DNA of 62,277 nucleotides from Rhizobium sp. Q54 (GTDB taxonomy: Bacteria; Pseudomonadota; Alphaproteobacteria; Rhizobiales; Xanthobacteraceae): contig CAMAWF010000012.1 in NCBI GenBank assembly GCA_945861895.1, forward strand, positions 1 through 62,277, in the 5' to 3' direction. Each line of letters begins with the position of its first letter. Position 1 is the first letter of the stretch. The notes below the pieces were generated by a model. That model was not told the origin of the DNA. It did not search any database and saw nothing but the letters and a program-made list of their open reading frames with translations. A program made the position numbers and the translations under genes. Below, piece by piece: positions 1 through 62,277 of the stretch.

Positions 1-386
1 GCAACGAACATGTCCGGGATGAGCTGGCCGGCGAACCAGGGCATGCTGGTGGCCACGGACAGCATCGCAACCAGCGCCAGCGCCAGCCACGGGCGGCGGC
101 CGAGACCGTGGGCGCGCAAGGTGACGGCGATCAGCCATATGGTGAGTGCTGCCTGCGCCACCACCACCGGCCAGAAATCGAGCGTCATCCCGGCTACGAG
201 AAATACGCCGTAAAGCGCGGAGCGGCCGAGTTCCAGCGTGCCTTCGATCGGCCGCGCCAGATAGCCGCCGGTGTCGGGGTAGATGAAGGGAAAACCGTTC
301 CACAAAGCGGGCGCGAGCAAAGCCAGCCCCATCGCCGCGGCGGCGAGCGGCCAGGCGAAGGCGGGAGAGCGCGAATTTGCCGGCAT
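1..386 (-). CDS. integral membrane protein, N-terminal part (runs off the window)
   Basis: Reading leftward from the ATG at 386 gives 128 uninterrupted codons to the window edge. The product begins MPANSRSPAFAW and has alternating hydrophobic stretches (about residues 10-26, 50-66, 68-80 and 90-105), so it is an inner-membrane protein with several spans. A conserved-looking FIYPDTGGYL segment lies in the first loop. I do not recognise a named family, although proteins of this kind are annotated as hypothetical membrane proteins in Rhizobiales. Its start lies only 42 bp from that of the divergent VWA gene, so the two share a very short promoter region. The 3' end is outside the window. Confidence 0.7.
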   Translation of the reverse strand, partial: MPANSRSPAFAWPLAAAAMGLALLAPALWNGFPFIYPDTGGYLARPIEGTLELGRSALYGVFLVAGMTLDFWPVVVAQAALTIWLIAVTLRAHGLGRRPWLALALVAMLSVATSMPWFAGQLIPDMFV

Positions 387-428
387 GCCGCTTGACGCTT
401 GCACGCTGGCCGTAAAAGGTCACGGACC

Positions 429-1604
429 ATGTTCGTCAGCTTTTTCCAGCAACTCAAATCCGCCGGCGTGCCGGTGACGCTGCGCGAATATCTGACGCTG
501 ATGCAGGCGATGGACGCCGATCTCGCCTCCCGCCGCGTCGAGGACTTTTATTATCTTTCGCGCGCGACGCTGGTGAAGGACGAGCGCAACATCGACAAGT
601 TCGACCGCGTGTTCGGCCATGTCTTTAAGGGTTTGGAAAACCTCGGCGAGGCGGCGGACATGGAAATTCCCGCCGAATGGCTGAAGAAACTGGCGGAGAA
701 ATATCTCACCGAGGAAGAGAAGAAGCAGATCGAGGCCATGGGCGGCCTCGACAAGCTGCTCGAAACTTTGCGCCAGCGCATGAAGGAGCAAAAAGGCCGC
801 CACCAGGGCGGCTCGAAATGGATCGGCACCGCCGGCACGTCTCCCTTTGGCGCCTACGGCTACAACCCGGAAGGCGTGCGCATCGGCCAGGACAAGAACC
901 GCAATTTCCGCGCGGTCAAGGTGTGGGACAAACGCGAGTTCAAGGATTTCGACGACGAGGTCGAGCTTGGCACCCGCAACATCAAGATCGCGCTGCGGCG
1001 GTTGCGCAAATTCGCCCGTACCGGATCGGCCGACGAACTCGATCTCGACGGCACCATCAAGGGCACCGCGCACAAGGGCTATCTCGACATTCACATGCGC
1101 CCGGAGCGGCACAATGCAGTGAAGGTGCTGCTGTTCTTCGACGTCGGCGGCTCGATGGACTGGCACATCCAGGCGACCGAGGAACTGTTCTCCGCCGCGC
1201 GAACCGAGTTCAAGCACATGGAGCATTTCTATTTCCACAACTGCCTGTACGAAAAAGTGTGGAAGCAGAACCGCCGCCGCTTCCAGGAAACCACGCCGAC
1301 CTGGGATGTGATGCACAAATATCCGCACGACTACAAAGTGATTTTCGTCGGCGATGCGTCGATGTCGCCTTATGAGATCAGCGCGCCCGGCGGCTCGGTC
1401 GAGCATCACAACGAGGAGACGGGGGCGGCGTGGCTTGAGCGCGTGGCGCGCACTTATCCGGCTTGCGTGTGGCTCAACCCGGTGCCCGAGCGCGAGTGGG
1501 AGATGACCCATTCGATCAAGCTGGTGCGCCAGCTCATGGCTGAGCGGATGTATCCGCTCACATTGCAGGGGCTCGACCGCGCGATGCGGGAACTGGTGCG
1601 GTGA
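429..1604 (+). CDS. VWA domain (CoxE-type) protein
   Basis: A 391-aa protein of the CoxE-like VWA family, which normally works with a MoxR AAA+ ATPase to remodel or metallate a client. The MIDAS-like motif DVGGSM lies near residue 238 in the C-terminal half, followed by the alpha/beta VWA fold. The first 150 residues are helical and charged. I chose the ATG at 429 because the family starts with MFVSFF; the upstream ATG at 399 adds ten unlikely residues. The matching MoxR gene is about 12 kb away (13839-14687, opposite strand). The last 25 codons are repeated at 2188-2265, beyond the toxin-antitoxin pair. Confidence 0.9.
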   Translation: MFVSFFQQLKSAGVPVTLREYLTLMQAMDADLASRRVEDFYYLSRATLVKDERNIDKFDRVFGHVFKGLENLGEAADMEIPAEWLKKLAEKYLTEEEKKQIEAMGGLDKLLETLRQRMKEQKGRHQGGSKWIGTAGTSPFGAYGYNPEGVRIGQDKNRNFRAVKVWDKREFKDFDDEVELGTRNIKIALRRLRKFARTGSADELDLDGTIKGTAHKGYLDIHMRPERHNAVKVLLFFDVGGSMDWHIQATEELFSAARTEFKHMEHFYFHNCLYEKVWKQNRRRFQETTPTWDVMHKYPHDYKVIFVGDASMSPYEISAPGGSVEHHNEETGAAWLERVARTYPACVWLNPVPEREWEMTHSIKLVRQLMAERMYPLTLQGLDRAMRELVR

Positions 1605-1653
1605 GGCGGTCTAAATACGTGCGCCCGCGCTGCCGATGTGATAAGATTTTGCT

Positions 1654-1881
1654 ATGAGCCCGAAGCGCCAAAACCTGCTTGAACGTGTTTCCGCATTGCC
1701 CGAGGAATTGCTCGGCGAGGTCGAGGAAACTGTCGACGAGATCGTGCGCTGGCACGAAAGCGTCTATCGCCTGAGCGACGACGAGCGCGCGGCAGTACGC
1801 AAAGGCATGGAAGCGGCGCGTCGCGGAGAGTTCGTGTCGGATGCGGAACTGGAGGCGTTTTATCGACGCCATCGGGGATGA
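1654..1881 (+). CDS. putative antitoxin of a ParE/RelE module
   Basis: This 75-aa acidic protein lies directly upstream of, and overlaps by 4 bp, a RelE/ParE-fold toxin gene. It looks like small addiction-module components of Rhizobiales: a helical N-terminus (LLERVSALPEELLGEVEETV) and a C-terminal segment rich in Glu and Arg that ends EAFYRRHRG. There is no obvious HTH, so DNA binding, if any, would be through another fold. The antitoxin call is inferred from position, size and charge, not from a recognised motif. Confidence 0.7.
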   Translation: MSPKRQNLLERVSALPEELLGEVEETVDEIVRWHESVYRLSDDERAAVRKGMEAARRGEFVSDAELEAFYRRHRG

Positions 1882-2165
1882 AGGTTCGGTTCACGCGGCC
1901 GGCTCTGGACGACCTCTCACGCATTCACGCCTACCTTAATAAGGACAGTCCGGCAGCGGCATCGCGCGTCGTTACGCGGCTTATCGATCGCGCATTGGAA
2001 ATTGCGCACGCGCCGTACCAGGGTCGCGAAGTCGACGAACCTAACGCTCGTGTCGTGGTCATGCCGCGGTTTCGCTATTTCATATTCTACGCCATCGAAG
2101 GCGAAGAGATTCATATCAACCATATTCGTCACACCTCGCGACGGCGGCCTTGGGACCTGGAATGA
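1878..2165 (+). CDS. RelE/ParE family toxin
   Basis: A 95-aa protein with the ParE/RelE plan: an N-terminal RFTRPALDDLSRIHAYL helix, a RVVTRLIDRALEIA helix, then the strand block RVVVMPRFRYFIFYAIEGEEI and a C-terminal IRHTSRRRPWDLE. The RYFIFY strand and the final basic HTSRRRPW segment match ParE-type toxins, which poison gyrase or, in RelE forms, the ribosome. The target here is not known. The start ATG overlaps the antitoxin stop (ATGA), typical of translational coupling. The gene is followed at once by a degenerate copy of the VWA gene 3' end. Confidence 0.88.
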   Translation: MKVRFTRPALDDLSRIHAYLNKDSPAAASRVVTRLIDRALEIAHAPYQGREVDEPNARVVVMPRFRYFIFYAIEGEEIHINHIRHTSRRRPWDLE

Positions 2166-2187
2166 GCGAGCGTATGATCATGCGACT

Positions 2188-2265
2188 CGTGGACTCATGG
2201 GCGGGCAGATGTATCCTTTGACATTAGAGGGGCTCGACCGCGCGATGCGGGAGTTGGTAAGATAA
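2188..2265 (+). pseudogene. second copy of the 3' end of the VWA gene
   Basis: These 26 codons, including a stop, read RGLMGGQMYP... and end GLDRAMRELVR, in line with the last 25 residues of the VWA protein (1527-1604). By hand count 59 of 78 bases match, including an unbroken 24-base block; many differences are at third codon positions. No start codon or rest of gene accompanies it. It therefore looks like the end of a diverged VWA homologue left behind, or brought in, with the toxin-antitoxin cassette. Confidence 0.75.
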
Positions 2266-2278
2266 ATTTTGAACGTAT

Positions 2279-2599
2279 TTACGCCGCTTTCTTTCTCGGC
2301 TTGATTGTTTTCAATTTATTGCCGATCTTGCGCCTGCGCTCCATCAAGTCGTGGTCGGTCTGCAGCTGCAAGAAAAATCCATCGCTGACGCCAAAATAGC
2401 GCGCGAGCCGCAAGTCGGTGTCGGCGGTGACGGCGCGCTTGCCGAGCACGATCTCGTTGATGCGCCGTGGCGGCACGCCAACCGCGCGCGCGACCGCGGT
2501 CTGCGACAGCCCCATTGGCTGCAAAAATTCCCTTAGCAGGATTTCGCCAGGCTGCGGGTTCGGCAAAAGTTCAGCCATGGTGGTCGGCGATTTCGACAT
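2279..2599 (-). CDS. higA: HigA family addiction-module antitoxin (XRE HTH)
   Basis: This 106-aa protein has the HigA signature: a PGEILLREFLQPMGLSQTAV entry followed by an XRE HTH (about residues 30-65, AVARAVGVPPRRINEIVLGKR) and then TDLRLARYFGVSDGFFLQLQ. It neutralises HigB and represses the operon. The ATG at 2599 is preceded by AAGGAG seven bases upstream, which favours it over the internal ATG at 2578. The 5' end lies inside the toxin gene, so the toxin is transcribed first, the normal order for higBA. The C-terminus is lysine-rich (KTIKPRKKAA). Confidence 0.92.
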   Translation of the reverse strand: MSKSPTTMAELLPNPQPGEILLREFLQPMGLSQTAVARAVGVPPRRINEIVLGKRAVTADTDLRLARYFGVSDGFFLQLQTDHDLMERRRKIGNKLKTIKPRKKAA

Positions 2600-2855
2600 T
2601 TTCGGCTCCTTCTTTGTCCCAGCGGAAGCAGATGCGCCACTGATCGTTGATACGGATGCTCCATTGTCCCGCGCGATTGCCTTTCAGCGCTTCGAGCCGA
2701 TTGCCGGGCGGGACGCGCAGGTCATCGACTTTCTTCGCAGCGTTGATGAGACGCAGTTTGCGCAACGCTCCGGCTTGAATATCCGGTGGCAGTTTGCGGC
2801 TGCGCAGGCCGGCCCAGATTTTTTCCGTCTCGCCACCGCGGAAACTGACGATCAT
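2571..2855 (-). CDS. higB: HigB-type (RelE fold) toxin
   Basis: The predicted 94-aa toxin starts MIVSFRGGETEKIW and ends with the strand pattern GQWSIRINDQWRICFRW, which is characteristic of HigB/RelE-like mRNA interferases that cut mRNA on the ribosome. It overlaps higA by 29 bp. I chose ATG 2855 over the in-frame TTG at 2861 because the likely -10 box occupies 2861-2866. With that promoter, transcription would begin at about the start codon, so the message may be leaderless. Confidence 0.88.
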   Translation of the reverse strand: MIVSFRGGETEKIWAGLRSRKLPPDIQAGALRKLRLINAAKKVDDLRVPPGNRLEALKGNRAGQWSIRINDQWRICFRWDKEGAENVEIADHHG

Positions 2856-2860
2856 AGTCA

Positions 2861-2889
2861 AATATAACGCATAACGTTATAGGGTTCAA
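2861..2889 (-). promoter_or_regulatory. higBA promoter with embedded palindromic operator
   Basis: On the minus strand a TTGAAC hexamer (2889-2884) and a TATATT hexamer (2866-2861) are separated by exactly 17 bases. The spacer contains the perfect palindrome ATAACGTTAT (2871-2880). A dyad between -35 and -10 fits an autorepression site for HigA. The -10 box ends only a few bases from the higB ATG. Confidence 0.7.
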
Positions 2890-2973
2890 TAGCGCGCGCA
2901 AGGCCAATTTTACGGCGATTTATGTCACATGTGCGCGGAAAGAAAGCGCTCTTCCGAATCAAATTTCTCCCGC

Positions 2974-2979
2974 TATAGT
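2974..2979 (+). promoter_or_regulatory. -10 box of the small transcription unit
   Basis: TATAGT sits about 40 bases before the GTG start at 3016 and about 22 bases before the strong Shine-Dalgarno sequence. No clear -35 hexamer is visible at 17-base spacing. A start site near 2986 would give a transcript of roughly 215 nt ending at the terminator at 3169-3203. Confidence 0.45.
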
Positions 2980-3015
2980 GGTCGTCCCCACCCACAACCG
3001 AAAGGAGGTGATCCA

Positions 3016-3093
3016 GTGTCTCATTGTCTCTCGCCGCGGTCGCCGGCATCCGTGAGCTGGATCCTCGCCTCTGTCGAGGTTCGCGCTGCGTGA
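3016..3093 (+). CDS. 25-aa small protein with an extreme Shine-Dalgarno sequence
   Basis: A GTG-initiated ORF of 25 codons (MSHCLSPRSPASVSWILASV, then EVRAA and TGA). Seven bases upstream is AAAGGAGGTGATCCAG (3001-3016), complementary to essentially the whole 3' tail of 16S rRNA. It is flanked by its own -10 box and an intrinsic terminator, with about 75 nt of GC-rich sequence between stop codon and terminator, so it looks like a monocistronic micro-mRNA or a dual-function small RNA. I know no function. The peptide has one Cys, one His and one Trp and no membrane span. Confidence 0.6.
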   Translation: MSHCLSPRSPASVSWILASVEVRAA

Positions 3094-3168
3094 CGTGACA
3101 CGCCACGGGCCAAACGCTCGCGCGGGCCGATAGCTACGTCTGCGCCGCCGGACCCCGGCCTGACAATG

Positions 3169-3203
3169 GAAGGGCTGCTCGCAAGGGCAGCCCTTCTTTT
3201 TTT
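3169..3203 (+). terminator. intrinsic terminator of the small transcription unit
   Basis: A perfect 10-bp stem GAAGGGCTGC / GCAGCCCTTC with an 8-base loop is followed by seven T residues (3197-3203). Confidence 0.9.
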
Positions 3204-3235
3204 GCGGCTTTTCGTCAGGCGGCCTTGCGCGCGCG

Positions 3236-3264
3236 AAAAAAACCGCCGAGCTTGCACCCGGCGG
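3236..3264 (-). terminator. terminator of the first coiled-coil gene
   Basis: On the minus strand a CCGCCG / CGGCGG hairpin is followed by a run of seven T residues. It lies about 40 bases past the stop of the gene that ends at 3302. Confidence 0.7.
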
Positions 3265-3301
3265 CTTTTCGATTTGGGCAGTTCAAGGCCGATGAGCGGA
3301 T

Positions 3302-4714
3302 TTACGCCGCGTTGGCGGCCAACGGTGCGGGGCCGGCGTCCTGCTCGGCGCTCTGACGTCGCTGCAACGCCATCACCTCGCGCAACAGCCGCGAGATATC
3401 CTTGCGTCCCGATTCCAGCGCGCCTTCGACCACCAGGCGTTCGAGCTGCTCGCGTTTGAGCGCGGCTTTAAGCTCGGCCTTCTCGTTCTCCGCCAGTTGC
3501 CGGCCGGTCTCCGATTGAGATTCGATGATCGCGATGCGGTCGCTCAGGCTCTGGATTTTTTCCTCGGCGCGCGCCAACGCGGTTTCCCGTGTGGTGAGCG
3601 CTTTGGCAAACGTGGTGGAACGTTCGAGCAGGGTCGCGCGCGACTGTTCGAGGTCCTTGATGGCGGATTCCCGGTTGATCCGCGTCACCTCGTGTTCGGC
3701 GAGCTTGCTCTCCATGGCGTTGCGCGCCAGCAAAGCCTCGTTTTGGCGCCGGTCGAGGGTGCGGATTTCCTCGGCCCGTTGCGTCAATTGCTCGCGCGCT
3801 TCGTTGAGCAGCCGGTCGGTCGCCGCCGCCCGCGAATTGAGCGCTTCGAAGCGGGTGCGCTGGCTGTCGAGTTCGCTTTGATGGCGTTCGCCGAAGGCTT
3901 GAATCTCGCCGGTCAGCCGCAAGCGCTCGTTGTCGGCCTCGGTGAAATTCGTCTCCACCTGCCGCAGCCGTGCTTGCGTTGCGGCGAGCGTGTTCTCCGC
4001 TTCGGCCAGCCGGCGTGACAGCCGCGCGGCCTCGCTGATGGTCTTGTCGAGCGAGAGCTGCAACGAGCGCTTCTCGTCGTCGGCGAGCGCAAGCTTTTGC
4101 CGCGTTGCGTTCAGTTCGTTTTCGAGCTGGATGGAGCGCTTGTCGCCGGCGACCAGCCGTTCGTCGAGCCGCAGGTTGGTCTCGTTCAGGCGGTTGCCCT
4201 CGGCGGTGGCCTGCATCAGCCCGCTTTCCAGGTCCGCGATCCGCGTGCGCCGGGCCGCGATATCGAGCGCAAGCTCGGCCCTGGTGTTTTCAAGCGTGCG
4301 TACGGTGTGCTGCGAGGCGGCGAGTTCTTGCCGCAACTGCTGGCATTCGCCTTCGGCGGCTGCGGCCTTCTTTTCCAGGTCGCCGACCACGTTGCGCAGC
4401 TTGCCGTATTCGGTGCGCGTGTTGTTGAGGATAGTTTGCAGACCGATCTTCTCGGTCTTCTCGGCCTCGAATGCGCACAAGGTCTTGGCGACCGGCTCGA
4501 TCAGCTTGCCGATGGTATCCCGGATGGCGTCGAGTTCGTTGATCTTGAAACCGGCATCGATCAGGAGATTACGCAGCGATTCATTGTCGCCCCCCATCTG
4601 CGTACCGATGGCCGTAAACAATTCCTCGTCGATGTCGAGTTCGTTGCTGGGCAGGACGGTCGATTTTTCCGCAATGCCCGACTTGCGGGCAAGAAACCCC
4701 CCGAATTTGCTCAT
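3302..4714 (-). CDS. long coiled-coil protein (paralogue 1)
   Basis: A 470-aa protein that is almost entirely coiled coil from about residue 70 to 445: regular heptads rich in Leu, Glu, Arg and Ala, with almost no Pro or Gly. A non-coiled head (MSKFGGFLARKSGIAEKS...) holds a short conserved NESLRNLLIDAGFKINELD segment, and the tail is Ala/Pro-rich. GAGG lies seven bases before the ATG. It resembles the rod part of SMC-like or intermediate-filament-like bacterial proteins but has no ATPase motifs. Its close paralogue is at 7189-8685 on the same strand; both share TRETALARAEEKIQS and DDEKRSLQLSLDKT-like blocks. Function unknown; a scaffold or filament role is inference only. Confidence 0.88.
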   Translation of the reverse strand: MSKFGGFLARKSGIAEKSTVLPSNELDIDEELFTAIGTQMGGDNESLRNLLIDAGFKINELDAIRDTIGKLIEPVAKTLCAFEAEKTEKIGLQTILNNTRTEYGKLRNVVGDLEKKAAAAEGECQQLRQELAASQHTVRTLENTRAELALDIAARRTRIADLESGLMQATAEGNRLNETNLRLDERLVAGDKRSIQLENELNATRQKLALADDEKRSLQLSLDKTISEAARLSRRLAEAENTLAATQARLRQVETNFTEADNERLRLTGEIQAFGERHQSELDSQRTRFEALNSRAAATDRLLNEAREQLTQRAEEIRTLDRRQNEALLARNAMESKLAEHEVTRINRESAIKDLEQSRATLLERSTTFAKALTTRETALARAEEKIQSLSDRIAIIESQSETGRQLAENEKAELKAALKREQLERLVVEGALESGRKDISRLLREVMALQRRQSAEQDAGPAPLAANAA

Positions 4715-5198
4715 TTTGGATCCTCTATGCGCCGATCCGCCCGGCCGAAGCGACGCCGAATCACCTTGATTACGATCCTAGCGGAAACGGAGTCGCGGTG
4801 GTAACGGCCGCTTGCGCGGCCTGCGTCGATGCCCAAAACACCGCATTTTTCTGTGATTTCTGTGGGCAAACCCGCCGGCTGGGCGGTGCTGTCTCTTGAC
4901 TCGCGGCCGGCCCGTCGTCCCGCACCGGACGTTATTCCTAACTACTGGCTTCGGCGCGGACTTGGCCGCCCGCCGCCGGGGCACGAACTTGGCCGCGCAA
5001 CAGCGGCATTACGCACTGCAACCAAAAAAAATTTTCGCCGGAAATAAAGTTGCGATGTTTGGCGAAACCAATGAAAGCTCAAGCGGAATTCGGTAATTCC
5101 GCTGTGAAGAACTCATGGCCAGCAATGCCGCAGCCTCGACTCGTGCACGGAACTCGGGTCACATATTCGAGGATTGAGTCCCGGGAATGGAGCAGAGG
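4715..5198. other. 484-bp intergenic region without a convincing gene
   Basis: Only short low-quality ORFs occur here. A GGCCGC / GCGGCC hairpin is near 4806-4821 and a 20-base dyad lies at 5083-5102. It separates the start of the coiled-coil gene from the exported-protein gene at 5199. Confidence 0.6.
5083..5102. promoter_or_regulatory. 20-base perfect dyad, possible operator
   Basis: GCGGAATT CGGT AATTCCGC is a perfect 8-bp inverted repeat with a 4-base loop, about 97 bases before the next gene start (5199). There is no T run, so it is unlikely to be a terminator. A binding site for an unknown dimeric regulator is a guess. Confidence 0.4.
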
Positions 5199-5615
5199 AT
5201 GAAAAAATATCTTTCTATATTTGTTGTCGCCTTCGCCGCCTTGGCGCTGATGAGCCAGAGCGCGGATGCGCGGCAGCGCCACCACAAGGTCGACAAGCGC
5301 ATCAAAACCGTCGCTCTCGTCACCGGTGTGGCATCGGGCGTCACCATGCTCGCCATCAACAACTGGCGGTGGAATCGCTGGAGTAATTCAAGCGGCCTCT
5401 CCCGGTTCGGCGCCTGGGGCGTGACAACGATAGGCTGCGCGGTGGTCTCGCCCATGGTGGCGACGATGGTGGTCAAGCGCCCGCTGACGCAGCGCGAAGC
5501 CCATGTCCTGGTCGGCTCCTGCATCGTGCCGGTGGTCGGTGGCTGGCTGGTCAACAGGGCCTATGATCGCCATCCGGAATGGGAGCCGCGCCGCAAACAC
5601 AAACATCGGCACTAA
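5199..5615 (+). CDS. small exported or membrane protein
   Basis: This 138-aa product begins with a clear signal sequence (MKKYLSIFVVAFAALALMSQ, cleavage after SADA). Two further hydrophobic segments (about residues 38-55 and 70-90) and a glycine-rich VGGWLVNRAYD segment follow; the tail is RRKHKHRH, basic and histidine-rich. I chose ATG 5199 because GGAG lies six bases upstream; the ATG at 5187 would only lengthen the n-region. No family recognised. The histidine tail might bind metal, but that is inference. Confidence 0.75.
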   Translation: MKKYLSIFVVAFAALALMSQSADARQRHHKVDKRIKTVALVTGVASGVTMLAINNWRWNRWSNSSGLSRFGAWGVTTIGCAVVSPMVATMVVKRPLTQREAHVLVGSCIVPVVGGWLVNRAYDRHPEWEPRRKHKHRH

Positions 5616-5649
5616 GCTTACCCTCGGAAAACGACCTGAGATTACCGGA

Positions 5650-5695
5650 AACCTCGCGCCGCGCATAAACCGTGCGCGCGAGGTTGATGGTTTTT
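5650..5695 (+). terminator. probable terminator after the exported-protein gene
   Basis: A 10-bp stem AACCTCGCGC / GCGCGAGGTT (5650-5659 and 5676-5685) is followed by GATGGTTTTT. The T tract begins a few bases after the stem, so efficiency is uncertain. Confidence 0.6.
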
Positions 5696-5724
5696 GGCGA
5701 TCGATTGTGTGTTATTTGCGCTTG

Positions 5725-6480
5725 TTATTTGCGCCTTGCGATGAAAATGCCTTCGCTCAGGCGGAAGGTGAACTGACCGGCCGTTTCCTCCGGCACCAGC
5801 ACCGCTTTTACATCCGGCGCCGCTTGAATGAGCATGGCGCGTAGCAGCGCCTGCATGGTGGCGTCGTGGCGGGCCGCCCAACTCGCGAACTCCATGGTTT
5901 TCGACAGTTGCTCCTCCTGTAGAAGCGCAAGGCCGTGCGCCGCCAACGCCGCGCGCCATTCCGCCATCGGCCAGGCGCGCAGATGGCTGGGGTCGCGAAA
6001 GCGCTCGAAGGCATTGACGTAGTCGCCGACGCTGCCCGCGGGTACGACATTGTCCACCAGCGCGAACGTCCCGCCCGGCGACAGCACGCGGCGCACTTCA
6101 TCGAGAAACTTAGCGATACTGTCGAAGTGATGCGGCGCGATGCGGCAGGTGACCAGATCGAAACTCGCATCCTCAAACGGCAGGGCTTCCGCCTTGGCAT
6201 AAGCAGTGCGCACGTTTGAAAGCTGCCGCTTGGCCACTTCGGCGCGCACGAGATCGAGCATTTCCTCGGTGATGTCGGTCGCCCATACGCGCGCTACATG
6301 CGGGGCGAAGGCATAGGCCACATGCCCGGCGCCGGTGGCGACATCGAGCATCCGCCATCCCGGCTGCGGCGCGGTCAGCGCAACCAGCCGTTCGAGACTC
6401 TTGCCCTGCGCGTGCGGTTTGCTGGTCAGGTAACCCTGCGCGGTCTTGCCGAAATTTTCCTGAACGAGGGATTTGGCCAT
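5725..6480 (-). CDS. class I SAM-dependent methyltransferase
   Basis: A 251-aa UbiE/Methyltransf_11-type enzyme. Motif I MLDVATGAGHVAYAFA (about residues 44-59) binds SAM, the acidic end of strand 2 is VWATDITEEML, and the post-I and motif IV region reads EALPFEDASFDLVTCRIAPH. The HHFDSIAKFLDEVRRVLSPGG segment is typical of the UbiE-like group. The substrate cannot be told from the sequence; a small molecule is usual for this group. It is flanked by unrelated small membrane-protein genes and seems monocistronic. Confidence 0.88.
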   Translation of the reverse strand: MAKSLVQENFGKTAQGYLTSKPHAQGKSLERLVALTAPQPGWRMLDVATGAGHVAYAFAPHVARVWATDITEEMLDLVRAEVAKRQLSNVRTAYAKAEALPFEDASFDLVTCRIAPHHFDSIAKFLDEVRRVLSPGGTFALVDNVVPAGSVGDYVNAFERFRDPSHLRAWPMAEWRAALAAHGLALLQEEQLSKTMEFASWAARHDATMQALLRAMLIQAAPDVKAVLVPEETAGQFTFRLSEGIFIARRK

Positions 6481-6597
6481 GACGTGTCCCGTTCGCTTCT
6501 AGATTCTTTGGTTTGCCGCGCAATCTTGCGGCGAACCGGTTTCCACTTCGCCGGATTGCGCTCTCAGGCGCAGAACATACCGGCTCGGATTACAAAG

Positions 6598-6852
6598 TCA
6601 CTGCCGTTCGCGCGGCCCATCGCCGCCATGCATGTCGTCATAGCCGTGGCGGCTGCTGTAAAAGACCAGCGCCATCAGCCCGCAGCCGACGATCAGGGAA
6701 AAAACGATCCCGCCGCCCATCGCCCAATAGGCGAAGGCCGGCAGCGGCGGGCCTTCCAGCGATGTCCAGACATAGACCGCGAACCAAAGCGATGCCGCGA
6801 GCAAGGCCAGAAGCGGCACGACCGCCATGAGTTTGCGCATGACATCAATCAT
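6598..6852 (-). CDS. small two-span membrane protein
   Basis: The reading frame is open further upstream, but that part lies in the dispersed repeat at 6916-7090, so the real start is probably ATG 6852 or ATG 6840. The 84-aa product has two hydrophobic segments (about residues 8-27 and 40-63) and a short polar tail SSRHGYDDMHGGDGPRERQ. A 12-bp tandem duplication at the start gives IDVMIDVM, with both ATGs in the same context. No Shine-Dalgarno sequence is evident. Function unknown. Confidence 0.6.
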   Translation of the reverse strand: MIDVMRKLMAVVPLLALLAASLWFAVYVWTSLEGPPLPAFAYWAMGGGIVFSLIVGCGLMALVFYSSRHGYDDMHGGDGPRERQ

Positions 6853-6915
6853 GACATCAATATAGCTGGCGCTCGATGCCGATGCACTGGCGGCGATGCG
6901 CGCAACGCGGGTTAC

Positions 6916-7090
6916 AGCATGATCCCGAAAAGTGGGAACCGGTTTCCCGCCGGAGCCTGTGCGCGGGCCGGCCAAAGGCCGGACCCGAGTGCGAAGCCCG
7001 CTTCGGCGGGCGAAGGAAGGTCGGAAAAGATCATGCTCAAACAAAAAGATAGAGCCATGCCATGATTCAATTGGAGCGGATCAGACTCTA
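6916..7090. repeat. dispersed palindromic repeat, family A, with internal insertion
   Basis: It begins AGCATGATCCCGAAAAGTGG and closes with AAAAGATCATGCTCAAA, then continues with a degenerate TTCAATTGGAGCGGATCAGA tail. The copy at 41893-41990 has the same two arms and tail. In this copy about 70 bases separate the arms; they contain the family B core GGGCCGGCCAAAGGCCGGAC (6965-6986). It fills most of the gap 6853-7188. Confidence 0.85.
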
Positions 7091-7188
7091 GTTACTCGCA
7101 TAACGAAAACGCGGGACGCAACCGCGCGCCCCGCGCTTCCAAAATGGACAAATTGTAAGGCCGCGGCCTTGCGGCCTGCGCTGCGCGC

Positions 7189-8526
7189 TTACGTCTTTTC
7201 AGCCGGCTCCGCGCTGGTTTCGGCGCCTCTGCCGCGTTTCAATTTCGACGGCTCGACGCCGGGGGCGCTCGGCGGCGCCTCGTCCACGGAAACGCCGCGG
7301 CGGAGCGCCGAGCGCAGCGAGCCCACTTCGGTTTGCAGGCGGGAATTGTCCTTGCGCGCCGCTTCCAGCGCGCCTTCGGCCACCGAGCGTTCCATGCGTT
7401 CGCGTTGCAGTGCCGAATTGAGGTCCTCGACGCGCTTTTCGATGTTGGTGCGGCTGATCTGAATATCCGCTTCCAGGTGCCCGGTGCGCTCGGTGAAAGA
7501 CTGAATCTTCTCCTCGGCGCGGGCGAGCGCGGTCTCGCGGGTCTTCAGCGTCTTGGTCAGCGCATTGGTGCGCTCGGCAAGTGCGGCGCGCAACAGTTCC
7601 AGTTCCTTGATCTGGCGGTCGCGCGCTTCGTGCGAGGCCTCGATCTGGGCGAGTTTCTTCTCTGAGTTGTTGCGGGCGATCGTCGCCTCGACCGACTTGC
7701 GATCGAAGGCGCGGACTTCCTCGGTGCGCGCGATCAGGCTTTGCCGCGCCTCGGCCAGCAGCTTCTCGGCGGTCGCGGAGCGCGACTGCAAGGCATCAAG
7801 GCGCATATTGAGCGTGTTGCGCTCGGACTGATGATGTTCCTTGGTCTCGTCGAGCGCGGCGGCAAGCCGGCCGCGTTCGGCATAGGCTTCCGCGAAGCTC
7901 GACTCCACCTTGCCGAGTTGCGCGCGCGTGGCGGTCAAGGTGTTTTCGCTTTCGGTCAGACGGCGCGTGAGGCGCGAGGCTTCGTTGAGCGTCTGGTCGA
8001 GCGAGGATTGCAGCGAGCGCTTGTCGTCTTCCAGCAGCGCCAGCTTTTCCCGCGCCGCGGCAAGTTCCGCTTCCATGTCGACGATGCGCTTTTCGGCGTC
8101 GTCGAGCTGATCGGTCAGCGTGCGTTTGTTCTCGCTCAAGCCCTTGCGCTGCGCGCTCTCCTGCGCCAGCTGCCGCTCAAGCTCGGCGATTTGCGTCTGC
8201 TTGGCCGCGATTTCGTCCGAGAGCTCGATGCGATTGCTTTCCAGGCCGCGAACGTTTTCGCGCGACAATTCCAGATCTTCCCGCAGCCGTTCCGATTCGG
8301 TTTCGAGCGCGGTGGCCTTTTTCTCCACCGCGTAAAAATGATCGCGCAGCGTCTCGTAGGCGCCGCGACTCTCGTCGAGCGTGTCCTTGAGACTCAAATT
8401 CTGGGATTTTTCCTGCTCCAGCGCGCGCAGGGTCTTGTTGAACGGCATGACGATCTTGCCGAAGGCGTCCTTGAGTTCGTCGAGTTCGCCGATCTTGCGC
8501 CCGGTATCGACCAGGAGATTGCGCAA
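7189..8526 (-). CDS. long coiled-coil protein (paralogue 2), body downstream of an amber codon
   Basis: The 445-codon body, drawn here from the TTG at 8526, is a near-continuous coiled coil matching the protein at 3302-4714 block by block (NEALRNLLVDTGRKIGELDE, KRSLQSSLDQTLNEASRLTR, TRETALARAEEKIQS). The family N-terminus MSKLSEFFGRKGE is encoded in the same frame upstream (ATG 8685, strong GGGAGG Shine-Dalgarno), but an in-frame TAG at 8619-8617 interrupts it after 22 codons. The TTG is the first in-frame start after the stop and has no good ribosome site. The gene may be inactive, read through, or restarted. The C-terminus is basic and disordered (PSKLKRGRGAETSAEPAEKT). Confidence 0.7.
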   Translation of the reverse strand: MRNLLVDTGRKIGELDELKDAFGKIVMPFNKTLRALEQEKSQNLSLKDTLDESRGAYETLRDHFYAVEKKATALETESERLREDLELSRENVRGLESNRIELSDEIAAKQTQIAELERQLAQESAQRKGLSENKRTLTDQLDDAEKRIVDMEAELAAAREKLALLEDDKRSLQSSLDQTLNEASRLTRRLTESENTLTATRAQLGKVESSFAEAYAERGRLAAALDETKEHHQSERNTLNMRLDALQSRSATAEKLLAEARQSLIARTEEVRAFDRKSVEATIARNNSEKKLAQIEASHEARDRQIKELELLRAALAERTNALTKTLKTRETALARAEEKIQSFTERTGHLEADIQISRTNIEKRVEDLNSALQRERMERSVAEGALEAARKDNSRLQTEVGSLRSALRRGVSVDEAPPSAPGVEPSKLKRGRGAETSAEPAEKT

Positions 8527-8616
8527 CGCCTCGTTTTCTTCGCCGATGCGCTCGCCGATTTCCGCGAAATTCTCGTGACTGAGCCGCTCTTCGCCGCCGT
8601 TATCTTTATTTCCGTT

Positions 8617-8685
8617 CTAAGGCGTCGAATACCGCTCGGTACCAGGCTCGCCTTTGCGGCCGAAAAACTCGGACAGCTTACTCAT
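8617..8685 (-). pseudogene. orphaned N-terminus of coiled-coil paralogue 2
   Basis: ATG 8685 begins MSKLSEFFGRKGEPGTERYS followed by TP and TAG. This lines up with the MSKFGGFLARK head of paralogue 1, and the frame continues unbroken past the stop through NGNKDNGGEERLSHENFAEI into the coiled-coil body. GGGAGG lies eight bases before the ATG, so ribosomes should load here and stop after 22 codons. Confidence 0.75.
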
Positions 8686-8851
8686 GATACCGGCCTCCCA
8701 AGCCGTACTTAACTGACGCTTTGGGCATTAAGATATTCGAAACCAATGGGAATTGAAACACTTGCTGCCCGTCGGGGGGCGTTCGCGGCCAGCATGGTTA
8801 ATTTCGAACGGGCGCGGGAAAGACGCCGCTTCATGCTAGAACTCCGCCCAA

Positions 8852-9466
8852 ATGAGCAAAGCCGCCGACGAAATGAAGCTCCCGGCCGGGGTCGCTGACC
8901 AGGACCCGTCATATGCCTTCAAGCCGTCGCTGCTGGGGGCGGCGTTCGAATTCTGGCTGCGGCCGCAGGCCATCGAATGGCGCGCCGGGCGGCACGCCGG
9001 CCGGATTGCCTATCGCGATATCCTGCGGCTGCGGCTCTCGTACCGTCCGGTGACGATGCAATCCTACCGCTTTCGCACCGAGATTTGGGGCCGGGGTAAT
9101 CCCAGGATCGAGATCGTCTCTGCTTCGTGGAAGAGCATCATGGAGCAGGAGCGGTTGAGCGCGCCCTACGCGGCATTCGTCACCGAATTGCACCGGCGTA
9201 TCGCCGCCTCCGGCGCGGCGCCGCGATTTGAGGCCGGTGACGCTGCGCCGCGCTATTGGCTCGGGCTCGCCGTATTCGGCGCTATCGTGCTGGCGCTTGC
9301 CATATTGATTGTGCAAGCGCTCTCGATTTTCGAATGGGGCGGGGCGGCCTTCATTGCCGCGTTCTTCGTCGTCTGCTTGTGGCAGGTGGGCCCCTATTTT
9401 TACCGCAACCGGCCGGGGAGCTATCGCGTGGACGCCTTGCCGGCGAACCTGCTGCCGACGAAATGA
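8852..9466 (+). CDS. membrane protein with N-terminal PH-like domain
   Basis: A 204-aa protein. Residues 20-115 form a soluble beta-rich domain (FEFWLRPQAIEWRAGRHAGR, then IAYRDILRLRLSYRP) that looks like a bacterial PH-like domain, followed by two membrane spans (about 135-155 and 160-178) with LGLAVFGAIVLALAILIVQA in the first. Family assignment is by general pattern only. The start has no Shine-Dalgarno sequence. It converges on the universal stress protein gene, 7 bp away. Confidence 0.75.
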   Translation: MSKAADEMKLPAGVADQDPSYAFKPSLLGAAFEFWLRPQAIEWRAGRHAGRIAYRDILRLRLSYRPVTMQSYRFRTEIWGRGNPRIEIVSASWKSIMEQERLSAPYAAFVTELHRRIAASGAAPRFEAGDAAPRYWLGLAVFGAIVLALAILIVQALSIFEWGGAAFIAAFFVVCLWQVGPYFYRNRPGSYRVDALPANLLPTK

Positions 9467-9473
9467 TGCAGCG

Positions 9474-9899
9474 CTAATTTCGCACCACCAGCACCGAACA
9501 TTTTGCATAGCGCACGACGTGGCCGGCATTGGAGCCGAGGAAATATGTCCGCATGGCGGGCCGGTGCGAACTCATGACGATGAGGTCGGCGCCCATCGTC
9601 TTGGCTTCTTCCAGCACCTCGTGATAGATGCCGCCTTGGCGCACCACGCTCGATATTTTGTCGGCTGCCAGTCCTGATTCCCGCGCAATGATGGCAAGCG
9701 CCTCTTCGGCGGAGCTGCGTTGCTGCGAGTCGAAATCCGGCGGCACGTATTCGGCGAGCATGACCGGCGTCATCGCCAATACATTGAGCAGCCGCACCGA
9801 GCCGCTGGAGGCGCGCGCCATCACCAATGCGGTGTCGATGGCGGGTTTGGCGAGCTCGGTGTCGCTCAGATCGACCGGAACCAGGATGCGTTTGTACAT
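9474..9899 (-). CDS. universal stress protein (UspA family)
   Basis: A 141-aa single-domain Usp with the N-terminal strand MYKRILVPVDLSDTELA and the C-terminal nucleotide-binding signature seen here as MSSHRPAMRTYFLGSNAGHV followed by VRYAKCSVLVVR. The usual G-2x-G-9x-G(S/T) motif is altered: GADLIVMSSHRP lacks the first glycine pair, so ATP binding is uncertain. The longer reading frame to 10055 enters the phosphatase gene in another frame and is not real. Confidence 0.9.
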   Translation of the reverse strand: MYKRILVPVDLSDTELAKPAIDTALVMARASSGSVRLLNVLAMTPVMLAEYVPPDFDSQQRSSAEEALAIIARESGLAADKISSVVRQGGIYHEVLEEAKTMGADLIVMSSHRPAMRTYFLGSNAGHVVRYAKCSVLVVRN

Positions 9900-9976
9900 G
9901 ACGCCGCCGCTTTCTGCCGTGACGTTGCAGGCATTGTGCCATGTTTTTCCCGGCAGGTTGAGACAGGCGTGCTGCC

Positions 9977-10504
9977 TCAATCGGTCGCAAGCTCCAGCGA
10001 CCGCGGGCTGACGAAGCGCTCCAGTCTGCCGGCTTGCGGATGCAGCTTGCGCCAATCGTCGAAAGCGAAATCGATCACCGCAAGTCCCGAAGTCGGCATT
10101 CCCTCGCGCAGCCGTTCGCGCGCTTCCACCGCGCCCGCGGCGATCAGCAGCAATGCAACATCGTGCAGGCCGGGATTGTGGCCGATCGCCAGCAGCGTAT
10201 GGACACCGGCTGGCGTCTGCCCTAGCAGATCGAAAATAGCTTGCGCCCCGGCATCGTAGAGCCGCTCCTCGGTCACGGTGGCGGGTGCTACGGCGAAGGC
10301 CGCCGCCGCGAGCGCCCAGGTTTCCTGGGTGCGGGCGGCGCTCGACACCAGCGCCCGGTCGGGAACCAGGCGGTGGCGCGCCATGTAGGCGCCGATCGTC
10401 GATGCATCGTTGCGGCCGCGCGGATTAAGCACGCGCGCATGGTCGCGTCCGCCGGGTTCGAAACGCTCGGACTTGGCGTGGCGGAGCAGCAGCAGACGGC
10501 GCAT
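9977..10504 (-). CDS. SixA-like histidine phosphatase
   Basis: A 175-aa protein of the histidine phosphatase superfamily. The catalytic RHG-like motif is LLLLRHAKSER (residues 4-14), the second Arg lies in VSSAARTQETW, and the second catalytic His is in LLAIGHNPGLHDV. This short form is typical of SixA, which dephosphorylates phosphohistidine on HPt domains, but other substrates are possible. ATG 10504 is chosen because MRRLLLLRHAKSE is the family start; a longer frame of over 2 kb is antisense to the oxidoreductase. Confidence 0.9.
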   Translation of the reverse strand: MRRLLLLRHAKSERFEPGGRDHARVLNPRGRNDASTIGAYMARHRLVPDRALVSSAARTQETWALAAAAFAVAPATVTEERLYDAGAQAIFDLLGQTPAGVHTLLAIGHNPGLHDVALLLIAAGAVEARERLREGMPTSGLAVIDFAFDDWRKLHPQAGRLERFVSPRSLELATD

Positions 10505-10606
10505 GGTTGTTCCGAAAGTCGCAGAGTTTGCAGCGTCGCTTTCTCGTAACGGGCAGTCTAGCATGTTGCCGCGGCAGCGGCCGCCGCGTGCATGCGGCAA
10601 TTCACA

Positions 10607-12178
10607 ATGAATGATTCCACCGCCTATGGATCGAGTTGGTACGCGCAGACCATGGTCGAGCGGCCGCAACGCGCGCGGCTGACCTTCGATCTCGATGTGG
10701 ATGTCTGCGTCATCGGCGCGGGCCTTGCCGGGCTCACCGCCGCGCGCGAGATCGCGCGGCGCGGCTGGTCGGTGGCGGTGCTGGAGGGCAACCGTGTCGG
10801 CTGGGCGGCGTCCGGGCGCAATACCGGTTTTGTGCTGCCGGGATTTGGCGAAAGCGTGCATCGTATTGTCGAGCGCATCGGCGCGGGCCACGCCAAGGAG
10901 TTGTGGGCGCTGTCGGAAACGGGTCTTGCTTATGTCCGGCGCGCCATCGCGGAGACCGGCATGCCCGGGGTCGATCCGGTCGACGGCTGGCTTGACGTTT
11001 CCAAGACCGACAATGCGACGGAATTGTCGGCGCAGGTCGAGCAGTTGCAGAAATTCGGCGCCGAGGTCGATCTGTGGCCGGTCGAACGCGTGCGCGAGAC
11101 GCTGGCGAGCGATCACTATTTCTCGGCGGTGCATTATCCGCGCGCATTCCACATCCATCCGCTCAATTACGCATTCGGGCTTGCGCGCGCGGCGGAGGAG
11201 GCGGGCGCGCGCATTTTCGAGGAGACGCCCGCGCTGCTGCTCGACCCCGCCGGCGTGCGCAAACGGATCGTCACGCCCTCGGCGCGCCTGCGCGCGGCGC
11301 AGGTCGTACTCGCCGGCAATATCCATCTCGGTACATTGATGCGGCGGCTGGCCGCCACGCTGATGCCGATCTCGACCTATGTGATCGTGACCGAGCCGCT
11401 CGGCCCCGCATTGCACGAGGCGGTTCGTTACCGCGGCGCGGTCAGCGATGGCGAGCGGGCGGACAACCATTACCGCATTGTCGACGGCGACCGGCTGATG
11501 TGGGCGGGCCGCATGACCACCTGGCAGGCCGATCCGCGCCTGTTCATGCGCGGCCTCGCCGCCGACATCCGCCGCGTGTTTCCGCAGATCGAGGATGTGC
11601 GCGTCGCGCATCTGTGGTCGGGCACGATCGGAATGTCGGTGCACCGGATGCCGCAGATCGGCGAGATTAACCGCGGCGTCTGGGTGGCGAGCGGTTTCGG
11701 CGGGCACGGCCTCAATACTTCGGCGATGGCGGGCGAACTCATCGCCCGTGGCATTGTCGAGGCGGACCAGACTTGGCGGGCGTTCGCGCCCTATGAACTG
11801 GTGTGGGCGGGCGGCGTGCTCGGCCGCACCGCCATGCAGACCCTCTATTGGGGCTCGCGCCCGGTCGAGAAAATCGCGCATGGACTTGCGCGCTTCCGCG
11901 AGCGTGCCCGTGCGCGCAAAGCGGCGAGGCTGGCCGCGCGGCGCGCTACGCGTGCGGCGGCGGAACAGGCCGCAGCGATTGCCCGTGAGGCGCCGCCGCC
12001 TGCACCGGCGGCCGTGACCGTACCGGGTACGGCTTTGAGCGATCCGGTCCAAGCGCATCCGGACATTGCCGATCACAACGAACCCAAAACGCCGCGCGCC
12101 AAGCGGCAAACCGGCGGCAAGAAGAAATCCAAGAAAGCCGCGCCGCATGCGGGTGGAGAGGGTCCGGCGATCGATTAG
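10607..12178 (+). CDS. FAD-dependent DAO-family oxidoreductase
   Basis: A 523-aa enzyme of the DAO (glycine oxidase-like) superfamily. The dinucleotide-binding motif is VCVIGAGLAGLTAAREIARR (about residues 34-53) and a C-terminal FAD motif reads GVWVASGFGGHGLNTSAMAG. The N-terminal YGSSWYAQT segment resembles gamma-glutamylputrescine oxidases (PuuB type), so an amine or N-substituted amino acid substrate is likely but unproven. Unusually, after about residue 425 there is a roughly 100-residue Ala/Arg/Pro/Lys-rich tail ending KKKSKKAAPHAGGEGPAID, not part of the catalytic fold. ATG 10607 is preferred to 10592; neither has a clear Shine-Dalgarno sequence. Confidence 0.9.
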   Translation: MNDSTAYGSSWYAQTMVERPQRARLTFDLDVDVCVIGAGLAGLTAAREIARRGWSVAVLEGNRVGWAASGRNTGFVLPGFGESVHRIVERIGAGHAKELWALSETGLAYVRRAIAETGMPGVDPVDGWLDVSKTDNATELSAQVEQLQKFGAEVDLWPVERVRETLASDHYFSAVHYPRAFHIHPLNYAFGLARAAEEAGARIFEETPALLLDPAGVRKRIVTPSARLRAAQVVLAGNIHLGTLMRRLAATLMPISTYVIVTEPLGPALHEAVRYRGAVSDGERADNHYRIVDGDRLMWAGRMTTWQADPRLFMRGLAADIRRVFPQIEDVRVAHLWSGTIGMSVHRMPQIGEINRGVWVASGFGGHGLNTSAMAGELIARGIVEADQTWRAFAPYELVWAGGVLGRTAMQTLYWGSRPVEKIAHGLARFRERARARKAARLAARRATRAAAEQAAAIAREAPPPAPAAVTVPGTALSDPVQAHPDIADHNEPKTPRAKRQTGGKKKSKKAAPHAGGEGPAID

Positions 12179-12297
12179 CCGGAGGCCGCTTGCGGCCACA
12201 GGCGGGTACAGCAAGCGTTAAGAAACCTAATTCAGCTAGTTTTACGGCGAATCAATCGGCACCGGACGCGGGGCCGGGGATGCGGCGAGGCGGCTGA

Positions 12298-13113
12298 ATG
12301 TCACGCATGCGTGGCGCATTTTTCGGGTTGTTGGCGGTTGCCGGTGTTCCTGCCGCGCAAGCAGCCGACCCGCCTGCACAGCGGCCGCCCAACTCCGATT
12401 GGACGCTCACGCTTGGCGTCGAGGCGCGCGTGCTGCCGTCCTTCGAGGGGTCCGGCGGCTCCATGTTGCGGCCGTTCCCCTTGATCGATATCCGCCGCGC
12501 CGGCACGCCCTGGCAATTCCGTTCGGCGCGTGATGGCGCCAGCGTGGGCGTGCTGGAAACCGGAAGTTTCCGGCTTGGCCCCACGGTCAAACTCAAGCTG
12601 CCGCGGCGCGAGCGTGACGATGGAAACCTGCGCGGGCTCGGCGACATCGCCTGGGCGCCGGAGTTTGGCGGCTTTGCGGAATACTGGCCGCAGCCCTGGC
12701 TGCGCACCCGCGCCGAATTGCGGCAAGGCTTCGGCGGCCATCACGGCGTCGTGTCGGATATTACCGCCGACCTGGTGGCGGCGGTGACGCCGCTGCTGAC
12801 GCTCTCGGCGGGTCCGCGCCTGACGCTCACCAGCAGGTCGGCGTCGGCGCCCTATTTGGGCATCACCCCGGCGCAGTCGGCGGCCTCCGGCCTGCCGGCG
12901 TTCGAAGCAAGTGCCGGGCTGCATTCGATCGGCGCCGGCGCGCAGGCGCGTTACGAATGGTCGCCGCAATGGGCGGGATATTTCTTTGTCGAATATGAGC
13001 GCCTGACCGGCAATGCCGCGGATTCCCCGCTGGTGACCTTGCGCGGCTCGCGCGACCAGGTATCCACCGGCATCGGGGTAAGCTATTCATTTAATATGCG
13101 GGGGCTGTGGTGA
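12298..13113 (+). CDS. MipA/OmpV family outer-membrane protein
   Basis: A 271-aa protein with a signal peptide (cleavage after GVPAAQA, about residue 22) and amphipathic beta strands ending in an aromatic C-terminus (VSYSFNMRGLW), as expected for a small outer-membrane barrel. WTLTLGVEARVLPSFEGSGG near the mature N-terminus and GIGVSYSF at the end are MipA/OmpV hallmarks. In other bacteria MipA links murein synthase and hydrolase; here only scaffold or porin-like roles can be guessed. It overlaps the following lipoprotein gene, so the two are probably co-transcribed. Confidence 0.85.
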   Translation: MSRMRGAFFGLLAVAGVPAAQAADPPAQRPPNSDWTLTLGVEARVLPSFEGSGGSMLRPFPLIDIRRAGTPWQFRSARDGASVGVLETGSFRLGPTVKLKLPRRERDDGNLRGLGDIAWAPEFGGFAEYWPQPWLRTRAELRQGFGGHHGVVSDITADLVAAVTPLLTLSAGPRLTLTSRSASAPYLGITPAQSAASGLPAFEASAGLHSIGAGAQARYEWSPQWAGYFFVEYERLTGNAADSPLVTLRGSRDQVSTGIGVSYSFNMRGLW

Positions 13114-13838
13114 CGCGGTTTGCGTTTTGTCTGGGGTTGCTGCTGGCGCTTGGCGCCTGCGCGCAGACCAATGTTCAAACCGGATCGAGCGCCTTCGGTC
13201 TGGGGCTGGCGCGGCCGCACCAGGTTGTCGTCGCGGATTTTGCTTTCTCCTCCGATGTGGTCGTGCTCGACCGCGGCTTCACCGCGCGGCTGGAGCGCAA
13301 AATCGGCGCCATCCCGACATATGAACGCAAGCAGCGCACTGTGGAGCGGGTGAACGACGAGATCGTGGCGACCATCGTCTCGACATTGCGGGCGGCCGGT
13401 CTGGAGGCGCAGCCGGGCAGCGAAGAGACGCTGACGATCGACCAGCCGACGCTGGTGGTGAGCGGCCGGTTGCGCGCGGTGGATCAGGGCAATCGCACCC
13501 AGCGCAACGCGATCGGCTTCGGCGCCGGGCACAGCGGCGTGGTGGCCGATATGGCGGTGGCGCATTATTCGTCGTCGGGGAAGAAACCGATCTTGACCTT
13601 TACGGCCGAGGCGCAGAGCGGACGCCGGCCGGGGGCCGCGGCCACGGCGCCGATTGCGGCGGCGCGTGGCGCTGCCGCCGCCGCCAATGCCGCGGGCGGG
13701 GCCATGTCGGAACGGCTCTCGGCCGATGTGGAAGCGCAGGCGCGCCGGCTTGGCCGTGCGGCGGGCGACAAGATCGTCGCTTATGCCAAAGAGCAGGGCT
13801 GGCTGACGAAATCCGAGACATCCAAGCCCGAGGGCTGA
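13107..13838 (+). CDS. DUF4410-type lipoprotein
   Basis: A 243-aa protein with a lipoprotein signal (FCLGLLLALGAC, lipidated Cys near residue 18). The mature part opens VVVADFAFSSDVVVLDRGF and has a central YERKQRTVERVNDEIVATIV helix and TLVVSGRLRAVDQGN strand, consistent with DUF4410. An Ala-rich stretch (about residues 172-198) precedes the C-terminal helix. Translation starts at GTG 13107 (or 13110), overlapping the mipA stop. It is tail to tail with the MoxR gene with no gap. Confidence 0.8.
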   Translation: MVTRFAFCLGLLLALGACAQTNVQTGSSAFGLGLARPHQVVVADFAFSSDVVVLDRGFTARLERKIGAIPTYERKQRTVERVNDEIVATIVSTLRAAGLEAQPGSEETLTIDQPTLVVSGRLRAVDQGNRTQRNAIGFGAGHSGVVADMAVAHYSSSGKKPILTFTAEAQSGRRPGAAATAPIAAARGAAAAANAAGGAMSERLSADVEAQARRLGRAAGDKIVAYAKEQGWLTKSETSKPEG

Positions 13839-14687
13839 TTACTGGCGGCCTTCGCGCCGCGCCATAAACGCCAATCGCTCGAACAAATGCACGTCCTGCT
13901 CGTTCTTGAGCAGCGCGCCGTGCAGCGGCGGGATCAGCTTCTTCGGATCGCGCTCGCGCAGCAATTCCGGGCCGATATCCTCGACCATCAGCAGCTTGAG
14001 CCAGTCCAGCAATTCCGACGTCGATGGCTTTTTCTTCAGGCCGGGCACCTCGCGGATTTCGTAGAACAGCTTGAGCGCCTCGGCCACCAGCCGCTGCTTG
14101 ATGCCGGGGAAATGCACCTCGATGATCGCACGCATGGTGTCGCCGTCGGGGAAGCGGATGTAGTGGAAGAAACAACGGCGCAGGAAGGCGTCGGGCAGTT
14201 CCTTTTCGTTGTTCGAGGTGATGATGACGACCGGCCGACGCCGCGCCTTCACCGTCTCGCCGGTCTCGTAGACGAAAAATTCCATGCGATCGAGTTCCTG
14301 CAACAGATCGTTGGGAAACTCGATGTCGGCCTTGTCGATCTCGTCGATCAGCAGCACCGGACGCTCATCGGCGGCGAAAGCGTCCCACAGCTTGCCGCGC
14401 TTGATGTAATTGCGGATGTCCTTGACGCGCTCGTCGCCAAGCTGGCTGTCGCGCAGGCGCGAGACGGCGTCGTATTCATAGAGCCCTTGTAGCGCCTTGG
14501 TGGTGGACTTGATGTGCCATTCGATCAACGGGGCGCCGAGCGCCTTGGCGATTTCCAGCGCCAGCACGGTCTTGCCGGTGCCGGGCTCGCCCTTGACCAG
14601 CAAGGGGCGCTCCAGGGTGATCGCGGCATTGACCGCAACCTTCAGGTCGTCGGTCGTGACATAGGCGCTGGTGCCTTCGAAACGCAT
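13839..14687 (-). CDS. MoxR-type AAA+ ATPase
   Basis: A 282-aa protein with Walker A GEPGTGKT (residues 33-40), Walker B VLLIDEIDKAD (111-121), a sensor 1 segment VVIITSNNEKELPDAFLRRC and a C-terminal lid. MoxR ATPases act as chaperones with VWA proteins, loading metals or maturing enzymes. The predicted partner is the CoxE-type VWA protein at 429-1604, unusually 12 kb away. The stop abuts the stop of the convergent DUF4410 gene. Confidence 0.92.
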   Translation of the reverse strand: MRFEGTSAYVTTDDLKVAVNAAITLERPLLVKGEPGTGKTVLALEIAKALGAPLIEWHIKSTTKALQGLYEYDAVSRLRDSQLGDERVKDIRNYIKRGKLWDAFAADERPVLLIDEIDKADIEFPNDLLQELDRMEFFVYETGETVKARRRPVVIITSNNEKELPDAFLRRCFFHYIRFPDGDTMRAIIEVHFPGIKQRLVAEALKLFYEIREVPGLKKKPSTSELLDWLKLLMVEDIGPELLRERDPKKLIPPLHGALLKNEQDVHLFERLAFMARREGRQ

Positions 14688-14881
14688 GAAATCCCCTTCG
14701 ATTTTGTCCGCCGCGACATTAGGATACCCGGCGTTATCCCAGCAAGGCGCGCGCCTTGGCAGTTGCCGCTTTGCAGCCTCGCATCAACGTGATGGCGGTG
14801 TGATGCGAAGTTGAAGCCACACCTGGGGCGAATGCGTATATGTCATGCGGGCGGCAGGAGCGCCGCCCAACGGAGGACCGG

Positions 14882-15502
14882 ATGCCGAGGATTTTGCTGA
14901 GTCTATCGTTCCTGCTGGCGGCCATCGGCCTTGCCGCCGCGCAAACCGCGGCACCCGTGGCGGGAGCCGGCGAGCACGCCAAGGCGACGTTTGCCGGCGG
15001 CTGCTTCTGGTGCACGGAGGCCGATTTTGACAAGGTCGACGGCGTGATCTCGACCACGTCCGGCTATATCGGCGGGAAAAAGCTCAATCCGACCTATTAT
15101 GAAGTGTCGGCTGGCGGCACCGGGCACACCGAGGCGGTGGAGATCGTTTACGATCCGAAAAAAGTAACGTTCGAGAAGCTGCTCGAGGTTTATTGGCACA
15201 GCATCGATCCGCTCGTGAAGAACCGGCAATTCTGCGATTCCGGCGACCACTACCGCACGGCGATCTTCTTCCACAGCGAAGAACAGCGGCGTCTCGCCGA
15301 GACGACCAAGAAGCAGGTCGAGGTCCGCTTCAAAGGGCAAACGGTTTACACCCAGATCGCCGCCGCCAGTAAGTTTACGGCGGCTGAGGACTATCATCAG
15401 GATTTTCACACCAAGAACCCCAGCAAATATAAGTTCTACCGCTGGAATTGCGGGCGCGATCAGCGCCTGATGGAACTGTGGGGCAAGAAGGGAGACAGCT
15501 GA
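14882..15502 (+). CDS. msrA: peptide methionine-S-sulfoxide reductase, exported
   Basis: A 206-aa MsrA: the active-site motif is AGGCFWCTEADFD (catalytic Cys near residue 41), followed by GYIGG, GHTEAVEIVYDP and EDYHQDF. An N-terminal signal peptide (MPRILLSLSFLLAAIGLAAA, then QTAA) predicts periplasmic location. GGAG before ATG 14882 supports this start over 14840. It is followed one base later by msrB, making a periplasmic repair pair for both sulfoxide diastereomers of methionine. Confidence 0.95.
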   Translation: MPRILLSLSFLLAAIGLAAAQTAAPVAGAGEHAKATFAGGCFWCTEADFDKVDGVISTTSGYIGGKKLNPTYYEVSAGGTGHTEAVEIVYDPKKVTFEKLLEVYWHSIDPLVKNRQFCDSGDHYRTAIFFHSEEQRRLAETTKKQVEVRFKGQTVYTQIAAASKFTAAEDYHQDFHTKNPSKYKFYRWNCGRDQRLMELWGKKGDS

Positions 15503-15503
15503 C

Positions 15504-16007
15504 ATGCTCGATCGTCGCACGTTGCTCACAGGAAGCGCCGCGCTTGCCGCGCTCGGCGCCCAGTATTGGTTTGGGAAGGAAATCGCGATGGCCACCACAG
15601 TGGAAGCCGAAGTGCAAAAGCCCGATGCCGAGTGGCGCAAGTTGCTGACGCCCGCGCAATACGACGTATTGCGCAAGCACGGCACCGAGCGCCCGGGCAG
15701 CTCGCCGCTCAACCAGGAAAAGCGCAAGGGCACGTTTGCCTGCGCGGGCTGCGACCTGCCGCTGTTCTCGTCCGACACCAAATACGAAAGCAACACCGGC
15801 TGGCCGAGCTTCTACCAGCCGCTGCCGAACGCGGTTGGGACCACCGTGGATAAGTCGTTGTTCATGACGCGGACGGAAGTGCACTGCCGCCGCTGCGCCG
15901 GCCATCTCGGGCACGTGTTCGATGACGGCCCGAAGCCGACCGGCCTGCGCTATTGCATGAACGGCGTGGCGCTGAAATTTACCCCGGCATCGCCCGCCGC
16001 CACCTGA
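15504..16007 (+). CDS. msrB: peptide methionine-R-sulfoxide reductase, exported by a Tat-like signal
   Basis: A 167-aa MsrB. Zinc is held by CAGC (Cys80, Cys83) and CRRC (Cys128, Cys131); the catalytic Cys is in RYCMNGVALKF (Cys151). The N-terminus MLDRRTLLTGSAALAALGAQ has a twin arginine and hydrophobic core, so it is probably Tat-exported or membrane-anchored, matching the exported MsrA one base upstream. It reduces methionine-R-sulfoxide, presumably in the periplasm. Confidence 0.95.
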   Translation: MLDRRTLLTGSAALAALGAQYWFGKEIAMATTVEAEVQKPDAEWRKLLTPAQYDVLRKHGTERPGSSPLNQEKRKGTFACAGCDLPLFSSDTKYESNTGWPSFYQPLPNAVGTTVDKSLFMTRTEVHCRRCAGHLGHVFDDGPKPTGLRYCMNGVALKFTPASPAAT

Positions 16008-16019
16008 CCAGGGCGGCAA

Positions 16020-16071
16020 TTTCTGCCCCACCAGGGCAGAAAAGGATGCGTCGGCCGCCCTTGGGCGGCCG
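16020..16071 (+). terminator. tandem hairpins after msrAB, weak terminator
   Basis: Two perfect stems follow each other: TTTCTGCCC / GGGCAGAAA (16020-16042) and CGGCCGCCC / GGGCGGCCG (16052-16071, 2-base loop). Neither has a long T run. They probably insulate msrB from the flagellar operon. Confidence 0.45.
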
Positions 16072-16112
16072 TTCGCGTTTCCATAAGCTATTGAAAATAC
16101 TCATGTATTCAA

Positions 16113-16130
16113 TTGGCATAAGGATTGCGA
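16113..16130 (+). promoter_or_regulatory. sigma-54 type promoter of the flgE-flgK-flgL operon
   Basis: TTGGCATAAGGATTGCG has the defining GG-N10-GC spacing (GG 16115-16116, GC 16127-16128) and close matches to TGGC and TTGC. It lies 75 bases before the flgE start. Hook genes are sigma-54-dependent in Caulobacter, so the position fits. Confidence 0.65.
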
Positions 16131-16202
16131 AGCCGCTGTCGCGGGATTGTCCGCGCGCCGCCATTTGGCGGCGCCGCGCGAAGCGACAGTGGAGAACGGG
16201 TT

Positions 16203-18233
16203 ATGGGTATTTTTGGTGCTCTCACCACGGCAGTGACGGGAATGCGGGCGCAGGCATTTTCGCTCGAAAACATCTCCGGCAACATCGCCAATTCGCAGAC
16301 CACCGCGTTCAAGCGGATGGACACCAGTTTCGTGGATCTGATCCCGGAAGGCTCTCCGATGAAGCAGCTTGCCGGCAACGTGGTCGGTAATTCGCGCTCC
16401 ACCAACAACGTGCAGGGCGATATCCAAACCGTGTCCATCAGCACGTTCATGGCGATCAACGGCAGCGGCTTCTTCGTGGTCGAGAAACCGTCGAGTATTG
16501 TCGACAACCGTCCGGTGTTCTCAGGCATCGACCTCTACACCCGCCGCGGTGATTTTCAGCCCGACAAGAGCGGCTATTTGGTCAACGGCGCCGGCTATTT
16601 CCTGATGGGCATTCCGGTCGATTCGACGACCGGCAACCTGGTCGGCAGCGTGCCGGAGATTCTCAAGTTCCAGAACGACTTTCTTCCCGCACAGGCCACG
16701 ACTGGGATCGACTATCGCGCCAATCTTGCGAGCTATCCGCTGACCTCCGGACACGATTCCGACATCGCAGGCTCGGAGCTGATTAATCCGACGAATTATC
16801 AAGCCAATCCTTTGGCTGGCGCCCCTGGACCGGCCAAGATTATCGGAACGGGCGCGACGCTGTCGCCGGATGCCAAGGCGACGGCGCTCGGGAGCGTCGG
16901 CTCGCTTGTCAACGGCACGACGTTGAGCTCGCTTGGTATCGTCAACGGTCAGACGATCACGGTGGACGACGGCACCAGCACCACGACCTATACGGTGGTG
17001 AACGCAGCGGTGGAAACGGTCGCAAACCTGGTCACCGCCATCGCCGGTGGCGCCGCTGCCGTCAATGCCTCTCTGGTCGGCGGTAAAATTCAAATCGTCT
17101 CCGATAACTTCCTCGATACGATCACGGTCGGCGGAGCGGGGGCTGCCTCGGCCGGATTTGGCGTCGGCTATGACATCTTCACGCCGGTTAATCTTTTGTC
17201 CCAGAGCGCCGTCTCGCAAGGTCAGACGTTGACCGTCACGGTCGGCGCCACACCTGTTCAAACCATCCTGTTCGGCTCGAGCGGCTATCCCGGCGAGGTC
17301 GCGACAATGGCCGACCTGTTGGATACGCTGCAAAACGTTCTCACGGGCGTGATCGGCTCCGTGAATACCTCGAACGGAAATATCACCCTGACGGCGTCGA
17401 ACTTGACCGACACCATCACGACCGCCGGAACGGCGTCGCCATTGGCGTTCGGCATGCACACCACGGTGGCATTGCCTTCCAATCAGACGGTGGTTGCCAA
17501 CGATCTCAGCACTTTCCTCAGCGAGTCGATTGGTGGCGGCGCGGTGACCTCCTACGACGTCTCGGGTTCGCCGGTGAATATCCAGCTCAGGTGGGGCAAA
17601 ATCGACAGTGCGCTCTATGGCGGGACGGACACTTGGAACCTGTTCTATCAGGTCAACTCCAGTGCCACTGGCACGCAGGTCGCATGGAAGAACGTCGGCA
17701 TCAATTACACGTTCGCCGCGAACGGGCAGATGAGTCCGCTCGTTGCCAACGTTTCGCTGAGCAATGTCGTGGTTGACGGCATCTCGCTTGGCACCGTTCA
17801 AATCGTTCACGGTGCGGGTGGCGTTACGCAATTTGCCGACCCGAACGGCAATGCCCAGGTCAATCTGTTGCAGCAAAACGGTTTCCCGGCGGGTGAGTTG
17901 CAGTCGGTGTCGGTGAACGACAAAGGCCGTGTGGTGGGCGCTTATTCGAATGGGCGCACCATCGATCTCGCCGAAATCACACTCGCCAATTTCAACGGCT
18001 CCAATCAACTCAAACGCATCGACGGCGGTGCCTTTGCGGTGACCGACGAATCGGGGCCCGCCATCTACGGCGCGCCCGGTAAGATCTCCGGCTCGTCGCT
18101 GGAGGGTTCCAACACCGATATCGCCGACGAATTCACCAAACTAATCGTGACCCAGCAGGCTTACTCGGCCAACACCCGCGTCATCACCACCAGCAATCAG
18201 ATGGTTCAGGATCTCCTGACCATGCTGCGGTAA
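16203..18233 (+). CDS. flgE: flagellar hook protein, long form
   Basis: A 676-aa FlgE, well above the roughly 400 aa usual in alphaproteobacteria. The N-terminal MGIFGALTTAVTGMRAQAFS with SGNIANSQTTAFKR and the C-terminal QQAYSANTRVITTSNQMVQD are the conserved rod/hook helices. The extra length is in the exposed middle: two beta-rich modules at about residues 235-325 and 330-425, the first containing QTITVDDGTSTTTYTVV, nearly the same as a module in the flagellin at 22664-23803. ATG 16203 gives the family start; the frame is open to 16125 but encodes no FlgE sequence. First gene of flgE-flgK-flgL. Confidence 0.95.
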   Translation: MGIFGALTTAVTGMRAQAFSLENISGNIANSQTTAFKRMDTSFVDLIPEGSPMKQLAGNVVGNSRSTNNVQGDIQTVSISTFMAINGSGFFVVEKPSSIVDNRPVFSGIDLYTRRGDFQPDKSGYLVNGAGYFLMGIPVDSTTGNLVGSVPEILKFQNDFLPAQATTGIDYRANLASYPLTSGHDSDIAGSELINPTNYQANPLAGAPGPAKIIGTGATLSPDAKATALGSVGSLVNGTTLSSLGIVNGQTITVDDGTSTTTYTVVNAAVETVANLVTAIAGGAAAVNASLVGGKIQIVSDNFLDTITVGGAGAASAGFGVGYDIFTPVNLLSQSAVSQGQTLTVTVGATPVQTILFGSSGYPGEVATMADLLDTLQNVLTGVIGSVNTSNGNITLTASNLTDTITTAGTASPLAFGMHTTVALPSNQTVVANDLSTFLSESIGGGAVTSYDVSGSPVNIQLRWGKIDSALYGGTDTWNLFYQVNSSATGTQVAWKNVGINYTFAANGQMSPLVANVSLSNVVVDGISLGTVQIVHGAGGVTQFADPNGNAQVNLLQQNGFPAGELQSVSVNDKGRVVGAYSNGRTIDLAEITLANFNGSNQLKRIDGGAFAVTDESGPAIYGAPGKISGSSLEGSNTDIADEFTKLIVTQQAYSANTRVITTSNQMVQDLLTMLR

Positions 18234-18289
18234 CTCCGAAGGCTCCGCGCCTGGAGCCGATCGCGAGAGTTGAAGGACGGTAGCCGGCC

Positions 18290-20152
18290 ATGAGTCTCTC
18301 ACAAGCGCTTGCTTCGGCAGTTTCCGGCCTGCGAACCACGCAGACCGGGATATCGCTTGTTGCCGCGAATGTGGCGAATGCTCAGACGCCCGGATACATC
18401 CGCAAGACATTGAATCAAACCACGACCGCTGCCGGCGGGGCGGGTGTCAGCGTTCGCGTCGCGGGGATCAACCGCGAGATCGAACAATTCGTGCAACGTC
18501 AGTTACGGACGGAAACTTCCGGCGGCGGTTATGCCGATCTGCGGGCCGATTTTTACAAACGGTTGCAGGTGATCTATGGCGATCCGGGCTCGGCCAGCAC
18601 GCTGGAAACGCAATTCAACAATTTCACCTCGGCGCTGCAAGCACTATCGACCAGTCCGGCGGATAGTTCGGCGCGCTATGGCGTTTTGAGTTCGGCGCAG
18701 ATTTTGACGCAGCAACTCAATGGCATGACCCAGAGTATTCAGGGTCTGCGCAGCGACGCCGAGCAGGGACTCTCCGCCGCGGTCAAAACCGCCAATTATG
18801 CGATGCAGCAGATCGCGCGGATCAACCAGCAGCTCGCAACCTCTCATTCGAGCGATGGCACAGCGGCCGCGTTGCTCGATCAGCGCGACCAGCACATCGA
18901 TCAGTTGTCGCAGCTGATGGATATCAGCGTCAGCCAGGACGACTACAATCAGGTCAGAATTTTCACCGGTACCGGCATTCAGCTCGTCGGTTTGCAGGCC
19001 TCCCAGCTCTCGTTCAATCCACAGGGAACGATGACGCCGAATACCCTGTGGAACGCCGATCCCAGCAAGGGCAACCTTGGCACCATCACGCTGGTTTCCG
19101 CGGGCGGTGGCGGCCTGGACATGATCGCCAACAAGGCGATCAGATCGGGTCAGATCGCCGCATTGGTGGACATGCGCGACAACGTGCTGCCGCAGGCGCA
19201 GACGCAACTCGATGAAATCGCCGCGGCGCTTGCCAAGGCGCTGTCCGATAAAACGACGGCCGGTAGCGCGGTAACCGCGGGCGCGCAAACCGGATTTCAG
19301 GTCGATGTGGGCGGCCTCTCATCCGGCAACACGATCCGGCTTGCTTATACCGACACCGCGACCAATACGCAGTACAAGTTCACCATCGTCGGCGTCGATG
19401 ACCCGAACGTGTTGCCGCTCAAAGACACGCTCTCCGCCGATCCGAACGATCAGGTGATCGGGATCGATCTCACCGGCGGCATCGCATCGATCGTCAGCCA
19501 GCTCAATGCCAAATTCAACGGCAAGATTCAGTTTTCCAATCCGGCCGGCACGACATTGCGCGTTCTCGACGACGGCGCTCCGAACAAGTCCAACGTCGAC
19601 ATGCTCTCGGCGACGCGGACGGTGACGACGCTCTCCGGCGGCAGCGCCGAGCTGCCGTTCTTCACCGATGTCGGCACGCCTTACACCGGTGCGATGTCCA
19701 CCAGCGGCTCTCAGAGCCTGGGGCTGGCCGGGCGGATCGTCGTCAATTCGGCTTTGCTCGGCGATCCGACGAAGCTCGTCGCTTATTCGTCTTCCATCGA
19801 CGCCGGGGATTCCACCCGGCCCGACTTCATCTACAATCGGCTCACCGGCGCCGCGCTCGACTATTCTCCGCAATCAGGCGTCGGCACGCAGGGCTCGCCG
19901 TTTAGCGGATCGTTGCCTTCCTTCCTGCGACAAGTGATCAGTCAACAGGGCGCTGCTGCCGAAGCAGCAAGCAACCTGGCGCAAGGCCAGGATGTCGTCG
20001 TCAACGCATTGCAGCAACGCATCAATGACGGCTCGGGGGTCAACATCGATACCGAGATGGCGAACCTGCTCAATCTGCAAAATGCCTACGCCGCCAACGC
20101 GCGCCTTCTCTCGGCCGTGCAGGAAATGCTCGACATGTTGATGAAGATGTGA
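18290..20152 (+). CDS. flgK: flagellar hook-associated protein 1
   Basis: A 620-aa FlgK that joins hook to filament. The N-terminus MSLSQALASAVSGLRTTQTG and VAANVANAQTPGYIRKTL, and the C-terminus NLLNLQNAYAANARLLSAVQ, are the family ends that form the coiled-coil core. The middle, about 330-480, contains a beta domain (SGNTIRLAYTDTATNTQYKF...) similar in style to the inserts in FlgE and FlgL. It follows flgE by 56 bp and precedes flgL by 7 bp. Confidence 0.96.
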   Translation: MSLSQALASAVSGLRTTQTGISLVAANVANAQTPGYIRKTLNQTTTAAGGAGVSVRVAGINREIEQFVQRQLRTETSGGGYADLRADFYKRLQVIYGDPGSASTLETQFNNFTSALQALSTSPADSSARYGVLSSAQILTQQLNGMTQSIQGLRSDAEQGLSAAVKTANYAMQQIARINQQLATSHSSDGTAAALLDQRDQHIDQLSQLMDISVSQDDYNQVRIFTGTGIQLVGLQASQLSFNPQGTMTPNTLWNADPSKGNLGTITLVSAGGGGLDMIANKAIRSGQIAALVDMRDNVLPQAQTQLDEIAAALAKALSDKTTAGSAVTAGAQTGFQVDVGGLSSGNTIRLAYTDTATNTQYKFTIVGVDDPNVLPLKDTLSADPNDQVIGIDLTGGIASIVSQLNAKFNGKIQFSNPAGTTLRVLDDGAPNKSNVDMLSATRTVTTLSGGSAELPFFTDVGTPYTGAMSTSGSQSLGLAGRIVVNSALLGDPTKLVAYSSSIDAGDSTRPDFIYNRLTGAALDYSPQSGVGTQGSPFSGSLPSFLRQVISQQGAAAEAASNLAQGQDVVVNALQQRINDGSGVNIDTEMANLLNLQNAYAANARLLSAVQEMLDMLMKM

Positions 20153-20159
20153 GGACGGC

Positions 20160-21665
20160 ATGAGCGTGAATTCCATAGGAAGCAGTTCGGCATTGATGGT
20201 GCGGTCGCTGGTCGATATGCGCGCCCAGCTCGACGATCTGCAACGCCAACTCGGCACCGGAAAAAAATCGGCGACCTATGCCGGCATCGGGCTCAACCGC
20301 GGCCTCACGGTCGGCTTGCGCGCCCAGCTTTCGGCGATCGGCGGCTATGGCGACACCATCGGCACCGTCGGCACGCGCATCAGCCTGGCGCAGATATCGC
20401 TCGGCCGCATGTCCAATATCGGGCACGGGATGAAGTCGACGATCCTGAATTCGGCATATGACCCGGACAGCAACGGCCAGACCACGGTTTCGAAGACGGC
20501 TCAGGCGGAACTCGACGAGCTTCTGGGATTGCTGAACGGCCAGGTTGGCGATCACTACCTGTTTTCCGGCCGCAGCAGCGGTACCTCGGCCGTGGAAACA
20601 ACCGACCATGTCCTCAACGGTGACGGCGCGCGTGCGGGCCTCAAGCAGCTGATTACCGAGCGCAACCAGGCCGATCTCGGCGCCGGCGGTCTCGGCCGGC
20701 TGGACGTCACGGCGCCAACCGCCACCTCGGTATTGATTGCCGAGGACGCGGTGTCGCCGTTCGGCTTCAAGCTCGCCAGTGTCGGCTCGACGCTAACGAA
20801 CGCCGTGGTGACCGGCCCGGTGGGCACGCCCGCCGCCATCACCGTCAATCTCACAGCCGGCAACCCCAGCGCCGGCGACAGCATCAAGTTCCAGTTCACG
20901 CTTCCCGATGGGTCGAGCGAAAACGTCACATTGACCGCCACCACCGCGTCGCCGCCGGGCGCCAACCAGTTCACCATCGGCGGCTCAGCCGCCGCGACCA
21001 CGACCAATCTGCAAGCCGCACTCACTACTGCGGTCGGCAAACTCGCCACCAGTTCGCTTGCCGCCGCCTCGGCGCTGGCGGCGTCCAACGACTTCTTCAA
21101 CATCGACGGCGCCAATCCGCCGCAGCGGGTGGGCGGCCCTCCGTTCGATACCGCGACTGCCCTGATCGACGGAACGGCCAGCAACACGGTCTCCTGGTAT
21201 ATCGGCGAGGCCGGCAGCGATCCGGCGCGCTCGACCGTGGCGGGACGCATCGACCAATCGCTCACCGTTGCCTACGGCGTGCGCGCCAACGAGGAAGGCA
21301 TCCGCTGGGTGGTGCAGAACGTGGCGGCGCTGGCGGCCACGACGTTCCTGCCCAGCGATCCCGACGCCGCGGCGCGCAACAGCGCGCTCAACCAGCGCAT
21401 GATGATCGCGCTCGATGTGCCGCCCGGCATCCAGAAAATTCAGACTATTCAGGCCGAGCTCGCCGGCGCGCAAACTTCGCTCGCCGCCGCCAAGGACCGC
21501 CATCAGCAGTTCACCAGCACGCTGAGCGATCTGCTGCAGAGCATCGAAGGCATTCCGCTGGAGCAGGTCGGGGCGCAGATCCTGGCCTTGCAGACCAGTT
21601 TGCAGGCTTCGCTGCAAACGACGGCGATGCTCTACCAGACCAGCCTGATCAATTATCTCAGATAG
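20160..21665 (+). CDS. flgL: flagellar hook-associated protein 3, long form
   Basis: A 501-aa flagellin-family protein, longer than the 300-350 aa common for FlgL. The N-terminal region (SLVDMRAQLDDLQRQLGTGK and GLNRGLTVGLRAQLSAI) and C-terminal LLQSIEGIPLEQVGAQILAL match the D0/D1 helices; EQVGAQILALQTSLQAS replaces the usual flagellin end. The extra part, about residues 205-330, is a beta-rich insert including SIKFQFTLPDGSSENVTLTA. Last gene of the operon; a terminator follows at 21726. Confidence 0.93.
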   Translation: MSVNSIGSSSALMVRSLVDMRAQLDDLQRQLGTGKKSATYAGIGLNRGLTVGLRAQLSAIGGYGDTIGTVGTRISLAQISLGRMSNIGHGMKSTILNSAYDPDSNGQTTVSKTAQAELDELLGLLNGQVGDHYLFSGRSSGTSAVETTDHVLNGDGARAGLKQLITERNQADLGAGGLGRLDVTAPTATSVLIAEDAVSPFGFKLASVGSTLTNAVVTGPVGTPAAITVNLTAGNPSAGDSIKFQFTLPDGSSENVTLTATTASPPGANQFTIGGSAAATTTNLQAALTTAVGKLATSSLAAASALAASNDFFNIDGANPPQRVGGPPFDTATALIDGTASNTVSWYIGEAGSDPARSTVAGRIDQSLTVAYGVRANEEGIRWVVQNVAALAATTFLPSDPDAAARNSALNQRMMIALDVPPGIQKIQTIQAELAGAQTSLAAAKDRHQQFTSTLSDLLQSIEGIPLEQVGAQILALQTSLQASLQTTAMLYQTSLINYLR

Positions 21666-21725
21666 TCGGATAAGCTGACGGCGCGCCAGCGCGTGTGAAT
21701 TTGACTCTTCCGGCAACGGTTATCT

Positions 21726-21762
21726 AAAAAAATTAGCGCCGCGGCAAGACCGCGGCGCTTTT
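21726..21762. terminator. bidirectional terminator between flgL and flaF
   Basis: A perfect 10-bp stem AGCGCCGCGG / CCGCGGCGCT (21735-21744 and 21750-21759) has TTTT on the right and a seven-A run on the left, so it can stop both converging operons. Confidence 0.85.
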
Positions 21763-21801
21763 GCATGAAAAGAAGGAATTGAGCGACGGTGCGCTCGCGC
21801 C

Positions 21802-22170
21802 TCAGGCGGCCTTGCCGAGCAGGCCGGCTGCGAGTTCGCGGTTGATGTTGATCAGCGGAGCGAGCTTTTCCGGCTGCGGGTCGCCGGTGATGGCCATTGT
21901 CTGTTTCATCACGAACAAACCGAGATTGGCGACGTTCTGGCGAATATTCTTTGCCAGCGGGCTATCTTTGTCCATCGCCGACGTCAGAAAAATCGTCCAG
22001 AGCTTGCGATTATAGAGCAGCGCGCTGTGCAGCTCGGGGCTCGTGCGATCCCAGGGAGCTTGGGCAGCCTGCAAGCGCGAGGCGGCTTGCAGCAGGAGGT
22101 TTGCTTCCAGTTCACGCGGACCGGAGATTTTCTTTGCCACGTTTCCGTAGATCTGCGTCGCATTTTGCAT
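21802..22170 (-). CDS. flaF: flagellin synthesis regulator FlaF
   Basis: A 122-aa FlaF: it starts MQNATQIYGNVAKKISGPRE and has the family core LLYNRKLWTIFLTSAMDKDS. In Caulobacter FlaF is needed for flagellin translation and secretion and opposes FlbT. The gene begins inside flbT, overlapping its last 59 bp in another frame, so the two are translationally coupled. An AGGAG sequence precedes the ATG by ten bases. Confidence 0.93.
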   Translation of the reverse strand: MQNATQIYGNVAKKISGPRELEANLLLQAASRLQAAQAPWDRTSPELHSALLYNRKLWTIFLTSAMDKDSPLAKNIRQNVANLGLFVMKQTMAITGDPQPEKLAPLININRELAAGLLGKAA

Positions 22171-22546
22171 TGCTCAGAAGCTCCTGCTCGTAATCAATCA
22201 ATTTCCGGGCGACCTTGAGAGCCTTATAAAGCTCGCCCGTTAAGATTTGATTATTCATGTTTTCGATGAGCGGCGCCGTGCTCGGCGCCGCCTGGATGAG
22301 GTCGCGCATCAGGGCGAAGTAGGTTTCATGGTGCGCGCGCGGGTCATGCGAGATGTACATCAGTTGCACCGCGAGATAGAGACGCTTGGCCGGCGTGTCC
22401 GCACGACCGGCGGTCATGATGTCTTTCTCGCGCAGGATCGCCGCCCTGCCGTCAATCACAAACTGCGCGCGCTGATCCGAATTGGTGATGACGCAATCGC
22501 CTATGAGAATTCGTTCGCCAGGCTTGAGCTCGATCCGCAGCGCCAT
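22112..22546 (-). CDS. flbT: flagellin mRNA regulator FlbT
   Basis: A 144-aa FlbT: MALRIELKPGERILIGDCVI is the canonical N-terminus, with KRLYLAVQLMYISHDPRAHH in the core. FlbT binds the 5' leader of flagellin mRNA and blocks translation until the hook is complete. ATG 22546 gives the family start; the frame is open to 22627 but the extra residues are not FlbT-like and include the flagellin terminator region. The C-terminal 19 codons overlap flaF. Confidence 0.93.
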   Translation of the reverse strand: MALRIELKPGERILIGDCVITNSDQRAQFVIDGRAAILREKDIMTAGRADTPAKRLYLAVQLMYISHDPRAHHETYFALMRDLIQAAPSTAPLIENMNNQILTGELYKALKVARKLIDYEQELLSNAKCDADLRKRGKENLRSA

Positions 22547-22607
22547 CTGAATTCTCCGATCGGCATGTTTATAACGCTGCAAGGCTTGCAAATGGTTAAT
22601 GAGACAT

Positions 22608-22639
22608 AAAAAAAAACGGCGGGGCAATGGCCCCGCCGT
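22608..22639 (-). terminator. flagellin gene terminator
   Basis: On the minus strand a 9-bp stem ACGGCGGGG / CCCCGCCGT with a 6-base loop is followed by a run of nine T residues, 25 bases after the flagellin stop. Confidence 0.92.
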
Positions 22640-22663
22640 CTCGTTTGGCTTCGATTGCTGCGA

Positions 22664-23803
22664 TTACTGGAAGAGACGCAGCACGCTCTGGCTGGACTGC
22701 GCGGCCAGCGAGAGAGCGGTGGTCGAAAGGCTCTGGCGGGTCTGCAACGCCAGCATGTTCGCGCCTTCCAGGTTGGAGTCGGCGAGCACGAGGTTGTCGG
22801 CGCCGACCTGCAGCGTGTTGACCATGGACTTGGTGAAGTCCTGACGGGTCTGCACGACCGACAAGCTCGAACCGAAGGACACAGCCTGCGAGCGCAGCGA
22901 GTCGAGCGCCGTGGTGAGGTTGCTCAGCGCCGTGGTGACGTCGACGTCGGTCTGGAAGGTGTTCTTCGACGCCGCGATGGCAAGACCAGTCGAGTTGTAC
23001 GTGACGCCGGTGATCGACTGCGTGGAGGTGCCCTTTTCGTTGAACACCACCTTCAGGCTGTCGCCGTTGAGCAGGTTGACGCCGTTGAAGCCGGAATCCG
23101 CCGCGAGTTGATCGATCTGCGTACGGATGCCGTCAAACTGTGTCGCCAGCGAGCTGCGGGTCGTATTGACGGTACCGGTCGTGGTGCCGGCAACCAGGCC
23201 AAGGCTGGCCAGTTCGCCTACTGACGAGGTGCCGGCGATGACGACGTTGCCGCCGGCGAGGTTCAACAGCTGGATCTTGCCATCGCTGGTGAGCGAGGCC
23301 TGGATCTTGATGTTCGCCGTGTTGTTGATGGCGGCGAGGATGTTCGTCACGGTGTCGCCGGCGCCGGCCACAGCGGTATACGTCGCGGTGGTGGTGCCGT
23401 CGTTGACCGTGATCGTGTCGGTGTTGGCGCTGAAGGTGTTGACGTAGGCACCCGTCAAGCCAGCGACAGTACCGGTAACCTTGGCGCTCGTGCTGGTGCT
23501 CTGCTGAGCCTGCTGAGCGATAGCCTGCGCGCTCTGGACCAGCTTGGTCAGAGAGGTGAGGCCGTTGTTCGCCGCCTGCAACGTCTGCGTTGCATTGGAG
23601 ATCGAGTCGAGCAGCGAGTTGAGATCGCTCGCGCGGTTGCTGAGCGACTGCGAGGTGAAGAAGCTGATCGGGTTGTCGAGGGCGGTATTGACCTTTTTGC
23701 CCGTCGCCAACCGGTTCTGCGTTTCGCTCATCAAGTCAGAGGTGTTCTGCAGCGAAAGCAGGTTCTGCCGAACGCCGGCGGTAAGAGTGATGCTTGTGGA
23801 CAT
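22664..23803 (-). CDS. fliC: flagellin
   Basis: A 379-aa flagellin. The N-terminal D0/D1 helices are MSTSITLTAGVRQNLLSLQN and RLATGKKVNTALDNPISFFT; the C-terminal helix ends LAAQSSQSVLRLFQ. The variable central domain (about residues 110-215) contains TITVNDGTTTATYTAV and SDGKIQLLNLAGGNVVIAG, the flagellin-IN type module that also appears inside FlgE. AAAGG lies eight bases before the ATG. A single flagellin gene is seen here; others may exist elsewhere. Expression is expected to be post-transcriptionally controlled by the adjacent FlbT and FlaF. Confidence 0.96.
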   Translation of the reverse strand: MSTSITLTAGVRQNLLSLQNTSDLMSETQNRLATGKKVNTALDNPISFFTSQSLSNRASDLNSLLDSISNATQTLQAANNGLTSLTKLVQSAQAIAQQAQQSTSTSAKVTGTVAGLTGAYVNTFSANTDTITVNDGTTTATYTAVAGAGDTVTNILAAINNTANIKIQASLTSDGKIQLLNLAGGNVVIAGTSSVGELASLGLVAGTTTGTVNTTRSSLATQFDGIRTQIDQLAADSGFNGVNLLNGDSLKVVFNEKGTSTQSITGVTYNSTGLAIAASKNTFQTDVDVTTALSNLTTALDSLRSQAVSFGSSLSVVQTRQDFTKSMVNTLQVGADNLVLADSNLEGANMLALQTRQSLSTTALSLAAQSSQSVLRLFQ

Positions 23804-23983
23804 TGCGATAACCTTTCTGGTCTGAAGCCAAACACTTGCGATTGATCCCGCGCCGATCTGATGATCAGCGAGAGGCTCGCGGAAAACCTCGCATATGGAA
23901 TGTAACGGACGGTAAAAGCGTATGGTTAATGAGTTAATACTTCGAAACGCGATCCCGCTTAAACGCAGCGCGCGGCTTTACAT

Positions 23984-24017
23984 TTCGCTAACCATATTCG
24001 CTAACCACTCGCTAACC
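23984..24017. repeat. three short direct repeats between flagellin and flgN
   Basis: TTCGCTAACCA, TTCGCTAACCA and CTCGCTAACCA follow at 11-13 base spacing, within the 259-bp gap 23804-24062 (no gene in that gap). An inverted relative, ATGGTTAATGAG, lies at 23922-23933 and again near 22593. About 180 bases before the flagellin start, they could be activator sites; no known consensus fits. Confidence 0.45.
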
Positions 24018-24062
24018 ATCATGCGGCGGTTCGGCAGCATATGAAAGCGTTTGACGCAGTCG

Positions 24063-24545
24063 CTAGAGCGTGCGGCTGATCGCGATCGGCTGGATGGCGC
24101 TAAGGGCCGGGGCATTGGCGCGGCCGCCGGCGCCATAGGTCGAGGGCGATGTCTTGCGCGTGAGTTCGCCTGAGACGCCGCGGATGATCCCTTCGGACAC
24201 CGCATGCGCCGTCGCCAGCACCGTCATATTGATCTGGAGCAGGGCGTGGAACAGGTCGTGGCGCTTGCGCAAGGATTCGAGTGCCGCGGGCAGGGTCTGC
24301 GCGAGAAAGTCCTGGCTGTTTTTGATTCGCTCGCCTTCCAGCATATAAAGCCGGGCAAGATCGGTTTTGCCGGCTTCCAGCGCGGCGGCTTCCCGCAGGT
24401 GTCCCGAGCGCACCAGGGCGGTTTCCTCTTCCACGGTCGCGAGCAACGAATCCATGATGTTTTCGAGGTGGGCGATGGCCTGCTGGGCATCGGCGGCGCT
24501 GTCGATTGTCCGCGCGACCGGGGCGGATTGCGGGGAGGTGTTCAT
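24063..24545 (-). CDS. flgN: FlgN-type flagellar export chaperone
   Basis: A 160-aa mostly helical protein: AQQAIAHLENIMDSLLATVE, EEETALVRSGHLREAAALEA and a long LLQINMTVLATAHAVSEGII helix are like the FlgN chaperone for FlgK and FlgL in alphaproteobacteria. The C-terminal 40 residues are Ser/Thr/Gly-rich and disordered. ATG 24545 overlaps the flgJ stop (ATGA). FlgN assignment rests on helix pattern and operon position after flgI and flgJ. Confidence 0.75.
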   Translation of the reverse strand: MNTSPQSAPVARTIDSAADAQQAIAHLENIMDSLLATVEEETALVRSGHLREAAALEAGKTDLARLYMLEGERIKNSQDFLAQTLPAALESLRKRHDLFHALLQINMTVLATAHAVSEGIIRGVSGELTRKTSPSTYGAGGRANAPALSAIQPIAISRTL

Positions 24546-24880
24546 GAGCGTGCCTCCTGCTGTGCGATCAGCGCGCGGTAGACGTGGTCGGCAATGCCGA
24601 TGCCGCCGGCCTTGGAAAAACTCTTGGCGTATTCGTCGGTGAGGAAGGAGCGCCAAATGCCCGCCGATCCCTTGCCGCCCAGGGGGCCTTCGCCGTCGAC
24701 GGCGGTGAACATCTGCTGCAACATCGAATTGAGGAACACGCCTTCGAAGTCCTGGGCGGTCGCCTTGGCCTGAGCGCGGGCATCGGCGCCGGCGACGTTT
24801 TTCACGAACTTGCTCTTTGCCGCATTAAGTGCGTCGAGCGCCATGGAGGTGGCCGAAGTCGCCAGTGTGATCGGATCCAT
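24542..24880 (-). CDS. flgJ: rod-binding protein (FlgJ N-terminal domain only)
   Basis: A 112-aa protein containing only the rod-binding domain of FlgJ: AQDFEGVFLNSMLQQMFTAV and GGKGSAGIWRSFLTDEYAKS, then GIADHVYRALI. The muramidase half found in gamma-proteobacteria is absent, as usual in alphaproteobacteria. ATG 24880 overlaps the flgI stop by one base (TGATG). Second gene of the flgI-flgJ-flgN operon. Confidence 0.88.
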   Translation of the reverse strand: MDPITLATSATSMALDALNAAKSKFVKNVAGADARAQAKATAQDFEGVFLNSMLQQMFTAVDGEGPLGGKGSAGIWRSFLTDEYAKSFSKAGGIGIADHVYRALIAQQEARS

Positions 24881-25989
24881 CACATCACCTCGATGTCGGC
24901 CTGAATGGCCCCGGCCGCCTTGATCGCTTGAAGAATGGCGATCAGATCGCGCGGACCGATGCCAAGCGAGTTGAGGCCGTCGACCAGTTGCTGCAACGAG
25001 ACGCCTTCCTTGACCAGAGCGAGCTTGCGGCCGTCTTCCTGCACGCCGATGCGCGTGCGCGCGACCGTCCGGGTTTCGCCGACTCGCGCGAATGCGCTGG
25101 GCTGGCTCACCTGCGCCGTCTCGGTGATGGTGACGGTGAGATTGCCTTGCGCCACCGCCACCATCGACACGCGCACGTCGCGGCCCATGACGATGATGCC
25201 GGAACGCTCGTCGATCACGATTTTGGCGGACAGATCGGGCTCGACCTGCAATTGCTCGATCTCGGTGAGCAGCGCCACCACGTTGCCCCGGTACTGCTGG
25301 GGTATCGTCAGTTGCACGGTCGAGGGATCGAGCGGCTCGGCGGTCGCCGAACCGATGAAGTCGTTGACCGCGGCGGCGATGCGCTTGGCGGTGGTGAAAT
25401 CCGGATTGCGCAGCGCCATGCGCAACTGGCTCAGGCGGTTGAGTGCGAATTCGATTTCGCGCTCGATCAAGCCGCCATTGGCGATGCGCCCGACGGTTGG
25501 AACGCCGCGCACGATCTTGGCCGCTTCGCCTTCGGCCTGGAAGCCGCCGATGGCGACTGAGCCTTGCGCCACCGCATAGACGTTGCCATCGGCGCCGAGC
25601 AGGGGCGTCACCAGCAGCACGCCGCCTTGCAGGCTCTTGGAATCGCCAAGCGCGGAGACGGTGACGTCGATGCGCGTGCCTTGCGTTCCAAACGCCGGCA
25701 GATTGGCCGTCACCATGACGGCGGCGACATTGCCGGTGCGGATCTGCGCGCCGCGGATGTTGACGCCAAGGCGCTCAAGCATCGCTTGCAGCGATTGCTT
25801 GGTGAAGGGAATGTTGGTGAGCGTGTCGCCGGTGCCGTTGAGGCCGACGACCAGGCCGTAGCCGATCAGCTGGTTCTGCCGCACGCCCTCGACATTGGCG
25901 AGGTCCTTGATGCGTGACGCCGCCGCCGCTGGCAGCGAAGCACAGACGATCAGAAGGGCCGCGACGAGCGCGGTTCGCAAGGTCCTCAT
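24880..25989 (-). CDS. flgI: flagellar P-ring protein
   Basis: A 369-aa FlgI with a signal peptide (MRTLRTALVAALLIVCASLP, cleavage after AAAA) and the diagnostic mature start SRIKDLANVEGVRQNQLIGY. The GLVVGLNGTGDT and IGPRDLIAILQAIKAAGAIQ segments are canonical. It forms the periplasmic P ring around the rod. GGGGAG is nine bases before ATG 25989; the frame extends to 26127 but not with FlgI sequence. A sigma-54 type site lies about 40 bases upstream, and fliX diverges on the other side. Confidence 0.96.
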   Translation of the reverse strand: MRTLRTALVAALLIVCASLPAAAASRIKDLANVEGVRQNQLIGYGLVVGLNGTGDTLTNIPFTKQSLQAMLERLGVNIRGAQIRTGNVAAVMVTANLPAFGTQGTRIDVTVSALGDSKSLQGGVLLVTPLLGADGNVYAVAQGSVAIGGFQAEGEAAKIVRGVPTVGRIANGGLIEREIEFALNRLSQLRMALRNPDFTTAKRIAAAVNDFIGSATAEPLDPSTVQLTIPQQYRGNVVALLTEIEQLQVEPDLSAKIVIDERSGIIVMGRDVRVSMVAVAQGNLTVTITETAQVSQPSAFARVGETRTVARTRIGVQEDGRKLALVKEGVSLQQLVDGLNSLGIGPRDLIAILQAIKAAGAIQADIEVM

Positions 25990-26029
25990 CAACACTGCTC
26001 CCCAATGTGAGGTCGGACTGACAACTCCT

Positions 26030-26047
26030 ATGCGAATGTCGTGCCAC
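26030..26047 (-). promoter_or_regulatory. sigma-54 type promoter of flgI-flgJ-flgN
   Basis: On the minus strand TGGCACGACATTCGCA has GG at 26045-26044 and GC at 26033-26032, ten bases between, with a perfect TGGCACG -24 element. Start of transcription would be near 26020, leaving a leader of about 30 nt before flgI. Confidence 0.7.
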
Positions 26048-26160
26048 GGCCGCCGCGGAATCAACCGTCTGAAAAGACGATGCTTTTTGTTGGGTCGCGA
26101 TTTTTTGCCGGGGCGTGAAGCGGGCACGAAAGTCCAAGGCGGTATTTTTTGCCGGGCGCT

Positions 26161-26175
26161 TTAACCGTCTATTAA
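26161..26175 (+). promoter_or_regulatory. CtrA-type box upstream of fliX
   Basis: TTAACCGTCTATTAAC is a perfect TTAA-N7-TTAA site followed by CC. If centred near -35, transcription would begin around 26203, which favours the internal fliX start at 26239. In Caulobacter fliX is CtrA-dependent. Confidence 0.65.
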
Positions 26176-26238
26176 CCATAAAAGGACAGGCTGACCGGTA
26201 TGCAGGGGCCGGACTTTGTCCGGCTGGGACATTCCGCC

Positions 26239-26649
26239 ATGCGCATCTACGGACCGAATGCAACCGCGCTCGCGAACAAGCCCGGCTCGGCGCGTCGCGC
26301 GGCAGCAGGCACTTTCACTGTAAGCGCCGAACAGCCGCCGCGCGGTCCCGCGACCACGACCGGATTGCGGTCGGTTGGCACCATCGATGCGCTGATTGCG
26401 TTGCAGGGATTCGAGGATCCGGCCGAGCGCAAGAAGCGCGCGGTCGTGCAGGGGCGCACCGCGCTCGATGTGCTCGACGCCCTCAAGCTTGCCTTGCTCG
26501 ACGGCACGCTCGACCCATCCACCATGGCGCGGCTGAAGTCGGCCGCCGCCGGCCTTAAGCTGCCTTCGGGCGATAGCGGGCTTGACGCTGTGCTCGGCGA
26601 GATCGAATTGCGGGTCGAGGTCGAACTGGCCAAGGCCGGAGTCCGCTGA
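26239..26649 (+). CDS. fliX: flagellar class II assembly regulator FliX
   Basis: A 136-aa protein starting MRIYGPNATALANKPGSARR with the conserved core SVGTIDALIALQGFEDPAER and VQGRTALDVLDALKLALLDG, matching FliX. In Caulobacter FliX couples early basal-body assembly to activation of the sigma-54 regulator FlbD. ATG 26239 gives the family N-terminus; ATG 26200 (13 residues longer) is possible. It is divergent from flgI, the Caulobacter arrangement. Confidence 0.88.
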   Translation: MRIYGPNATALANKPGSARRAAAGTFTVSAEQPPRGPATTTGLRSVGTIDALIALQGFEDPAERKKRAVVQGRTALDVLDALKLALLDGTLDPSTMARLKSAAAGLKLPSGDSGLDAVLGEIELRVEVELAKAGVR

Positions 26650-26846
26650 CACGGGCGATATCCCGCGGAATTGGCCGGGTTTCCGCCGGTTTTTCCCGAA
26701 ATAATTGAAAATATTGGGGTTTTTGGCCGGCCCGCAGGCCGTAGTCGGATATTGTCGCCGGCCGCCCCCCCGTATATAAGCCTGCCGCGCGAGGGGAGGA
26801 TCGCTCGCAAAAAACAATACAACAAGAAGACGCGGGAGTTGCGGGA

Positions 26847-27260
26847 ATGTTGGCAAAAACCAAGAGCTACAGGCCTAGCGACAAAGAGCCATTCATGAAC
26901 GAGCGCCAGCGGGACTATTTCCGCGAGAAGCTGCGTGCTTGGCGCGACGATATCCTCAAGGAGGCTAAAGAGACGCTGCTGCACCTCCAGGAGGAGAACC
27001 AGAACCACCCGGACGTCGCCGACCGGGCTTCTTCCGAGACCGACCGGGCCATCGAGCTGCGCGCGCGCGACCGCCAGCGCAAGCTGGTCGCCAAGATCGA
27101 AGAGGCGCTCGCTCGCATCGACGGGGGCACCTACGGCTATTGCGAGGAAACCGGCGAGCCGATCGCCATCCGCCGTCTGGAAGCGCGCCCTATCGCCACG
27201 CTATCGGTCGAAGCGCAAGAGCGGCATGAGCGGCGCGAGCGGATTTATCGCGACGAGTGA
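26847..27260 (+). CDS. dksA: RNA polymerase-binding transcription factor DksA, one-cysteine form
   Basis: A 137-aa DksA (start at 26847 or 26895). The coiled coil with the tip motif spans about residues 15-85 (ENQNHPDVADRASSETDRAI includes the D-x-x-D-x-A tip). The zinc-finger region reads YGYCEETGEPIAIRRLEARP and then IATLSVEAQERHERRERIYR: only one of four usual cysteines remains, as is common in Rhizobiales. It acts with ppGpp on RNA polymerase. It lies downstream of fliX but is separated by about 200 bp and probably has its own promoter. Confidence 0.93.
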   Translation: MLAKTKSYRPSDKEPFMNERQRDYFREKLRAWRDDILKEAKETLLHLQEENQNHPDVADRASSETDRAIELRARDRQRKLVAKIEEALARIDGGTYGYCEETGEPIAIRRLEARPIATLSVEAQERHERRERIYRDE

Positions 27261-27307
27261 ATGCGGCGCCAAGGCAGCTCTCGAATGGCCGGCAATGCTG
27301 TGGCTTC

Positions 27308-28486
27308 TCAGGCGGCTTCGTGCTTGGCCGTGGGACGCTTGAAGTCAAGCGCGGATAGCGGCTGCGGCCGGCTGAACAGGTAGCCTTGCGCCTGGGTGCA
27401 GCCCGCAGCGCACAGCAGGGAAAACTGTTCCTCGGTCTCGACGCCCTCGGCGGTGGTTTGGATATCCAGGCTTCGTCCGAGGCCGGTGATGGCCGCAACG
27501 ATAGCCGCGCAGTCGGCGCGGTTCGGCATTTCGGCCACGAATGACCGGTCGATCTTGATTTTGTCGAACGGGAACATGCGGAGATAGCCGAGCGAGGAAT
27601 ATCCGGTGCCGAAATCGTCGAGAACTATCCCGACGCCGAGGTTCTTAAGTTGATGCAAGACGGCGACGTTGCCGGCGTCTTTCTGCAATAGAACCGACTC
27701 GGTGATCTCCAGCTCCAGACGCTGCGGCGAAAGCCCGGACACAGCGAGTGCGTCGGTGACAATCTCCACCAGGTTGCCGTTCCTGAACTGGATCGGGGAC
27801 AGGTTGACCGCGAGCTTAATGTCGGCGGGCCAGTTCACCGCGTCGGCGCAGGCGTTGCGCAAAATCCATTCGCCGAGCGGAACGATGAGTCCGATCTCCT
27901 CGGCCAAGGGGATGAAGGTGTCCGGTGCGATCAATCCGCGTTGCGGGTGATGCCAGCGGATGAGCGCTTCGGCGCCGCACGTGTTCTGCGTTGAGACGTC
28001 GATTACGGTCTGATAATAGACCTCGAATTCGTTGCGCGCGATGGCGTTGCGCAGATCGACTTCCAGCGCGCGGCGCAGGCGAATTTTTGTGTCCATGTCG
28101 GCTTCAAAAAATCGGAAATCCTTGCGGCCTTCCGATTTGGCCCGGTAAAGCGCGAGATCGGCATTTTTCAAGAGTATGTCGGCATCCTCGCCATCGAAAG
28201 GCGCCAATGCGATCCCGATGCTGATGCCGACGTTGATCTCATGGCCGTCGATCTCATAGGGCGCGCCGATGGTTTCCAGCAAACGATTTGCGAGCCCGAT
28301 CGCCGCTTCCTTCTGATTGCTTTCGCCAATCTGAATGATGGCGAATTCGTCGCCGCCGAGCCGGCCGACGGTATCGGTTTCGCGCATAAGCCGCCGCAAT
28401 CGCTGCGCGACGGCCTTGAGCAGGGCATCGCCCACCGGATGGCCGAGCGAATCGTTCACGGCCTTGAACATGTCCAGGTCGAACAC
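27308..28486 (-). CDS. C-terminal half of an interrupted GGDEF-EAL gene
   Basis: A 392-codon segment from a GTG at 28486. It has most of a GGDEF domain (FDLDMFKAVNDSLGHPVGDA, then RLGGDEFAIIQ with the GGDEF active site) and a full EAL domain (EALIRWHHP, GIVLDDFGTGYSSLGYLRMF, FDKIKIDRSFV), so both cyclase and phosphodiesterase signatures are intact. It is in frame with the upstream half (28508-30007), from which one TAA separates it. It lacks the first GGDEF helix, so it would not fold as a cyclase alone; a stand-alone EAL phosphodiesterase is possible. No Shine-Dalgarno sequence precedes the GTG. Confidence 0.75.
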   Translation of the reverse strand: MFDLDMFKAVNDSLGHPVGDALLKAVAQRLRRLMRETDTVGRLGGDEFAIIQIGESNQKEAAIGLANRLLETIGAPYEIDGHEINVGISIGIALAPFDGEDADILLKNADLALYRAKSEGRKDFRFFEADMDTKIRLRRALEVDLRNAIARNEFEVYYQTVIDVSTQNTCGAEALIRWHHPQRGLIAPDTFIPLAEEIGLIVPLGEWILRNACADAVNWPADIKLAVNLSPIQFRNGNLVEIVTDALAVSGLSPQRLELEITESVLLQKDAGNVAVLHQLKNLGVGIVLDDFGTGYSSLGYLRMFPFDKIKIDRSFVAEMPNRADCAAIVAAITGLGRSLDIQTTAEGVETEEQFSLLCAAGCTQAQGYLFSRPQPLSALDFKRPTAKHEAA

Positions 28487-28507
28487 GAAGAGCGAGAAAT
28501 TGTCGCC

Positions 28508-30007
28508 TTAGCGGCGCAACCGGTTGAGCGCCTCGTCCATTTTCTCGCGGAACAACACGCGGTTCGCGAGATCGGTCAACGCATCGTGGCGCGCCATATG
28601 GGCGACCCTCTCCTCGGCGCGCTGGCGCTCGGTGATGTCATCGTGCGTGGCCACCCAGCCGCCGCCGGCCGCCGGCTGATTATGCACGGCTATCACCCGG
28701 CCGTCGCGGAGATGCGTTGTGATGTAGCTGTGCCTTCCTTGCGCAAGCCTGGCGCGGAGATTGGCAAGGTATTGATCCGCGTCGCCGGTGAAGCTGCCGG
28801 CCGCTTTGCGGTGTTCCAGAAGTTCGCGCAGCGTGCACCCGGGTTTGACGATGTCGTGCGACAAGCCATACATCCGCAGATATTGCTCGTTGCACACCAC
28901 CAGCCGCCCCTCGGCATCGAACATCCCAAGGCCTTGCGACATATTGTTGAGGGCCGCATCGACCCGCGCATTGGCCTGCTCAAGTTCACGGGAATTTTCG
29001 ACAAGATTAGCCTCGCGCTCGGCAAGCGAAGCTTCCGAATTCAGCAGCCGACGGAATTGCGTGCTCAGGGCTCTGAACAGGATGAGCGAGCAGAAAACGG
29101 CAAGCAAAGTGCCGAGGCCAATGAACGTCGCCCGCCGGCGCCAGTTCGCCAGTGCCGCCGACTCCGATACCGCGACATTGATGACGATCGGGTAATCCTG
29201 CAATGGACGAACCGCGACAAGCCGGGCTTCGCCATCGAAATAACCGGGCGAACGATAGTGTCCGCCTCCATCCGCAACCAGTTTGTACCAGGGCGAATGC
29301 GCCGGAATCTTTTGGCCTGCGCGGTCTTCGGGGTCGGGATGGCGAACCAGAATGGTGCCATCGCGGCGCAGGAACAGGAACGATTGATTACGCAGCGACG
29401 TGATTGAGCTGTAGATGTGCTGGAAATAGGCGAGTTTCACGCCAACCAGCACGACGCCGAGAAACTCATCGTTAGGACCCTTGATGCGTTGCGCGAAAAA
29501 TATCGATTGCTGGCCCGACACGCGGTTCAGCAATAAGTCGCTGATGTAGAGATCTTCCTCGCTGCTGGTCTTGAAATACCGATAGTAGTCGCGATCGGAA
29601 AGATCGGTCGCCGGTGTCGGCCACATGCGCGAGGTACTGGCGAGTTGTCCATTTTTGTCAACGAACGCGATCACATCGGCTTGCGACAATCGCTCGACAC
29701 GTTCTTTGAGCAGGCGATTTGCGGATTCGCTACGGAGAAAGCGGTGGTGCTCATCGGGTGTGCGTCCGGCGCGATGAGCGAGTTGCTCCTGCAATTCCGT
29801 CATCACATTCGCAATCGACTGCACGGATCGTGCGGTCTGTTCGGCCAGCACGGTTGCAATGTTACCCGCGTCGGTCGATGCGTCGGTGATGGCGTCGGAT
29901 CGCAATTGCCAAATCGTCACGCCGGTCGCCATCACCCCAAAGCCAATGAGGCCGATGGCGACGCAAATCAGACCGCGAAACGTAACGCTACGCGCGTGAC
30001 GAACCAT
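28508..30007 (-). CDS. N-terminal half of an interrupted sensor GGDEF-EAL gene
   Basis: A 499-codon segment: membrane span (about residues 12-32), a long periplasmic Cache-type sensor (about 35-285, including DLSDRDYYRYF and ISDLLLNRVSGQQSIFFAQR), a second span (about 290-312), a PAS domain (LGMFDAEGRLVVCNEQYLRM) and the beginning of GGDEF (ARHDALTDLANRVLFREKMD). It stops at an in-frame TAA (28510-28508) inside the first GGDEF helix, after EALNRLRR. The same frame continues GDNFSLFVFDLDMFK. The intact gene would encode 899 residues including the stop position: a membrane sensor of cyclic-di-GMP metabolism. As it stands, it is a sensor without output. Confidence 0.75.
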   Translation of the reverse strand: MVRHARSVTFRGLICVAIGLIGFGVMATGVTIWQLRSDAITDASTDAGNIATVLAEQTARSVQSIANVMTELQEQLAHRAGRTPDEHHRFLRSESANRLLKERVERLSQADVIAFVDKNGQLASTSRMWPTPATDLSDRDYYRYFKTSSEEDLYISDLLLNRVSGQQSIFFAQRIKGPNDEFLGVVLVGVKLAYFQHIYSSITSLRNQSFLFLRRDGTILVRHPDPEDRAGQKIPAHSPWYKLVADGGGHYRSPGYFDGEARLVAVRPLQDYPIVINVAVSESAALANWRRRATFIGLGTLLAVFCSLILFRALSTQFRRLLNSEASLAEREANLVENSRELEQANARVDAALNNMSQGLGMFDAEGRLVVCNEQYLRMYGLSHDIVKPGCTLRELLEHRKAAGSFTGDADQYLANLRARLAQGRHSYITTHLRDGRVIAVHNQPAAGGGWVATHDDITERQRAEERVAHMARHDALTDLANRVLFREKMDEALNRLRR

Positions 30008-30191
30008 GTGGCGGAAAATTCCGTTAATACCGATTAGCAGTATGAACGGGACTGATTTAGCGACTTCTAAGCTGTGATTTGATCGGTAATTAGGCTGAAT
30101 CCGAAGCTAACGGCTCAACTGCAAACAGTACGCAGGTATGTTTCATTTACCCTACGCGCCGTCGCTTGCCGCGCATATGTTGAAAACCACC

Positions 30192-30224
30192 GCGGCCTCC
30201 GGCGGGGGAGCTGCCGGAGGCCGC
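30192..30224 (-). terminator. strong hairpin after flgH
   Basis: A perfect 12-bp stem GCGGCCTCCGGC / GCCGGAGGCCGC with a 9-base loop lies about 70 bases past the flgH stop. The downstream sequence on the minus strand is GGTGGTTTTC, so the T run is weak. The rest of the gap 30008-30291 shows no gene. Confidence 0.6.
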
Positions 30225-30291
30225 GTCGATAACGCCGTTCCGTTCGCGCGACGCGGGAAGCGGAGTGGGAGCCCGATAAACTACGCGGGGA

Positions 30292-31050
30292 CTAGAAAGG
30301 CAGCACCACGTCGAGCACCTGCTGGCCGTAACGCGGCTGCTGCACATCGGTGATCTGGCCGCGCCCGCCATAGGCGATCCGGGCCTGCGCGATCTTGCTT
30401 GAATCGATGGTGTTGTCGCTCTGGATATCCTCGGGCCGTACCACGCCCGCGACGATCAGTTCGCGGACCTCGAAATTGACCCGGATTTCCTGTTTGCCTT
30501 CGACCACGAGATTTCCGTTCGGCAGTACCTGCGTCACCACGGCGGCGACCGTGGTCTGCAAGTTTTCCGAACGGTTGATGGAACCATTGCCTTCGCTTGA
30601 AGACGTCGAATCGGCTTTGAAGATACGGGTCGGCAGCGCTTTGTTGAGCAGCGGCAATTTCTGTTTGCCGAAGAAATTGTCGACACCGGAATCTTCCGCG
30701 TTGGCCCGGGTGCGGCTGGTATTGTTTGCGATTATGGCCTTGTCGGTGAAGTTGACTGTGATCGTGAGGATGTCGCCGACCCGGTTCGCGCGCTGGTCCT
30801 TGAAGAAGGCGCGCGAGCCGTTGCGCCAGAGCGAGTTGGGACTGTAGGAGGCGAGTTGCGTCGGCGGCATCGGCATTTGCACCGGCTTGTAGCCGGCGCG
30901 CGACGTGGGGTTCTCGATCGCGGATAGCGGCGGCTGTTCGCCCAGGGTTTTCAGCCGTTCGAATGCGGAGCAGCCGGTAAGCAGCGAGGCGGCAAGCGTA
31001 ATGCCGAGTACGGAACGTGGACGTAAGATTGCAAGAACATTGTTCAACAT
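30292..31050 (-). CDS. flgH: flagellar L-ring lipoprotein
   Basis: A 252-aa FlgH. The lipoprotein signal ends ITLAASLLTGCSAFERL with the lipidated Cys near residue 27. SLWRNGSRAFFKDQRANRVG and DILTITVNFTDKAIIANNTS, together with the C-terminal GRGQITDVQQPRYGQQVLDV, are canonical. It forms the outer-membrane ring. ATG 31050 is preferred; GTG 31059 would overlap the flgA stop. Last gene of flgF-flgG-flgA-flgH. Confidence 0.95.
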   Translation of the reverse strand: MLNNVLAILRPRSVLGITLAASLLTGCSAFERLKTLGEQPPLSAIENPTSRAGYKPVQMPMPPTQLASYSPNSLWRNGSRAFFKDQRANRVGDILTITVNFTDKAIIANNTSRTRANAEDSGVDNFFGKQKLPLLNKALPTRIFKADSTSSSEGNGSINRSENLQTTVAAVVTQVLPNGNLVVEGKQEIRVNFEVRELIVAGVVRPEDIQSDNTIDSSKIAQARIAYGGRGQITDVQQPRYGQQVLDVVLPF

Positions 31051-31055
31051 GACGC

Positions 31056-32075
31056 TCACTCGGCGCGCTCAGACGGCGCATTGGAGGGGACGGGAGAGGG
31101 TTCGAGTTTTGCCGCGATGCGCGGCATTGTCGAAGCGACGATGACGTGGCCGGAAGCCGAGACGGTGCCCTGCACGGTACGCTTCGACTGCGTGTTGAGC
31201 ACGGCGATGAGATCGCCTTCGGCGCCGCCTTCCAGGGCTTTCCCGCGCACCGTCAGCGTGATGCCGGGAATTTCATAAACCAGAGTGACGGTTGCATCGC
31301 GCATCACCAGTTCCGGCTTCATCAGATCGGCGATGCGCAGCGGCTGGCCGGGACGCAAGCTGCGGCGCGCGGCAAGCCCGATCACCGTTTCTGTCGCGCC
31401 GATAATGTCGTTGCCGATCTCGGCTTTCGGCCGGCGCTGGATCGTAACGTCGGCGTGCTTGAGCACTTCGCCGCGATTGACCGGATGCGTCAGCATGAGC
31501 GTCTCGGTGGTCATGACCGCGGAGCCGGTGAAACGGATTGCGCGCTCGTTGCCGCCCGGAGCGTCGAAGGCGATATCGAAGCGCCCGTTACGCGGCTCAT
31601 AATTGAGGCGGGCGATCCGCAGCCCGGCATTTGTCGAAGGCTCGACATGCAGCGTGCGCAATTCGCGATCGAAATTGAGCGTTAGATCCTTGGCCTCGCC
31701 GAGGGAATATTGCGAGGCGAGGGCGCCCGCAATGCGCGCTTCGATCTCCTTGGCGGGGATTGCGCGACTCAAGCGCGTCACCATCACTTCGGAAATTCCG
31801 TTGCTGTTAAGGCCGACGATGGCGTGTGCGCGCACGGCCTCGATCACGCGTGCCGCCGGCACCGCGCCGGTGTCGCCGAGATCGGGTGCCTGAAAGATCG
31901 GAATATCGGCGACGATGCCGGCATTTTCCACCAGATCGCCGATACGCACGATGTTGCCGGTGACATGCGCCTCGCTCCTGAGCCGGGGCTTCGCCGGATC
32001 GAGCGAGGCGGTGACTTGCGCCGGCGCCGGTGTGCAGAGCGCCAGCAAAACGACGAGCGTCGCGATCCGTGTCAT
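31056..32075 (-). CDS. flgA: P-ring assembly chaperone FlgA
   Basis: A 339-aa periplasmic protein with a signal peptide (MTRIATLVVLLALCTPAPAQ). The C-terminal third has the SAF-like FlgA fold (VNRGEVLKHADVTIQRRP, AARRSLRPGQPLRIADLMKP, GITLTVRGKALEGGAEGDLI, then TVSASGHVIV). The extended N-terminal half is normal for alphaproteobacterial FlgA. It chaperones FlgI. GAGAGGG precedes ATG 32075, which I prefer to the upstream start at 32087. Confidence 0.93.
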   Translation of the reverse strand: MTRIATLVVLLALCTPAPAQVTASLDPAKPRLRSEAHVTGNIVRIGDLVENAGIVADIPIFQAPDLGDTGAVPAARVIEAVRAHAIVGLNSNGISEVMVTRLSRAIPAKEIEARIAGALASQYSLGEAKDLTLNFDRELRTLHVEPSTNAGLRIARLNYEPRNGRFDIAFDAPGGNERAIRFTGSAVMTTETLMLTHPVNRGEVLKHADVTIQRRPKAEIGNDIIGATETVIGLAARRSLRPGQPLRIADLMKPELVMRDATVTLVYEIPGITLTVRGKALEGGAEGDLIAVLNTQSKRTVQGTVSASGHVIVASTMPRIAAKLEPSPVPSNAPSERAE

Positions 32076-32083
32076 GATCCCTC

Positions 32084-32872
32084 TCAACGCATCAGGTTGG
32101 AGGTCGCCGACAGCATCTGGTCGGCGGCCGAGATGACTTTCGCGTTCATTTCGTATGCGCGTTGCGCCGCGATCAGGTCGGAGATTTCACTCACCGCCTC
32201 GACATTGGCCTGCTCAAGATTTCCCTGTTGCAGGTTGCCGAAGCCGTCCGAGCCCGGCGTGCCGTTTTGCGGCGCTCCGGATGCCGGCGTTTCGAGATAC
32301 AGATTGTCGCCGATTCCTTGCAGGCCGGCTTTGTTGATAAACAAAGCGAGTTCGATCTGGCCGACGACGGTCGGCGTGGTCGTGCCGGGCTGTGTCGCCG
32401 AAACCTGACCTTGTGCGTTGATGGTGACGGACGTGGAGTTCGGTGGAATTGTAATGCCGGGCTGCACCACATTGCCCTGCGCGGTGACCAGGCGGCCTTG
32501 CGCATCGAGTTCGAACGAGCCGTCACGGGAATAGGCGGTGCGTCCGTCCGGCAATAATATCTTGAAGAGGCCTTCGCCGCGCACGGCGACATCGTAATCT
32601 TTGCCGGTCTGCGCGAGCGAACCTTGCGTCATCAGGCGTGGCGTGCCGACGGTCTTCACGCCGGAGCCGAGCTCGATGCCGGCGGGCAGGATATTTCCCT
32701 GATCGGAAGTCTGCGTGCCGACCCGGCGCACATGCTCGTAGAGCAGATCCTGGAATTCCGCGCGCTGGCGCTTGTAGCCGGTGGTGCGCATGTTGGCGAT
32801 ATTGTTGGAGATGACCTGAACGTTGAGTTCCTGGGCCATCATTCCGGTCGCCGCAGTGTGGAGCGCTCGCAT
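32084..32872 (-). CDS. flgG: flagellar distal rod protein
   Basis: A 262-aa FlgG: MRALHTAATGMMAQELNVQV, NIANMRTTGYKRQRAEFQDL and the distal-rod signature GVKTVGTPRLMTQGSLAQTG are typical. The C-terminus ISDLIAAQRAYEMNAKVISA closes the family fold. Length is normal. It lies between flgF (18 bp upstream) and flgA. Confidence 0.97.
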   Translation of the reverse strand: MRALHTAATGMMAQELNVQVISNNIANMRTTGYKRQRAEFQDLLYEHVRRVGTQTSDQGNILPAGIELGSGVKTVGTPRLMTQGSLAQTGKDYDVAVRGEGLFKILLPDGRTAYSRDGSFELDAQGRLVTAQGNVVQPGITIPPNSTSVTINAQGQVSATQPGTTTPTVVGQIELALFINKAGLQGIGDNLYLETPASGAPQNGTPGSDGFGNLQQGNLEQANVEAVSEISDLIAAQRAYEMNAKVISAADQMLSATSNLMR

Positions 32873-32890
32873 GACTAATTCTCCCTAAGC

Positions 32891-33658
32891 TTAGGCCGGA
32901 ACTTCGGCGAGCTTCTCGATGGCGGATCGCCGCATGTCGCCTTGCTGCTGCAACATGGTCGCGACCTGGGTGTAGCTGCGTGTGACCTCGATCATGCGCG
33001 TCATCTCGATGACGCCGCGGACGTTGGATTTCTCGATCGCACCCTGCACGAACCGGGATTTGATGTCGGCTTGCGGCGATACGCCGGCGGGAGCCATGAA
33101 GGTTCCGGAGCCGTCTTTTTGCAGTTGCGTCGCGCGCTCGAAATCGACGAGGCGCAGTTTACCGCGCAGCGAACTTGTTTTTGCCGAGGAGCCTTCGCGC
33201 ACGGTGATGCTGCCATCCTTGGTGATGACGATATCGCGGTCGGTGGGCTGTAACTGAATCTGACCGCCGTCGCCGAGCACCTTATGACCTTCGCTGGTGA
33301 CCAACTCGCCCGTCGCGTTGACCTGCATTGCGCCGTTGCGCGTGTAACGCTCGCCGCGCGGCGTTTGCACGACCATGAAGCCTCTGCCCTCGATCGCAAC
33401 GTCAAGCGGATTGCCGGTTTGCTGCACCGTGCCTTGGCTGAGATCGTGCCAGGTGGCGCGGTCGCGCACGAAGCTCACGCGGTTGTTGGCGCCGGACAAT
33501 TGGCCCGCACGCGCCGTCGGCGACAGAAATTCTTCGAAAACGGCGCCGTCGCCCTTGAACCCGGTGGTGTTGAGATTGGCGATGTTGTTGGCGATCACGT
33601 CGAGTTCGCGGCTGAGCGTGACCTGGCGTGAAAGTCCGATCAGAAGTGCGTTCTGCAT
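32891..33658 (-). CDS. flgF: flagellar proximal rod protein
   Basis: A 255-aa FlgF with VIANNIANLNTTGFKGDGAV at the N-terminus and EMTRMIEVTRSYTQVATMLQ at the C-terminus. First gene of the minus-strand flgF-flgG-flgA-flgH operon, with a sigma-54 type site about 100 bases upstream. Confidence 0.95.
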   Translation of the reverse strand: MQNALLIGLSRQVTLSRELDVIANNIANLNTTGFKGDGAVFEEFLSPTARAGQLSGANNRVSFVRDRATWHDLSQGTVQQTGNPLDVAIEGRGFMVVQTPRGERYTRNGAMQVNATGELVTSEGHKVLGDGGQIQLQPTDRDIVITKDGSITVREGSSAKTSSLRGKLRLVDFERATQLQKDGSGTFMAPAGVSPQADIKSRFVQGAIEKSNVRGVIEMTRMIEVTRSYTQVATMLQQQGDMRRSAIEKLAEVPA

Positions 33659-34019
33659 CGGTGATGCTCCCCTAGTGCCGACAAGAGACGCCCTCCCAGG
33701 CGGACCTTTGTCGTAACGGCCGCCGGCTCTCCCAAGCCGCGGTCGGCATGCTTTCTTGCAGACACCGTGCCAAATAAAAAATATAGATATTTCAAAGGCT
33801 TAAATTAAATCACCCGAAACCGCGCCGGGAAAAATCATCCGCGCAAGCGGTACAATCGGCAAAAGTTTCCCCCTCAAGGGAACCCGCGCAAGGTTCTGTT
33901 AACCATACCGACCTACCTTTGTTTGCAGGGGAGCGCCGGGGTCGCGCGCCCGCGGCCTTTAGTTTCTCGTTAGGCGCCGCTCGGCGGCCCCGTGTGCCAA
34001 GACGCGATCGGGGTAATCC
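33659..34019. other. divergent intergenic region between flgF and fliL
   Basis: No gene. It holds the sigma-54 site for flgF at 33757-33774, then an AT-rich stretch (33774-33812) unlike the surrounding GC-rich DNA, and a TTAACCAT half site at 33899-33906 before fliL. I see no full CtrA box. Confidence 0.7.
33757..33774 (-). promoter_or_regulatory. sigma-54 type promoter of the flgF operon
   Basis: On the minus strand TTGGCACGGTGTCTGCA has GG at 33772-33771 and GC at 33760-33759 with ten bases between. The -24 element TTGGCACG matches the consensus fully. Confidence 0.72.
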
Positions 34020-34538
34020 ATGGCAGCCAAAGCGAAGCAAGCGGAAGCGGAAATCGAGGACGAGGCGGAAGACGACGCCGAAACCCCACCGGCAAAGCCG
34101 GCAAAGAAGTTGCCGCTCAAACTCATCATCATCGCGGCTGCGGGGCTGCTCGTGCTTGGCGGCGGCGGTGCTGCCGCATACCTGTTCCTCGGTCATTCCA
34201 GCGACAAACCGGCGAACGCCGCGGTCAAGCCCGCGATTTTCGTCGATCTGCCCGACGTGCTGGTGAACCTCTCCAATACCGGCAGCGATCGCACGCAATA
34301 TCTCAAGGTCAAAGTGGTGCTCGAACTCGCAGACCAAACGCTGGTCGCGCAGATCCAGCCGTTGATGCCGCGCGTGATGGACGCCTTTCAGACCTATTTG
34401 CGCGAACTGCGGCCGACCGATCTCGACGGTTCCGCCGGCCTCTACCGGCTGAAGGAAGAATTGACCCGCCGCGTGAATGCTGCCGTGGCTCCAAACCGCA
34501 TCAATGCCGTGCTGTTCAAGGAGATCGTCGTCCAGTGA
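34020..34538 (+). CDS. fliL: flagellar basal-body protein FliL
   Basis: A 172-aa FliL: a charged cytoplasmic N-terminus (residues 1-35), one membrane span (about 37-58, LIIIAAAGLLVLGGGGAAAY), and a periplasmic domain (FVDLPDVLVNLSNTGSDRTQ, then YLKVKVVLELADQTLVAQIQ) ending ELTRRVNAAVAPNRINAVLF. It surrounds the stator and stabilises motor function. First gene of fliL-fliM-DUF6468-motE. Confidence 0.94.
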   Translation: MAAKAKQAEAEIEDEAEDDAETPPAKPAKKLPLKLIIIAAAGLLVLGGGGAAAYLFLGHSSDKPANAAVKPAIFVDLPDVLVNLSNTGSDRTQYLKVKVVLELADQTLVAQIQPLMPRVMDAFQTYLRELRPTDLDGSAGLYRLKEELTRRVNAAVAPNRINAVLFKEIVVQ

Positions 34539-34590
34539 CGGCCAACAAAACCAAATTCTGCATCGAACAAACGGAATGAATTTCTAGCCC

Positions 34591-35799
34591 ATGGCGCAAA
34601 AAGAACAGATCGATCAGGACGCATTGGCGGCCGAGTGGGGCTTGGCGCTTGAAGCCGAGACTGGCACACCGACTCCTTTGCCGGTTGAGCCCGCCGAAGG
34701 CGGCAGCGAAGATGTCGCGGCGGCGCAATGGGCCGCCATGGTCGATGACGGCAGCCAATTCAACCAGACGGCCAAGGGCGGCGCCGAGCGCATCCTCAAT
34801 CAGGAAGAAATCGACAGCCTGCTTGGTTTCAGCCTCGCCGACATCAATATCACCGACAATTCCGGCATCCGCGCGATCATCGATTCTGCGATGGTCTCCT
34901 ACGAGCGCTTGCCGATGCTGGAAATCGTCTTCGACCGCCTTGTGCGGCTGATGACGACGAGCCTGCGCAACTTCACCTCCGACAACGTCGAAGTTTCGCT
35001 CGACCGCATCACCTCGGTGCGTTTCGGCGACTACCTCAATTCAATTCCGCTGCCGGCGATCCTCGCGGTGTTCAAGGCGGAGGAGTGGGAAAATTTCGGC
35101 CTGTTCACCGTCAATTCGAGTCTGATTTACTCGATCATCGACGTGCTGCTGGGCGGACGGCGCGGGCAGACCGCGATCCGCATCGAAGGCCGGCCCTACA
35201 CCACGATCGAGACCAATCTGGTCAAACGCATGATCGAAGTGGTGCTGGCGGACGCCGAACTTGCCTTCAAGCCGCTCTCGCCGGTCAAATTCAATATCGA
35301 CCGGCTGGAAACCAATCCGCGCTTCGCCGCTATTTCACGGCCGGCCAATGCCGCGATCCTGGTGCGCCTGCGCATCGACATGGAAGACCGCGGCGGCAAT
35401 ATCGAATTGCTGCTGCCATATGCGACCATCGAGCCGATACGCGCCGTGCTGCTGCAGATGTTCATGGGCGAGAAATTCGGCCGCGACCCGATCTGGGAAG
35501 GGCATCTTGCCACCGAAATCGGCCAGGCGCAGGTCGGCGTCGATGCGGTGCTCTACGAGGCGCATCTCCCGCTCAGGCAAATGATGAAACTCGGCGTCGG
35601 CGACACGCTTACCCTTGAGCTTAAACCCGACGCGATGGTGACCGTGCGCTGTGGCGACGTCACGCTCAGCGAAGGACGCATGGGCCGTGTCGGCGACCGT
35701 GTTGCGGTGCGTGTCGCCAAGGCATTGCGCAAACCCAGGACCACGTTCGCCATGTTCGAGAAGGCGGACGAATCCACCACCCGACTGGAGGCACCGTGA
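34591..35799 (+). CDS. fliM: flagellar motor switch protein FliM, extended N-terminus
   Basis: A 402-aa FliM. The CheY-binding motif normally at the extreme N-terminus appears here as LNQEEIDSLLG near residue 69, after an acidic Ala/Glu-rich extension. The CheC-like middle domain contains SLDRITSVRFGDYLNSIPLP and the C-terminal FliN-like domain ADTLTLE-type strands (GDTLTLELKPDAMVTVRCGD). It forms the C ring. The stop overlaps the DUF6468 start (GTGA). Confidence 0.94.
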   Translation: MAQKEQIDQDALAAEWGLALEAETGTPTPLPVEPAEGGSEDVAAAQWAAMVDDGSQFNQTAKGGAERILNQEEIDSLLGFSLADINITDNSGIRAIIDSAMVSYERLPMLEIVFDRLVRLMTTSLRNFTSDNVEVSLDRITSVRFGDYLNSIPLPAILAVFKAEEWENFGLFTVNSSLIYSIIDVLLGGRRGQTAIRIEGRPYTTIETNLVKRMIEVVLADAELAFKPLSPVKFNIDRLETNPRFAAISRPANAAILVRLRIDMEDRGGNIELLLPYATIEPIRAVLLQMFMGEKFGRDPIWEGHLATEIGQAQVGVDAVLYEAHLPLRQMMKLGVGDTLTLELKPDAMVTVRCGDVTLSEGRMGRVGDRVAVRVAKALRKPRTTFAMFEKADESTTRLEAP

Positions 35800-36233
35800 C
35801 CTACGGCTTTGGCTTTGCGATCGAGAGCCTGGTTGCGATTCTGCTGCTGCTCACGATCCTTTACTGCGTCCGCCTCAACAAGCAATTGCGGCTGTTGAAA
35901 GCCGACGAGCAGACGCTCAGAGTCACCATTGCGGAGCTTATCACTGCGACCGAGATCGCCGAGCGCGCCATCGCGGGCCTCAAGCTCACGGCGCGCGAAT
36001 GCGACCAGAATATTGGCGAACGATTGCGCGGGGCCGAAAGCCTGTCCGGCGATCTCGACCGGCAGATTGCCGCCGGCGAAGACCTGATGGCGCGGCTCGC
36101 CGGCATTGCAGCGGCGGCCCGGCCGGCGGAAAATAAACCGCGCACGCCGGTTACCGACGCAAAGACGGTGGTGGCCGCCGCGGCGGCTTTCGCCGTGCGC
36201 GCACGCGCGCGCGTCAACGGCCAAGCGGCTTGA
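35796..36233 (+). CDS. DUF6468 protein
   Basis: A 145-aa protein starting at a GTG that overlaps the fliM stop. One N-terminal membrane span (residues 7-27, FAIESLVAILLLLTILYCVR) and a helical, probably coiled-coil, cytoplasmic part follow: LRLLKADEQTLRVTIAELIT and LIT...ERAIAGLKL. The C-terminus is Ala/Arg-rich. Found next to fliM and motE in Rhizobiales. Role unknown; a motor-associated membrane coiled coil is inference. Confidence 0.8.
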   Translation: MTYGFGFAIESLVAILLLLTILYCVRLNKQLRLLKADEQTLRVTIAELITATEIAERAIAGLKLTARECDQNIGERLRGAESLSGDLDRQIAAGEDLMARLAGIAAAARPAENKPRTPVTDAKTVVAAAAAFAVRARARVNGQAA

Positions 36234-36244
36234 AGAATCGCGGC

Positions 36245-37099
36245 ATGATCCGCTTTGCGCGCGATTTCCGGCTGATCCCGATCGTCCTGGTGGCGGTCGG
36301 CGCTCTCTTCATCCTCAAGAGCTTCGGGCTCGTGCTTGACGGCGGCTATACGCTCGGGGAGCGGCTGGCCAATCGCGGCAAGGAGACCTTGAAAATCACG
36401 CAGTTCGAGCCGCCGGCCACGATTGCGCCCGCCGCAGTAAATACCGGCGATATGCCTGCCACACCCACCACACCCAGGTCATCCTGGGCCTCGACGGTGT
36501 TCAATTATCCAGACGTCACCGGCTCGGTCGGCGAGAATAAATCGGCGGCGGAAATTCCGCTCAAGGTCACGGAGAAACCGACGGCTCCGATTGCAAATTC
36601 CGGCGGCACCGCGATCCCGCTCGACAGCGGCAGATCCGCTTCCGCCGGCGAACGGGCGATTCTTGAGCGGCTGCACGACCGCCGCCAGGAACTCGATGCG
36701 CGCGGGCGCGAAATGGAAATGCGCGAAAGCCTCATCAAGGCGGCGGAAAAGCGTCTCGAAGCGCGCGTGGCGGAACTCAAGGAAGTCGAGAACCGCATCG
36801 GCACCGCCATGAACAAGCGCGACGAGGCGGAGACGACGCGCTTCAAAAGCCTCGTCACAATGTATGAAAGTATGAAAGCCAAGGACGCAGCCCGGATTTT
36901 CGAGCGCCTCGACATGAAAATCCTGCTGGAGGTCTCCACCCAGATCAATCCACGGCGGATGTCCGATATTCTCTCGCAGATGTCCTCGGAAGCGGCCGAG
37001 CGGCTCACGGTGGCGCTTGCCAACCGCGCCAGTGCGGCAGGCGACAAACCAAATCCCGGAAATCTGCCGAAAATCGAAGGCCGGCCGGCGGGCGGCTGA
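36245..37099 (+). CDS. motE: MotE-family motility chaperone
   Basis: A 284-aa protein with one N-terminal span (LIPIVLVAVGALFILKSFGL), a disordered Pro/Thr-rich linker, a coiled coil (about 135-215, GERAILERLHDRRQELDARG onward) and an MgtE-N-like end (YESMKAKDAARIFERLDMKI, then QINPRRMSDILSQMSSEAAE). This is the MotE plan; in Sinorhizobium MotE is a periplasmic chaperone for MotC. ATG 36245 is preferred to the TTG at 36230 overlapping the previous stop. Confidence 0.82.
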   Translation: MIRFARDFRLIPIVLVAVGALFILKSFGLVLDGGYTLGERLANRGKETLKITQFEPPATIAPAAVNTGDMPATPTTPRSSWASTVFNYPDVTGSVGENKSAAEIPLKVTEKPTAPIANSGGTAIPLDSGRSASAGERAILERLHDRRQELDARGREMEMRESLIKAAEKRLEARVAELKEVENRIGTAMNKRDEAETTRFKSLVTMYESMKAKDAARIFERLDMKILLEVSTQINPRRMSDILSQMSSEAAERLTVALANRASAAGDKPNPGNLPKIEGRPAGG

Positions 37100-37103
37100 A
37101 CGC

Positions 37104-37118
37104 GGTTAACGCGGCCTT
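37104..37118 (+). promoter_or_regulatory. CtrA-type box upstream of the TPR gene
   Basis: TTAACGCGGCCTTAA is a perfect TTAA-N7-TTAA site, just five bases after the motE stop. It would place a start of transcription near 37146, giving the large TPR gene its own cell-cycle control inside the motility cluster. Confidence 0.55.
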
Positions 37119-37194
37119 AATTTCCAAACCCTAGGCTATCGCGACGGGTGTTGTGGTCGAGGGTGGCGGGGCGACCCGCCAGCGTAGGTTTTGT

Positions 37195-40100
37195 ATGGCG
37201 GCGTATAGTCCCATCAATCCAATCAGCTTGCGCGAGATGCGCGCTTCCCACGTGCGGGTGCCGCCACGGCTGGCATTGCGCGTGATCGCGGTATTCGTCC
37301 TGCTCGAAGCGCTGTTCCTGTTTGCGCTCTCGCTGACGTTCCCGACGCCGGCTTCCGCAGCGCCGGTCAAAGGCGAGGTGAGCGTCACCACCACCGGCGG
37401 CTTCGCGCGGCTTGTCATCCGTCTGGCGGAAGAAGTGGAGGCCGACGTTCGCCAGTCCGGCGGCATCGTCATCATCAGCTTCAAGCAGCCGGTCGAGATA
37501 CCGCTCGATCGCATCAATGCCAGCGCGCCGGAATATATCAGCGCGGCGCGGCGCGACCCCGATGGCAAGGCGATCAGGCTTGCGCTCGCGCGCCAGGCGA
37601 AGGTCAATTCCATTGCCGCCGCCGAGCGGCTATTCGTCGATCTTATGCCGGAAAACTGGACCGGTCTGTTGCCCGGTCTGCCGGAAAACGTCGTCGAGGA
37701 ACTCGCCCGCCGCACGCGCGAAGCGGAAAAGGAATTGCGCCAGCAGCGCAAGACCAATGTTAAGCGCAATCAGGCGGCGATCCGAGTCAAGGTCGGCGCT
37801 CAACCGACATTCACCCGCTACATGTTCGAGCTGCCCGATATGGCCGGTGTTTCGACCGAGCGCGCCGATGACCGGCTGACGCTGAACTTCAATCAACCGA
37901 TCAAATACGATCTGGCCGACGCCAAGGCCACGTTGCCGGCGGCGCTGGAATCGATCGACATGGAGATCGAGCACGATTCCGTCGCGGTGAATTTCATTTT
38001 CAAAGGCAAGGTCGACGCGCGCACATTCCGCGAAGAAAAAAATTACGTGGTGGATGTCAGCAACAAAGCCATGCCGGCCGAGGCAAGTACGGAAGCCGAT
38101 GCCGAGCCCGCGGAGGCGGCGGCGAAGGAAAGCCTCCCCAAGATCGAGGCGCCGGAAACCGTTCCTGCCAAGGGCGCCGGGCCGGAAAACCAGGCCAAGG
38201 CATCGCCGCCGCCGGCTGCACCAAAGCCCGCCGCATCGGTTGCGCCGGCCGTGGCGCTGTCTCCCGTTGTTCCGTCTCCCGCACCTGCCGCCGCTGCGCC
38301 AGTGAAAGAGCCGGCTCAGCCTGCCGCGCCCGCTGCCGACAAGCTTGCCGAAAAAGCCGCCGCGCCGCTGGCCGCCGACGCGCCTGAAATACCGAAAGCC
38401 GTGGCCGAACCGGCCGCTCCCGCCGCTCCGGTTGCGCCCGCGCCGGCTGCGGAAAGCCGTCCTGCGCCGGAGGCCCCCGCCGCACCGGCGCGCGGCGCCA
38501 ATGCGCCCGTCACTGTTGAATTGCGTCGCCAAGGCGACAATCTCAGCCTGCTCTTTCCATTCGGCGCACCGACACCCGCCGCGGTTTTCCGTCGCGCCGA
38601 CACGCTTTGGCTGGTGTTCGACACGGCCGCCAAGATCGACGTCGGCGCGCTTAATTCCGACTCCAGCCGTATGATCCGCAGCGCCGCAGTGCTCCGCCCG
38701 CAGGAGGACGAGGCCGTGGTGCGCATCAAGCTTGAGCGTCCGCGGCTTGCCAGCATGGCGGCGGAAGGCCGGGGCTGGGCCATCACCATCGGCGATACGA
38801 TGCTGACGCCGACGCGTCCGCTCGGCATCGCCCGCAATATCGTCGGGCCGAACCGCGCGAGCATCACCGTCCCGTTCGATGAGCCGCACACGCTGCACAA
38901 GATCGCTGATCCGGAGATTGGCGACACGCTGCTGGTGGTTACCGCGCTCGGACCCGCCCGCGGCTTTCTGCGCTCGCAGGATTTTGTCGAGTTCCGCGCG
39001 CTCGGCTCCACCCACGGCGTCGTGCTGCAACCGCTGGCCGACGACATCAATGCCGAACTCGCAGCCGACAAGGTCGTGGTCAGCCGGCCCGGAGGGCTCA
39101 CGCTTTCGGCGGGCGCCTCCGGGCGTCAAGCCGGCAGTTTCCGTCCGCTGATCTTCGACACGCAACTTTGGGGCTTCGATCAGCAAGCCGATTTCAGCGC
39201 GCGGCAGTCCGAACTGATCCGCAAGGCGGCGGCCTCGCCGGTAGGCAAGCGCAATGCCCCACGTCTCGATCTTGCGCGATTCTATCTTGCACGCGACATG
39301 TTCGCGGAGGCCAAAGCCGTGCTCGACGTCGCGCTTGCCGATGACAAGGCCAGCGCCGACGACATCACCGGTCTGGTGCTCAAATCGGTCGCCAACGTCA
39401 TGCTCAACCGCACCGAGGAGGCGCTCAAGGATCTGGCCAATCCGCTGATCGGCAATCAGCACGACGCGCCGATCTGGCGGGCATTGGCGCATGCGCGGCA
39501 GGGCAAATGGGCGGAGTCGCGCGAGGGTTTCCGCAACGTCGAAGTGGCGATGGGCACGCTGCCGATCCAGTTGCAACGGTTCGCCTTGCAGGAGGCGGTG
39601 CGATCCTCGATTGAGGTGAAGGATTTTGCCGGCGCCGCCAAGCAGATCAACGAGTTCGAGACCGTTGGCATTCCGCGCGAGCTTGAGCCGTCGATTGCGG
39701 TGCTCACCGGAAGGCTGGCGGAAGGCTTTGGCCGCACCGACGAGGCGCTCACCGCCTATCGCGCCGCCGCGGACTCTCCCAATCGGCGCTCCGCAGCGCA
39801 AGGCCGCCTGCGCGAGATCGTGTTGCGGCACGCCAGCGGCGATCTAAAAAGCATCCAAGTCATCGCCGAGCTTGAAACCCTCACAACCGCGTGGCGCGGC
39901 GACGAGACCGAGATCGAAGGGCTGCAATTGCTCGCACGCCTCTACACCGAGGAAGGCCGCTATCGCGACGCCTTCCATGTCATGCGCACTGCTTTGATGG
40001 CGCACCCCAATTCCGACATGACGCGCCGCATTCATGACGAAGCGGCCACGACCTTCGACAGCCTGTTCCTGGCCGGCAAGGGCGATGCGCTTCCCGCCGT

Positions 40101-41040
40101 CGATGCGCTCGGTCTGTTCTACGATTTCCGCGAACTCACCCCGATCGGACGGCGCGGCGACGAAATGATCCGCCGGCTCGCCGACCGCCTGGTGTCGGTC
40201 GATCTGCTCGATCAGGCGGCCGAACTTTTGCAGCATCAGGTCGACCACCGTCTGCAGGGCGCCGCGCGCGCCCAGGTCGCGACCCGTCTTGCCGTCATCT
40301 ATTTGCTCAACCGCAAGCCGGATCGCGCGATGGCGACGTTGCGGGCAACCCGCACGGCGGAACTTTCCAACGAATTGCGCAATCAGCGTCTCTTGCTCGA
40401 AGCGCGTTGTCTTTCCGACATTGGCCGGCACGATCTGGCCCTGGAAGTCATCGCCGCAATCCAAGGCCGCGAGGCGATCCGGCTGCGTTCCGACATTCTG
40501 TGGGCGGCACGGCGCTGGCGCGATGCCGCCGAGCAAATCGAACTGATGTACGCGGAGCGCTGGAAGGATTTCGAGCCGCTCACCGAACTTGAACGGCCGG
40601 ACATCATGCGCGCGGCCATCGGCTATGCGCTCGGCGAAGATACCATCGGGCTTGCGCGCTTCCGGGAGAAATACGCCCCGAAGATGGTGGACAATACCGA
40701 CCGGCGCGCCTTCGATGTGGTGAGCGCGCCGCTTGGTACCTCGGGCGCCGAGTTCCGCGATATCGCGAAGATGGTTGCGGCGGTCGATACGCTCGATGGC
40801 TTCCTGCGCGAATTGCGCAAGCGCTATCCGGAGGCCGGCGCGCTTTCGTCGGCCGCGCCGGCAGCAACCGTCGCGCCGGCGCAAACGCCGCCTGCGCCGG
40901 GTGCAAAGCCTGCCGCCAACTCCTCGGCCTTGCCGGCAAAACCGCAGCGCGGCGCGCGGCTGCGCACACCGCAAGACGACCAAATCGCCACCGGCAGCAT
41001 CATGCCGCGGCTGCCCAAAAGCCGGCCGGCCACACGCTGA
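37195..41040 (+). CDS. very large exported protein with AMIN-like domains and TPR-rich C-terminus
   Basis: A 1,281-aa protein. A signal or anchor segment (about residues 30-55, LRVIAVFVLLEALFLFALSL) is followed by beta-rich, AMIN-like domains at about 60-300 (SVTTTGGFARLVIRLAEEVE) and 435-640, separated by a 130-residue Pro/Ala/Glu-rich linker (310-435). From about 670 to 1210 helical pairs resemble TPR repeats (LARFYLARDMFAEAKAVLDV; LRATRTAELSNELRNQRLLL). The tail is again Pro/Ala-rich. GTG 37153, ATG 37195 and ATG 37237 are possible; I use 37195. It follows motE and has its own CtrA-type box. A role as an envelope scaffold for the motor is inference. Confidence 0.8.
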   Translation: MAAYSPINPISLREMRASHVRVPPRLALRVIAVFVLLEALFLFALSLTFPTPASAAPVKGEVSVTTTGGFARLVIRLAEEVEADVRQSGGIVIISFKQPVEIPLDRINASAPEYISAARRDPDGKAIRLALARQAKVNSIAAAERLFVDLMPENWTGLLPGLPENVVEELARRTREAEKELRQQRKTNVKRNQAAIRVKVGAQPTFTRYMFELPDMAGVSTERADDRLTLNFNQPIKYDLADAKATLPAALESIDMEIEHDSVAVNFIFKGKVDARTFREEKNYVVDVSNKAMPAEASTEADAEPAEAAAKESLPKIEAPETVPAKGAGPENQAKASPPPAAPKPAASVAPAVALSPVVPSPAPAAAAPVKEPAQPAAPAADKLAEKAAAPLAADAPEIPKAVAEPAAPAAPVAPAPAAESRPAPEAPAAPARGANAPVTVELRRQGDNLSLLFPFGAPTPAAVFRRADTLWLVFDTAAKIDVGALNSDSSRMIRSAAVLRPQEDEAVVRIKLERPRLASMAAEGRGWAITIGDTMLTPTRPLGIARNIVGPNRASITVPFDEPHTLHKIADPEIGDTLLVVTALGPARGFLRSQDFVEFRALGSTHGVVLQPLADDINAELAADKVVVSRPGGLTLSAGASGRQAGSFRPLIFDTQLWGFDQQADFSARQSELIRKAAASPVGKRNAPRLDLARFYLARDMFAEAKAVLDVALADDKASADDITGLVLKSVANVMLNRTEEALKDLANPLIGNQHDAPIWRALAHARQGKWAESREGFRNVEVAMGTLPIQLQRFALQEAVRSSIEVKDFAGAAKQINEFETVGIPRELEPSIAVLTGRLAEGFGRTDEALTAYRAAADSPNRRSAAQGRLREIVLRHASGDLKSIQVIAELETLTTAWRGDETEIEGLQLLARLYTEEGRYRDAFHVMRTALMAHPNSDMTRRIHDEAATTFDSLFLAGKGDALPAVDALGLFYDFRELTPIGRRGDEMIRRLADRLVSVDLLDQAAELLQHQVDHRLQGAARAQVATRLAVIYLLNRKPDRAMATLRATRTAELSNELRNQRLLLEARCLSDIGRHDLALEVIAAIQGREAIRLRSDILWAARRWRDAAEQIELMYAERWKDFEPLTELERPDIMRAAIGYALGEDTIGLARFREKYAPKMVDNTDRRAFDVVSAPLGTSGAEFRDIAKMVAAVDTLDGFLRELRKRYPEAGALSSAAPAATVAPAQTPPAPGAKPAANSSALPAKPQRGARLRTPQDDQIATGSIMPRLPKSRPATR

Positions 41041-41096
41041 AATTTTCGCCGCGCCGCACGCCGGCGTCATGGCTTCGCAATAGAGAGAGACCCCGC

Positions 41097-41894
41097 ATGC
41101 GTTTGAAGGACAAAGTGGCCATCGTCACCGGCAGCGGGCGCGGTATCGGCCGGGACATTGCGCTGGCCTATGCGCGCGAAGGCGCGCAGGTGGTCGTCAG
41201 CGACATCGATCCGAAGACAGCGCAAGCGACCGCCGCGGACGTGGCGAAACTCGGTGCAAAAAGTCTCGCGCTTGCGGCGGACGTGGCCAAAGCCGGCGAC
41301 ATCAAGAAACTGATCGACGGCGCGATCGGGCAGTTCAAGCGGATCGATATCGTCGTCAATAACGCTATGAAGATCGTGCCCGGCAAGCTCGAGGAATTGC
41401 CCGAGCAGGCCTGGGACACCACGATGAATATCGGCCTCAAAGGCGCGTTCCTGGTGAGCCAGGCCGCCGCGCGCCACATGATCGCGCAGAAGTCCGGCGC
41501 GATCGTCAATATCGCCTCGATCGCCGGGCTGTTTCCCTACAACTGGGCCGGCTCCTACAGCGTGGTGAAAGCCGGGCTGATCATGCTGACGAAATTGCAG
41601 GCGGTGGAATGGGCGCCCTACGGCATTCGCGCCAATGCGATCACGCCCGGCTATATCCGCACGCCCGGCACCGAAGCGATGTATGCCGACGCGGAAATTT
41701 ACGAAGGCCGGCGCAAGGGTGTGCCGATGGGGCGTGTCGGCAGCGGCGAGGATGTGACCGGCGTCGCGGTGTTCCTGGCGTCGAGCGACTCGCAATACAC
41801 CACCGGCAGCGTCGTCGGTGCCGATGGCGGGCAGGCGGTGGGTTATTTCCTCTCGGTGCCGGGACGGCGTTTTTCCGGCGGGCGGATTGATTAG
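41097..41894 (+). CDS. short-chain dehydrogenase/reductase
   Basis: A 265-aa classical SDR. The cofactor motif is VTGSGRGIGRDIA (residues 10-22), the NNAG motif is varied to NNAMK, the catalytic Ser is in VNIASIAG, and YSVVKAG gives the Tyr and Lys. D at VVVSDIDPKTA suggests NAD rather than NADP. The substrate cannot be told; similar proteins are annotated 3-oxoacyl-ACP reductases or glucose dehydrogenases. It is an outsider between flagellar operons and ends directly at a family A repeat. Confidence 0.9.
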   Translation: MRLKDKVAIVTGSGRGIGRDIALAYAREGAQVVVSDIDPKTAQATAADVAKLGAKSLALAADVAKAGDIKKLIDGAIGQFKRIDIVVNNAMKIVPGKLEELPEQAWDTTMNIGLKGAFLVSQAAARHMIAQKSGAIVNIASIAGLFPYNWAGSYSVVKAGLIMLTKLQAVEWAPYGIRANAITPGYIRTPGTEAMYADAEIYEGRRKGVPMGRVGSGEDVTGVAVFLASSDSQYTTGSVVGADGGQAVGYFLSVPGRRFSGGRID

Positions 41895-41990
41895 AGCATG
41901 ATCCCGAAAAGTGGGAACCGGTTTTCGGAAAAGATCATGCTCAAAAAAATTGAGCGGGGGCTGCTTCAATCGGAATCGATTAGACTCTGA
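41893..41990. repeat. dispersed palindromic repeat, family A, compact copy
   Basis: GAGCATGATC (41894-41903) and GATCATGCTC (41933-41942) form perfect arms around nested CCGAAAA / TTTTCGG and the conserved loop GTGGGAACCGG. The tail TTCAATCGGAATCGATTAGA matches the copy at 6916-7090. The first bases overlap the SDR stop codon, so the element was inserted at, or trimmed, the gene end. Confidence 0.9.
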
Positions 41991-42001
41991 GCTGTTGCCG
42001 T

Positions 42002-42760
42002 CTACGTCCCGTAGCTCTGGATCAGCGAGCCGGCGACCAGGCTCCAGCCGTCCACCAGCACGAAAAATATCAGCTTGAACGGCAGCGACACCACGACCGG
42101 CGGCAGCATCATCATGCCCATCGACATCAGCACCGAGGCGACGACCAGATCGATAATGAGAAACGGCAGGAACAGCAGGAAGCCGATCTCGAAGGCGCGT
42201 TTGAGTTCCGAAATCATGAAGGCCGGCACCAGCACGCGCAGCGACATGTCTTCCGGCCGCGCGGGCGCAGCCTCGTTCGACATATCCACGAATAATTTGA
42301 GATCCTTCTCGCGCACGTTCTTCTGCATGAAGCTGCGCAGCGGATCGGTTGTGCGCTCGAACGCCTGCTCCATGCTGATCTCGTTGTTGATCAGCGGTTT
42401 GATTCCGGTGTCATAGGCGCGCTGAAGCGCCGGACCCATCACAAAGGCCGTGAGGAACAAGGCCAGCGACACGATCACCGCATTGGGCGGCGCGGTGGCG
42501 GTGCCGAGCGCGGTGCGCAGCAGCGAGAGTACCACCACGATGCGGGTGAACGAGGTCATCATAACGAGAATCGACGGCGCGAGCGAAAGCACCGTGAGCA
42601 GCGCGATCATCTGGATCACGCGCTCGGTCAGCCCGCTGCCTTGTCCGAAATTGACGCTGATGTCCTGCGCGGCCGCGTGCGTCGCCGCAGCCATGATCGC
42701 CACTACCCCAACCGCCACCGTCGCCAGACGGACACGGCGGTCGGACGTGGTTGCCGTCAA
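42002..42760 (-). CDS. fliP: flagellar export gate protein FliP
   Basis: A 252-aa FliP with a signal sequence and four membrane spans. Family motifs TVLSLAPSILVMMTSFTRIV, LFLTAFVMGPALQRAYDTGI and VLVPAFMISELKRAFEIGFL are intact. It forms the core of the export gate with FliQ and FliR. Translation starts at TTG 42760, whose last two bases start the TGA stop of fliO (TTGA), so it is tightly coupled. Confidence 0.96.
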   Translation of the reverse strand: MTATTSDRRVRLATVAVGVVAIMAAATHAAAQDISVNFGQGSGLTERVIQMIALLTVLSLAPSILVMMTSFTRIVVVLSLLRTALGTATAPPNAVIVSLALFLTAFVMGPALQRAYDTGIKPLINNEISMEQAFERTTDPLRSFMQKNVREKDLKLFVDMSNEAAPARPEDMSLRVLVPAFMISELKRAFEIGFLLFLPFLIIDLVVASVLMSMGMMMLPPVVVSLPFKLIFFVLVDGWSLVAGSLIQSYGT

Positions 42761-43641
42761 GTTTTTCCTGAAGGACGGCCCAGCAAACTCGCCATCTCCT
42801 GTTCGAGATTGTCGTAGAGGTGCTTGGCGGCAACCTTGGGGTCGACGCGGACTGCATTCGGATCGCCGGCGGGGCCCCGCCCATTATCCAGGAATTTCGG
42901 ACGCGCCGGCGCCTGATCCGGCTGGGGCATCGCCAGAGCATCGGTTACCGGCGGCCGTCCATCGCCCTGCATGGGATTGCGCAAGGCGGCTTCCAGCCGT
43001 TGCGCCATCTCGGCAAGATTGCTGTCTTGTTCGGCGGCGGCCTGTTCGGCGCGCGTCAAATTGGAAGCCGGCGATGGGCGCGCGGCAGGCGTGCCGAAAT
43101 CGGAAGGCGGATTGAGCCGGCTTGAAAGCTCGGCCGCCAGACCCGTGAGCGAAGAGGAGGACGAACGCGGGCGTATGATGGGTTCGCTTTGCGGCGGCGT
43201 TGCCTCGTATGCGAGTATCGAGCGATTAGACCGCGCGGTTGGCGCCGGTGTGGGTGCCGCTGCCGGTTCGGGCGCCGGCTGCAATGGCCATGAATTGCCT
43301 TCGGCCGCCGGGGCGTGCGTCGTTTTGCGTGCGATCTCGCGCGCGCCGACGCTGCGTACGATATTCGGCTCGACCACCACATCGGTCGGGCCGCCGATCA
43401 TCAGCAGGTGCTCGGTATTGTCGCGGCGGATCAAAACCAGGCGGCGGCGCCCGTCGATCGATGCCGCATCGATCACCGCCAGGCGGGGCTGGCGTCCGCG
43501 CGCGGCGCCCGCGCCGATACGATCGGCGCCATAGCGGCGCACGACCCAGGCGGTCAGCGCGATCAGCCCAAGCACGATCAGGAAGGCGATGAAGAATTTC
43601 GCGGGGAGCGGCATTGCCGAGCCAAACAGGCTGTCGAACAT
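42757..43641 (-). CDS. fliO: flagellar biosynthesis protein FliO
   Basis: A 294-aa FliO. An N-terminal span (about residues 14-36, KFFIAFLIVLGLIALTAWVV) is followed by a FliO domain (QPRLAVIDAASIDGRRRLVL and IRRDNTEHLLMIGGPTDVVV). The C-terminal 170 residues are Pro/Ala/Ser-rich, probably disordered, and longer than average. It aids FliP assembly. ATG 43641 is the start; an upstream extension to 43737 is not FliO-like. Confidence 0.9.
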   Translation of the reverse strand: MFDSLFGSAMPLPAKFFIAFLIVLGLIALTAWVVRRYGADRIGAGAARGRQPRLAVIDAASIDGRRRLVLIRRDNTEHLLMIGGPTDVVVEPNIVRSVGAREIARKTTHAPAAEGNSWPLQPAPEPAAAPTPAPTARSNRSILAYEATPPQSEPIIRPRSSSSSLTGLAAELSSRLNPPSDFGTPAARPSPASNLTRAEQAAAEQDSNLAEMAQRLEAALRNPMQGDGRPPVTDALAMPQPDQAPARPKFLDNGRGPAGDPNAVRVDPKVAAKHLYDNLEQEMASLLGRPSGKT

Positions 43642-43833
43642 CAATCTGCTCCGCGCCGCATGCTGCAAACCGCGCAGGCGTGAATCGCCCGAGTGGTTAA
43701 CGTGGTGGGTAACATTTGCCGCCTCAAATACTAACAAACTCTTAATAAAGCGGCACGTTCCGCTTGCCTAGGGCCGCAGCCATAAACAATTCGCACCTTA
43801 AAGGAAACCCGTTACAGGGCGCCAGCCGCCGGT

Positions 43834-43848
43834 TTAACCCGCCATTAA
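43834..43848 (+). promoter_or_regulatory. CtrA-type box upstream of flgB...cckA (and possibly fliOP)
   Basis: TTAACCCGCCATTAACC is a perfect TTAA-N7-TTAAC site in the 299-bp gap between divergent fliO and flgB. Centred about 100 bases before flgB, it is well placed for the class II rod and export operon; being near-symmetric it could also serve fliO-fliP, 193 bases away. Confidence 0.68.
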
Positions 43849-43940
43849 CCATACACCCGGCAAACTCTGCCTAGCTGCGGCAAGACAACGGCTTGCCTGC
43901 AACTTGTTTGCAACCGGGCCGCCGGGGCTGGGGGGACATC

Positions 43941-44357
43941 ATGGCCATTACCGACATACCTATTCTCTCCATGCTGCGGACGCGGTTGCAGTGGCACCAG
44001 GCGCGCCAGCGCGTCCTGGCGGAGAATGTCTCCAACTCCGATACCCCCAATTTCCGTCCGCAAGATCTGGCGCCTCCGAAAATGAACGAGCCGACATTGA
44101 CCGCGCGCAACTCGGTTGTGTCCAGCGTCGCGCTCACGCGCACCGAATCCGGTCACATCGGGGGGCTTTCGCTTTCGACGTCGTCGCCGTTCCGCAGCGA
44201 GAGCAAAGGCCAATACGAAGTTCGCCCGACCGGAAACGCGGTGACGCTGGAGGACGAGATGATGAAAGTGGCTTCCAACCAGATGGATTACCAGGCGGCG
44301 ACCGCACTGTATTCGCGCAGCCTCGGCCTCATCAAGACCGCGCTCGGTAAACGCTAA
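43941..44357 (+). CDS. flgB: flagellar proximal rod protein
   Basis: A 138-aa FlgB: starts MAITDIPILSMLRTRLQWHQ and has LAENVSNSDTPNFRPQDLAP and the C-terminal VASNQMDYQAATALYSRSLG. First gene of flgB-flgC-fliE-fliQ-fliR-flhB-cckA. ATG 43941 gives the family start; the open frame to 43893 is not FlgB-like. Confidence 0.95.
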   Translation: MAITDIPILSMLRTRLQWHQARQRVLAENVSNSDTPNFRPQDLAPPKMNEPTLTARNSVVSSVALTRTESGHIGGLSLSTSSPFRSESKGQYEVRPTGNAVTLEDEMMKVASNQMDYQAATALYSRSLGLIKTALGKR

Positions 44358-44412
44358 ACGCCGCTGCGGATTCGCATGCGAGACCGCGCCCCAGATTTTA
44401 AGGAGAACGATC

Positions 44413-44823
44413 TTGGATTTTCTCAAAAGCATGTCCATCGCCGCCTCCGGCTTGCGCGCTCAAGCCGGCCGCATGCGCGTGATTTCCGAAAACATCGCCA
44501 ACGCCGACTCGACGCCGGGCAAGGCAGGCGGCGATCCATACCGGCGCAGGCTGATGAGCTTCAGCTCCGAGGTTGACCGTGCGCTCGATGCGCGTGTTGT
44601 CGGTCTTGGCGGCGTGCGAACCGATAACTCCGAATTCCGGATGAAATACGAGCCGGGCCATCCGGCCGCCGACGTCAATGGCAACGTCAAATATCCCAAC
44701 GTCAATCCGCTGGTCGAAATGACCGACATGCGTGACGCCCAGCGTTCCTACGAAGCCAACGTCAACGTGATCGGCGCAACGCGCCGCATGATCCAGCGCA
44801 CCATCGACATTCTCAAAGCTTAA
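44413..44823 (+). CDS. flgC: flagellar rod protein
   Basis: A 136-aa FlgC starting at TTG 44413 with AAGGAGA seven bases upstream. MDFLKSMSIAASGLRAQAGR and ISENIANADSTPGKAGGDPY at the N-terminus and DAQRSYEANVNVIGATRRMI at the C-terminus are typical. Confidence 0.95.
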   Translation: MDFLKSMSIAASGLRAQAGRMRVISENIANADSTPGKAGGDPYRRRLMSFSSEVDRALDARVVGLGGVRTDNSEFRMKYEPGHPAADVNGNVKYPNVNPLVEMTDMRDAQRSYEANVNVIGATRRMIQRTIDILKA

Positions 44824-44836
44824 AAGAGGCTGACCC

Positions 44837-45148
44837 ATGCCGTCACCGATTTCCGCCGCCAACGCCTACAGCGCAATTTCACGCCTTACCGATCCCGCCG
44901 CCGGTTTTGCCAAAGGCGCAAGCGGGGAGGGCGCCAATTTCGGATCCGTGCTCAAGGATGCGCTCGGTGCCGTCGCCGAAGCCGGAAAAAAGTCGGACAC
45001 GCAATCGCAGGCGCTGGCCGCCGGCAAAGCCAATATCGTCGATGTGGTGACGGCGGTGGCGGAAACCGAGGTGGCGATCGACGCGGTGGTTGCGGTGCGC
45101 GACCGTGTGATCCATGCCTACGAAGAAATCATGAAGATGCCGATCTGA
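44837..45148 (+). CDS. fliE: hook-basal body complex protein FliE
   Basis: A 103-aa FliE with the C-terminal helix AVAETEVAIDAVVAVRDRVI, then HAYEEIMKMPI, as in the family. It links the MS ring to the rod. RBS AGAGG lies before the ATG. The N-terminal 30 residues are variable. Confidence 0.92.
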   Translation: MPSPISAANAYSAISRLTDPAAGFAKGASGEGANFGSVLKDALGAVAEAGKKSDTQSQALAAGKANIVDVVTAVAETEVAIDAVVAVRDRVIHAYEEIMKMPI

Positions 45149-45202
45149 CTTGGCGCTGATTTGGCACACCCGCGCTGCGGGCAAGAAGAAAAGGAAAATG
45201 CA

Positions 45203-45469
45203 ATGACCGGACCGGAAACGCTCGATGTTGCGCGCGACGCGATCCTGACGCTGATTCTGGTGGCGAGCCCGGTCATGCTGGTGGGCCTTGCGGTCGGCGT
45301 CGGCATCTCGCTGTTTCAGGCATTGACGCAAATCCAGGAAATGACGCTGGTCTTCGTGCCGAAGATTCTCGCCATATTTATCGCCATGCTGATCTCGCTG
45401 CCGTTCATGGCTTCGATCATGCAAGGTCAGATGCATCGCATCGCCGCGCGCATTATCAGCGGCGGCTGA
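45203..45469 (+). CDS. fliQ: flagellar export gate protein FliQ
   Basis: An 88-aa protein with two membrane spans: ILTLILVASPVMLVGLAVGV and LVFVPKILAIFIAMLISLPF, with LFQALTQIQEMTL between, the FliQ signature. ATG 45203 is chosen on an AAGGAAAA sequence upstream and family length. Confidence 0.95.
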   Translation: MTGPETLDVARDAILTLILVASPVMLVGLAVGVGISLFQALTQIQEMTLVFVPKILAIFIAMLISLPFMASIMQGQMHRIAARIISGG

Positions 45470-45475
45470 AAATTC

Positions 45476-46246
45476 ATGCGGATCGATATCTCGTTTCTGC
45501 CCGCGCTCGCGGCATCCTTTCTGCTGGTGTTCGCGCGCATCGGCACCATGGTGATGCTGCTGCCGGGCATCGGCGAACTTTCGGTGCCGGCGCGCGTGCG
45601 GCTCACGCTGGCGCTGGTGCTCACCGCGATCCTGTTGCCGCTGCATCGCGGCGCCTATGCGGTCGATCTGCAAGCTATCGGTCCGGTGCTGCTGATGATG
45701 GGGCAGGAACTCCTGATCGGCGCCGTGCTCGGTCTCACCGCGCGGCTGGCGATTTCGGCGCTACAGGTCGCGGGCTCGGTGGTGGCGCAGCAACTCGGTC
45801 TCGGCTTTGTCACCGCCGTTGACCCGACGCAGGGCCAGCAGGGCGTCATCGTCGGAAATTTTCTCACCGTGCTCGGGATCACGCTGATCTTCGCCACCGA
45901 TCTGAATCATCTGGTGATCGCGGCGCTCAACGACAGCTACAAACTGTTTCAACCGGGAGAGCTCCCGGTCACCGGCGACATGGCCGATCTGGTGACGCGC
46001 ACAGTCACCACGGCGTTTCGCATCGGCGTGCAATTGTCGGCGCCGTTTTTGGTGTTCGGCCTGCTGTTCAATCTCGGGCTCGGCTTGTTGTCGCGACTGA
46101 TGCCGCAAATGCAAGTGTTCTTCGTCGGGTTGCCGTTGTCGATTCTGCTCGGCTTCCTGCTGCTGCTGCTCGTCGTCGGCGCGATGATGAGCACTTTCCT
46201 CGGCTATCTCGAAGGCGTCCTCGGCGCGCTCGTGCCGCAATCGTGA
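45476..46246 (+). CDS. fliR: flagellar export gate protein FliR
   Basis: A 256-aa protein with about six membrane spans. FARIGTMVMLLPGIGELSVP, LGLGFVTAVDPTQGQQGVIV and the long C-terminal hydrophobic FFVGLPLSILLGFLLLLLVV identify FliR. It completes the FliPQR gate. Confidence 0.95.
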   Translation: MRIDISFLPALAASFLLVFARIGTMVMLLPGIGELSVPARVRLTLALVLTAILLPLHRGAYAVDLQAIGPVLLMMGQELLIGAVLGLTARLAISALQVAGSVVAQQLGLGFVTAVDPTQGQQGVIVGNFLTVLGITLIFATDLNHLVIAALNDSYKLFQPGELPVTGDMADLVTRTVTTAFRIGVQLSAPFLVFGLLFNLGLGLLSRLMPQMQVFFVGLPLSILLGFLLLLLVVGAMMSTFLGYLEGVLGALVPQS

Positions 46247-46265
46247 CCCGCTAGGACGAGCGAAC

Positions 46266-47336
46266 ATGGCCGAGGAACAAGACGATATCGAAAGATCAGA
46301 AGACCCGACGCAAAAGAAGCTCGACGACGCGCACAAGCGTGGCGACGTCGTCAAGAGCCAGGAAGTCAGCAACTGGTTCATCATTGCCGGCGCGACGCTG
46401 GTGCTCATGGCCTTTTCCGGCGGCATGGGGTCCGGCCTCAGCACGACGTTCCGCGGCCTGTTTGCGAACGCCCACGCTATCCGCACCGACGGCCCCGGGC
46501 TTTTGCGGCTTGCGGAAAAGCTCGGCGCCGAGCTGATCGCGGCGATTGCGATACCTTTCCTGCTGCTCGCGCTCGCGGCGCTGGCCGGCAACCTTATTCA
46601 GCACCGTCTGGTCTGGTCGGCCGAGACGCTCAAGCCGAAGCTCTCGAAGATTTCGCCGATGGCGGGCATGAAGCGGCTGTTCTCCAAACAGGCGCTGGCG
46701 AATTTCGCCAAGGGTTTGGCCAAGCTCGTGCTCGTCGGCACCGTGATGTGGATGTTGATGTGGCCCGAACGCGACCGTCTTGAGGGCCTGACGTGGACCG
46801 ACCCGGCGATGATAATGCCGTTCGTCCAGTCGATGGCGCTCAAGGTGCTCGGCGTTGTGGTCGCCATTCTCGCTTTGATCGCGGCCGCGGATTACCTGTT
46901 CCAGTACCGGCAATGGTACGAACGGCAGAAGATGTCGCTGCGCGAACTCAAGGAAGAGTTCAAGCAGAGCGAAGGCGACCCCGCCATCCGCGGCAAGATC
47001 AGGCAAATCCGCCAGCAGCGCATGAGCAGGCGCATGATCGCGGCGGTGCCCAAAGCCGCTGTGGTCATCACCAATCCGACCCACTATGCGATCGCCCTGC
47101 AATATGACCGCGGCATGGATGCCCCGATTTGCGTCGCCAAGGGCGTCGATGCACTCGCACTCAAGATCCGCGAAGTGGCGGGCCAGCATTCGATCCCGAT
47201 TGTCGAAAACCCGCCGCTCGCACGCGCCTTGCACGCCGCCATCGAGGTCGACCAGGCCATCCCGCCCGAACATTACAAGGCTGTCGCCGAAGTGATCGGC
47301 TATGTGATGCGGCTGCGCCGCGCATTTAAGCCATAA
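46266..47336 (+). CDS. flhB: flagellar export switch protein FlhB
   Basis: A 356-aa FlhB with four membrane spans in residues 35-215 and the autocleavage motif NPTH at 270-273 (VVITNPTHYAIALQY), which switches export from hook to filament substrates. The N-terminus EDPTQKKLDDAHKRGDVVKS is typical. The stop is only six bases before cckA. Confidence 0.96.
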   Translation: MAEEQDDIERSEDPTQKKLDDAHKRGDVVKSQEVSNWFIIAGATLVLMAFSGGMGSGLSTTFRGLFANAHAIRTDGPGLLRLAEKLGAELIAAIAIPFLLLALAALAGNLIQHRLVWSAETLKPKLSKISPMAGMKRLFSKQALANFAKGLAKLVLVGTVMWMLMWPERDRLEGLTWTDPAMIMPFVQSMALKVLGVVVAILALIAAADYLFQYRQWYERQKMSLRELKEEFKQSEGDPAIRGKIRQIRQQRMSRRMIAAVPKAAVVITNPTHYAIALQYDRGMDAPICVAKGVDALALKIREVAGQHSIPIVENPPLARALHAAIEVDQAIPPEHYKAVAEVIGYVMRLRRAFKP

Positions 47337-47342
47337 GACGCC

Positions 47343-50075
47343 ATGTTCCGGCCGGACTTGGGTGAAGGAGCCTTGCGCGAAGGACTTGCGCAGACCGCCC
47401 GCCCTGGGGCACTCAGGGAATCGGGTGCCGCTGCGGCGCGGCCCGACACGAGGCTCAATTCCGGCATGGCGGCGCGGAACCTCAACAACGAGCAAGATCC
47501 GGGACAAGCCCAGGAACAGGTCCCGGCACAGGCGGGACTTGGACGCGAGGCGTTCGACCGCGGGCAGAGTGCGCCGCGCAGCGGCAGCATCGGCCTCGTG
47601 CTGTTGGTCGCTGTGGCGCTGGTCGGCGCCGCCGCCGGTCTGCTCTATGTCGGCCGCAGCAATGCCGAGCCCTATATTCTCGCTTTGCTATCGCTGCTGG
47701 CCACCATCGGCGTATTTTCGCTGTTCGCGATGGCCTCAGGGGTCATACGCCTGCCGGGCAAGTCCGGCGGCCATGCGTTTGCCAAGGTGCTGGTGGACGG
47801 CTCCTTTGACGGCGTCGTCGTCACCGACCAGAGCGGCCGCGTATTCTATGCCAACGCCACCTATCTCGACCTGATCGACGCAACCGGCGCCGACGACGTG
47901 CGCCCGATCGAGCGGGTCTTTATCGGCGATCCGGATGTCTCGGAATCGATCTATCGGCTGCTCAAGGCCGGTCGCGAGGGCCGCCGTCTGGTGGAGGAAG
48001 TGCGCATCACCGGCGCCACGGGCGAGCCGGCGCGCTGGTTGCGGCTGCGCGTGCGCCCGCTCGGCGACGGCAGGCACGATGCCAAGCTCACAGTATGGTC
48101 GGTCGCGGATGTGACGCGCGACCGGCAGGGCCAGGAGAACGTCTTTCAGGAATTGCAACGCGCCATCGATTATCTCGATCACGCGCCGGCAGGGTTCTTC
48201 TCGGTCGATGCCGATGGCGCGCTGGTCTATCTCAACGCCACGCTTGCCGCCTGGCTTGGCCACGATCTCGCGCAAGTGGGCGCCGGCTCGCTCAAGCTGT
48301 CCGACATTGTGGCGGGCGACGGCGCCGCATTGCTCACCACGCTTAATGCCGCGCCGGGCGAAGTGAAGACGGAAGTGCTCGACCTCGATCTCAAGGATCG
48401 CAGCGGCCGCCCGGTTCCCGTGCGCCTGTTCCACAAGGTTGCGTTCGGCGCCGACGGCGCTGCCGGTGTCTCGCGCACGCTGGTGCTTAACCGCGCCCGC
48501 GACGACGGCACCGATCCGCAGCGCGCCGCCGAAGTGCGCTTCATGCGCTTCTTCCAGAATACGCCGATGGCCATCGCGACCGTCAACAAGTCCGGCAGGA
48601 TCGCGCGCAGCAATGCGCGGTTCGCGCGGCTGTTTCACGACGCACTCAAAGGCGACGACCGCTCGATCCTCTCGGTGGTGGCCGAGCGCGATCGCCCCCC
48701 GCTGGAAGCGATGATCCGCAAGGCGGCCGAAGGGCAGGGCGATATTCTTCCCGTTGACGCCGCGCTCGCCGGTCAAAGCGAGCGCTGGGCAAGCTTCTTC
48801 GTCTCCGCCGTCGAAGAAAAGGACAGCGACGCGGAAGCGGCGATTGTCTATGCGCTGGAGACCACGACCCAGCGCACGCTGGAGAACCGCGTCAATCAGC
48901 AGCAGAAGATGGAATCGGTCGGCCAGCTCGCCGGCGGCATCGCGCACGACTTCAACAACGTGCTCTCCGCCATCATGATGGCGACCGACTTTTTGCTCAA
49001 CGCACACAAGCCGACCGACCCGTCATTTTCCGACATCATGCAGATCAAGCAGAACGCCAACCGGGCGGCGGCGCTGGTGCGCCAATTGCTGGCGTTCTCG
49101 CGCAGGCAAACGTTGCGCCCGCAGGTGCTCGATCTCGGCGAGGTGCTTTCCGATCTCGGAATGCTGCTCAAGCGGTTGATCGGCGAAAAAGTCACGCTCG
49201 ATGTCGTGCATGGACGCGACCTGTGGCCGGTCAAGGTCGACATCTCCCAGCTCGAGCAGGTGATCGTCAATCTCGCGGTCAACGCGCGCGACGCCATGCC
49301 GGATGGCGGCAAGCTCACGGTGCGAACCGCCAACGTGACGGCCGAGGTGAGCGCGAAGTTTTCCTACAAGGGCATGCCGGCCGCCGATTACGTGATGATC
49401 GAAGTATCCGACACCGGCCATGGCATTCCGGCCACGATCATCGAGAAAATCTTCGAGCCGTTCTTTTCGACCAAGGAGGTCGGCAAGGGCACCGGGCTCG
49501 GCCTTTCCACCGTGTATGGCATCGTCAAACAGACCGGCGGATTCATCTATGCGGAATCCGAGCAAGGACATCCCACGATGTTCCGCATCTTCCTGCCGCG
49601 TCATGTAGCGGGCGAGGAGGACATCATGCCCAGCAATGCCGCCGAGATCGCCGGCGCGATCGCTGCCGCCGACGACATGGTGCGTGCGACCACAACCGAT
49701 CTTACCGGCGTAGGTACGATCCTGTTGGTTGAGGACGAGGAAGGACTGCGCGCGCTCAATGCCCGCGGTCTAGCCTCACGCGGCTATACCGTGCTTGAAG
49801 CCGGCAACGGCGTCGAGGCGATCGAGGTTATGGAAAAGCGCGGCGGCACCGTCGATCTCGTCGTCTCCGACGTGGTGATGCCGGAAATGGACGGACCGAC
49901 GCTGCTCAAGGAATTGCGCAAGCGCGATCCCGATCTCAAGATCATCTTCGTCTCCGGTTATGCCGAGGATGCGTTCCAGAAAAACCTGCCGGAGCCCGGA
50001 CAATACGTGTTCCTGCCGAAGCCGTTCACGCTCAAGCAGCTAGTCGCCGCCGTAAAAGAGACGATGGCGCCCTGA
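47343..50075 (+). CDS. cckA: hybrid histidine kinase CckA
   Basis: A 910-aa CckA-type kinase. An 80-residue disordered N-terminus is followed by two spans (about 82-104 and 112-132), PAS-like domains (about 143-250, 265-380, 395-500), the DHp helix with QKMESVGQLAGGIAHDFNNV (His near residue 535), a HATPase domain (VNLAVNARDAMPDGGKL, GTGLGLSTVYGIVKQTGG) and a receiver domain (VLVVSDVVMPEMDG-type, Asp near 842). IMQIKQNANRAAALVRQLLA and FSRRQTLRPQVLDLGEVLSD are specific to CckA. It feeds phosphate through ChpT to CtrA. It follows flhB by 6 bp, so it is probably in the flagellar operon. Confidence 0.93.
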   Translation: MFRPDLGEGALREGLAQTARPGALRESGAAAARPDTRLNSGMAARNLNNEQDPGQAQEQVPAQAGLGREAFDRGQSAPRSGSIGLVLLVAVALVGAAAGLLYVGRSNAEPYILALLSLLATIGVFSLFAMASGVIRLPGKSGGHAFAKVLVDGSFDGVVVTDQSGRVFYANATYLDLIDATGADDVRPIERVFIGDPDVSESIYRLLKAGREGRRLVEEVRITGATGEPARWLRLRVRPLGDGRHDAKLTVWSVADVTRDRQGQENVFQELQRAIDYLDHAPAGFFSVDADGALVYLNATLAAWLGHDLAQVGAGSLKLSDIVAGDGAALLTTLNAAPGEVKTEVLDLDLKDRSGRPVPVRLFHKVAFGADGAAGVSRTLVLNRARDDGTDPQRAAEVRFMRFFQNTPMAIATVNKSGRIARSNARFARLFHDALKGDDRSILSVVAERDRPPLEAMIRKAAEGQGDILPVDAALAGQSERWASFFVSAVEEKDSDAEAAIVYALETTTQRTLENRVNQQQKMESVGQLAGGIAHDFNNVLSAIMMATDFLLNAHKPTDPSFSDIMQIKQNANRAAALVRQLLAFSRRQTLRPQVLDLGEVLSDLGMLLKRLIGEKVTLDVVHGRDLWPVKVDISQLEQVIVNLAVNARDAMPDGGKLTVRTANVTAEVSAKFSYKGMPAADYVMIEVSDTGHGIPATIIEKIFEPFFSTKEVGKGTGLGLSTVYGIVKQTGGFIYAESEQGHPTMFRIFLPRHVAGEEDIMPSNAAEIAGAIAAADDMVRATTTDLTGVGTILLVEDEEGLRALNARGLASRGYTVLEAGNGVEAIEVMEKRGGTVDLVVSDVVMPEMDGPTLLKELRKRDPDLKIIFVSGYAEDAFQKNLPEPGQYVFLPKPFTLKQLVAAVKETMAP

Positions 50076-50273
50076 CCGGTTCCGGCAAACGCGACCTTTC
50101 GTACCGCACTGCACAAGGCATTGCTGGAGCATGGCAGGGGTAATTATCGGGCAACGGCTCCGCCGGGGGGCATAAAGCACTTATAAAATGGCTGCGACTC
50201 CAGCACCCCTTACCAAACCAGGCCGAAACACCATATGGTCTGGCGGCCCGAGCCGGGCTTTGAAGGGGTAGCC

Positions 50274-51209
50274 ATGATCCGCCGATTCCGCCCATTGCTT
50301 GCACTGCTCGCCGTTGTCACGGCTCTTGTCATGCTGGCCGCTCACGCCGATGCGCGTCCCTCCAGTGGCGGCAGCCGCGGTTCGCGCACCTTCTCGGCGC
50401 CGGCCTCTACCAACACCGCGCCGCGCGGCGCCGCGCCGATCGAGCGCAGCATGACGCAGCCCGGCCGCCCTGCGGCGGTGGGACAGGCAAGCGCGCCCGC
50501 CGGCGGCTTTTTCAATCGGCCGGGTTTGCTCGGCGGACTTGCCGCCGGATTCATCGGCGCCGGATTGTTCGGCATGCTGTTCGGTCACGGCATGTTCAGC
50601 AATATGGGCGGGCTCGCCTCCATCCTCGGCCTCATCCTGCAGATCGGCCTGATCGTGATCGTGGCACGGCTTGCCTGGGCGTGGTGGCAGCGGCGCAACC
50701 AGCCGGCCTTGGCCGGCCCGATGCCGCGGCAGATGCACGAGTATGGCGATCCCCGCTCCGGCCTGAGCGCGACGACGATGGGCAACGCGACCATGCCGGG
50801 CAACGAGGATGTCGCCATCGTCAAGCAGGACTACGACGCGTTCGAGACTCTGCTCGGCGAAATCCAGACCGCCTATGGCGCCGAGGATCTTGGCGCCCTG
50901 CGCGCGCGCGCGACGCCGGAAATGTTCTCCTACTTCTCCGATGATCTCGCCAAGAACGCCAGCCGCGGCCTCGTCAACAAAATTTCCGGCGTGAAGCTAT
51001 TGCAAGGCGATCTGTCCGAAGCCTGGAGCGAGGGCGCAACCGAATTCGCGACGCTTGCCATGCGTTTCTCGCTCATCGATCAAACGGTCGAACGCGCAAG
51101 CGGCCGCGTGGTCGAGGGCGGCGTCTCGCCCGTCGAAGCGACCGAGTTGTGGACCTTCATGCGCGCGCGCGGCGGCGAATGGCTGCTCTCCGCCATTCAG
51201 CAGACCTAG
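50274..51209 (+). CDS. Tim44-like domain protein
   Basis: A 311-aa protein. A signal or anchor segment (MIRRFRPLLALLAVVTALVM) is followed by an Ala/Ser/Pro linker, two further hydrophobic glycine-rich segments (about residues 82-105 and 112-132) and a C-terminal Tim44/MrpL45-like domain from about 180 (VKQDYDAFETLLGEIQTAYG; then ELWTFMRARGGEWLLSAIQQ). In alphaproteobacteria such proteins are inner-membrane proteins of uncertain function. ATG 50274 is preferred over 50235. Confidence 0.85.
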   Translation: MIRRFRPLLALLAVVTALVMLAAHADARPSSGGSRGSRTFSAPASTNTAPRGAAPIERSMTQPGRPAAVGQASAPAGGFFNRPGLLGGLAAGFIGAGLFGMLFGHGMFSNMGGLASILGLILQIGLIVIVARLAWAWWQRRNQPALAGPMPRQMHEYGDPRSGLSATTMGNATMPGNEDVAIVKQDYDAFETLLGEIQTAYGAEDLGALRARATPEMFSYFSDDLAKNASRGLVNKISGVKLLQGDLSEAWSEGATEFATLAMRFSLIDQTVERASGRVVEGGVSPVEATELWTFMRARGGEWLLSAIQQT

Positions 51210-51266
51210 CAGGAGTAACCGAGTTCCGGATCGGTTGCAGTTCGTGCGCGAATGCGCCGAGCGGGT

Positions 51267-51614
51267 TTAGGCGCTTTCGGCGGACGCTGGCTCGGCGGCC
51301 GGAGTGTCCCGATCGTCCGGCTTGGCGACGGCTGTCGGCTTAACCGGTTCGGCGATACGCTTTTCGAAATGCACGCCGATCTGGTTCGGCAGGCGCCATA
51401 CGACGTGGCAGTGCCGGTGCGGAGTATTGTTGCGCTGGCCCGACAACAACAAAGTAAAATTGTCGGGTAGCTGCTCGGAATTTTCCACATCCAGCCGCGC
51501 ACCGGTTTCGGAAATGTCCGCCACCACGCAGCCGTGTAATTGCGAATTTTCCATCGCCACCCATGCGGTGTATCGCATCGGCTTGCGTGAATTTTTGCGT
51601 TTCTCTTTTTGCAT
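51267..51614 (-). CDS. PilZ domain protein
   Basis: A 115-aa single PilZ domain with RKPMR (residues 10-14) as the RxxxR element and DISETG (33-38) as the D/NxSxxG element, so both cyclic-di-GMP binding motifs are present. The C-terminal 25 residues are disordered (VAKPDDRDTPAAEPASAESA). A CtrA-type box lies 42 bases upstream. Likely a c-di-GMP effector that could act on motility; target unknown. Confidence 0.88.
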   Translation of the reverse strand: MQKEKRKNSRKPMRYTAWVAMENSQLHGCVVADISETGARLDVENSEQLPDNFTLLLSGQRNNTPHRHCHVVWRLPNQIGVHFEKRIAEPVKPTAVAKPDDRDTPAAEPASAESA

Positions 51615-51655
51615 AGGGTTCTCTACGTCACGGACATGGGCGGCGGCCCGCCAAG

Positions 51656-51670
51656 TTAATGATGTGTTAA
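51656..51670 (-). promoter_or_regulatory. CtrA-type box upstream of the PilZ gene
   Basis: TTAATGATGTGTTAACC is a perfect TTAA-N7-TTAA site. If centred near -35 for the minus strand it would start transcription about 15 bases before the PilZ ATG. The rest of the 359-bp gap (51615-51973) shows no gene and probably includes the cold-shock leader. Confidence 0.6.
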
Positions 51671-51973
51671 CCGTTCGTGGCTCGACGCTATGGAACTATA
51701 ACGGGCGCGAATTACCAATTCATAAAGCGATATATGCGCCGGGCAGCAGTTGGCGGCGCATGAATTCTCAATTGTCATAGTGCCGGTGTCGCGACATTGA
51801 CCTCCCGGAAAAATTGGGGCTTATGTCCGCCCGCAACCTGGTTTTCGGCTTCAACTTGCTGACACGCTCCCGGTCTTTGGGTTGCGCTAACTCAAGTGAT
51901 TTCCCAAAACTTGGATTGTTGCCGCCCACGCGATACGCGCGCGGGCGTTCAATGCTAAGCGTGAAAGGATACG

Positions 51974-52249
51974 ATGATGCCGGTCGGCACTGTGAAGTTC
52001 TTCAATGCGCAAAAAGGCTTCGGCTTCATCCAGCCGGATGACGGTTCGAAGGATGTGTTCGTGCATATCAGCGCGGTCGAACGCGCAGGGATGCGCTCGC
52101 TCGTGGAAGGTCAGAAGATCAGCTTCGAGATCGTCACCGAGCGCGGCAAGCAGGCGGCCGGCAATTTGCAGTCGGCTGAAAGCCAGATCGAATTTCGGTT
52201 TTCAAACGCAACCCGGCGTCGTCAGGCGCCGGATTTTTTGTTGGCCTAA
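51974..52249 (+). CDS. cold-shock protein with read-through C-terminal extension
   Basis: A CspA-family OB fold: [20 protein letters not shown] with RNP1 KGFGFIQ and RNP2 [12 protein letters not shown]. Family members end near residue 68, here at [11 protein letters not shown]; this frame continues for about 22 residues ([20 protein letters not shown]...) to TAA at 52247. The extension covers a complete intrinsic terminator (52213-52239). The start may be 51974 or 51977; GAAAGG lies upstream. A lost stop codon or small indel is the simplest reading. Confidence 0.85.
52213..52239 (+). terminator. intrinsic terminator inside the extended cold-shock ORF
   Basis: CCGGCG / CGCCGG (52213-52218 and 52227-52232) with an 8-base loop is followed by ATTTTTT. 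It would cut the message ten bases before the present stop codon. Confidence 0.75.
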
Positions 52250-52289
52250 AATGCCGGTAAGCTCCCGCCGTAAATCGGAGGATTGAAAA

Positions 52290-52697
52290 ATGGACATTCG
52301 CCCCTGCGGTTCGCTGCCCTCTCGCAAGATGGCCGCGCCATCGTTCACCGGCGCGGTATGGCAGGACCCGATCATCGACGCGCCGGCGCCGGCGCGCATC
52401 CGTTCGAACTGGGTGCGTTTCGAGCCGGGAGCGCGCACCGCCTGGCACACGCATCCGCTTGGGCAGACCCTGCACGTCACGTCGGGCCTTGGCTGGGTGC
52501 AGACGTTTGGCGGTCCGATACGCGAGATACGTGCCGGCGACACGGTATGGATACCGCCGGGGGAGAAACACTGGCATGGCGCGTCGGCCAATGCGGCGAT
52601 GGAACATATCGCGATGCAGGAGCACCTCGACGGCAAACATGTCGAATGGCTTGAGCCGGTGACCGACGCGCAATATGGGGCGGGGGCGCGGGGTTAA
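52290..52697 (+). CDS. cupin domain protein
   Basis: A 135-aa single cupin. Metal-binding motif 1 includes GARTAWHTHPLGQTLHV and motif 2 GDTVWIPPGEKHWHGA, so the His ligands are intact. Small cupins of this kind are often annotated carboxymuconolactone decarboxylase-associated or (R)-mandelonitrile lyase-like; no function can be assigned. GGAGG lies upstream of the ATG. Confidence 0.9.
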   Translation: MDIRPCGSLPSRKMAAPSFTGAVWQDPIIDAPAPARIRSNWVRFEPGARTAWHTHPLGQTLHVTSGLGWVQTFGGPIREIRAGDTVWIPPGEKHWHGASANAAMEHIAMQEHLDGKHVEWLEPVTDAQYGAGARG

Positions 52698-52732
52698 TCC
52701 GGACAAGGCAAAACAACGCCGGGAGAAACTCA

Positions 52733-52888
52733 ATGAAATCTTCGCTGCGTTATTCGCTCGCCGTCACAATGATTGTCGGCGGGCTCGGCCTTGCTGCACC
52801 GGCCCAGGCGCAACAGAATAATATGAGCTTTTTTGTCACCAGCGCCGGCCCCGCCGAGGCTTCGCTGCGGCTCGTTCACGCAGGGTAG
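52733..52888 (+). pseudogene. truncated 5' end of a secreted-protein gene
   Basis: GGGAGA, ATG and a full signal peptide (MKSSLRYSLAVTMIVGGLGL, cleavage after AQA) are followed by QQNNMSFFVTSAGP. That start is typical of secreted alphaproteobacterial proteins continuing SAG.GKGADLGGL..., but here the frame becomes AEASLRLVHAG and stops after 51 codons. The last 53 bp overlap the 3' end of the opposite SET-domain gene (52836-53306). It looks like a gene cut by the arrival of that gene. Confidence 0.65.
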
Positions 52889-53306
52889 GTTTCTTGCCGC
52901 GTTTCTTGACGCAGGCCGCGCATTTACAGCCGCCATTCGTCTTGAGGAATAGCTCCACATATTCGCGGCCGTAGTCGTAGGTGATCTCGTCGCCCGGCCG
53001 GATGTTCTTGATCGCCCGTAAAATGATCTTGCCTTTCGCCAGCGTGGATTCCGCGTTCGGCGCGCGGCCGCAGGCATGGTTGGCGTAGCGCCCAATGTTG
53101 CCGCGGCCGGAGCCGTCGATGGTGACGCGGCTGTTGATCTCGAACATGTAGCGGCTGCCGGTACGCCGCTCGCGCCGCTGCGCCTCGGCGCTGGAAATGC
53201 GCGGGCCCGAGTATTCGGCGATGGATGCGCCTTTTTCGATCGGCGCTGCGGCGAACAGGCCGAGCCCGGTTTTCGAGCGGCGCACATGATACGGCTTGCG
53301 GGACAT
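52836..53306 (-). CDS. SET-domain protein (putative lysine methyltransferase), copy 1
   Basis: A 156-aa protein that is essentially a bare SET domain: SKTGLGLFAAAPIEKGASIA for SAM binding, YANHACGRAPNAESTLAKGK for the NHxC.PN motif, IRPGDEITYDYGREY, and a post-SET CKCAAC motif; with the Cys of NHAC this gives four zinc ligands. The tail is basic (KKRGKKPTLRERAAAKPRRG). Bacterial targets are unknown; ribosomal or DNA-binding proteins are possible. A paralogue is at 59539-60018. ATG 53306 is preferred, 53321 possible. Confidence 0.88.
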   Translation of the reverse strand: MSRKPYHVRRSKTGLGLFAAAPIEKGASIAEYSGPRISSAEAQRRERRTGSRYMFEINSRVTIDGSGRGNIGRYANHACGRAPNAESTLAKGKIILRAIKNIRPGDEITYDYGREYVELFLKTNGGCKCAACVKKRGKKPTLRERAAAKPRRGRRW

Positions 53307-53408
53307 GCGCGGGAAATACATGCGGATTCGCTTGAGTTCAATCGGACGGGCTGGCGGGCTCCCGGCCGCGGCGGTAGAGTCGCCATGAGACCGCCGTTTC
53401 CGAAGGGG

Positions 53409-54419
53409 ATGCCGATGCGCATCGCGATCCGCCGCGCAAGCCGCAACGCTCTGCTGGGCGCGCTTGCGCTGGTGGCGAGCGCGCTGCCGGCCGGCGCGCA
53501 GAGCACTTCGCTTGACGAGCTTGTCTCCGCGGTGGTGCGCATCAAGACCCACATCAATGCCGACGGCCGCACCGTCGAAAATCTTGGCCGCTCGCGCGAG
53601 GGCTCCGGCATCGTCATCGACCAAAGCGGGCTGGTGCTCACCATCGGCTATCTCATGGTCGAAGCCTTTGCCGCCGAGGTGATGACAAATGACGGCCGTA
53701 CGGTGCCGGCCGATATCGTCGGCTACGACCATGAAAGCGGCTTCGGCCTGCTGCGCACCAGCGCGCCGCTCAAGCTCAAGCCGCTCGCCATCGGCAGTTC
53801 CGCCGACGTGAAGGTGCGCGACCCGGTGCTGATCGCGAGCTTCGGCGGCACCGCGATGGTGCGGCCGGTGTTCGTGGTGAGCAAACGCGAATTCGCCGGC
53901 TCCTGGGAATATCTGCTCGACGAGGCGATTTTCACCGCGCCGCCGCATCCGACCTGGAGCGGGGCAGCCTTGATCAGCCGCGACGGTAAACTCGTCGGCG
54001 TCGGCTCGCTCATCGTTCCCGACGCCGCCGCCGGCGGCGAACCCGTGCCCGGAAATATGTTCGTGCCGATCGACCGGCTGGGGCCGATCCTCGGCGACCT
54101 CCTGGCCGACGGCCGCGCCGACGGCGAGGGACGCCCGTGGCTCGGCCTCAATACCGTCGAAGTCGGCGGCCGCTTGCTGGTGTCGAAAGTGACACCGTCC
54201 GGTCCGGCGGAGAAAGCCGGTCTTGCGCGCGGCGACATCATCGTCGGCGTCAACGGCGAACGGACGGACGGCCTTGCGGACTTTTACCGCAAAGTCTGGG
54301 CGCGCGGCCGCGCCGGCACGGTGATCCCGCTCGATTTTGAACGCGGCGGCGCCGAGCGGCGCATCGAGGTGCCGTCGATCAACCGGCTGGATCATTTGAA
54401 GCTGAAATCGACATTGTAG
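53409..54419 (+). CDS. trypsin-like S1C protein with PDZ domain, probably inactive
   Basis: A 336-aa secreted protein (signal ALLGALALVASALPAGAQ). The chymotrypsin fold spans about residues 35-215 and a PDZ domain about 240-310 (GRLLVSKVTPSGPAEKAGLA, RGDIIVGVNGERTD). The usual TNxHV catalytic His site reads LTIGYLMVEA, so the His is missing; the Asp (YDHESGFGLLR) is present, and the Ser site is PTWSGAAL instead of GNSGGP. It may act as a chaperone or sensor of misfolded protein rather than a protease. The start ATG may be 53409 or 53415. Confidence 0.82.
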   Translation: MPMRIAIRRASRNALLGALALVASALPAGAQSTSLDELVSAVVRIKTHINADGRTVENLGRSREGSGIVIDQSGLVLTIGYLMVEAFAAEVMTNDGRTVPADIVGYDHESGFGLLRTSAPLKLKPLAIGSSADVKVRDPVLIASFGGTAMVRPVFVVSKREFAGSWEYLLDEAIFTAPPHPTWSGAALISRDGKLVGVGSLIVPDAAAGGEPVPGNMFVPIDRLGPILGDLLADGRADGEGRPWLGLNTVEVGGRLLVSKVTPSGPAEKAGLARGDIIVGVNGERTDGLADFYRKVWARGRAGTVIPLDFERGGAERRIEVPSINRLDHLKLKSTL

Positions 54420-54458
54420 GCGCAACGTCACATCCGGCCGCATTTCCCGCCGCAAAGG

Positions 54459-55175
54459 ATGCCCCGCATGCCGAGCCTTCGCAGACGCGTCACCGCCGCA
54501 TTTATGTTTCTGCTGCTTGCGCCGGGCGCCTACGCCGCCGAGCCGGTGAAGAAGGTCAACGTCTTCGTGCAGCCGTTCTACCAGGCCGCGCGCGCGCCGG
54601 GCGAAACGCCGCAAGTCGCAGTCGGTACGAAATACAACAAGCTGTTGGAATCCGATCGGCGCGAGGACATTCTTGCCGCGCGCGACCTGATCGTGGCGGA
54701 GCCGAAACTTGTGACGCCGATGACGCTGATGGTGCTGGCGATCCGCATGTATGACGTGGGCTTGCGCGACGACGCCGTGTTCTGGTTCTACGCCGCCAAG
54801 GACCGCTATATCACTCTGACCGAAGTCGCGGAAGCCAACACGCCCTTGCTCGCGCGGTCGGGCGAGGCGATGCGCAATTTCAATACGCTCGCCGGGCCCG
54901 TCATCAACGGCTATGCCTTCTGCGATCTCGCGCGCCAAAAGGCGCAGCGCGCCCAGGCGCTCGCCTGGGTCGAGAGCAACCCTTACGACGTGGTGTTCAT
55001 GGAAAAACTGCCGGCGCGCACGAGCGACCGCAAGCAAGGTCTCGCGCAGGCGATCCGCAACGCCAAGGCGAACGCTGAGAAGGAGCGCGTCTATTTCGAC
55101 GACCCCAAGAACATCGAGGCGTTCAACGCCTCGCGCAGGACGAACGAGATGGACGCGAAATTTTGTTGGAAGTAG
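54459..55175 (+). CDS. secreted helical protein of unknown function
   Basis: A 238-aa protein with a signal peptide (RRRVTAAFMFLLLAPGAYAA). The mature protein is mainly helical, with LLESDRREDILAARDLIVAE and MTLMVLAIRMYDVGLRDDAV, and a C-terminal NEMDAKFCWK; two Cys residues could pair. I do not recognise the family. It follows the pseudo-protease gene by about 40 bp, so they may be co-transcribed. ATG 54468 is an alternative start. Confidence 0.75.
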   Translation: MPRMPSLRRRVTAAFMFLLLAPGAYAAEPVKKVNVFVQPFYQAARAPGETPQVAVGTKYNKLLESDRREDILAARDLIVAEPKLVTPMTLMVLAIRMYDVGLRDDAVFWFYAAKDRYITLTEVAEANTPLLARSGEAMRNFNTLAGPVINGYAFCDLARQKAQRAQALAWVESNPYDVVFMEKLPARTSDRKQGLAQAIRNAKANAEKERVYFDDPKNIEAFNASRRTNEMDAKFCWK

Positions 55176-55189
55176 CGCACGATTCTTAA

Positions 55190-55720
55190 TCAGAATCCGT
55201 AGATCATGACGCCGATCGCGAAAATCACCACCATCGCGATGCCGGCCAGCGTCGGCAGGCTCACCAGCGCGCCGGCCAGCACGAGGCGCCGGTTGCGGTA
55301 GGCGAGCGCCAGCGCGGTGACGCCGATCAACGGATAGATGAACCACCAGGCGAACATGAACAGCCCGGGGCCGGTCGCCGACAATTCCAGCCCGTGAATG
55401 AACAGCGAGGGAATTTCCACCAGCCAGCGCAGCAGCGCGAGCACGGCCAGCGCCGCGATGGCGTAGCGCACGCGCGCGATCGACGCGTACACCAGCGCGG
55501 CGCCCGCAAACAGCGGGGCGAGCGCGATCTTCGCCGTGGTGAGCCGCTGCGCGAAAATAACCAGCGGCTCGGTGTGGTTCCATTCGTAGAAGATGCCGGG
55601 AAAATCGGAGAGCGCGTTGAGCGTCTCGATCGCGGCGACGATGACGAGCGCGATGCGCAGCCACAGCGGGGGCGCGGCGCTTGCAACTGTGCCGGCTGGG
55701 GGTGTGTCGTCTGCGGTCAT
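55190..55720 (-). CDS. integral membrane protein, five spans
   Basis: A 176-aa protein with hydrophobic spans at about residues 18-38, 55-78, 82-102, 112-134 and 148-172 (the last is LAGIAMVVIFAIGVMIYGF). No catalytic motif is seen. ATG 55720 is chosen because the longer frame to 56053 runs through a dispersed repeat. Function unknown. Confidence 0.75.
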   Translation of the reverse strand: MTADDTPPAGTVASAAPPLWLRIALVIVAAIETLNALSDFPGIFYEWNHTEPLVIFAQRLTTAKIALAPLFAGAALVYASIARVRYAIAALAVLALLRWLVEIPSLFIHGLELSATGPGLFMFAWWFIYPLIGVTALALAYRNRRLVLAGALVSLPTLAGIAMVVIFAIGVMIYGF

Positions 55721-55789
55721 TGGTGTTGCCCCCGGTTTGCGCGTTCGAGGATACAGGAAAAGCGGGGAAACGAAATCGTATATTCTTGT

Positions 55790-55932
55790 CATTGCTGGGC
55801 AACCGGGTCCAGCCTTCGGCCGGCCCGGGTGTAAACTTGACCCGGCAATCCATGCGGTGCATTCACGACGTCGTCGTAAGAATTTTTTTGCGGCAAATTC
55901 ATCATGGATGCCCGGGTCAAGCCCGGGCATGA
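55790..55932. repeat. mosaic dispersed repeat, family B
   Basis: It contains GGGTCCAGCCTTCGGCCGGC (reverse complement of the family B core), then GTGTAAACTTGACCCGGCAA and later ATGGATGCCCGGGTCAAGCC. The same pieces occur in another order and orientation at 61732-61856, and the core also within 6916-7090. It is non-coding. Confidence 0.8.
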
Positions 55933-55975
55933 CGAAATGCGAACCAACAGGAGAATCCGACTGAGAGCGAAACGT

Positions 55976-55997
55976 GGCAACGTGTTCGCCGATCTCG
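55976..55997 (+). repeat. 22-bp direct repeat of the XRE antitoxin gene, upstream copy
   Basis: GGCAACGTGTTCGCCGATCT plus CG is identical to 56690-56711 in the antitoxin gene. In frame it reads RGNVFADLEGVL then TGA, like a scrap of an antitoxin N-terminus. It suggests a lost relative of the downstream module. Confidence 0.7.
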
Positions 55998-56073
55998 AAG
56001 GGGTTCTTTGAATGACTTGCAATTTGCGGTAATATCCGCTGCCGTGAAGCCAATAACTACGAGATAGATCTCC

Positions 56074-56265
56074 GTGAATCAGAAGCGCACTTTCGCAGTC
56101 GTGCTTGAGCCGGAAGATGAGGGCGGGTTTACCGTGCGCGTGCCGGCGTTTCCGGAAATTGTTACTTACGGCAAGGACGAGCGCGAGGCGCTGGCGATGG
56201 CGGAAGATGCTATTCGGCTGGTGATCGCCGATGGTGCCGCGCGCGGCGAGCCGGCCCGCGCTTGA
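56074..56265 (+). CDS. HicB family antitoxin, apparently without HicA
   Basis: A 63-aa HicB-like protein starting at GTG 56074: MNQKRTFAVVLEPEDEGGFT and VRVPAFPEIVTYGKDEREAL form the degraded RNase H-like fold, and AMAEDAIRLVIADGAARGEP ends it. No HicA gene (small double-stranded RNA-binding toxin) is next to it. It may be an orphan or may serve a distant partner. It lies 27 bp before a Gp49-type toxin gene. Confidence 0.82.
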   Translation: MNQKRTFAVVLEPEDEGGFTVRVPAFPEIVTYGKDEREALAMAEDAIRLVIADGAARGEPARA

Positions 56266-56290
56266 TTATTATACAATAATTAGTATATAC
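56265..56290. promoter_or_regulatory. AT-rich inverted repeats before the toxin gene
   Basis: ATTATT ATAC AATAAT (56265-56280) is a perfect 6-bp inverted repeat, followed by the palindrome GTATATAC (56283-56290) two bases before the toxin ATG. In GC-rich DNA this looks like the module's promoter/operator, probably bound by the XRE antitoxin. Confidence 0.55.
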
Positions 56291-56292
56291 GT

Positions 56293-56655
56293 ATGGTTGG
56301 CGAAGTCAGACCCGTCATCTGGATCGGATCGAGCCGCAAAGACCTTCGCGGCCTGCCGCAGGAGGTGCGCCGCGACATTGGTCAGGCGCTCTATACCGCG
56401 CAGCAGGGCTCAACCGATCCGGCGGCGAAACCGCTGAAAGGATTTGGTGGCACGCGGGTGATGGAGATTGTCGAGCGCGACAGAAGCGGTACCTATCGCG
56501 CGGTCTATACCGCGCAATTCGCCGATGCGATTTATGTGCTGCACGTGTTCCAGAAGAAATCGAAGCGCGGTATCGCCACGCCGAAACAGGATGTCGATCT
56601 CATCCGCAGGCGCCTCGTCGAAGCCGAGCGCGACTACAAGGAAAGGAATATCTGA
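56293..56655 (+). CDS. Gp49/HigB-like RelE-fold toxin
   Basis: A 120-aa protein of the phage-derived Gp49-like family: WIGSSRKDLRGLPQEVRRDI, KPLKGFGGTRVMEIVERDRS, GTYRAVYTAQFADAIYVLHV and FQKKSKRGIATPKQDVDLIR, a textbook match. Such toxins cleave mRNA on ribosomes and are encoded before an XRE antitoxin, as here. The stop is one base before the antitoxin ATG. Confidence 0.92.
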   Translation: MVGEVRPVIWIGSSRKDLRGLPQEVRRDIGQALYTAQQGSTDPAAKPLKGFGGTRVMEIVERDRSGTYRAVYTAQFADAIYVLHVFQKKSKRGIATPKQDVDLIRRRLVEAERDYKERNI

Positions 56656-56656
56656 A

Positions 56657-56977
56657 ATGGGCAAGAAAGCGAAGGCCAGGCGCGGCAGCGGCAACGTGTT
56701 CGCCGATCTCGGCCTGCCCAATCCGGAGCAGGAGCTGCTGAAAGCGCAACTGACGCTGCAAATCTACCGGATCGTCAAGCAGCGCGGGCTCACCCAGGCG
56801 CAGGCCGGCGACGTGCTCGGCATCAAGCAGCCGCATGTGTCTGCGCTGATGCGCAACCGCGCCGGCAATTTTTCGGTCGGCCGGCTGATGGAATTTCTCA
56901 CCGCGCTTGGACAGGACGTGCGGATCACGGTCAAACCGACGCGCAAGGTGCAGGGGGAGATGATGGTGGTGGGGTGA
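56657..56977 (+). CDS. XRE-family antitoxin
   Basis: A 106-aa HTH protein. After a basic start (MGKKAKARRGSGNVFADLGL) comes the HTH at about 42-75, IVKQRGLTQAQAGDVLGIKQ with PHVSALMRNR as the recognition helix, then NFSVGRLMEFLTALGQDVRI, matching antitoxins of the Gp49 modules. It pairs with the gene just upstream and probably binds the inverted repeats at 56265-56290. Confidence 0.92.
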   Translation: MGKKAKARRGSGNVFADLGLPNPEQELLKAQLTLQIYRIVKQRGLTQAQAGDVLGIKQPHVSALMRNRAGNFSVGRLMEFLTALGQDVRITVKPTRKVQGEMMVVG

Positions 56978-56984
56978 TGGAGTC

Positions 56985-57016
56985 GATGGGCTTCGCTGCG
57001 CTCAACCCATCCTACG
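56985..57016. repeat. dispersed repeat, family D
   Basis: GATGGGCTTCGCTGCGCTCA and ACCCATCCTAC form an imperfect palindrome with GATGGG and CCCATC arms, a sequence widely scattered in proteobacterial genomes (from memory). It lies between the antitoxin gene and the convergent orphan gene. Confidence 0.6.
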
Positions 57017-57017
57017 G

Positions 57018-57674
57018 CTATGAACGGGACTTAGGCTTCGTAACTACGCGCATCTCCTGCGCTGGAATGAATACGGCTGCCTGGCCGATTTTTGGTCGCC
57101 GTGAGTTCTTCGAAATCGCGTTAGCATCCACAGGCCAGATTTGTCGGGCCATTGTCATTAAATCGAAAAACAAAATCCGGTCGAATGGGCCGGGGCCTTG
57201 CTCTGCGACGAAATCAGCAGCGTTTTGAATCGGAAACGGACAACCGGTGACTGTCCAGATAAGCAAAACAAATTCTGCATCGGTCGGTTTGCTGTAATTT
57301 TTCTCTAGCTTTTCCCGAATTCTCTTTGCAATCACTGTATCCCATGCGTTAGCGTCGATGGGACAAGTTTTGCCTTCGACAACGATGTACTCAGATGAGT
57401 CGGCCTCGGTCGGAAGTAAAAAATCGTGATATACGACTTCAGTACACTGCATGATAATCGGTGGACGACCAGGCGGATCAAAAAGAAGATCGTGATCGTT
57501 TTCGCGCAGAACTATAAATTGTTTTCCTAGCTCCAAACCCGAAGACGATAGCAGCTTTTGACCGAGTCCTTCTTCTTGGGCTTTCGTGGTGTCACCCAGC
57601 TGTTCAATGTTGGGTCTAACGCTCCCATCCTTGCCGAAAATCATTGCGCCAAATGGTGTGGTTGGTTTAGCCAT
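57018..57674 (-). CDS. orphan protein, AT-richer than its surroundings
   Basis: A 218-aa soluble protein without recognised domain. Segments ECTEVVYHDFLLPTEADSSE-like and EYIVVEGKTCPIDANAWDTV suggest a beta-rich core with acidic residues and a Lys (VEGK), slightly reminiscent of nuclease folds, but I would not call it one. Codon use is clearly more AT-rich than in neighbours, and it sits beside toxin-antitoxin genes, so recent transfer is likely. Confidence 0.65.
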   Translation of the reverse strand: MAKPTTPFGAMIFGKDGSVRPNIEQLGDTTKAQEEGLGQKLLSSSGLELGKQFIVLRENDHDLLFDPPGRPPIIMQCTEVVYHDFLLPTEADSSEYIVVEGKTCPIDANAWDTVIAKRIREKLEKNYSKPTDAEFVLLIWTVTGCPFPIQNAADFVAEQGPGPFDRILFFDLMTMARQIWPVDANAISKNSRRPKIGQAAVFIPAQEMRVVTKPKSRS

Positions 57675-57830
57675 AAATCCTCACTCGCCCTCGTAGATCA
57701 GCGCCTTCTCTTTAATCTCAGTGATTGATCTACTCATTGAAAGGCAGCCATATTAGCGAGGGATTGATAGTTGAATACATATCTTCGGAGATAAGCTAGC
57801 TCCTTCTGAAAACAGGAACTCAGATCTTCC

Positions 57831-59489
<1,659 letters not shown>

Positions 59490-59538
59490 TCGATTGAATG
59501 AGTAGCGCCACGCCCAAACCCGTCGTATCACTCCGCCC

Positions 59539-60018
59539 ATGAAATCAGTCTCGTCGCGCCGGCCGTATCGCATCGGCCGTTCCAAAACCGGACTTGGCCT
59601 GTTCGCCACCAGGCTGATCCGCAGGCGCAAGTTCATCCTGCATTATACCGGCCGGCGGCTGCCGAACTCGATCGCCGACTATATCGACAACAAATACATG
59701 TTCGAGCTGAGCAAGCACTGGACCATGGACGGCTCCAGCCGGCGCAACGTCGCGCGCTACATCAATCATTCCTGCAAGCCGAACGCGGAATCCGACGTGG
59801 TGCGCGGCAAGATCGTCATCAGCGCGATGAAGAACATCCATCCCGGCGACGAAATCACCTACAGTTACGGCGCGAATTATTTCAAATCCTTCATCAAGCC
59901 GAAGGGCTGCAGATGCGCGGCCTGCAGCAGCAAGACCGCGGTGATCCGTTCGCCGCGCCGGGTAGCGAAACGCCGCAAGGCGACTAAGCGCCGCCGCAGG
60001 ACGAAGTCGCGGCGTTAA
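59539..60018 (+). CDS. SET-domain protein, copy 2, with basic C-terminal tail
   Basis: A 159-aa SET protein: SKTGLGLFATRLIRRRKFIL, RYINHSCKPNAESDVVRGKI, IHPGDEITYSYGANYFKSFI, and post-SET CRCAAC. It differs from copy 1 by a 25-residue tail almost all Lys and Arg (VAKRRKATKRRRRTKSRR), a probable nucleic-acid binding or histone-like tail. It is 49 bp downstream of fumA on the same strand. Catalysis seems intact; substrate unknown. Confidence 0.9.
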   Translation: MKSVSSRRPYRIGRSKTGLGLFATRLIRRRKFILHYTGRRLPNSIADYIDNKYMFELSKHWTMDGSSRRNVARYINHSCKPNAESDVVRGKIVISAMKNIHPGDEITYSYGANYFKSFIKPKGCRCAACSSKTAVIRSPRRVAKRRKATKRRRRTKSRR

Positions 60019-60043
60019 ACGGTCGCCACGAAAAACCTTTGCC

Positions 60044-60147
60044 GTCATTCCGGACGCCGCAAAGCGGCAATCCGGAATCCAGAAACGCACGACGGAATTT
60101 CCCGCTGGATTCCGGGTTCGCGCGCTTCGCTCGCGCCCCGGAATGAC
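60044..60147. repeat. dispersed palindromic repeat, family C
   Basis: GTCATTCCGG at the left and CCGGAATGAC at the right form perfect outer arms, with internal GCGGCAATCCGGAATCCAGA and CTGGATTCCGGGTTCGCGCG as second arms. This type is common in alphaproteobacterial intergenic DNA. It fills the gap between the second SET gene and the next. Confidence 0.85.
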
Positions 60148-60177
60148 AAATTTGGGTTGTCAGCAACCCGCTTTACG

Positions 60178-60780
60178 TCACAGCCCGGTGGCGAAGCGCG
60201 CCATCACCACGATGATGGCGATCTGCATCAGCCCCTGCATCGCCACCACGCGCACATAGACGCGCATCCAGCGGCCGATCTTTTCGGTGTCAGGCGCCGG
60301 CTTCTGGATCTCGAAATACAGCTTGAGATTCATCGGCAGCAGAATGCCCATGCCTTGCACGGTGAGCACGGTGACGATGCCGAGCGCCGCCGCCACCCAC
60401 CAGAATTCCGGATAGCCGATGTCGAGATAGCCGATGCGCTGGGCCAGGAACCAGCCGGCGGTCGAGGTGACGATCGAGAGCGTCGGCATCAGGATCAGCG
60501 TGCGCGGGATGATGCCGGCGATCACGGCGCGGCGCGCCTCCAGCGGCAGGCGGCGCAGCACCGGGCCGATGACGAAGCCCATGAACAGGTCGATGCCGGT
60601 CCACAGCGTGCCGCTCATGACATGCACCCAGTTGAGGAACCAGTCGCTCGGCCCCAGGATCGCAACGATCATCACCGCGAAGGCGAGCGCCGCCGCCACC
60701 GCATACCAGGGCCGCAGCGGCGAGGCCGGATAAGCGGCGGATGCAGCGGCAGCTGTGGCGCCAAGCGTGGTTTCGGTCAT
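60178..60780 (-). CDS. integral membrane protein, CopD/PuuD-like pattern
   Basis: A 200-aa protein with about five membrane spans. WVHVMSGTLWTGIDLFMGFV contains a W-x-H-x-x-x-G-x-x-W-x-G pattern like the membrane domains of urate hydroxylase and CopD-like proteins, and PEFWWVAAALGIVTVLTVQG follows. The His could bind haem or metal. ATG 60780 is preferred to 60840. Confidence 0.75.
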   Translation of the reverse strand: MTETTLGATAAAASAAYPASPLRPWYAVAAALAFAVMIVAILGPSDWFLNWVHVMSGTLWTGIDLFMGFVIGPVLRRLPLEARRAVIAGIIPRTLILMPTLSIVTSTAGWFLAQRIGYLDIGYPEFWWVAAALGIVTVLTVQGMGILLPMNLKLYFEIQKPAPDTEKIGRWMRVYVRVVAMQGLMQIAIIVVMARFATGL

Positions 60781-60959
60781 TGCGGTGGTCCGGGCTCGGG
60801 GGAGGGCGGGGCAGTTTAGAACGTTTCGCAACGATAGCACGTGGGCGGCCGCCGCGCCGGGGCCGTCATCAAACCGTAACGGTGCGGATTATATCTTTAA
60901 TTTAATTTTTTCAACCCTGCCGTGCGGCGTAGACTTGCCACGATTCGGAGGCCGCAATC

Positions 60960-61199
60960 GTGCCCCGTTATTTTTTCCATTTCAGCGATGGGAAGCGCAC
61001 GTTCTCCGACGCAACGGGGAGCGAGCTGACGGGTATCGCGGCTGCGCGCGCCCATGCCGTCGGGCAAATTCGCGAAATGAAGGACGCACAGTCGGAGCGC
61101 GGCATTCAGAACTGGTCGAAATGGAAAATGGTCGTCGCCGACGACAAGGGTAAAACCATCGTCCAGATCGGCTTCGATCTGCGGCCGGTCGAGGATTGA
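60960..61199 (+). CDS. DUF6894 protein
   Basis: A 79-aa protein starting at GTG 60960 with GGAGG nine bases before. MPRYFFHFSDGKRTFSDATG, then GIAAARAHAVGQIREM and WKMVVADDKGKTIVQIGF are the DUF6894 pattern, common in Rhizobiales. Function unknown. Confidence 0.85.
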   Translation: MPRYFFHFSDGKRTFSDATGSELTGIAAARAHAVGQIREMKDAQSERGIQNWSKWKMVVADDKGKTIVQIGFDLRPVED

Positions 61200-61377
61200 C
61201 GGGCGAAACCCGCTGGAACGGCGGCGGCTTTGGATTATATAATGCGCCTTGCGCCCCATCCGTGCCGGGTCGCAAGTCTTAACGGGCCGCAAGAGAGCCG
61301 CAATTGCAGGCAACGGTTCGGCCGGTGGTCCGGCCAGCTGGGAATATGTTGGGAAATTTTGTGAGTGGGGAAAACCG

Positions 61378-61626
61378 ATGAGAACCTTCGCGGCAGCTGC
61401 GGCGACCATCGCGCTTCTGGCGGCGCCGGCCTACGCCCAGCAGCAAAAGGGCAAGCCGCCTTCGCCCGAGCAATTGGAGGCCAAGCAGAAGAACGAGCGC
61501 ATCGACAAGGAATATCGCGACGCGCTGGAGCGCACGAAGGGCTCCACCCAGGAGGTCAAGTCCGACCCGTGGGCGACCATCCGCCCGGATCCTGCCGCGA
61601 CGCAGAAGGCCAAGACCGCCCGCTAG
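61378..61626 (+). CDS. small secreted protein
   Basis: An 82-aa protein with a signal peptide (MRTFAAAAATIALLAAPAYA) and a charged, probably disordered mature part: QQQKGKPPSPEQLEAKQKNE and RIDKEYRDALERTK, then SDPWATIRPDPAA. Similar small periplasmic proteins occur in Bradyrhizobium. ATG 61378 gives the signal; the frame open to 61249 is not used. Confidence 0.7.
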   Translation: MRTFAAAAATIALLAAPAYAQQQKGKPPSPEQLEAKQKNERIDKEYRDALERTKGSTQEVKSDPWATIRPDPAATQKAKTAR

Positions 61627-61731
61627 GCGCCCAATCGCAACACGCTGCTCTTGCGTGGCGCAAATAGGCTGGTGGTTGCCAACTACGGCGGCCGCTAGAG
61701 TCCAATCCATCTGTATCGGCAAACTCTCTGT

Positions 61732-61856
61732 CATTGCCGGGCCGCCGCGCCGGCGGCGTGACCCGGCAACCCATCGTCTTTGGAAAGTGCTTTTTCATTT
61801 TAACGATGGATGCGCGGGTCAAGTTTACAGCCGGGCCGGCCAAAGGCCGGACCCGG
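61732..61856. repeat. mosaic dispersed repeat, family B, second copy
   Basis: It contains TGACCCGGCAACCCATCG, ATGGATGCGCGGGTCAAGTT and the core GGGCCGGCCAAAGGCCGGAC (61833-61854), shared with 55790-55932 in opposite orientation. It ends exactly where the truncated transposase reading frame loses homology. It is non-coding; the gap 61627-61824 otherwise shows nothing. Confidence 0.8.
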
Positions 61857-62187
61857 TTGTGCGGTAAGCGATGATCGCGCGCGTAGAAGCGGCGAGAGCG
61901 ATGTAGGTATATTGGTCGCCAACCGCAGCGGCGGCTAATTCGTTTTTGCCAACTTGCGCTTGTTTCTTGGCGACGTAGCTCCACAGCTCGTCCAATTCGA
62001 GACGGCCTGTGCGAACGCCGACCATTAAACGGTCGTGCAACTCCGCAGCACCACGTCCGGCCTTCAAGGCGAGAGCGGCAACGGTGCCACGGTTGACGCC
62101 AGTGATCCGGCTGACGGCGCGAACGCCTAGGCCGTCACAGAGCGCGGCGATGACTTCAATTTGCTTGTCGCGGGGAAGGATATTCAT
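61825..62187 (-). pseudogene. truncated IS1-type transposase
   Basis: This frame of 120 codons starts MNILPRDKQIEVIAALCDGL and continues GVRAVSRITGVNRGTVAALA (HTH) and LELDELWSYVAKKQAQVGKN, then GDQYTYIALAASTRAIIAYR, the IS1-family transposase N-terminus up to the first DDE Asp region. After IAYRT the frame runs into the family B repeat (GSGLWPARL, stop), so the catalytic C-terminal half is gone. I see no terminal inverted repeats in the 90 bases upstream. Confidence 0.8.
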
Positions 62188-62277
62188 GGCGGGCCAAATC
62201 CGTCAGTAGGGACGGCCCGAAGCGCGACCCTGGAAAAATAGAGCGGAATCCGCTATATAGATCAGAGTGGTCATTTG

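Follow-up and report, generated by a model that had tools for sequence, protein, structure and literature searches.

Genes at the flgB–cckA locus

The window, which is the whole stretch of 62,277 nucleotides that we analyzed, carries on its forward strand flgB, flgC, fliE, fliQ, fliR, flhB and cckA, with fliP and a fliO-like gene on the opposite strand upstream. The features are as follows.

42002–42760, minus strand: fliP (TIGR01103, 301.1 bits)
42760–43737, minus strand: fliO-like gene, divergent from flgB (PF04347, 23.5 bits)
43834–43849, plus strand: CtrA box TTAACCCGCCATTAAC, perfect TTAA-N7-TTAAC (pattern search and conservation in relatives)
43941–44357, plus strand: flgB, start ATG 43941 (NF004654, 171.6 bits)
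44413–44823, plus strand: flgC, with a TTG start according to the list of open reading frames (TIGR01395)
44837–45148, plus strand: fliE (TIGR00205)
45203–45469, plus strand: fliQ (NF004671, TIGR01402)
45476–46246, plus strand: fliR (TIGR01400)
46266–47336, plus strand: flhB (TIGR00328, 364.4 bits)
47466–50075, plus strand: cckA, likely start ATG 47466, reading frame open from 47343 (NF046020, Pfam; start by comparison)
50235–51209, plus strand: Tim44-domain gene, the downstream neighbor of cckA, outside the argument (PF04280)

Pfam and NCBIfam profiles identify all seven forward-strand genes from flgB to cckA. The initial annotation had described this gene order, on a single strand and headed by a perfect CtrA box, and both the order and the box proved to be real. 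The box fits TTAA-N7-TTAA(C), which we take to be the CtrA-box consensus, and the flgB ATG lies 91 nt past its end. Between 46200 and 47700, no terminator-like site was found (shuffles 1.4). A sigma-70-like match lies inside flhB at 46788–46816, with 9 of 12 positions matching (mean of 0.2 in shuffles; from the window sequence alone).

The last gene encodes the kinase CckA of the CckA-ChpT-CtrA relay, as had been proposed. Its product passes the curated model for CckA of the Brucella type (NF046020, 1234.6 bits, cut-off 1000) and stays under the cut-off of the Caulobacter-type model (NF046026, 484.9 bits, cut-off 1000). Pfam domains comprise PAS domains, HisKA, HATPase_c and a C-terminal receiver, and one or more N-terminal membrane segments were recognized by eye. 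The partners are encoded elsewhere in the genome, with both ChpT (PF10090) and CtrA (NF045991, 422.8 bits, cut-off 350) on contig C48.

Distribution of the layout and of the CtrA box

We searched 150 genomes of the order, own genome counted, with thresholds of E ≤ 1e-60 for CckA and E ≤ 1e-25 for FlhB, and found CckA in 145 and FlhB in 110. Taking the best CckA match per genome, cckA follows flhB on the same strand within 15 kb in 81 of the 109 other genomes that have both; the gap between match edges is at most 435 nt in 66 of these 81 and at most 3.6 kb in 80. Among genomes with the native type of FlhB, flhB precedes cckA in 81/86, and the other 5 have the two genes on different contigs. These 5, together with 23 genomes that have only another FlhB type (40% identity or less), make up the 28 unlinked genomes. 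In a class-wide sample of 134 genomes (CckA in 80, FlhB in 86), the genes are linked in 50 of the 65 other genomes with both matches, counting 49 linked and 1 overlapping. We had considered the locus as an unusual joining of two pathways and rejected this description, as the layout is order-wide. Judged from these genomes, alphaproteobacteria commonly have the flhB–cckA layout, which is old and no special device.

Loci were taken from the first 60 of the 81 linked genomes on the list, from 20 of the 35 order genomes that have cckA but gave no FlhB match, from 20 of the 23 with another FlhB type (three with a late CckA match were dropped) and from 20 hand-chosen members of the 50 class-linked genomes. 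A set of named loci was compared in parallel, in which the flagellar block occurs in Bradyrhizobium, Nitrobacter, Tardiphaga, Rhodopseudomonas, Methylobacterium, Roseibium and Pseudovibrio. Many loci belong to close relatives, and the order set and the named set may share species, so that the counts below are not independent.

A pattern scan of the whole genome (3.77 Mb) gave 13 forward and 10 reverse matches to the CtrA box, against 4 forward and 10 reverse for the reversed pattern. The matches correspond to 17 distinct places, 4 of which fall in the 62-kb contig, against an expectation of about 0.3. In the order, 58 of the 60 linked loci fetched contain flgB, and a perfect TTAA-N7-TTAA is present between fliO and flgB in 54 of the 57 usable loci (L085, whose contig begins in flgB, was left out). 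Control spacings at the same 57 loci gave 14 matches for N5, which is thus not empty, 2 for N6 and none for N8 or N9. The block is present in 49 named loci; the fliO–flgB region is complete in 44, and 43 of these 44 carry the perfect box (controls: N5 2, N6 3, N8 0, N9 1). The class-linked loci have it in 8/18.

At the 40 order loci that keep cckA and lack the block (20 genomes without FlhB match and 20 with only another FlhB type), the perfect box was found in none, 5 of these regions having been cut at a fixed length since they gave no fliO match. This result counts against the box being kept for cckA. Five of the 30 named block-less loci do have a perfect box at the junction of the fliO-like gene and cckA, with none for all four control spacings, which counts for its being kept for cckA in those loci; they belong to a Microvirga, a Beijerinckiaceae MAG, Methylovirgula, Methylosinus and Methylocystis. 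The CtrA box travels with the flagellar genes; most loci that have cckA without them lack it.

The start of cckA and the element before it

The initial annotation placed cckA six bases after flhB, which requires translation from the first ATG (47343). For most relatives, alignment to CckA starts near residue 50–90, and plausible starts in family members (MAT.., MTT.., MAP..) align with the in-frame ATG at 47466. A few relatives match CckA from residue 5 (G291) or 6 (G302); in G291, the shared N-terminal stretch coincides with a conserved DNA element. The start of cckA is therefore likely, short of certain, to be ATG 47466, as most relatives favor, and the distance from flhB would be 129 nt. 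Taken as a whole, the earlier description is partly confirmed: the box and the gene order stand and the six bases are doubtful. The probable spacer holds one further feature:

47337–47465, plus strand: probable flhB–cckA spacer of 129 nt, previously taken as the CckA N-terminus (starts in relatives)
47385–47413, plus strand: promoter-like element CTTGCG (47385–47390) ... GGCACT (47408–47413), conserved in family spacers

A CtrA site within the spacer was ruled out, as TTAA is absent from 47337–47465. The element lies inside the stretch that had been read as coding. The family spacer otherwise aligns poorly, and CTTGC-N17/18-GGCA is kept. TTGC followed by GGCA at an offset of 21 or 22 occurs in 17 of the 23 family loci with flhB, window counted, and a dyad count made without any prior pattern returned the same element as the top pair (15/23, against at most 5 in five mononucleotide shuffles). 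In the CckA tree, 26 named loci group in a single clade, and 24 of them have the element (offset 21 in 5, offset 22 in 19), compared with only 3 of the 54 other named loci. Family loci without a flhB match have it in 5/9, and 2 of the 4 negative ones have just 320 bases upstream. It is missing from 6/23, 2/26 and at least 2/9 loci of these three family sets. Its distribution is restricted to the window's family and a few neighbors: neither the 54 non-family linked spacers of the order (top pair 9, shuffles 6) nor the 37 loci without a native flagellum (top 8, shuffles 5–6) revealed a clear shared dyad, the pairs being mainly G+C-rich.

As a sigma-70 −10 box, GGCACT fits poorly. A loose version of the pattern shows no enrichment in the window's genome (16+19 matches against 14+20 for the reversed pattern); this version requires CCTTGC, so that the ACTTGC site of the window itself is missed. 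The two Rhodopseudomonas loci have about 2.9 kb between flhB and cckA, with an acyl-CoA dehydrogenase gene on the opposite strand, and retain the element directly before cckA. At another locus (L083), an opposite-strand gene of the AhpC/TSA family sits between flhB and cckA. The element is also carried by two block-less named loci (L203 and L224) and by a block-less family member (G077). Its persistence where cckA is separated from the operon favors an own cckA promoter. From its conservation, geometry and position, we infer that the element serves as a promoter for cckA.

We consider it probable that CtrA drives the basal-body genes and that cckA is transcribed mostly from its own promoter, within an ancestral flagellar cluster. 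The cluster would be the ancestral, subpolar-type one of the order, in which fliP and fliO run opposite to flgB-flgC-fliE-fliQ-fliR-flhB, with cckA next. As the conserved box suggests, CtrA-P acting at position 43834 would activate the operon of basal-body and export-gate genes, and the bipartite element in the 129-nt spacer would provide most of the cckA transcript. With a promoter of its own, the kinase could be made even when the flagellar genes are off or absent. Because no terminator-like site was seen, some transcripts from the CtrA promoter may run on into cckA and make a modest, CtrA-dependent contribution to its expression.

The initial annotation proposed instead a positive feedback loop, in which cckA is chiefly the last gene of the CtrA-activated operon and CtrA-P raises its own kinase. 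Much of the locus would suit such a loop: the relay is encoded, the perfect box, the single-strand order and the lack of a terminator-like site permit read-through, the box is conserved before flgB, and five block-less loci keep it at the fliO–cckA junction where control spacings are empty. Control of cckA and divL by CtrA has also been predicted in Rhodobacterales (Brilli 2010, PMC2877005). That prediction resembles the present case in that CtrA acts on the gene of its own kinase; according to the available part of the source, it came from promoter sites in another order, whereas here any such control would run via the flagellar operon, and cckA probably has a separate promoter. However, cckA has its own conserved element, which survives without the operon, opposite-strand genes split flhB from cckA in the two Rhodopseudomonas loci and in L083, and the box follows the flagellar genes, most block-less loci with cckA being devoid of it. 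A feedback loop is possible, though the evidence favors another reading, and as the chief mode of cckA expression we find it doubtful.

The arrangement could also be pure inheritance of gene order, the box and read-through being irrelevant to cckA and the element being some other signal, for example one linked to GANTC and GcrA or a post-transcriptional one. GANTC sites are linked to GcrA, and GANTC occurs within 18 of 24 element copies compared with a share of 0.23 among random 45-mers taken from the same regions, most copies being near-identical ones of the Bradyrhizobium type. This enrichment, together with a flhB–cckA linkage that spans the class, speaks for inheritance alone; the geometry and position of the element, which are promoter-like, and the fact that it tracks cckA and not flhB speak against it. 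We judge this explanation quite improbable and retain the reading in which cckA has mostly its own promoter.

Parts of this picture have precedents. In Rhodospirillum rubrum, ctrA, cckA and chpT are associated with the flagellar cluster (PMC12363192); the available part of that account describes all three relay genes there, whereas here only cckA goes with the flagellar genes, ctrA and chpT lying together on contig C48. The fla2 genes of Cereibacter (Rhodobacter) sphaeroides are under CckA-ChpT-CtrA (PMC6180460) and likewise show direct CtrA action on flagellar promoters, with a divergent flgB–fliI arrangement; cckA is not named as a cluster member in the sections available. In Caulobacter, fliQ, fliR and flhB also form an operon (PMC12421884), and the portion seen does not name cckA in it. 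A published account with the same gene set has no occurrence of "cckA" or "CtrA" in its main text. Our literature search did not find the flhB–cckA arrangement, or cckA downstream of flhB, and the available portions of PMC7200025, PMC8781033, PMC10954123, PMC12421884 and PMC4842269 do not address the layout. As far as these sources extend, linkage of relay genes with flagellar genes and the prediction of a CtrA–cckA feedback are already known, and the flhB–cckA wording was not found in print.

The fliO-like gene beside cckA

The fliO-like protein of the window reaches the cut-off of PF04347 (22 bits) and not that of TIGR03500 (40.3 bits, cut-off 55.25). Among seven block-less relatives scanned, FliO was the best match in 7/7 and the Pfam cut-off was reached by 2/7. 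The FliO-like proteins have a FliO core and a long disordered linker, and those of most named loci end in a C-terminal motif resembling LExEMxxLLG. LExEM-LL was found in 56 of 70 named FliO-like open reading frames over 100 aa, including 24 of the 29 block-less ones. For closed reading frames of the order loci, several of which are short, the counts are 3/22 with the block, 5/12 without FlhB and 4/12 with another FlhB type.

According to BLAST, the fliO-like gene adjoins cckA in 35 of the 40 block-less order loci, and motif inspection of the five misses raises this to 37/40. Of the three that remain, L117 has just 362 bases upstream, and L131 and L133 show no fliO-like gene. In the named block-less loci the two genes adjoin in 30/30, presence of the fliO-like gene having been the criterion for this group. 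Only one more named locus, L242, lacks flhB, and that locus is truncated at the end of its contig. In a quickly built CckA tree that covers the 80 named loci, some rows of which are long, the block must switch between present and absent 6 or 7 times; well-supported branches force a minimum of 6 switches. The tree gives these switches no direction, and we provisionally read them as losses.

FliP, which is present in the window's genome, gave no match in 34 of the 35 cckA-bearing order genomes that lack an FlhB match, in a search that misses 5 of 109 FlhB-positive genomes. Nineteen of these 34 genomes were examined, and 18 keep the fliO-like gene beside cckA. In Salmonella, FliO is thought to stabilize FliP (PMC12403147), so that a FliO-like protein kept without a FliP match probably has another job there. 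Its retention suggests a non-flagellar role in genomes without FlhB and FliP matches. The same source already reports a singleton FliO in non-flagellated Rhizobiales, in line with the FliO-like genes that we see in genomes of Rhizobiales devoid of other flagellar genes; its position next to cckA is not given in the part available, and our literature search found no published statement that puts a FliO-like gene beside cckA.

The FliO-like protein might work with CckA, or in an envelope or cell-pole process that CckA reads, in which case the conserved unit would be fliO-like/cckA and not flhB/cckA; we regard this proposal as unlikely. We do not claim the adjacency as proof of a partnership, because loss of the intervening block alone makes the two genes neighbors. 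The only argument for function is that the fliO-like gene is retained where FliP and FlhB are not found.

If cckA relied on the CtrA box of the operon, motility and cell-cycle signaling would be wired together across much of the order. The comparison suggests that evolution has kept the neighborhood while the kinase has its own promoter. Loci with the block present, absent, or split off by an opposite-strand gene form a natural series for comparison, and the singleton FliO of non-flagellated Rhizobiales gains a place, next to cckA.

CtrA boxes and a likely c-di-GMP enzyme in the window

A pattern search of the contig identified three perfect CtrA boxes (TTAA-N7-TTAA(C)) besides the one at 43834-43849:

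26161-26176: immediately upstream of flgI (24883-26127, minus strand)
37105-37120: between 37099 and a TPR ORF (1295 aa) at 37153
51655-51671: upstream of a PilZ-domain ORF (51270-51614, minus strand)

A cold-shock-domain ORF (51974) lies on the opposite side of the last box. The flagellar contig also carries the following ORF, which likely represents a c-di-GMP enzyme:

27311-30007, minus strand: Cache/PAS ORF adjoining a GGDEF-EAL ORF

The interval upstream of cckA

One promoter-like element precedes cckA in the window:

47385-47413: CTTGC-N17/18-GGCA element, conserved in the family

GANTC occurs within 18 of its 24 named copies, mostly of Bradyrhizobium type. In two Rhodopseudomonas cckA loci (L215 and L219), flhB and cckA are separated by an insertion of about 2.9 kb containing an acyl-CoA dehydrogenase gene on the opposite strand.

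The fliO-like gene and CtrA boxes at related loci

42760-43737, minus strand: fliO-like gene, window copy

Relatives without FlhB/FliP matches (L099-L138, L203, and L224-L275) retain this gene adjoining cckA. Its product combines a FliO core with a long disordered linker, often ending in an LExEMxxLLG-like C-terminus. Among the control spacings, TTAA-N5-TTAA was found in 14 of 57 fliO-flgB regions of L039-L098, exceeding the remaining ones. Five loci lacking the flgB-flhB block (L234, L236, L240, L245, and L265; Beijerinckiaceae-like, Microvirga) present a perfect CtrA box at the fliO-like/cckA junction; in these loci either cckA or the fliO-like gene could be a direct CtrA target.
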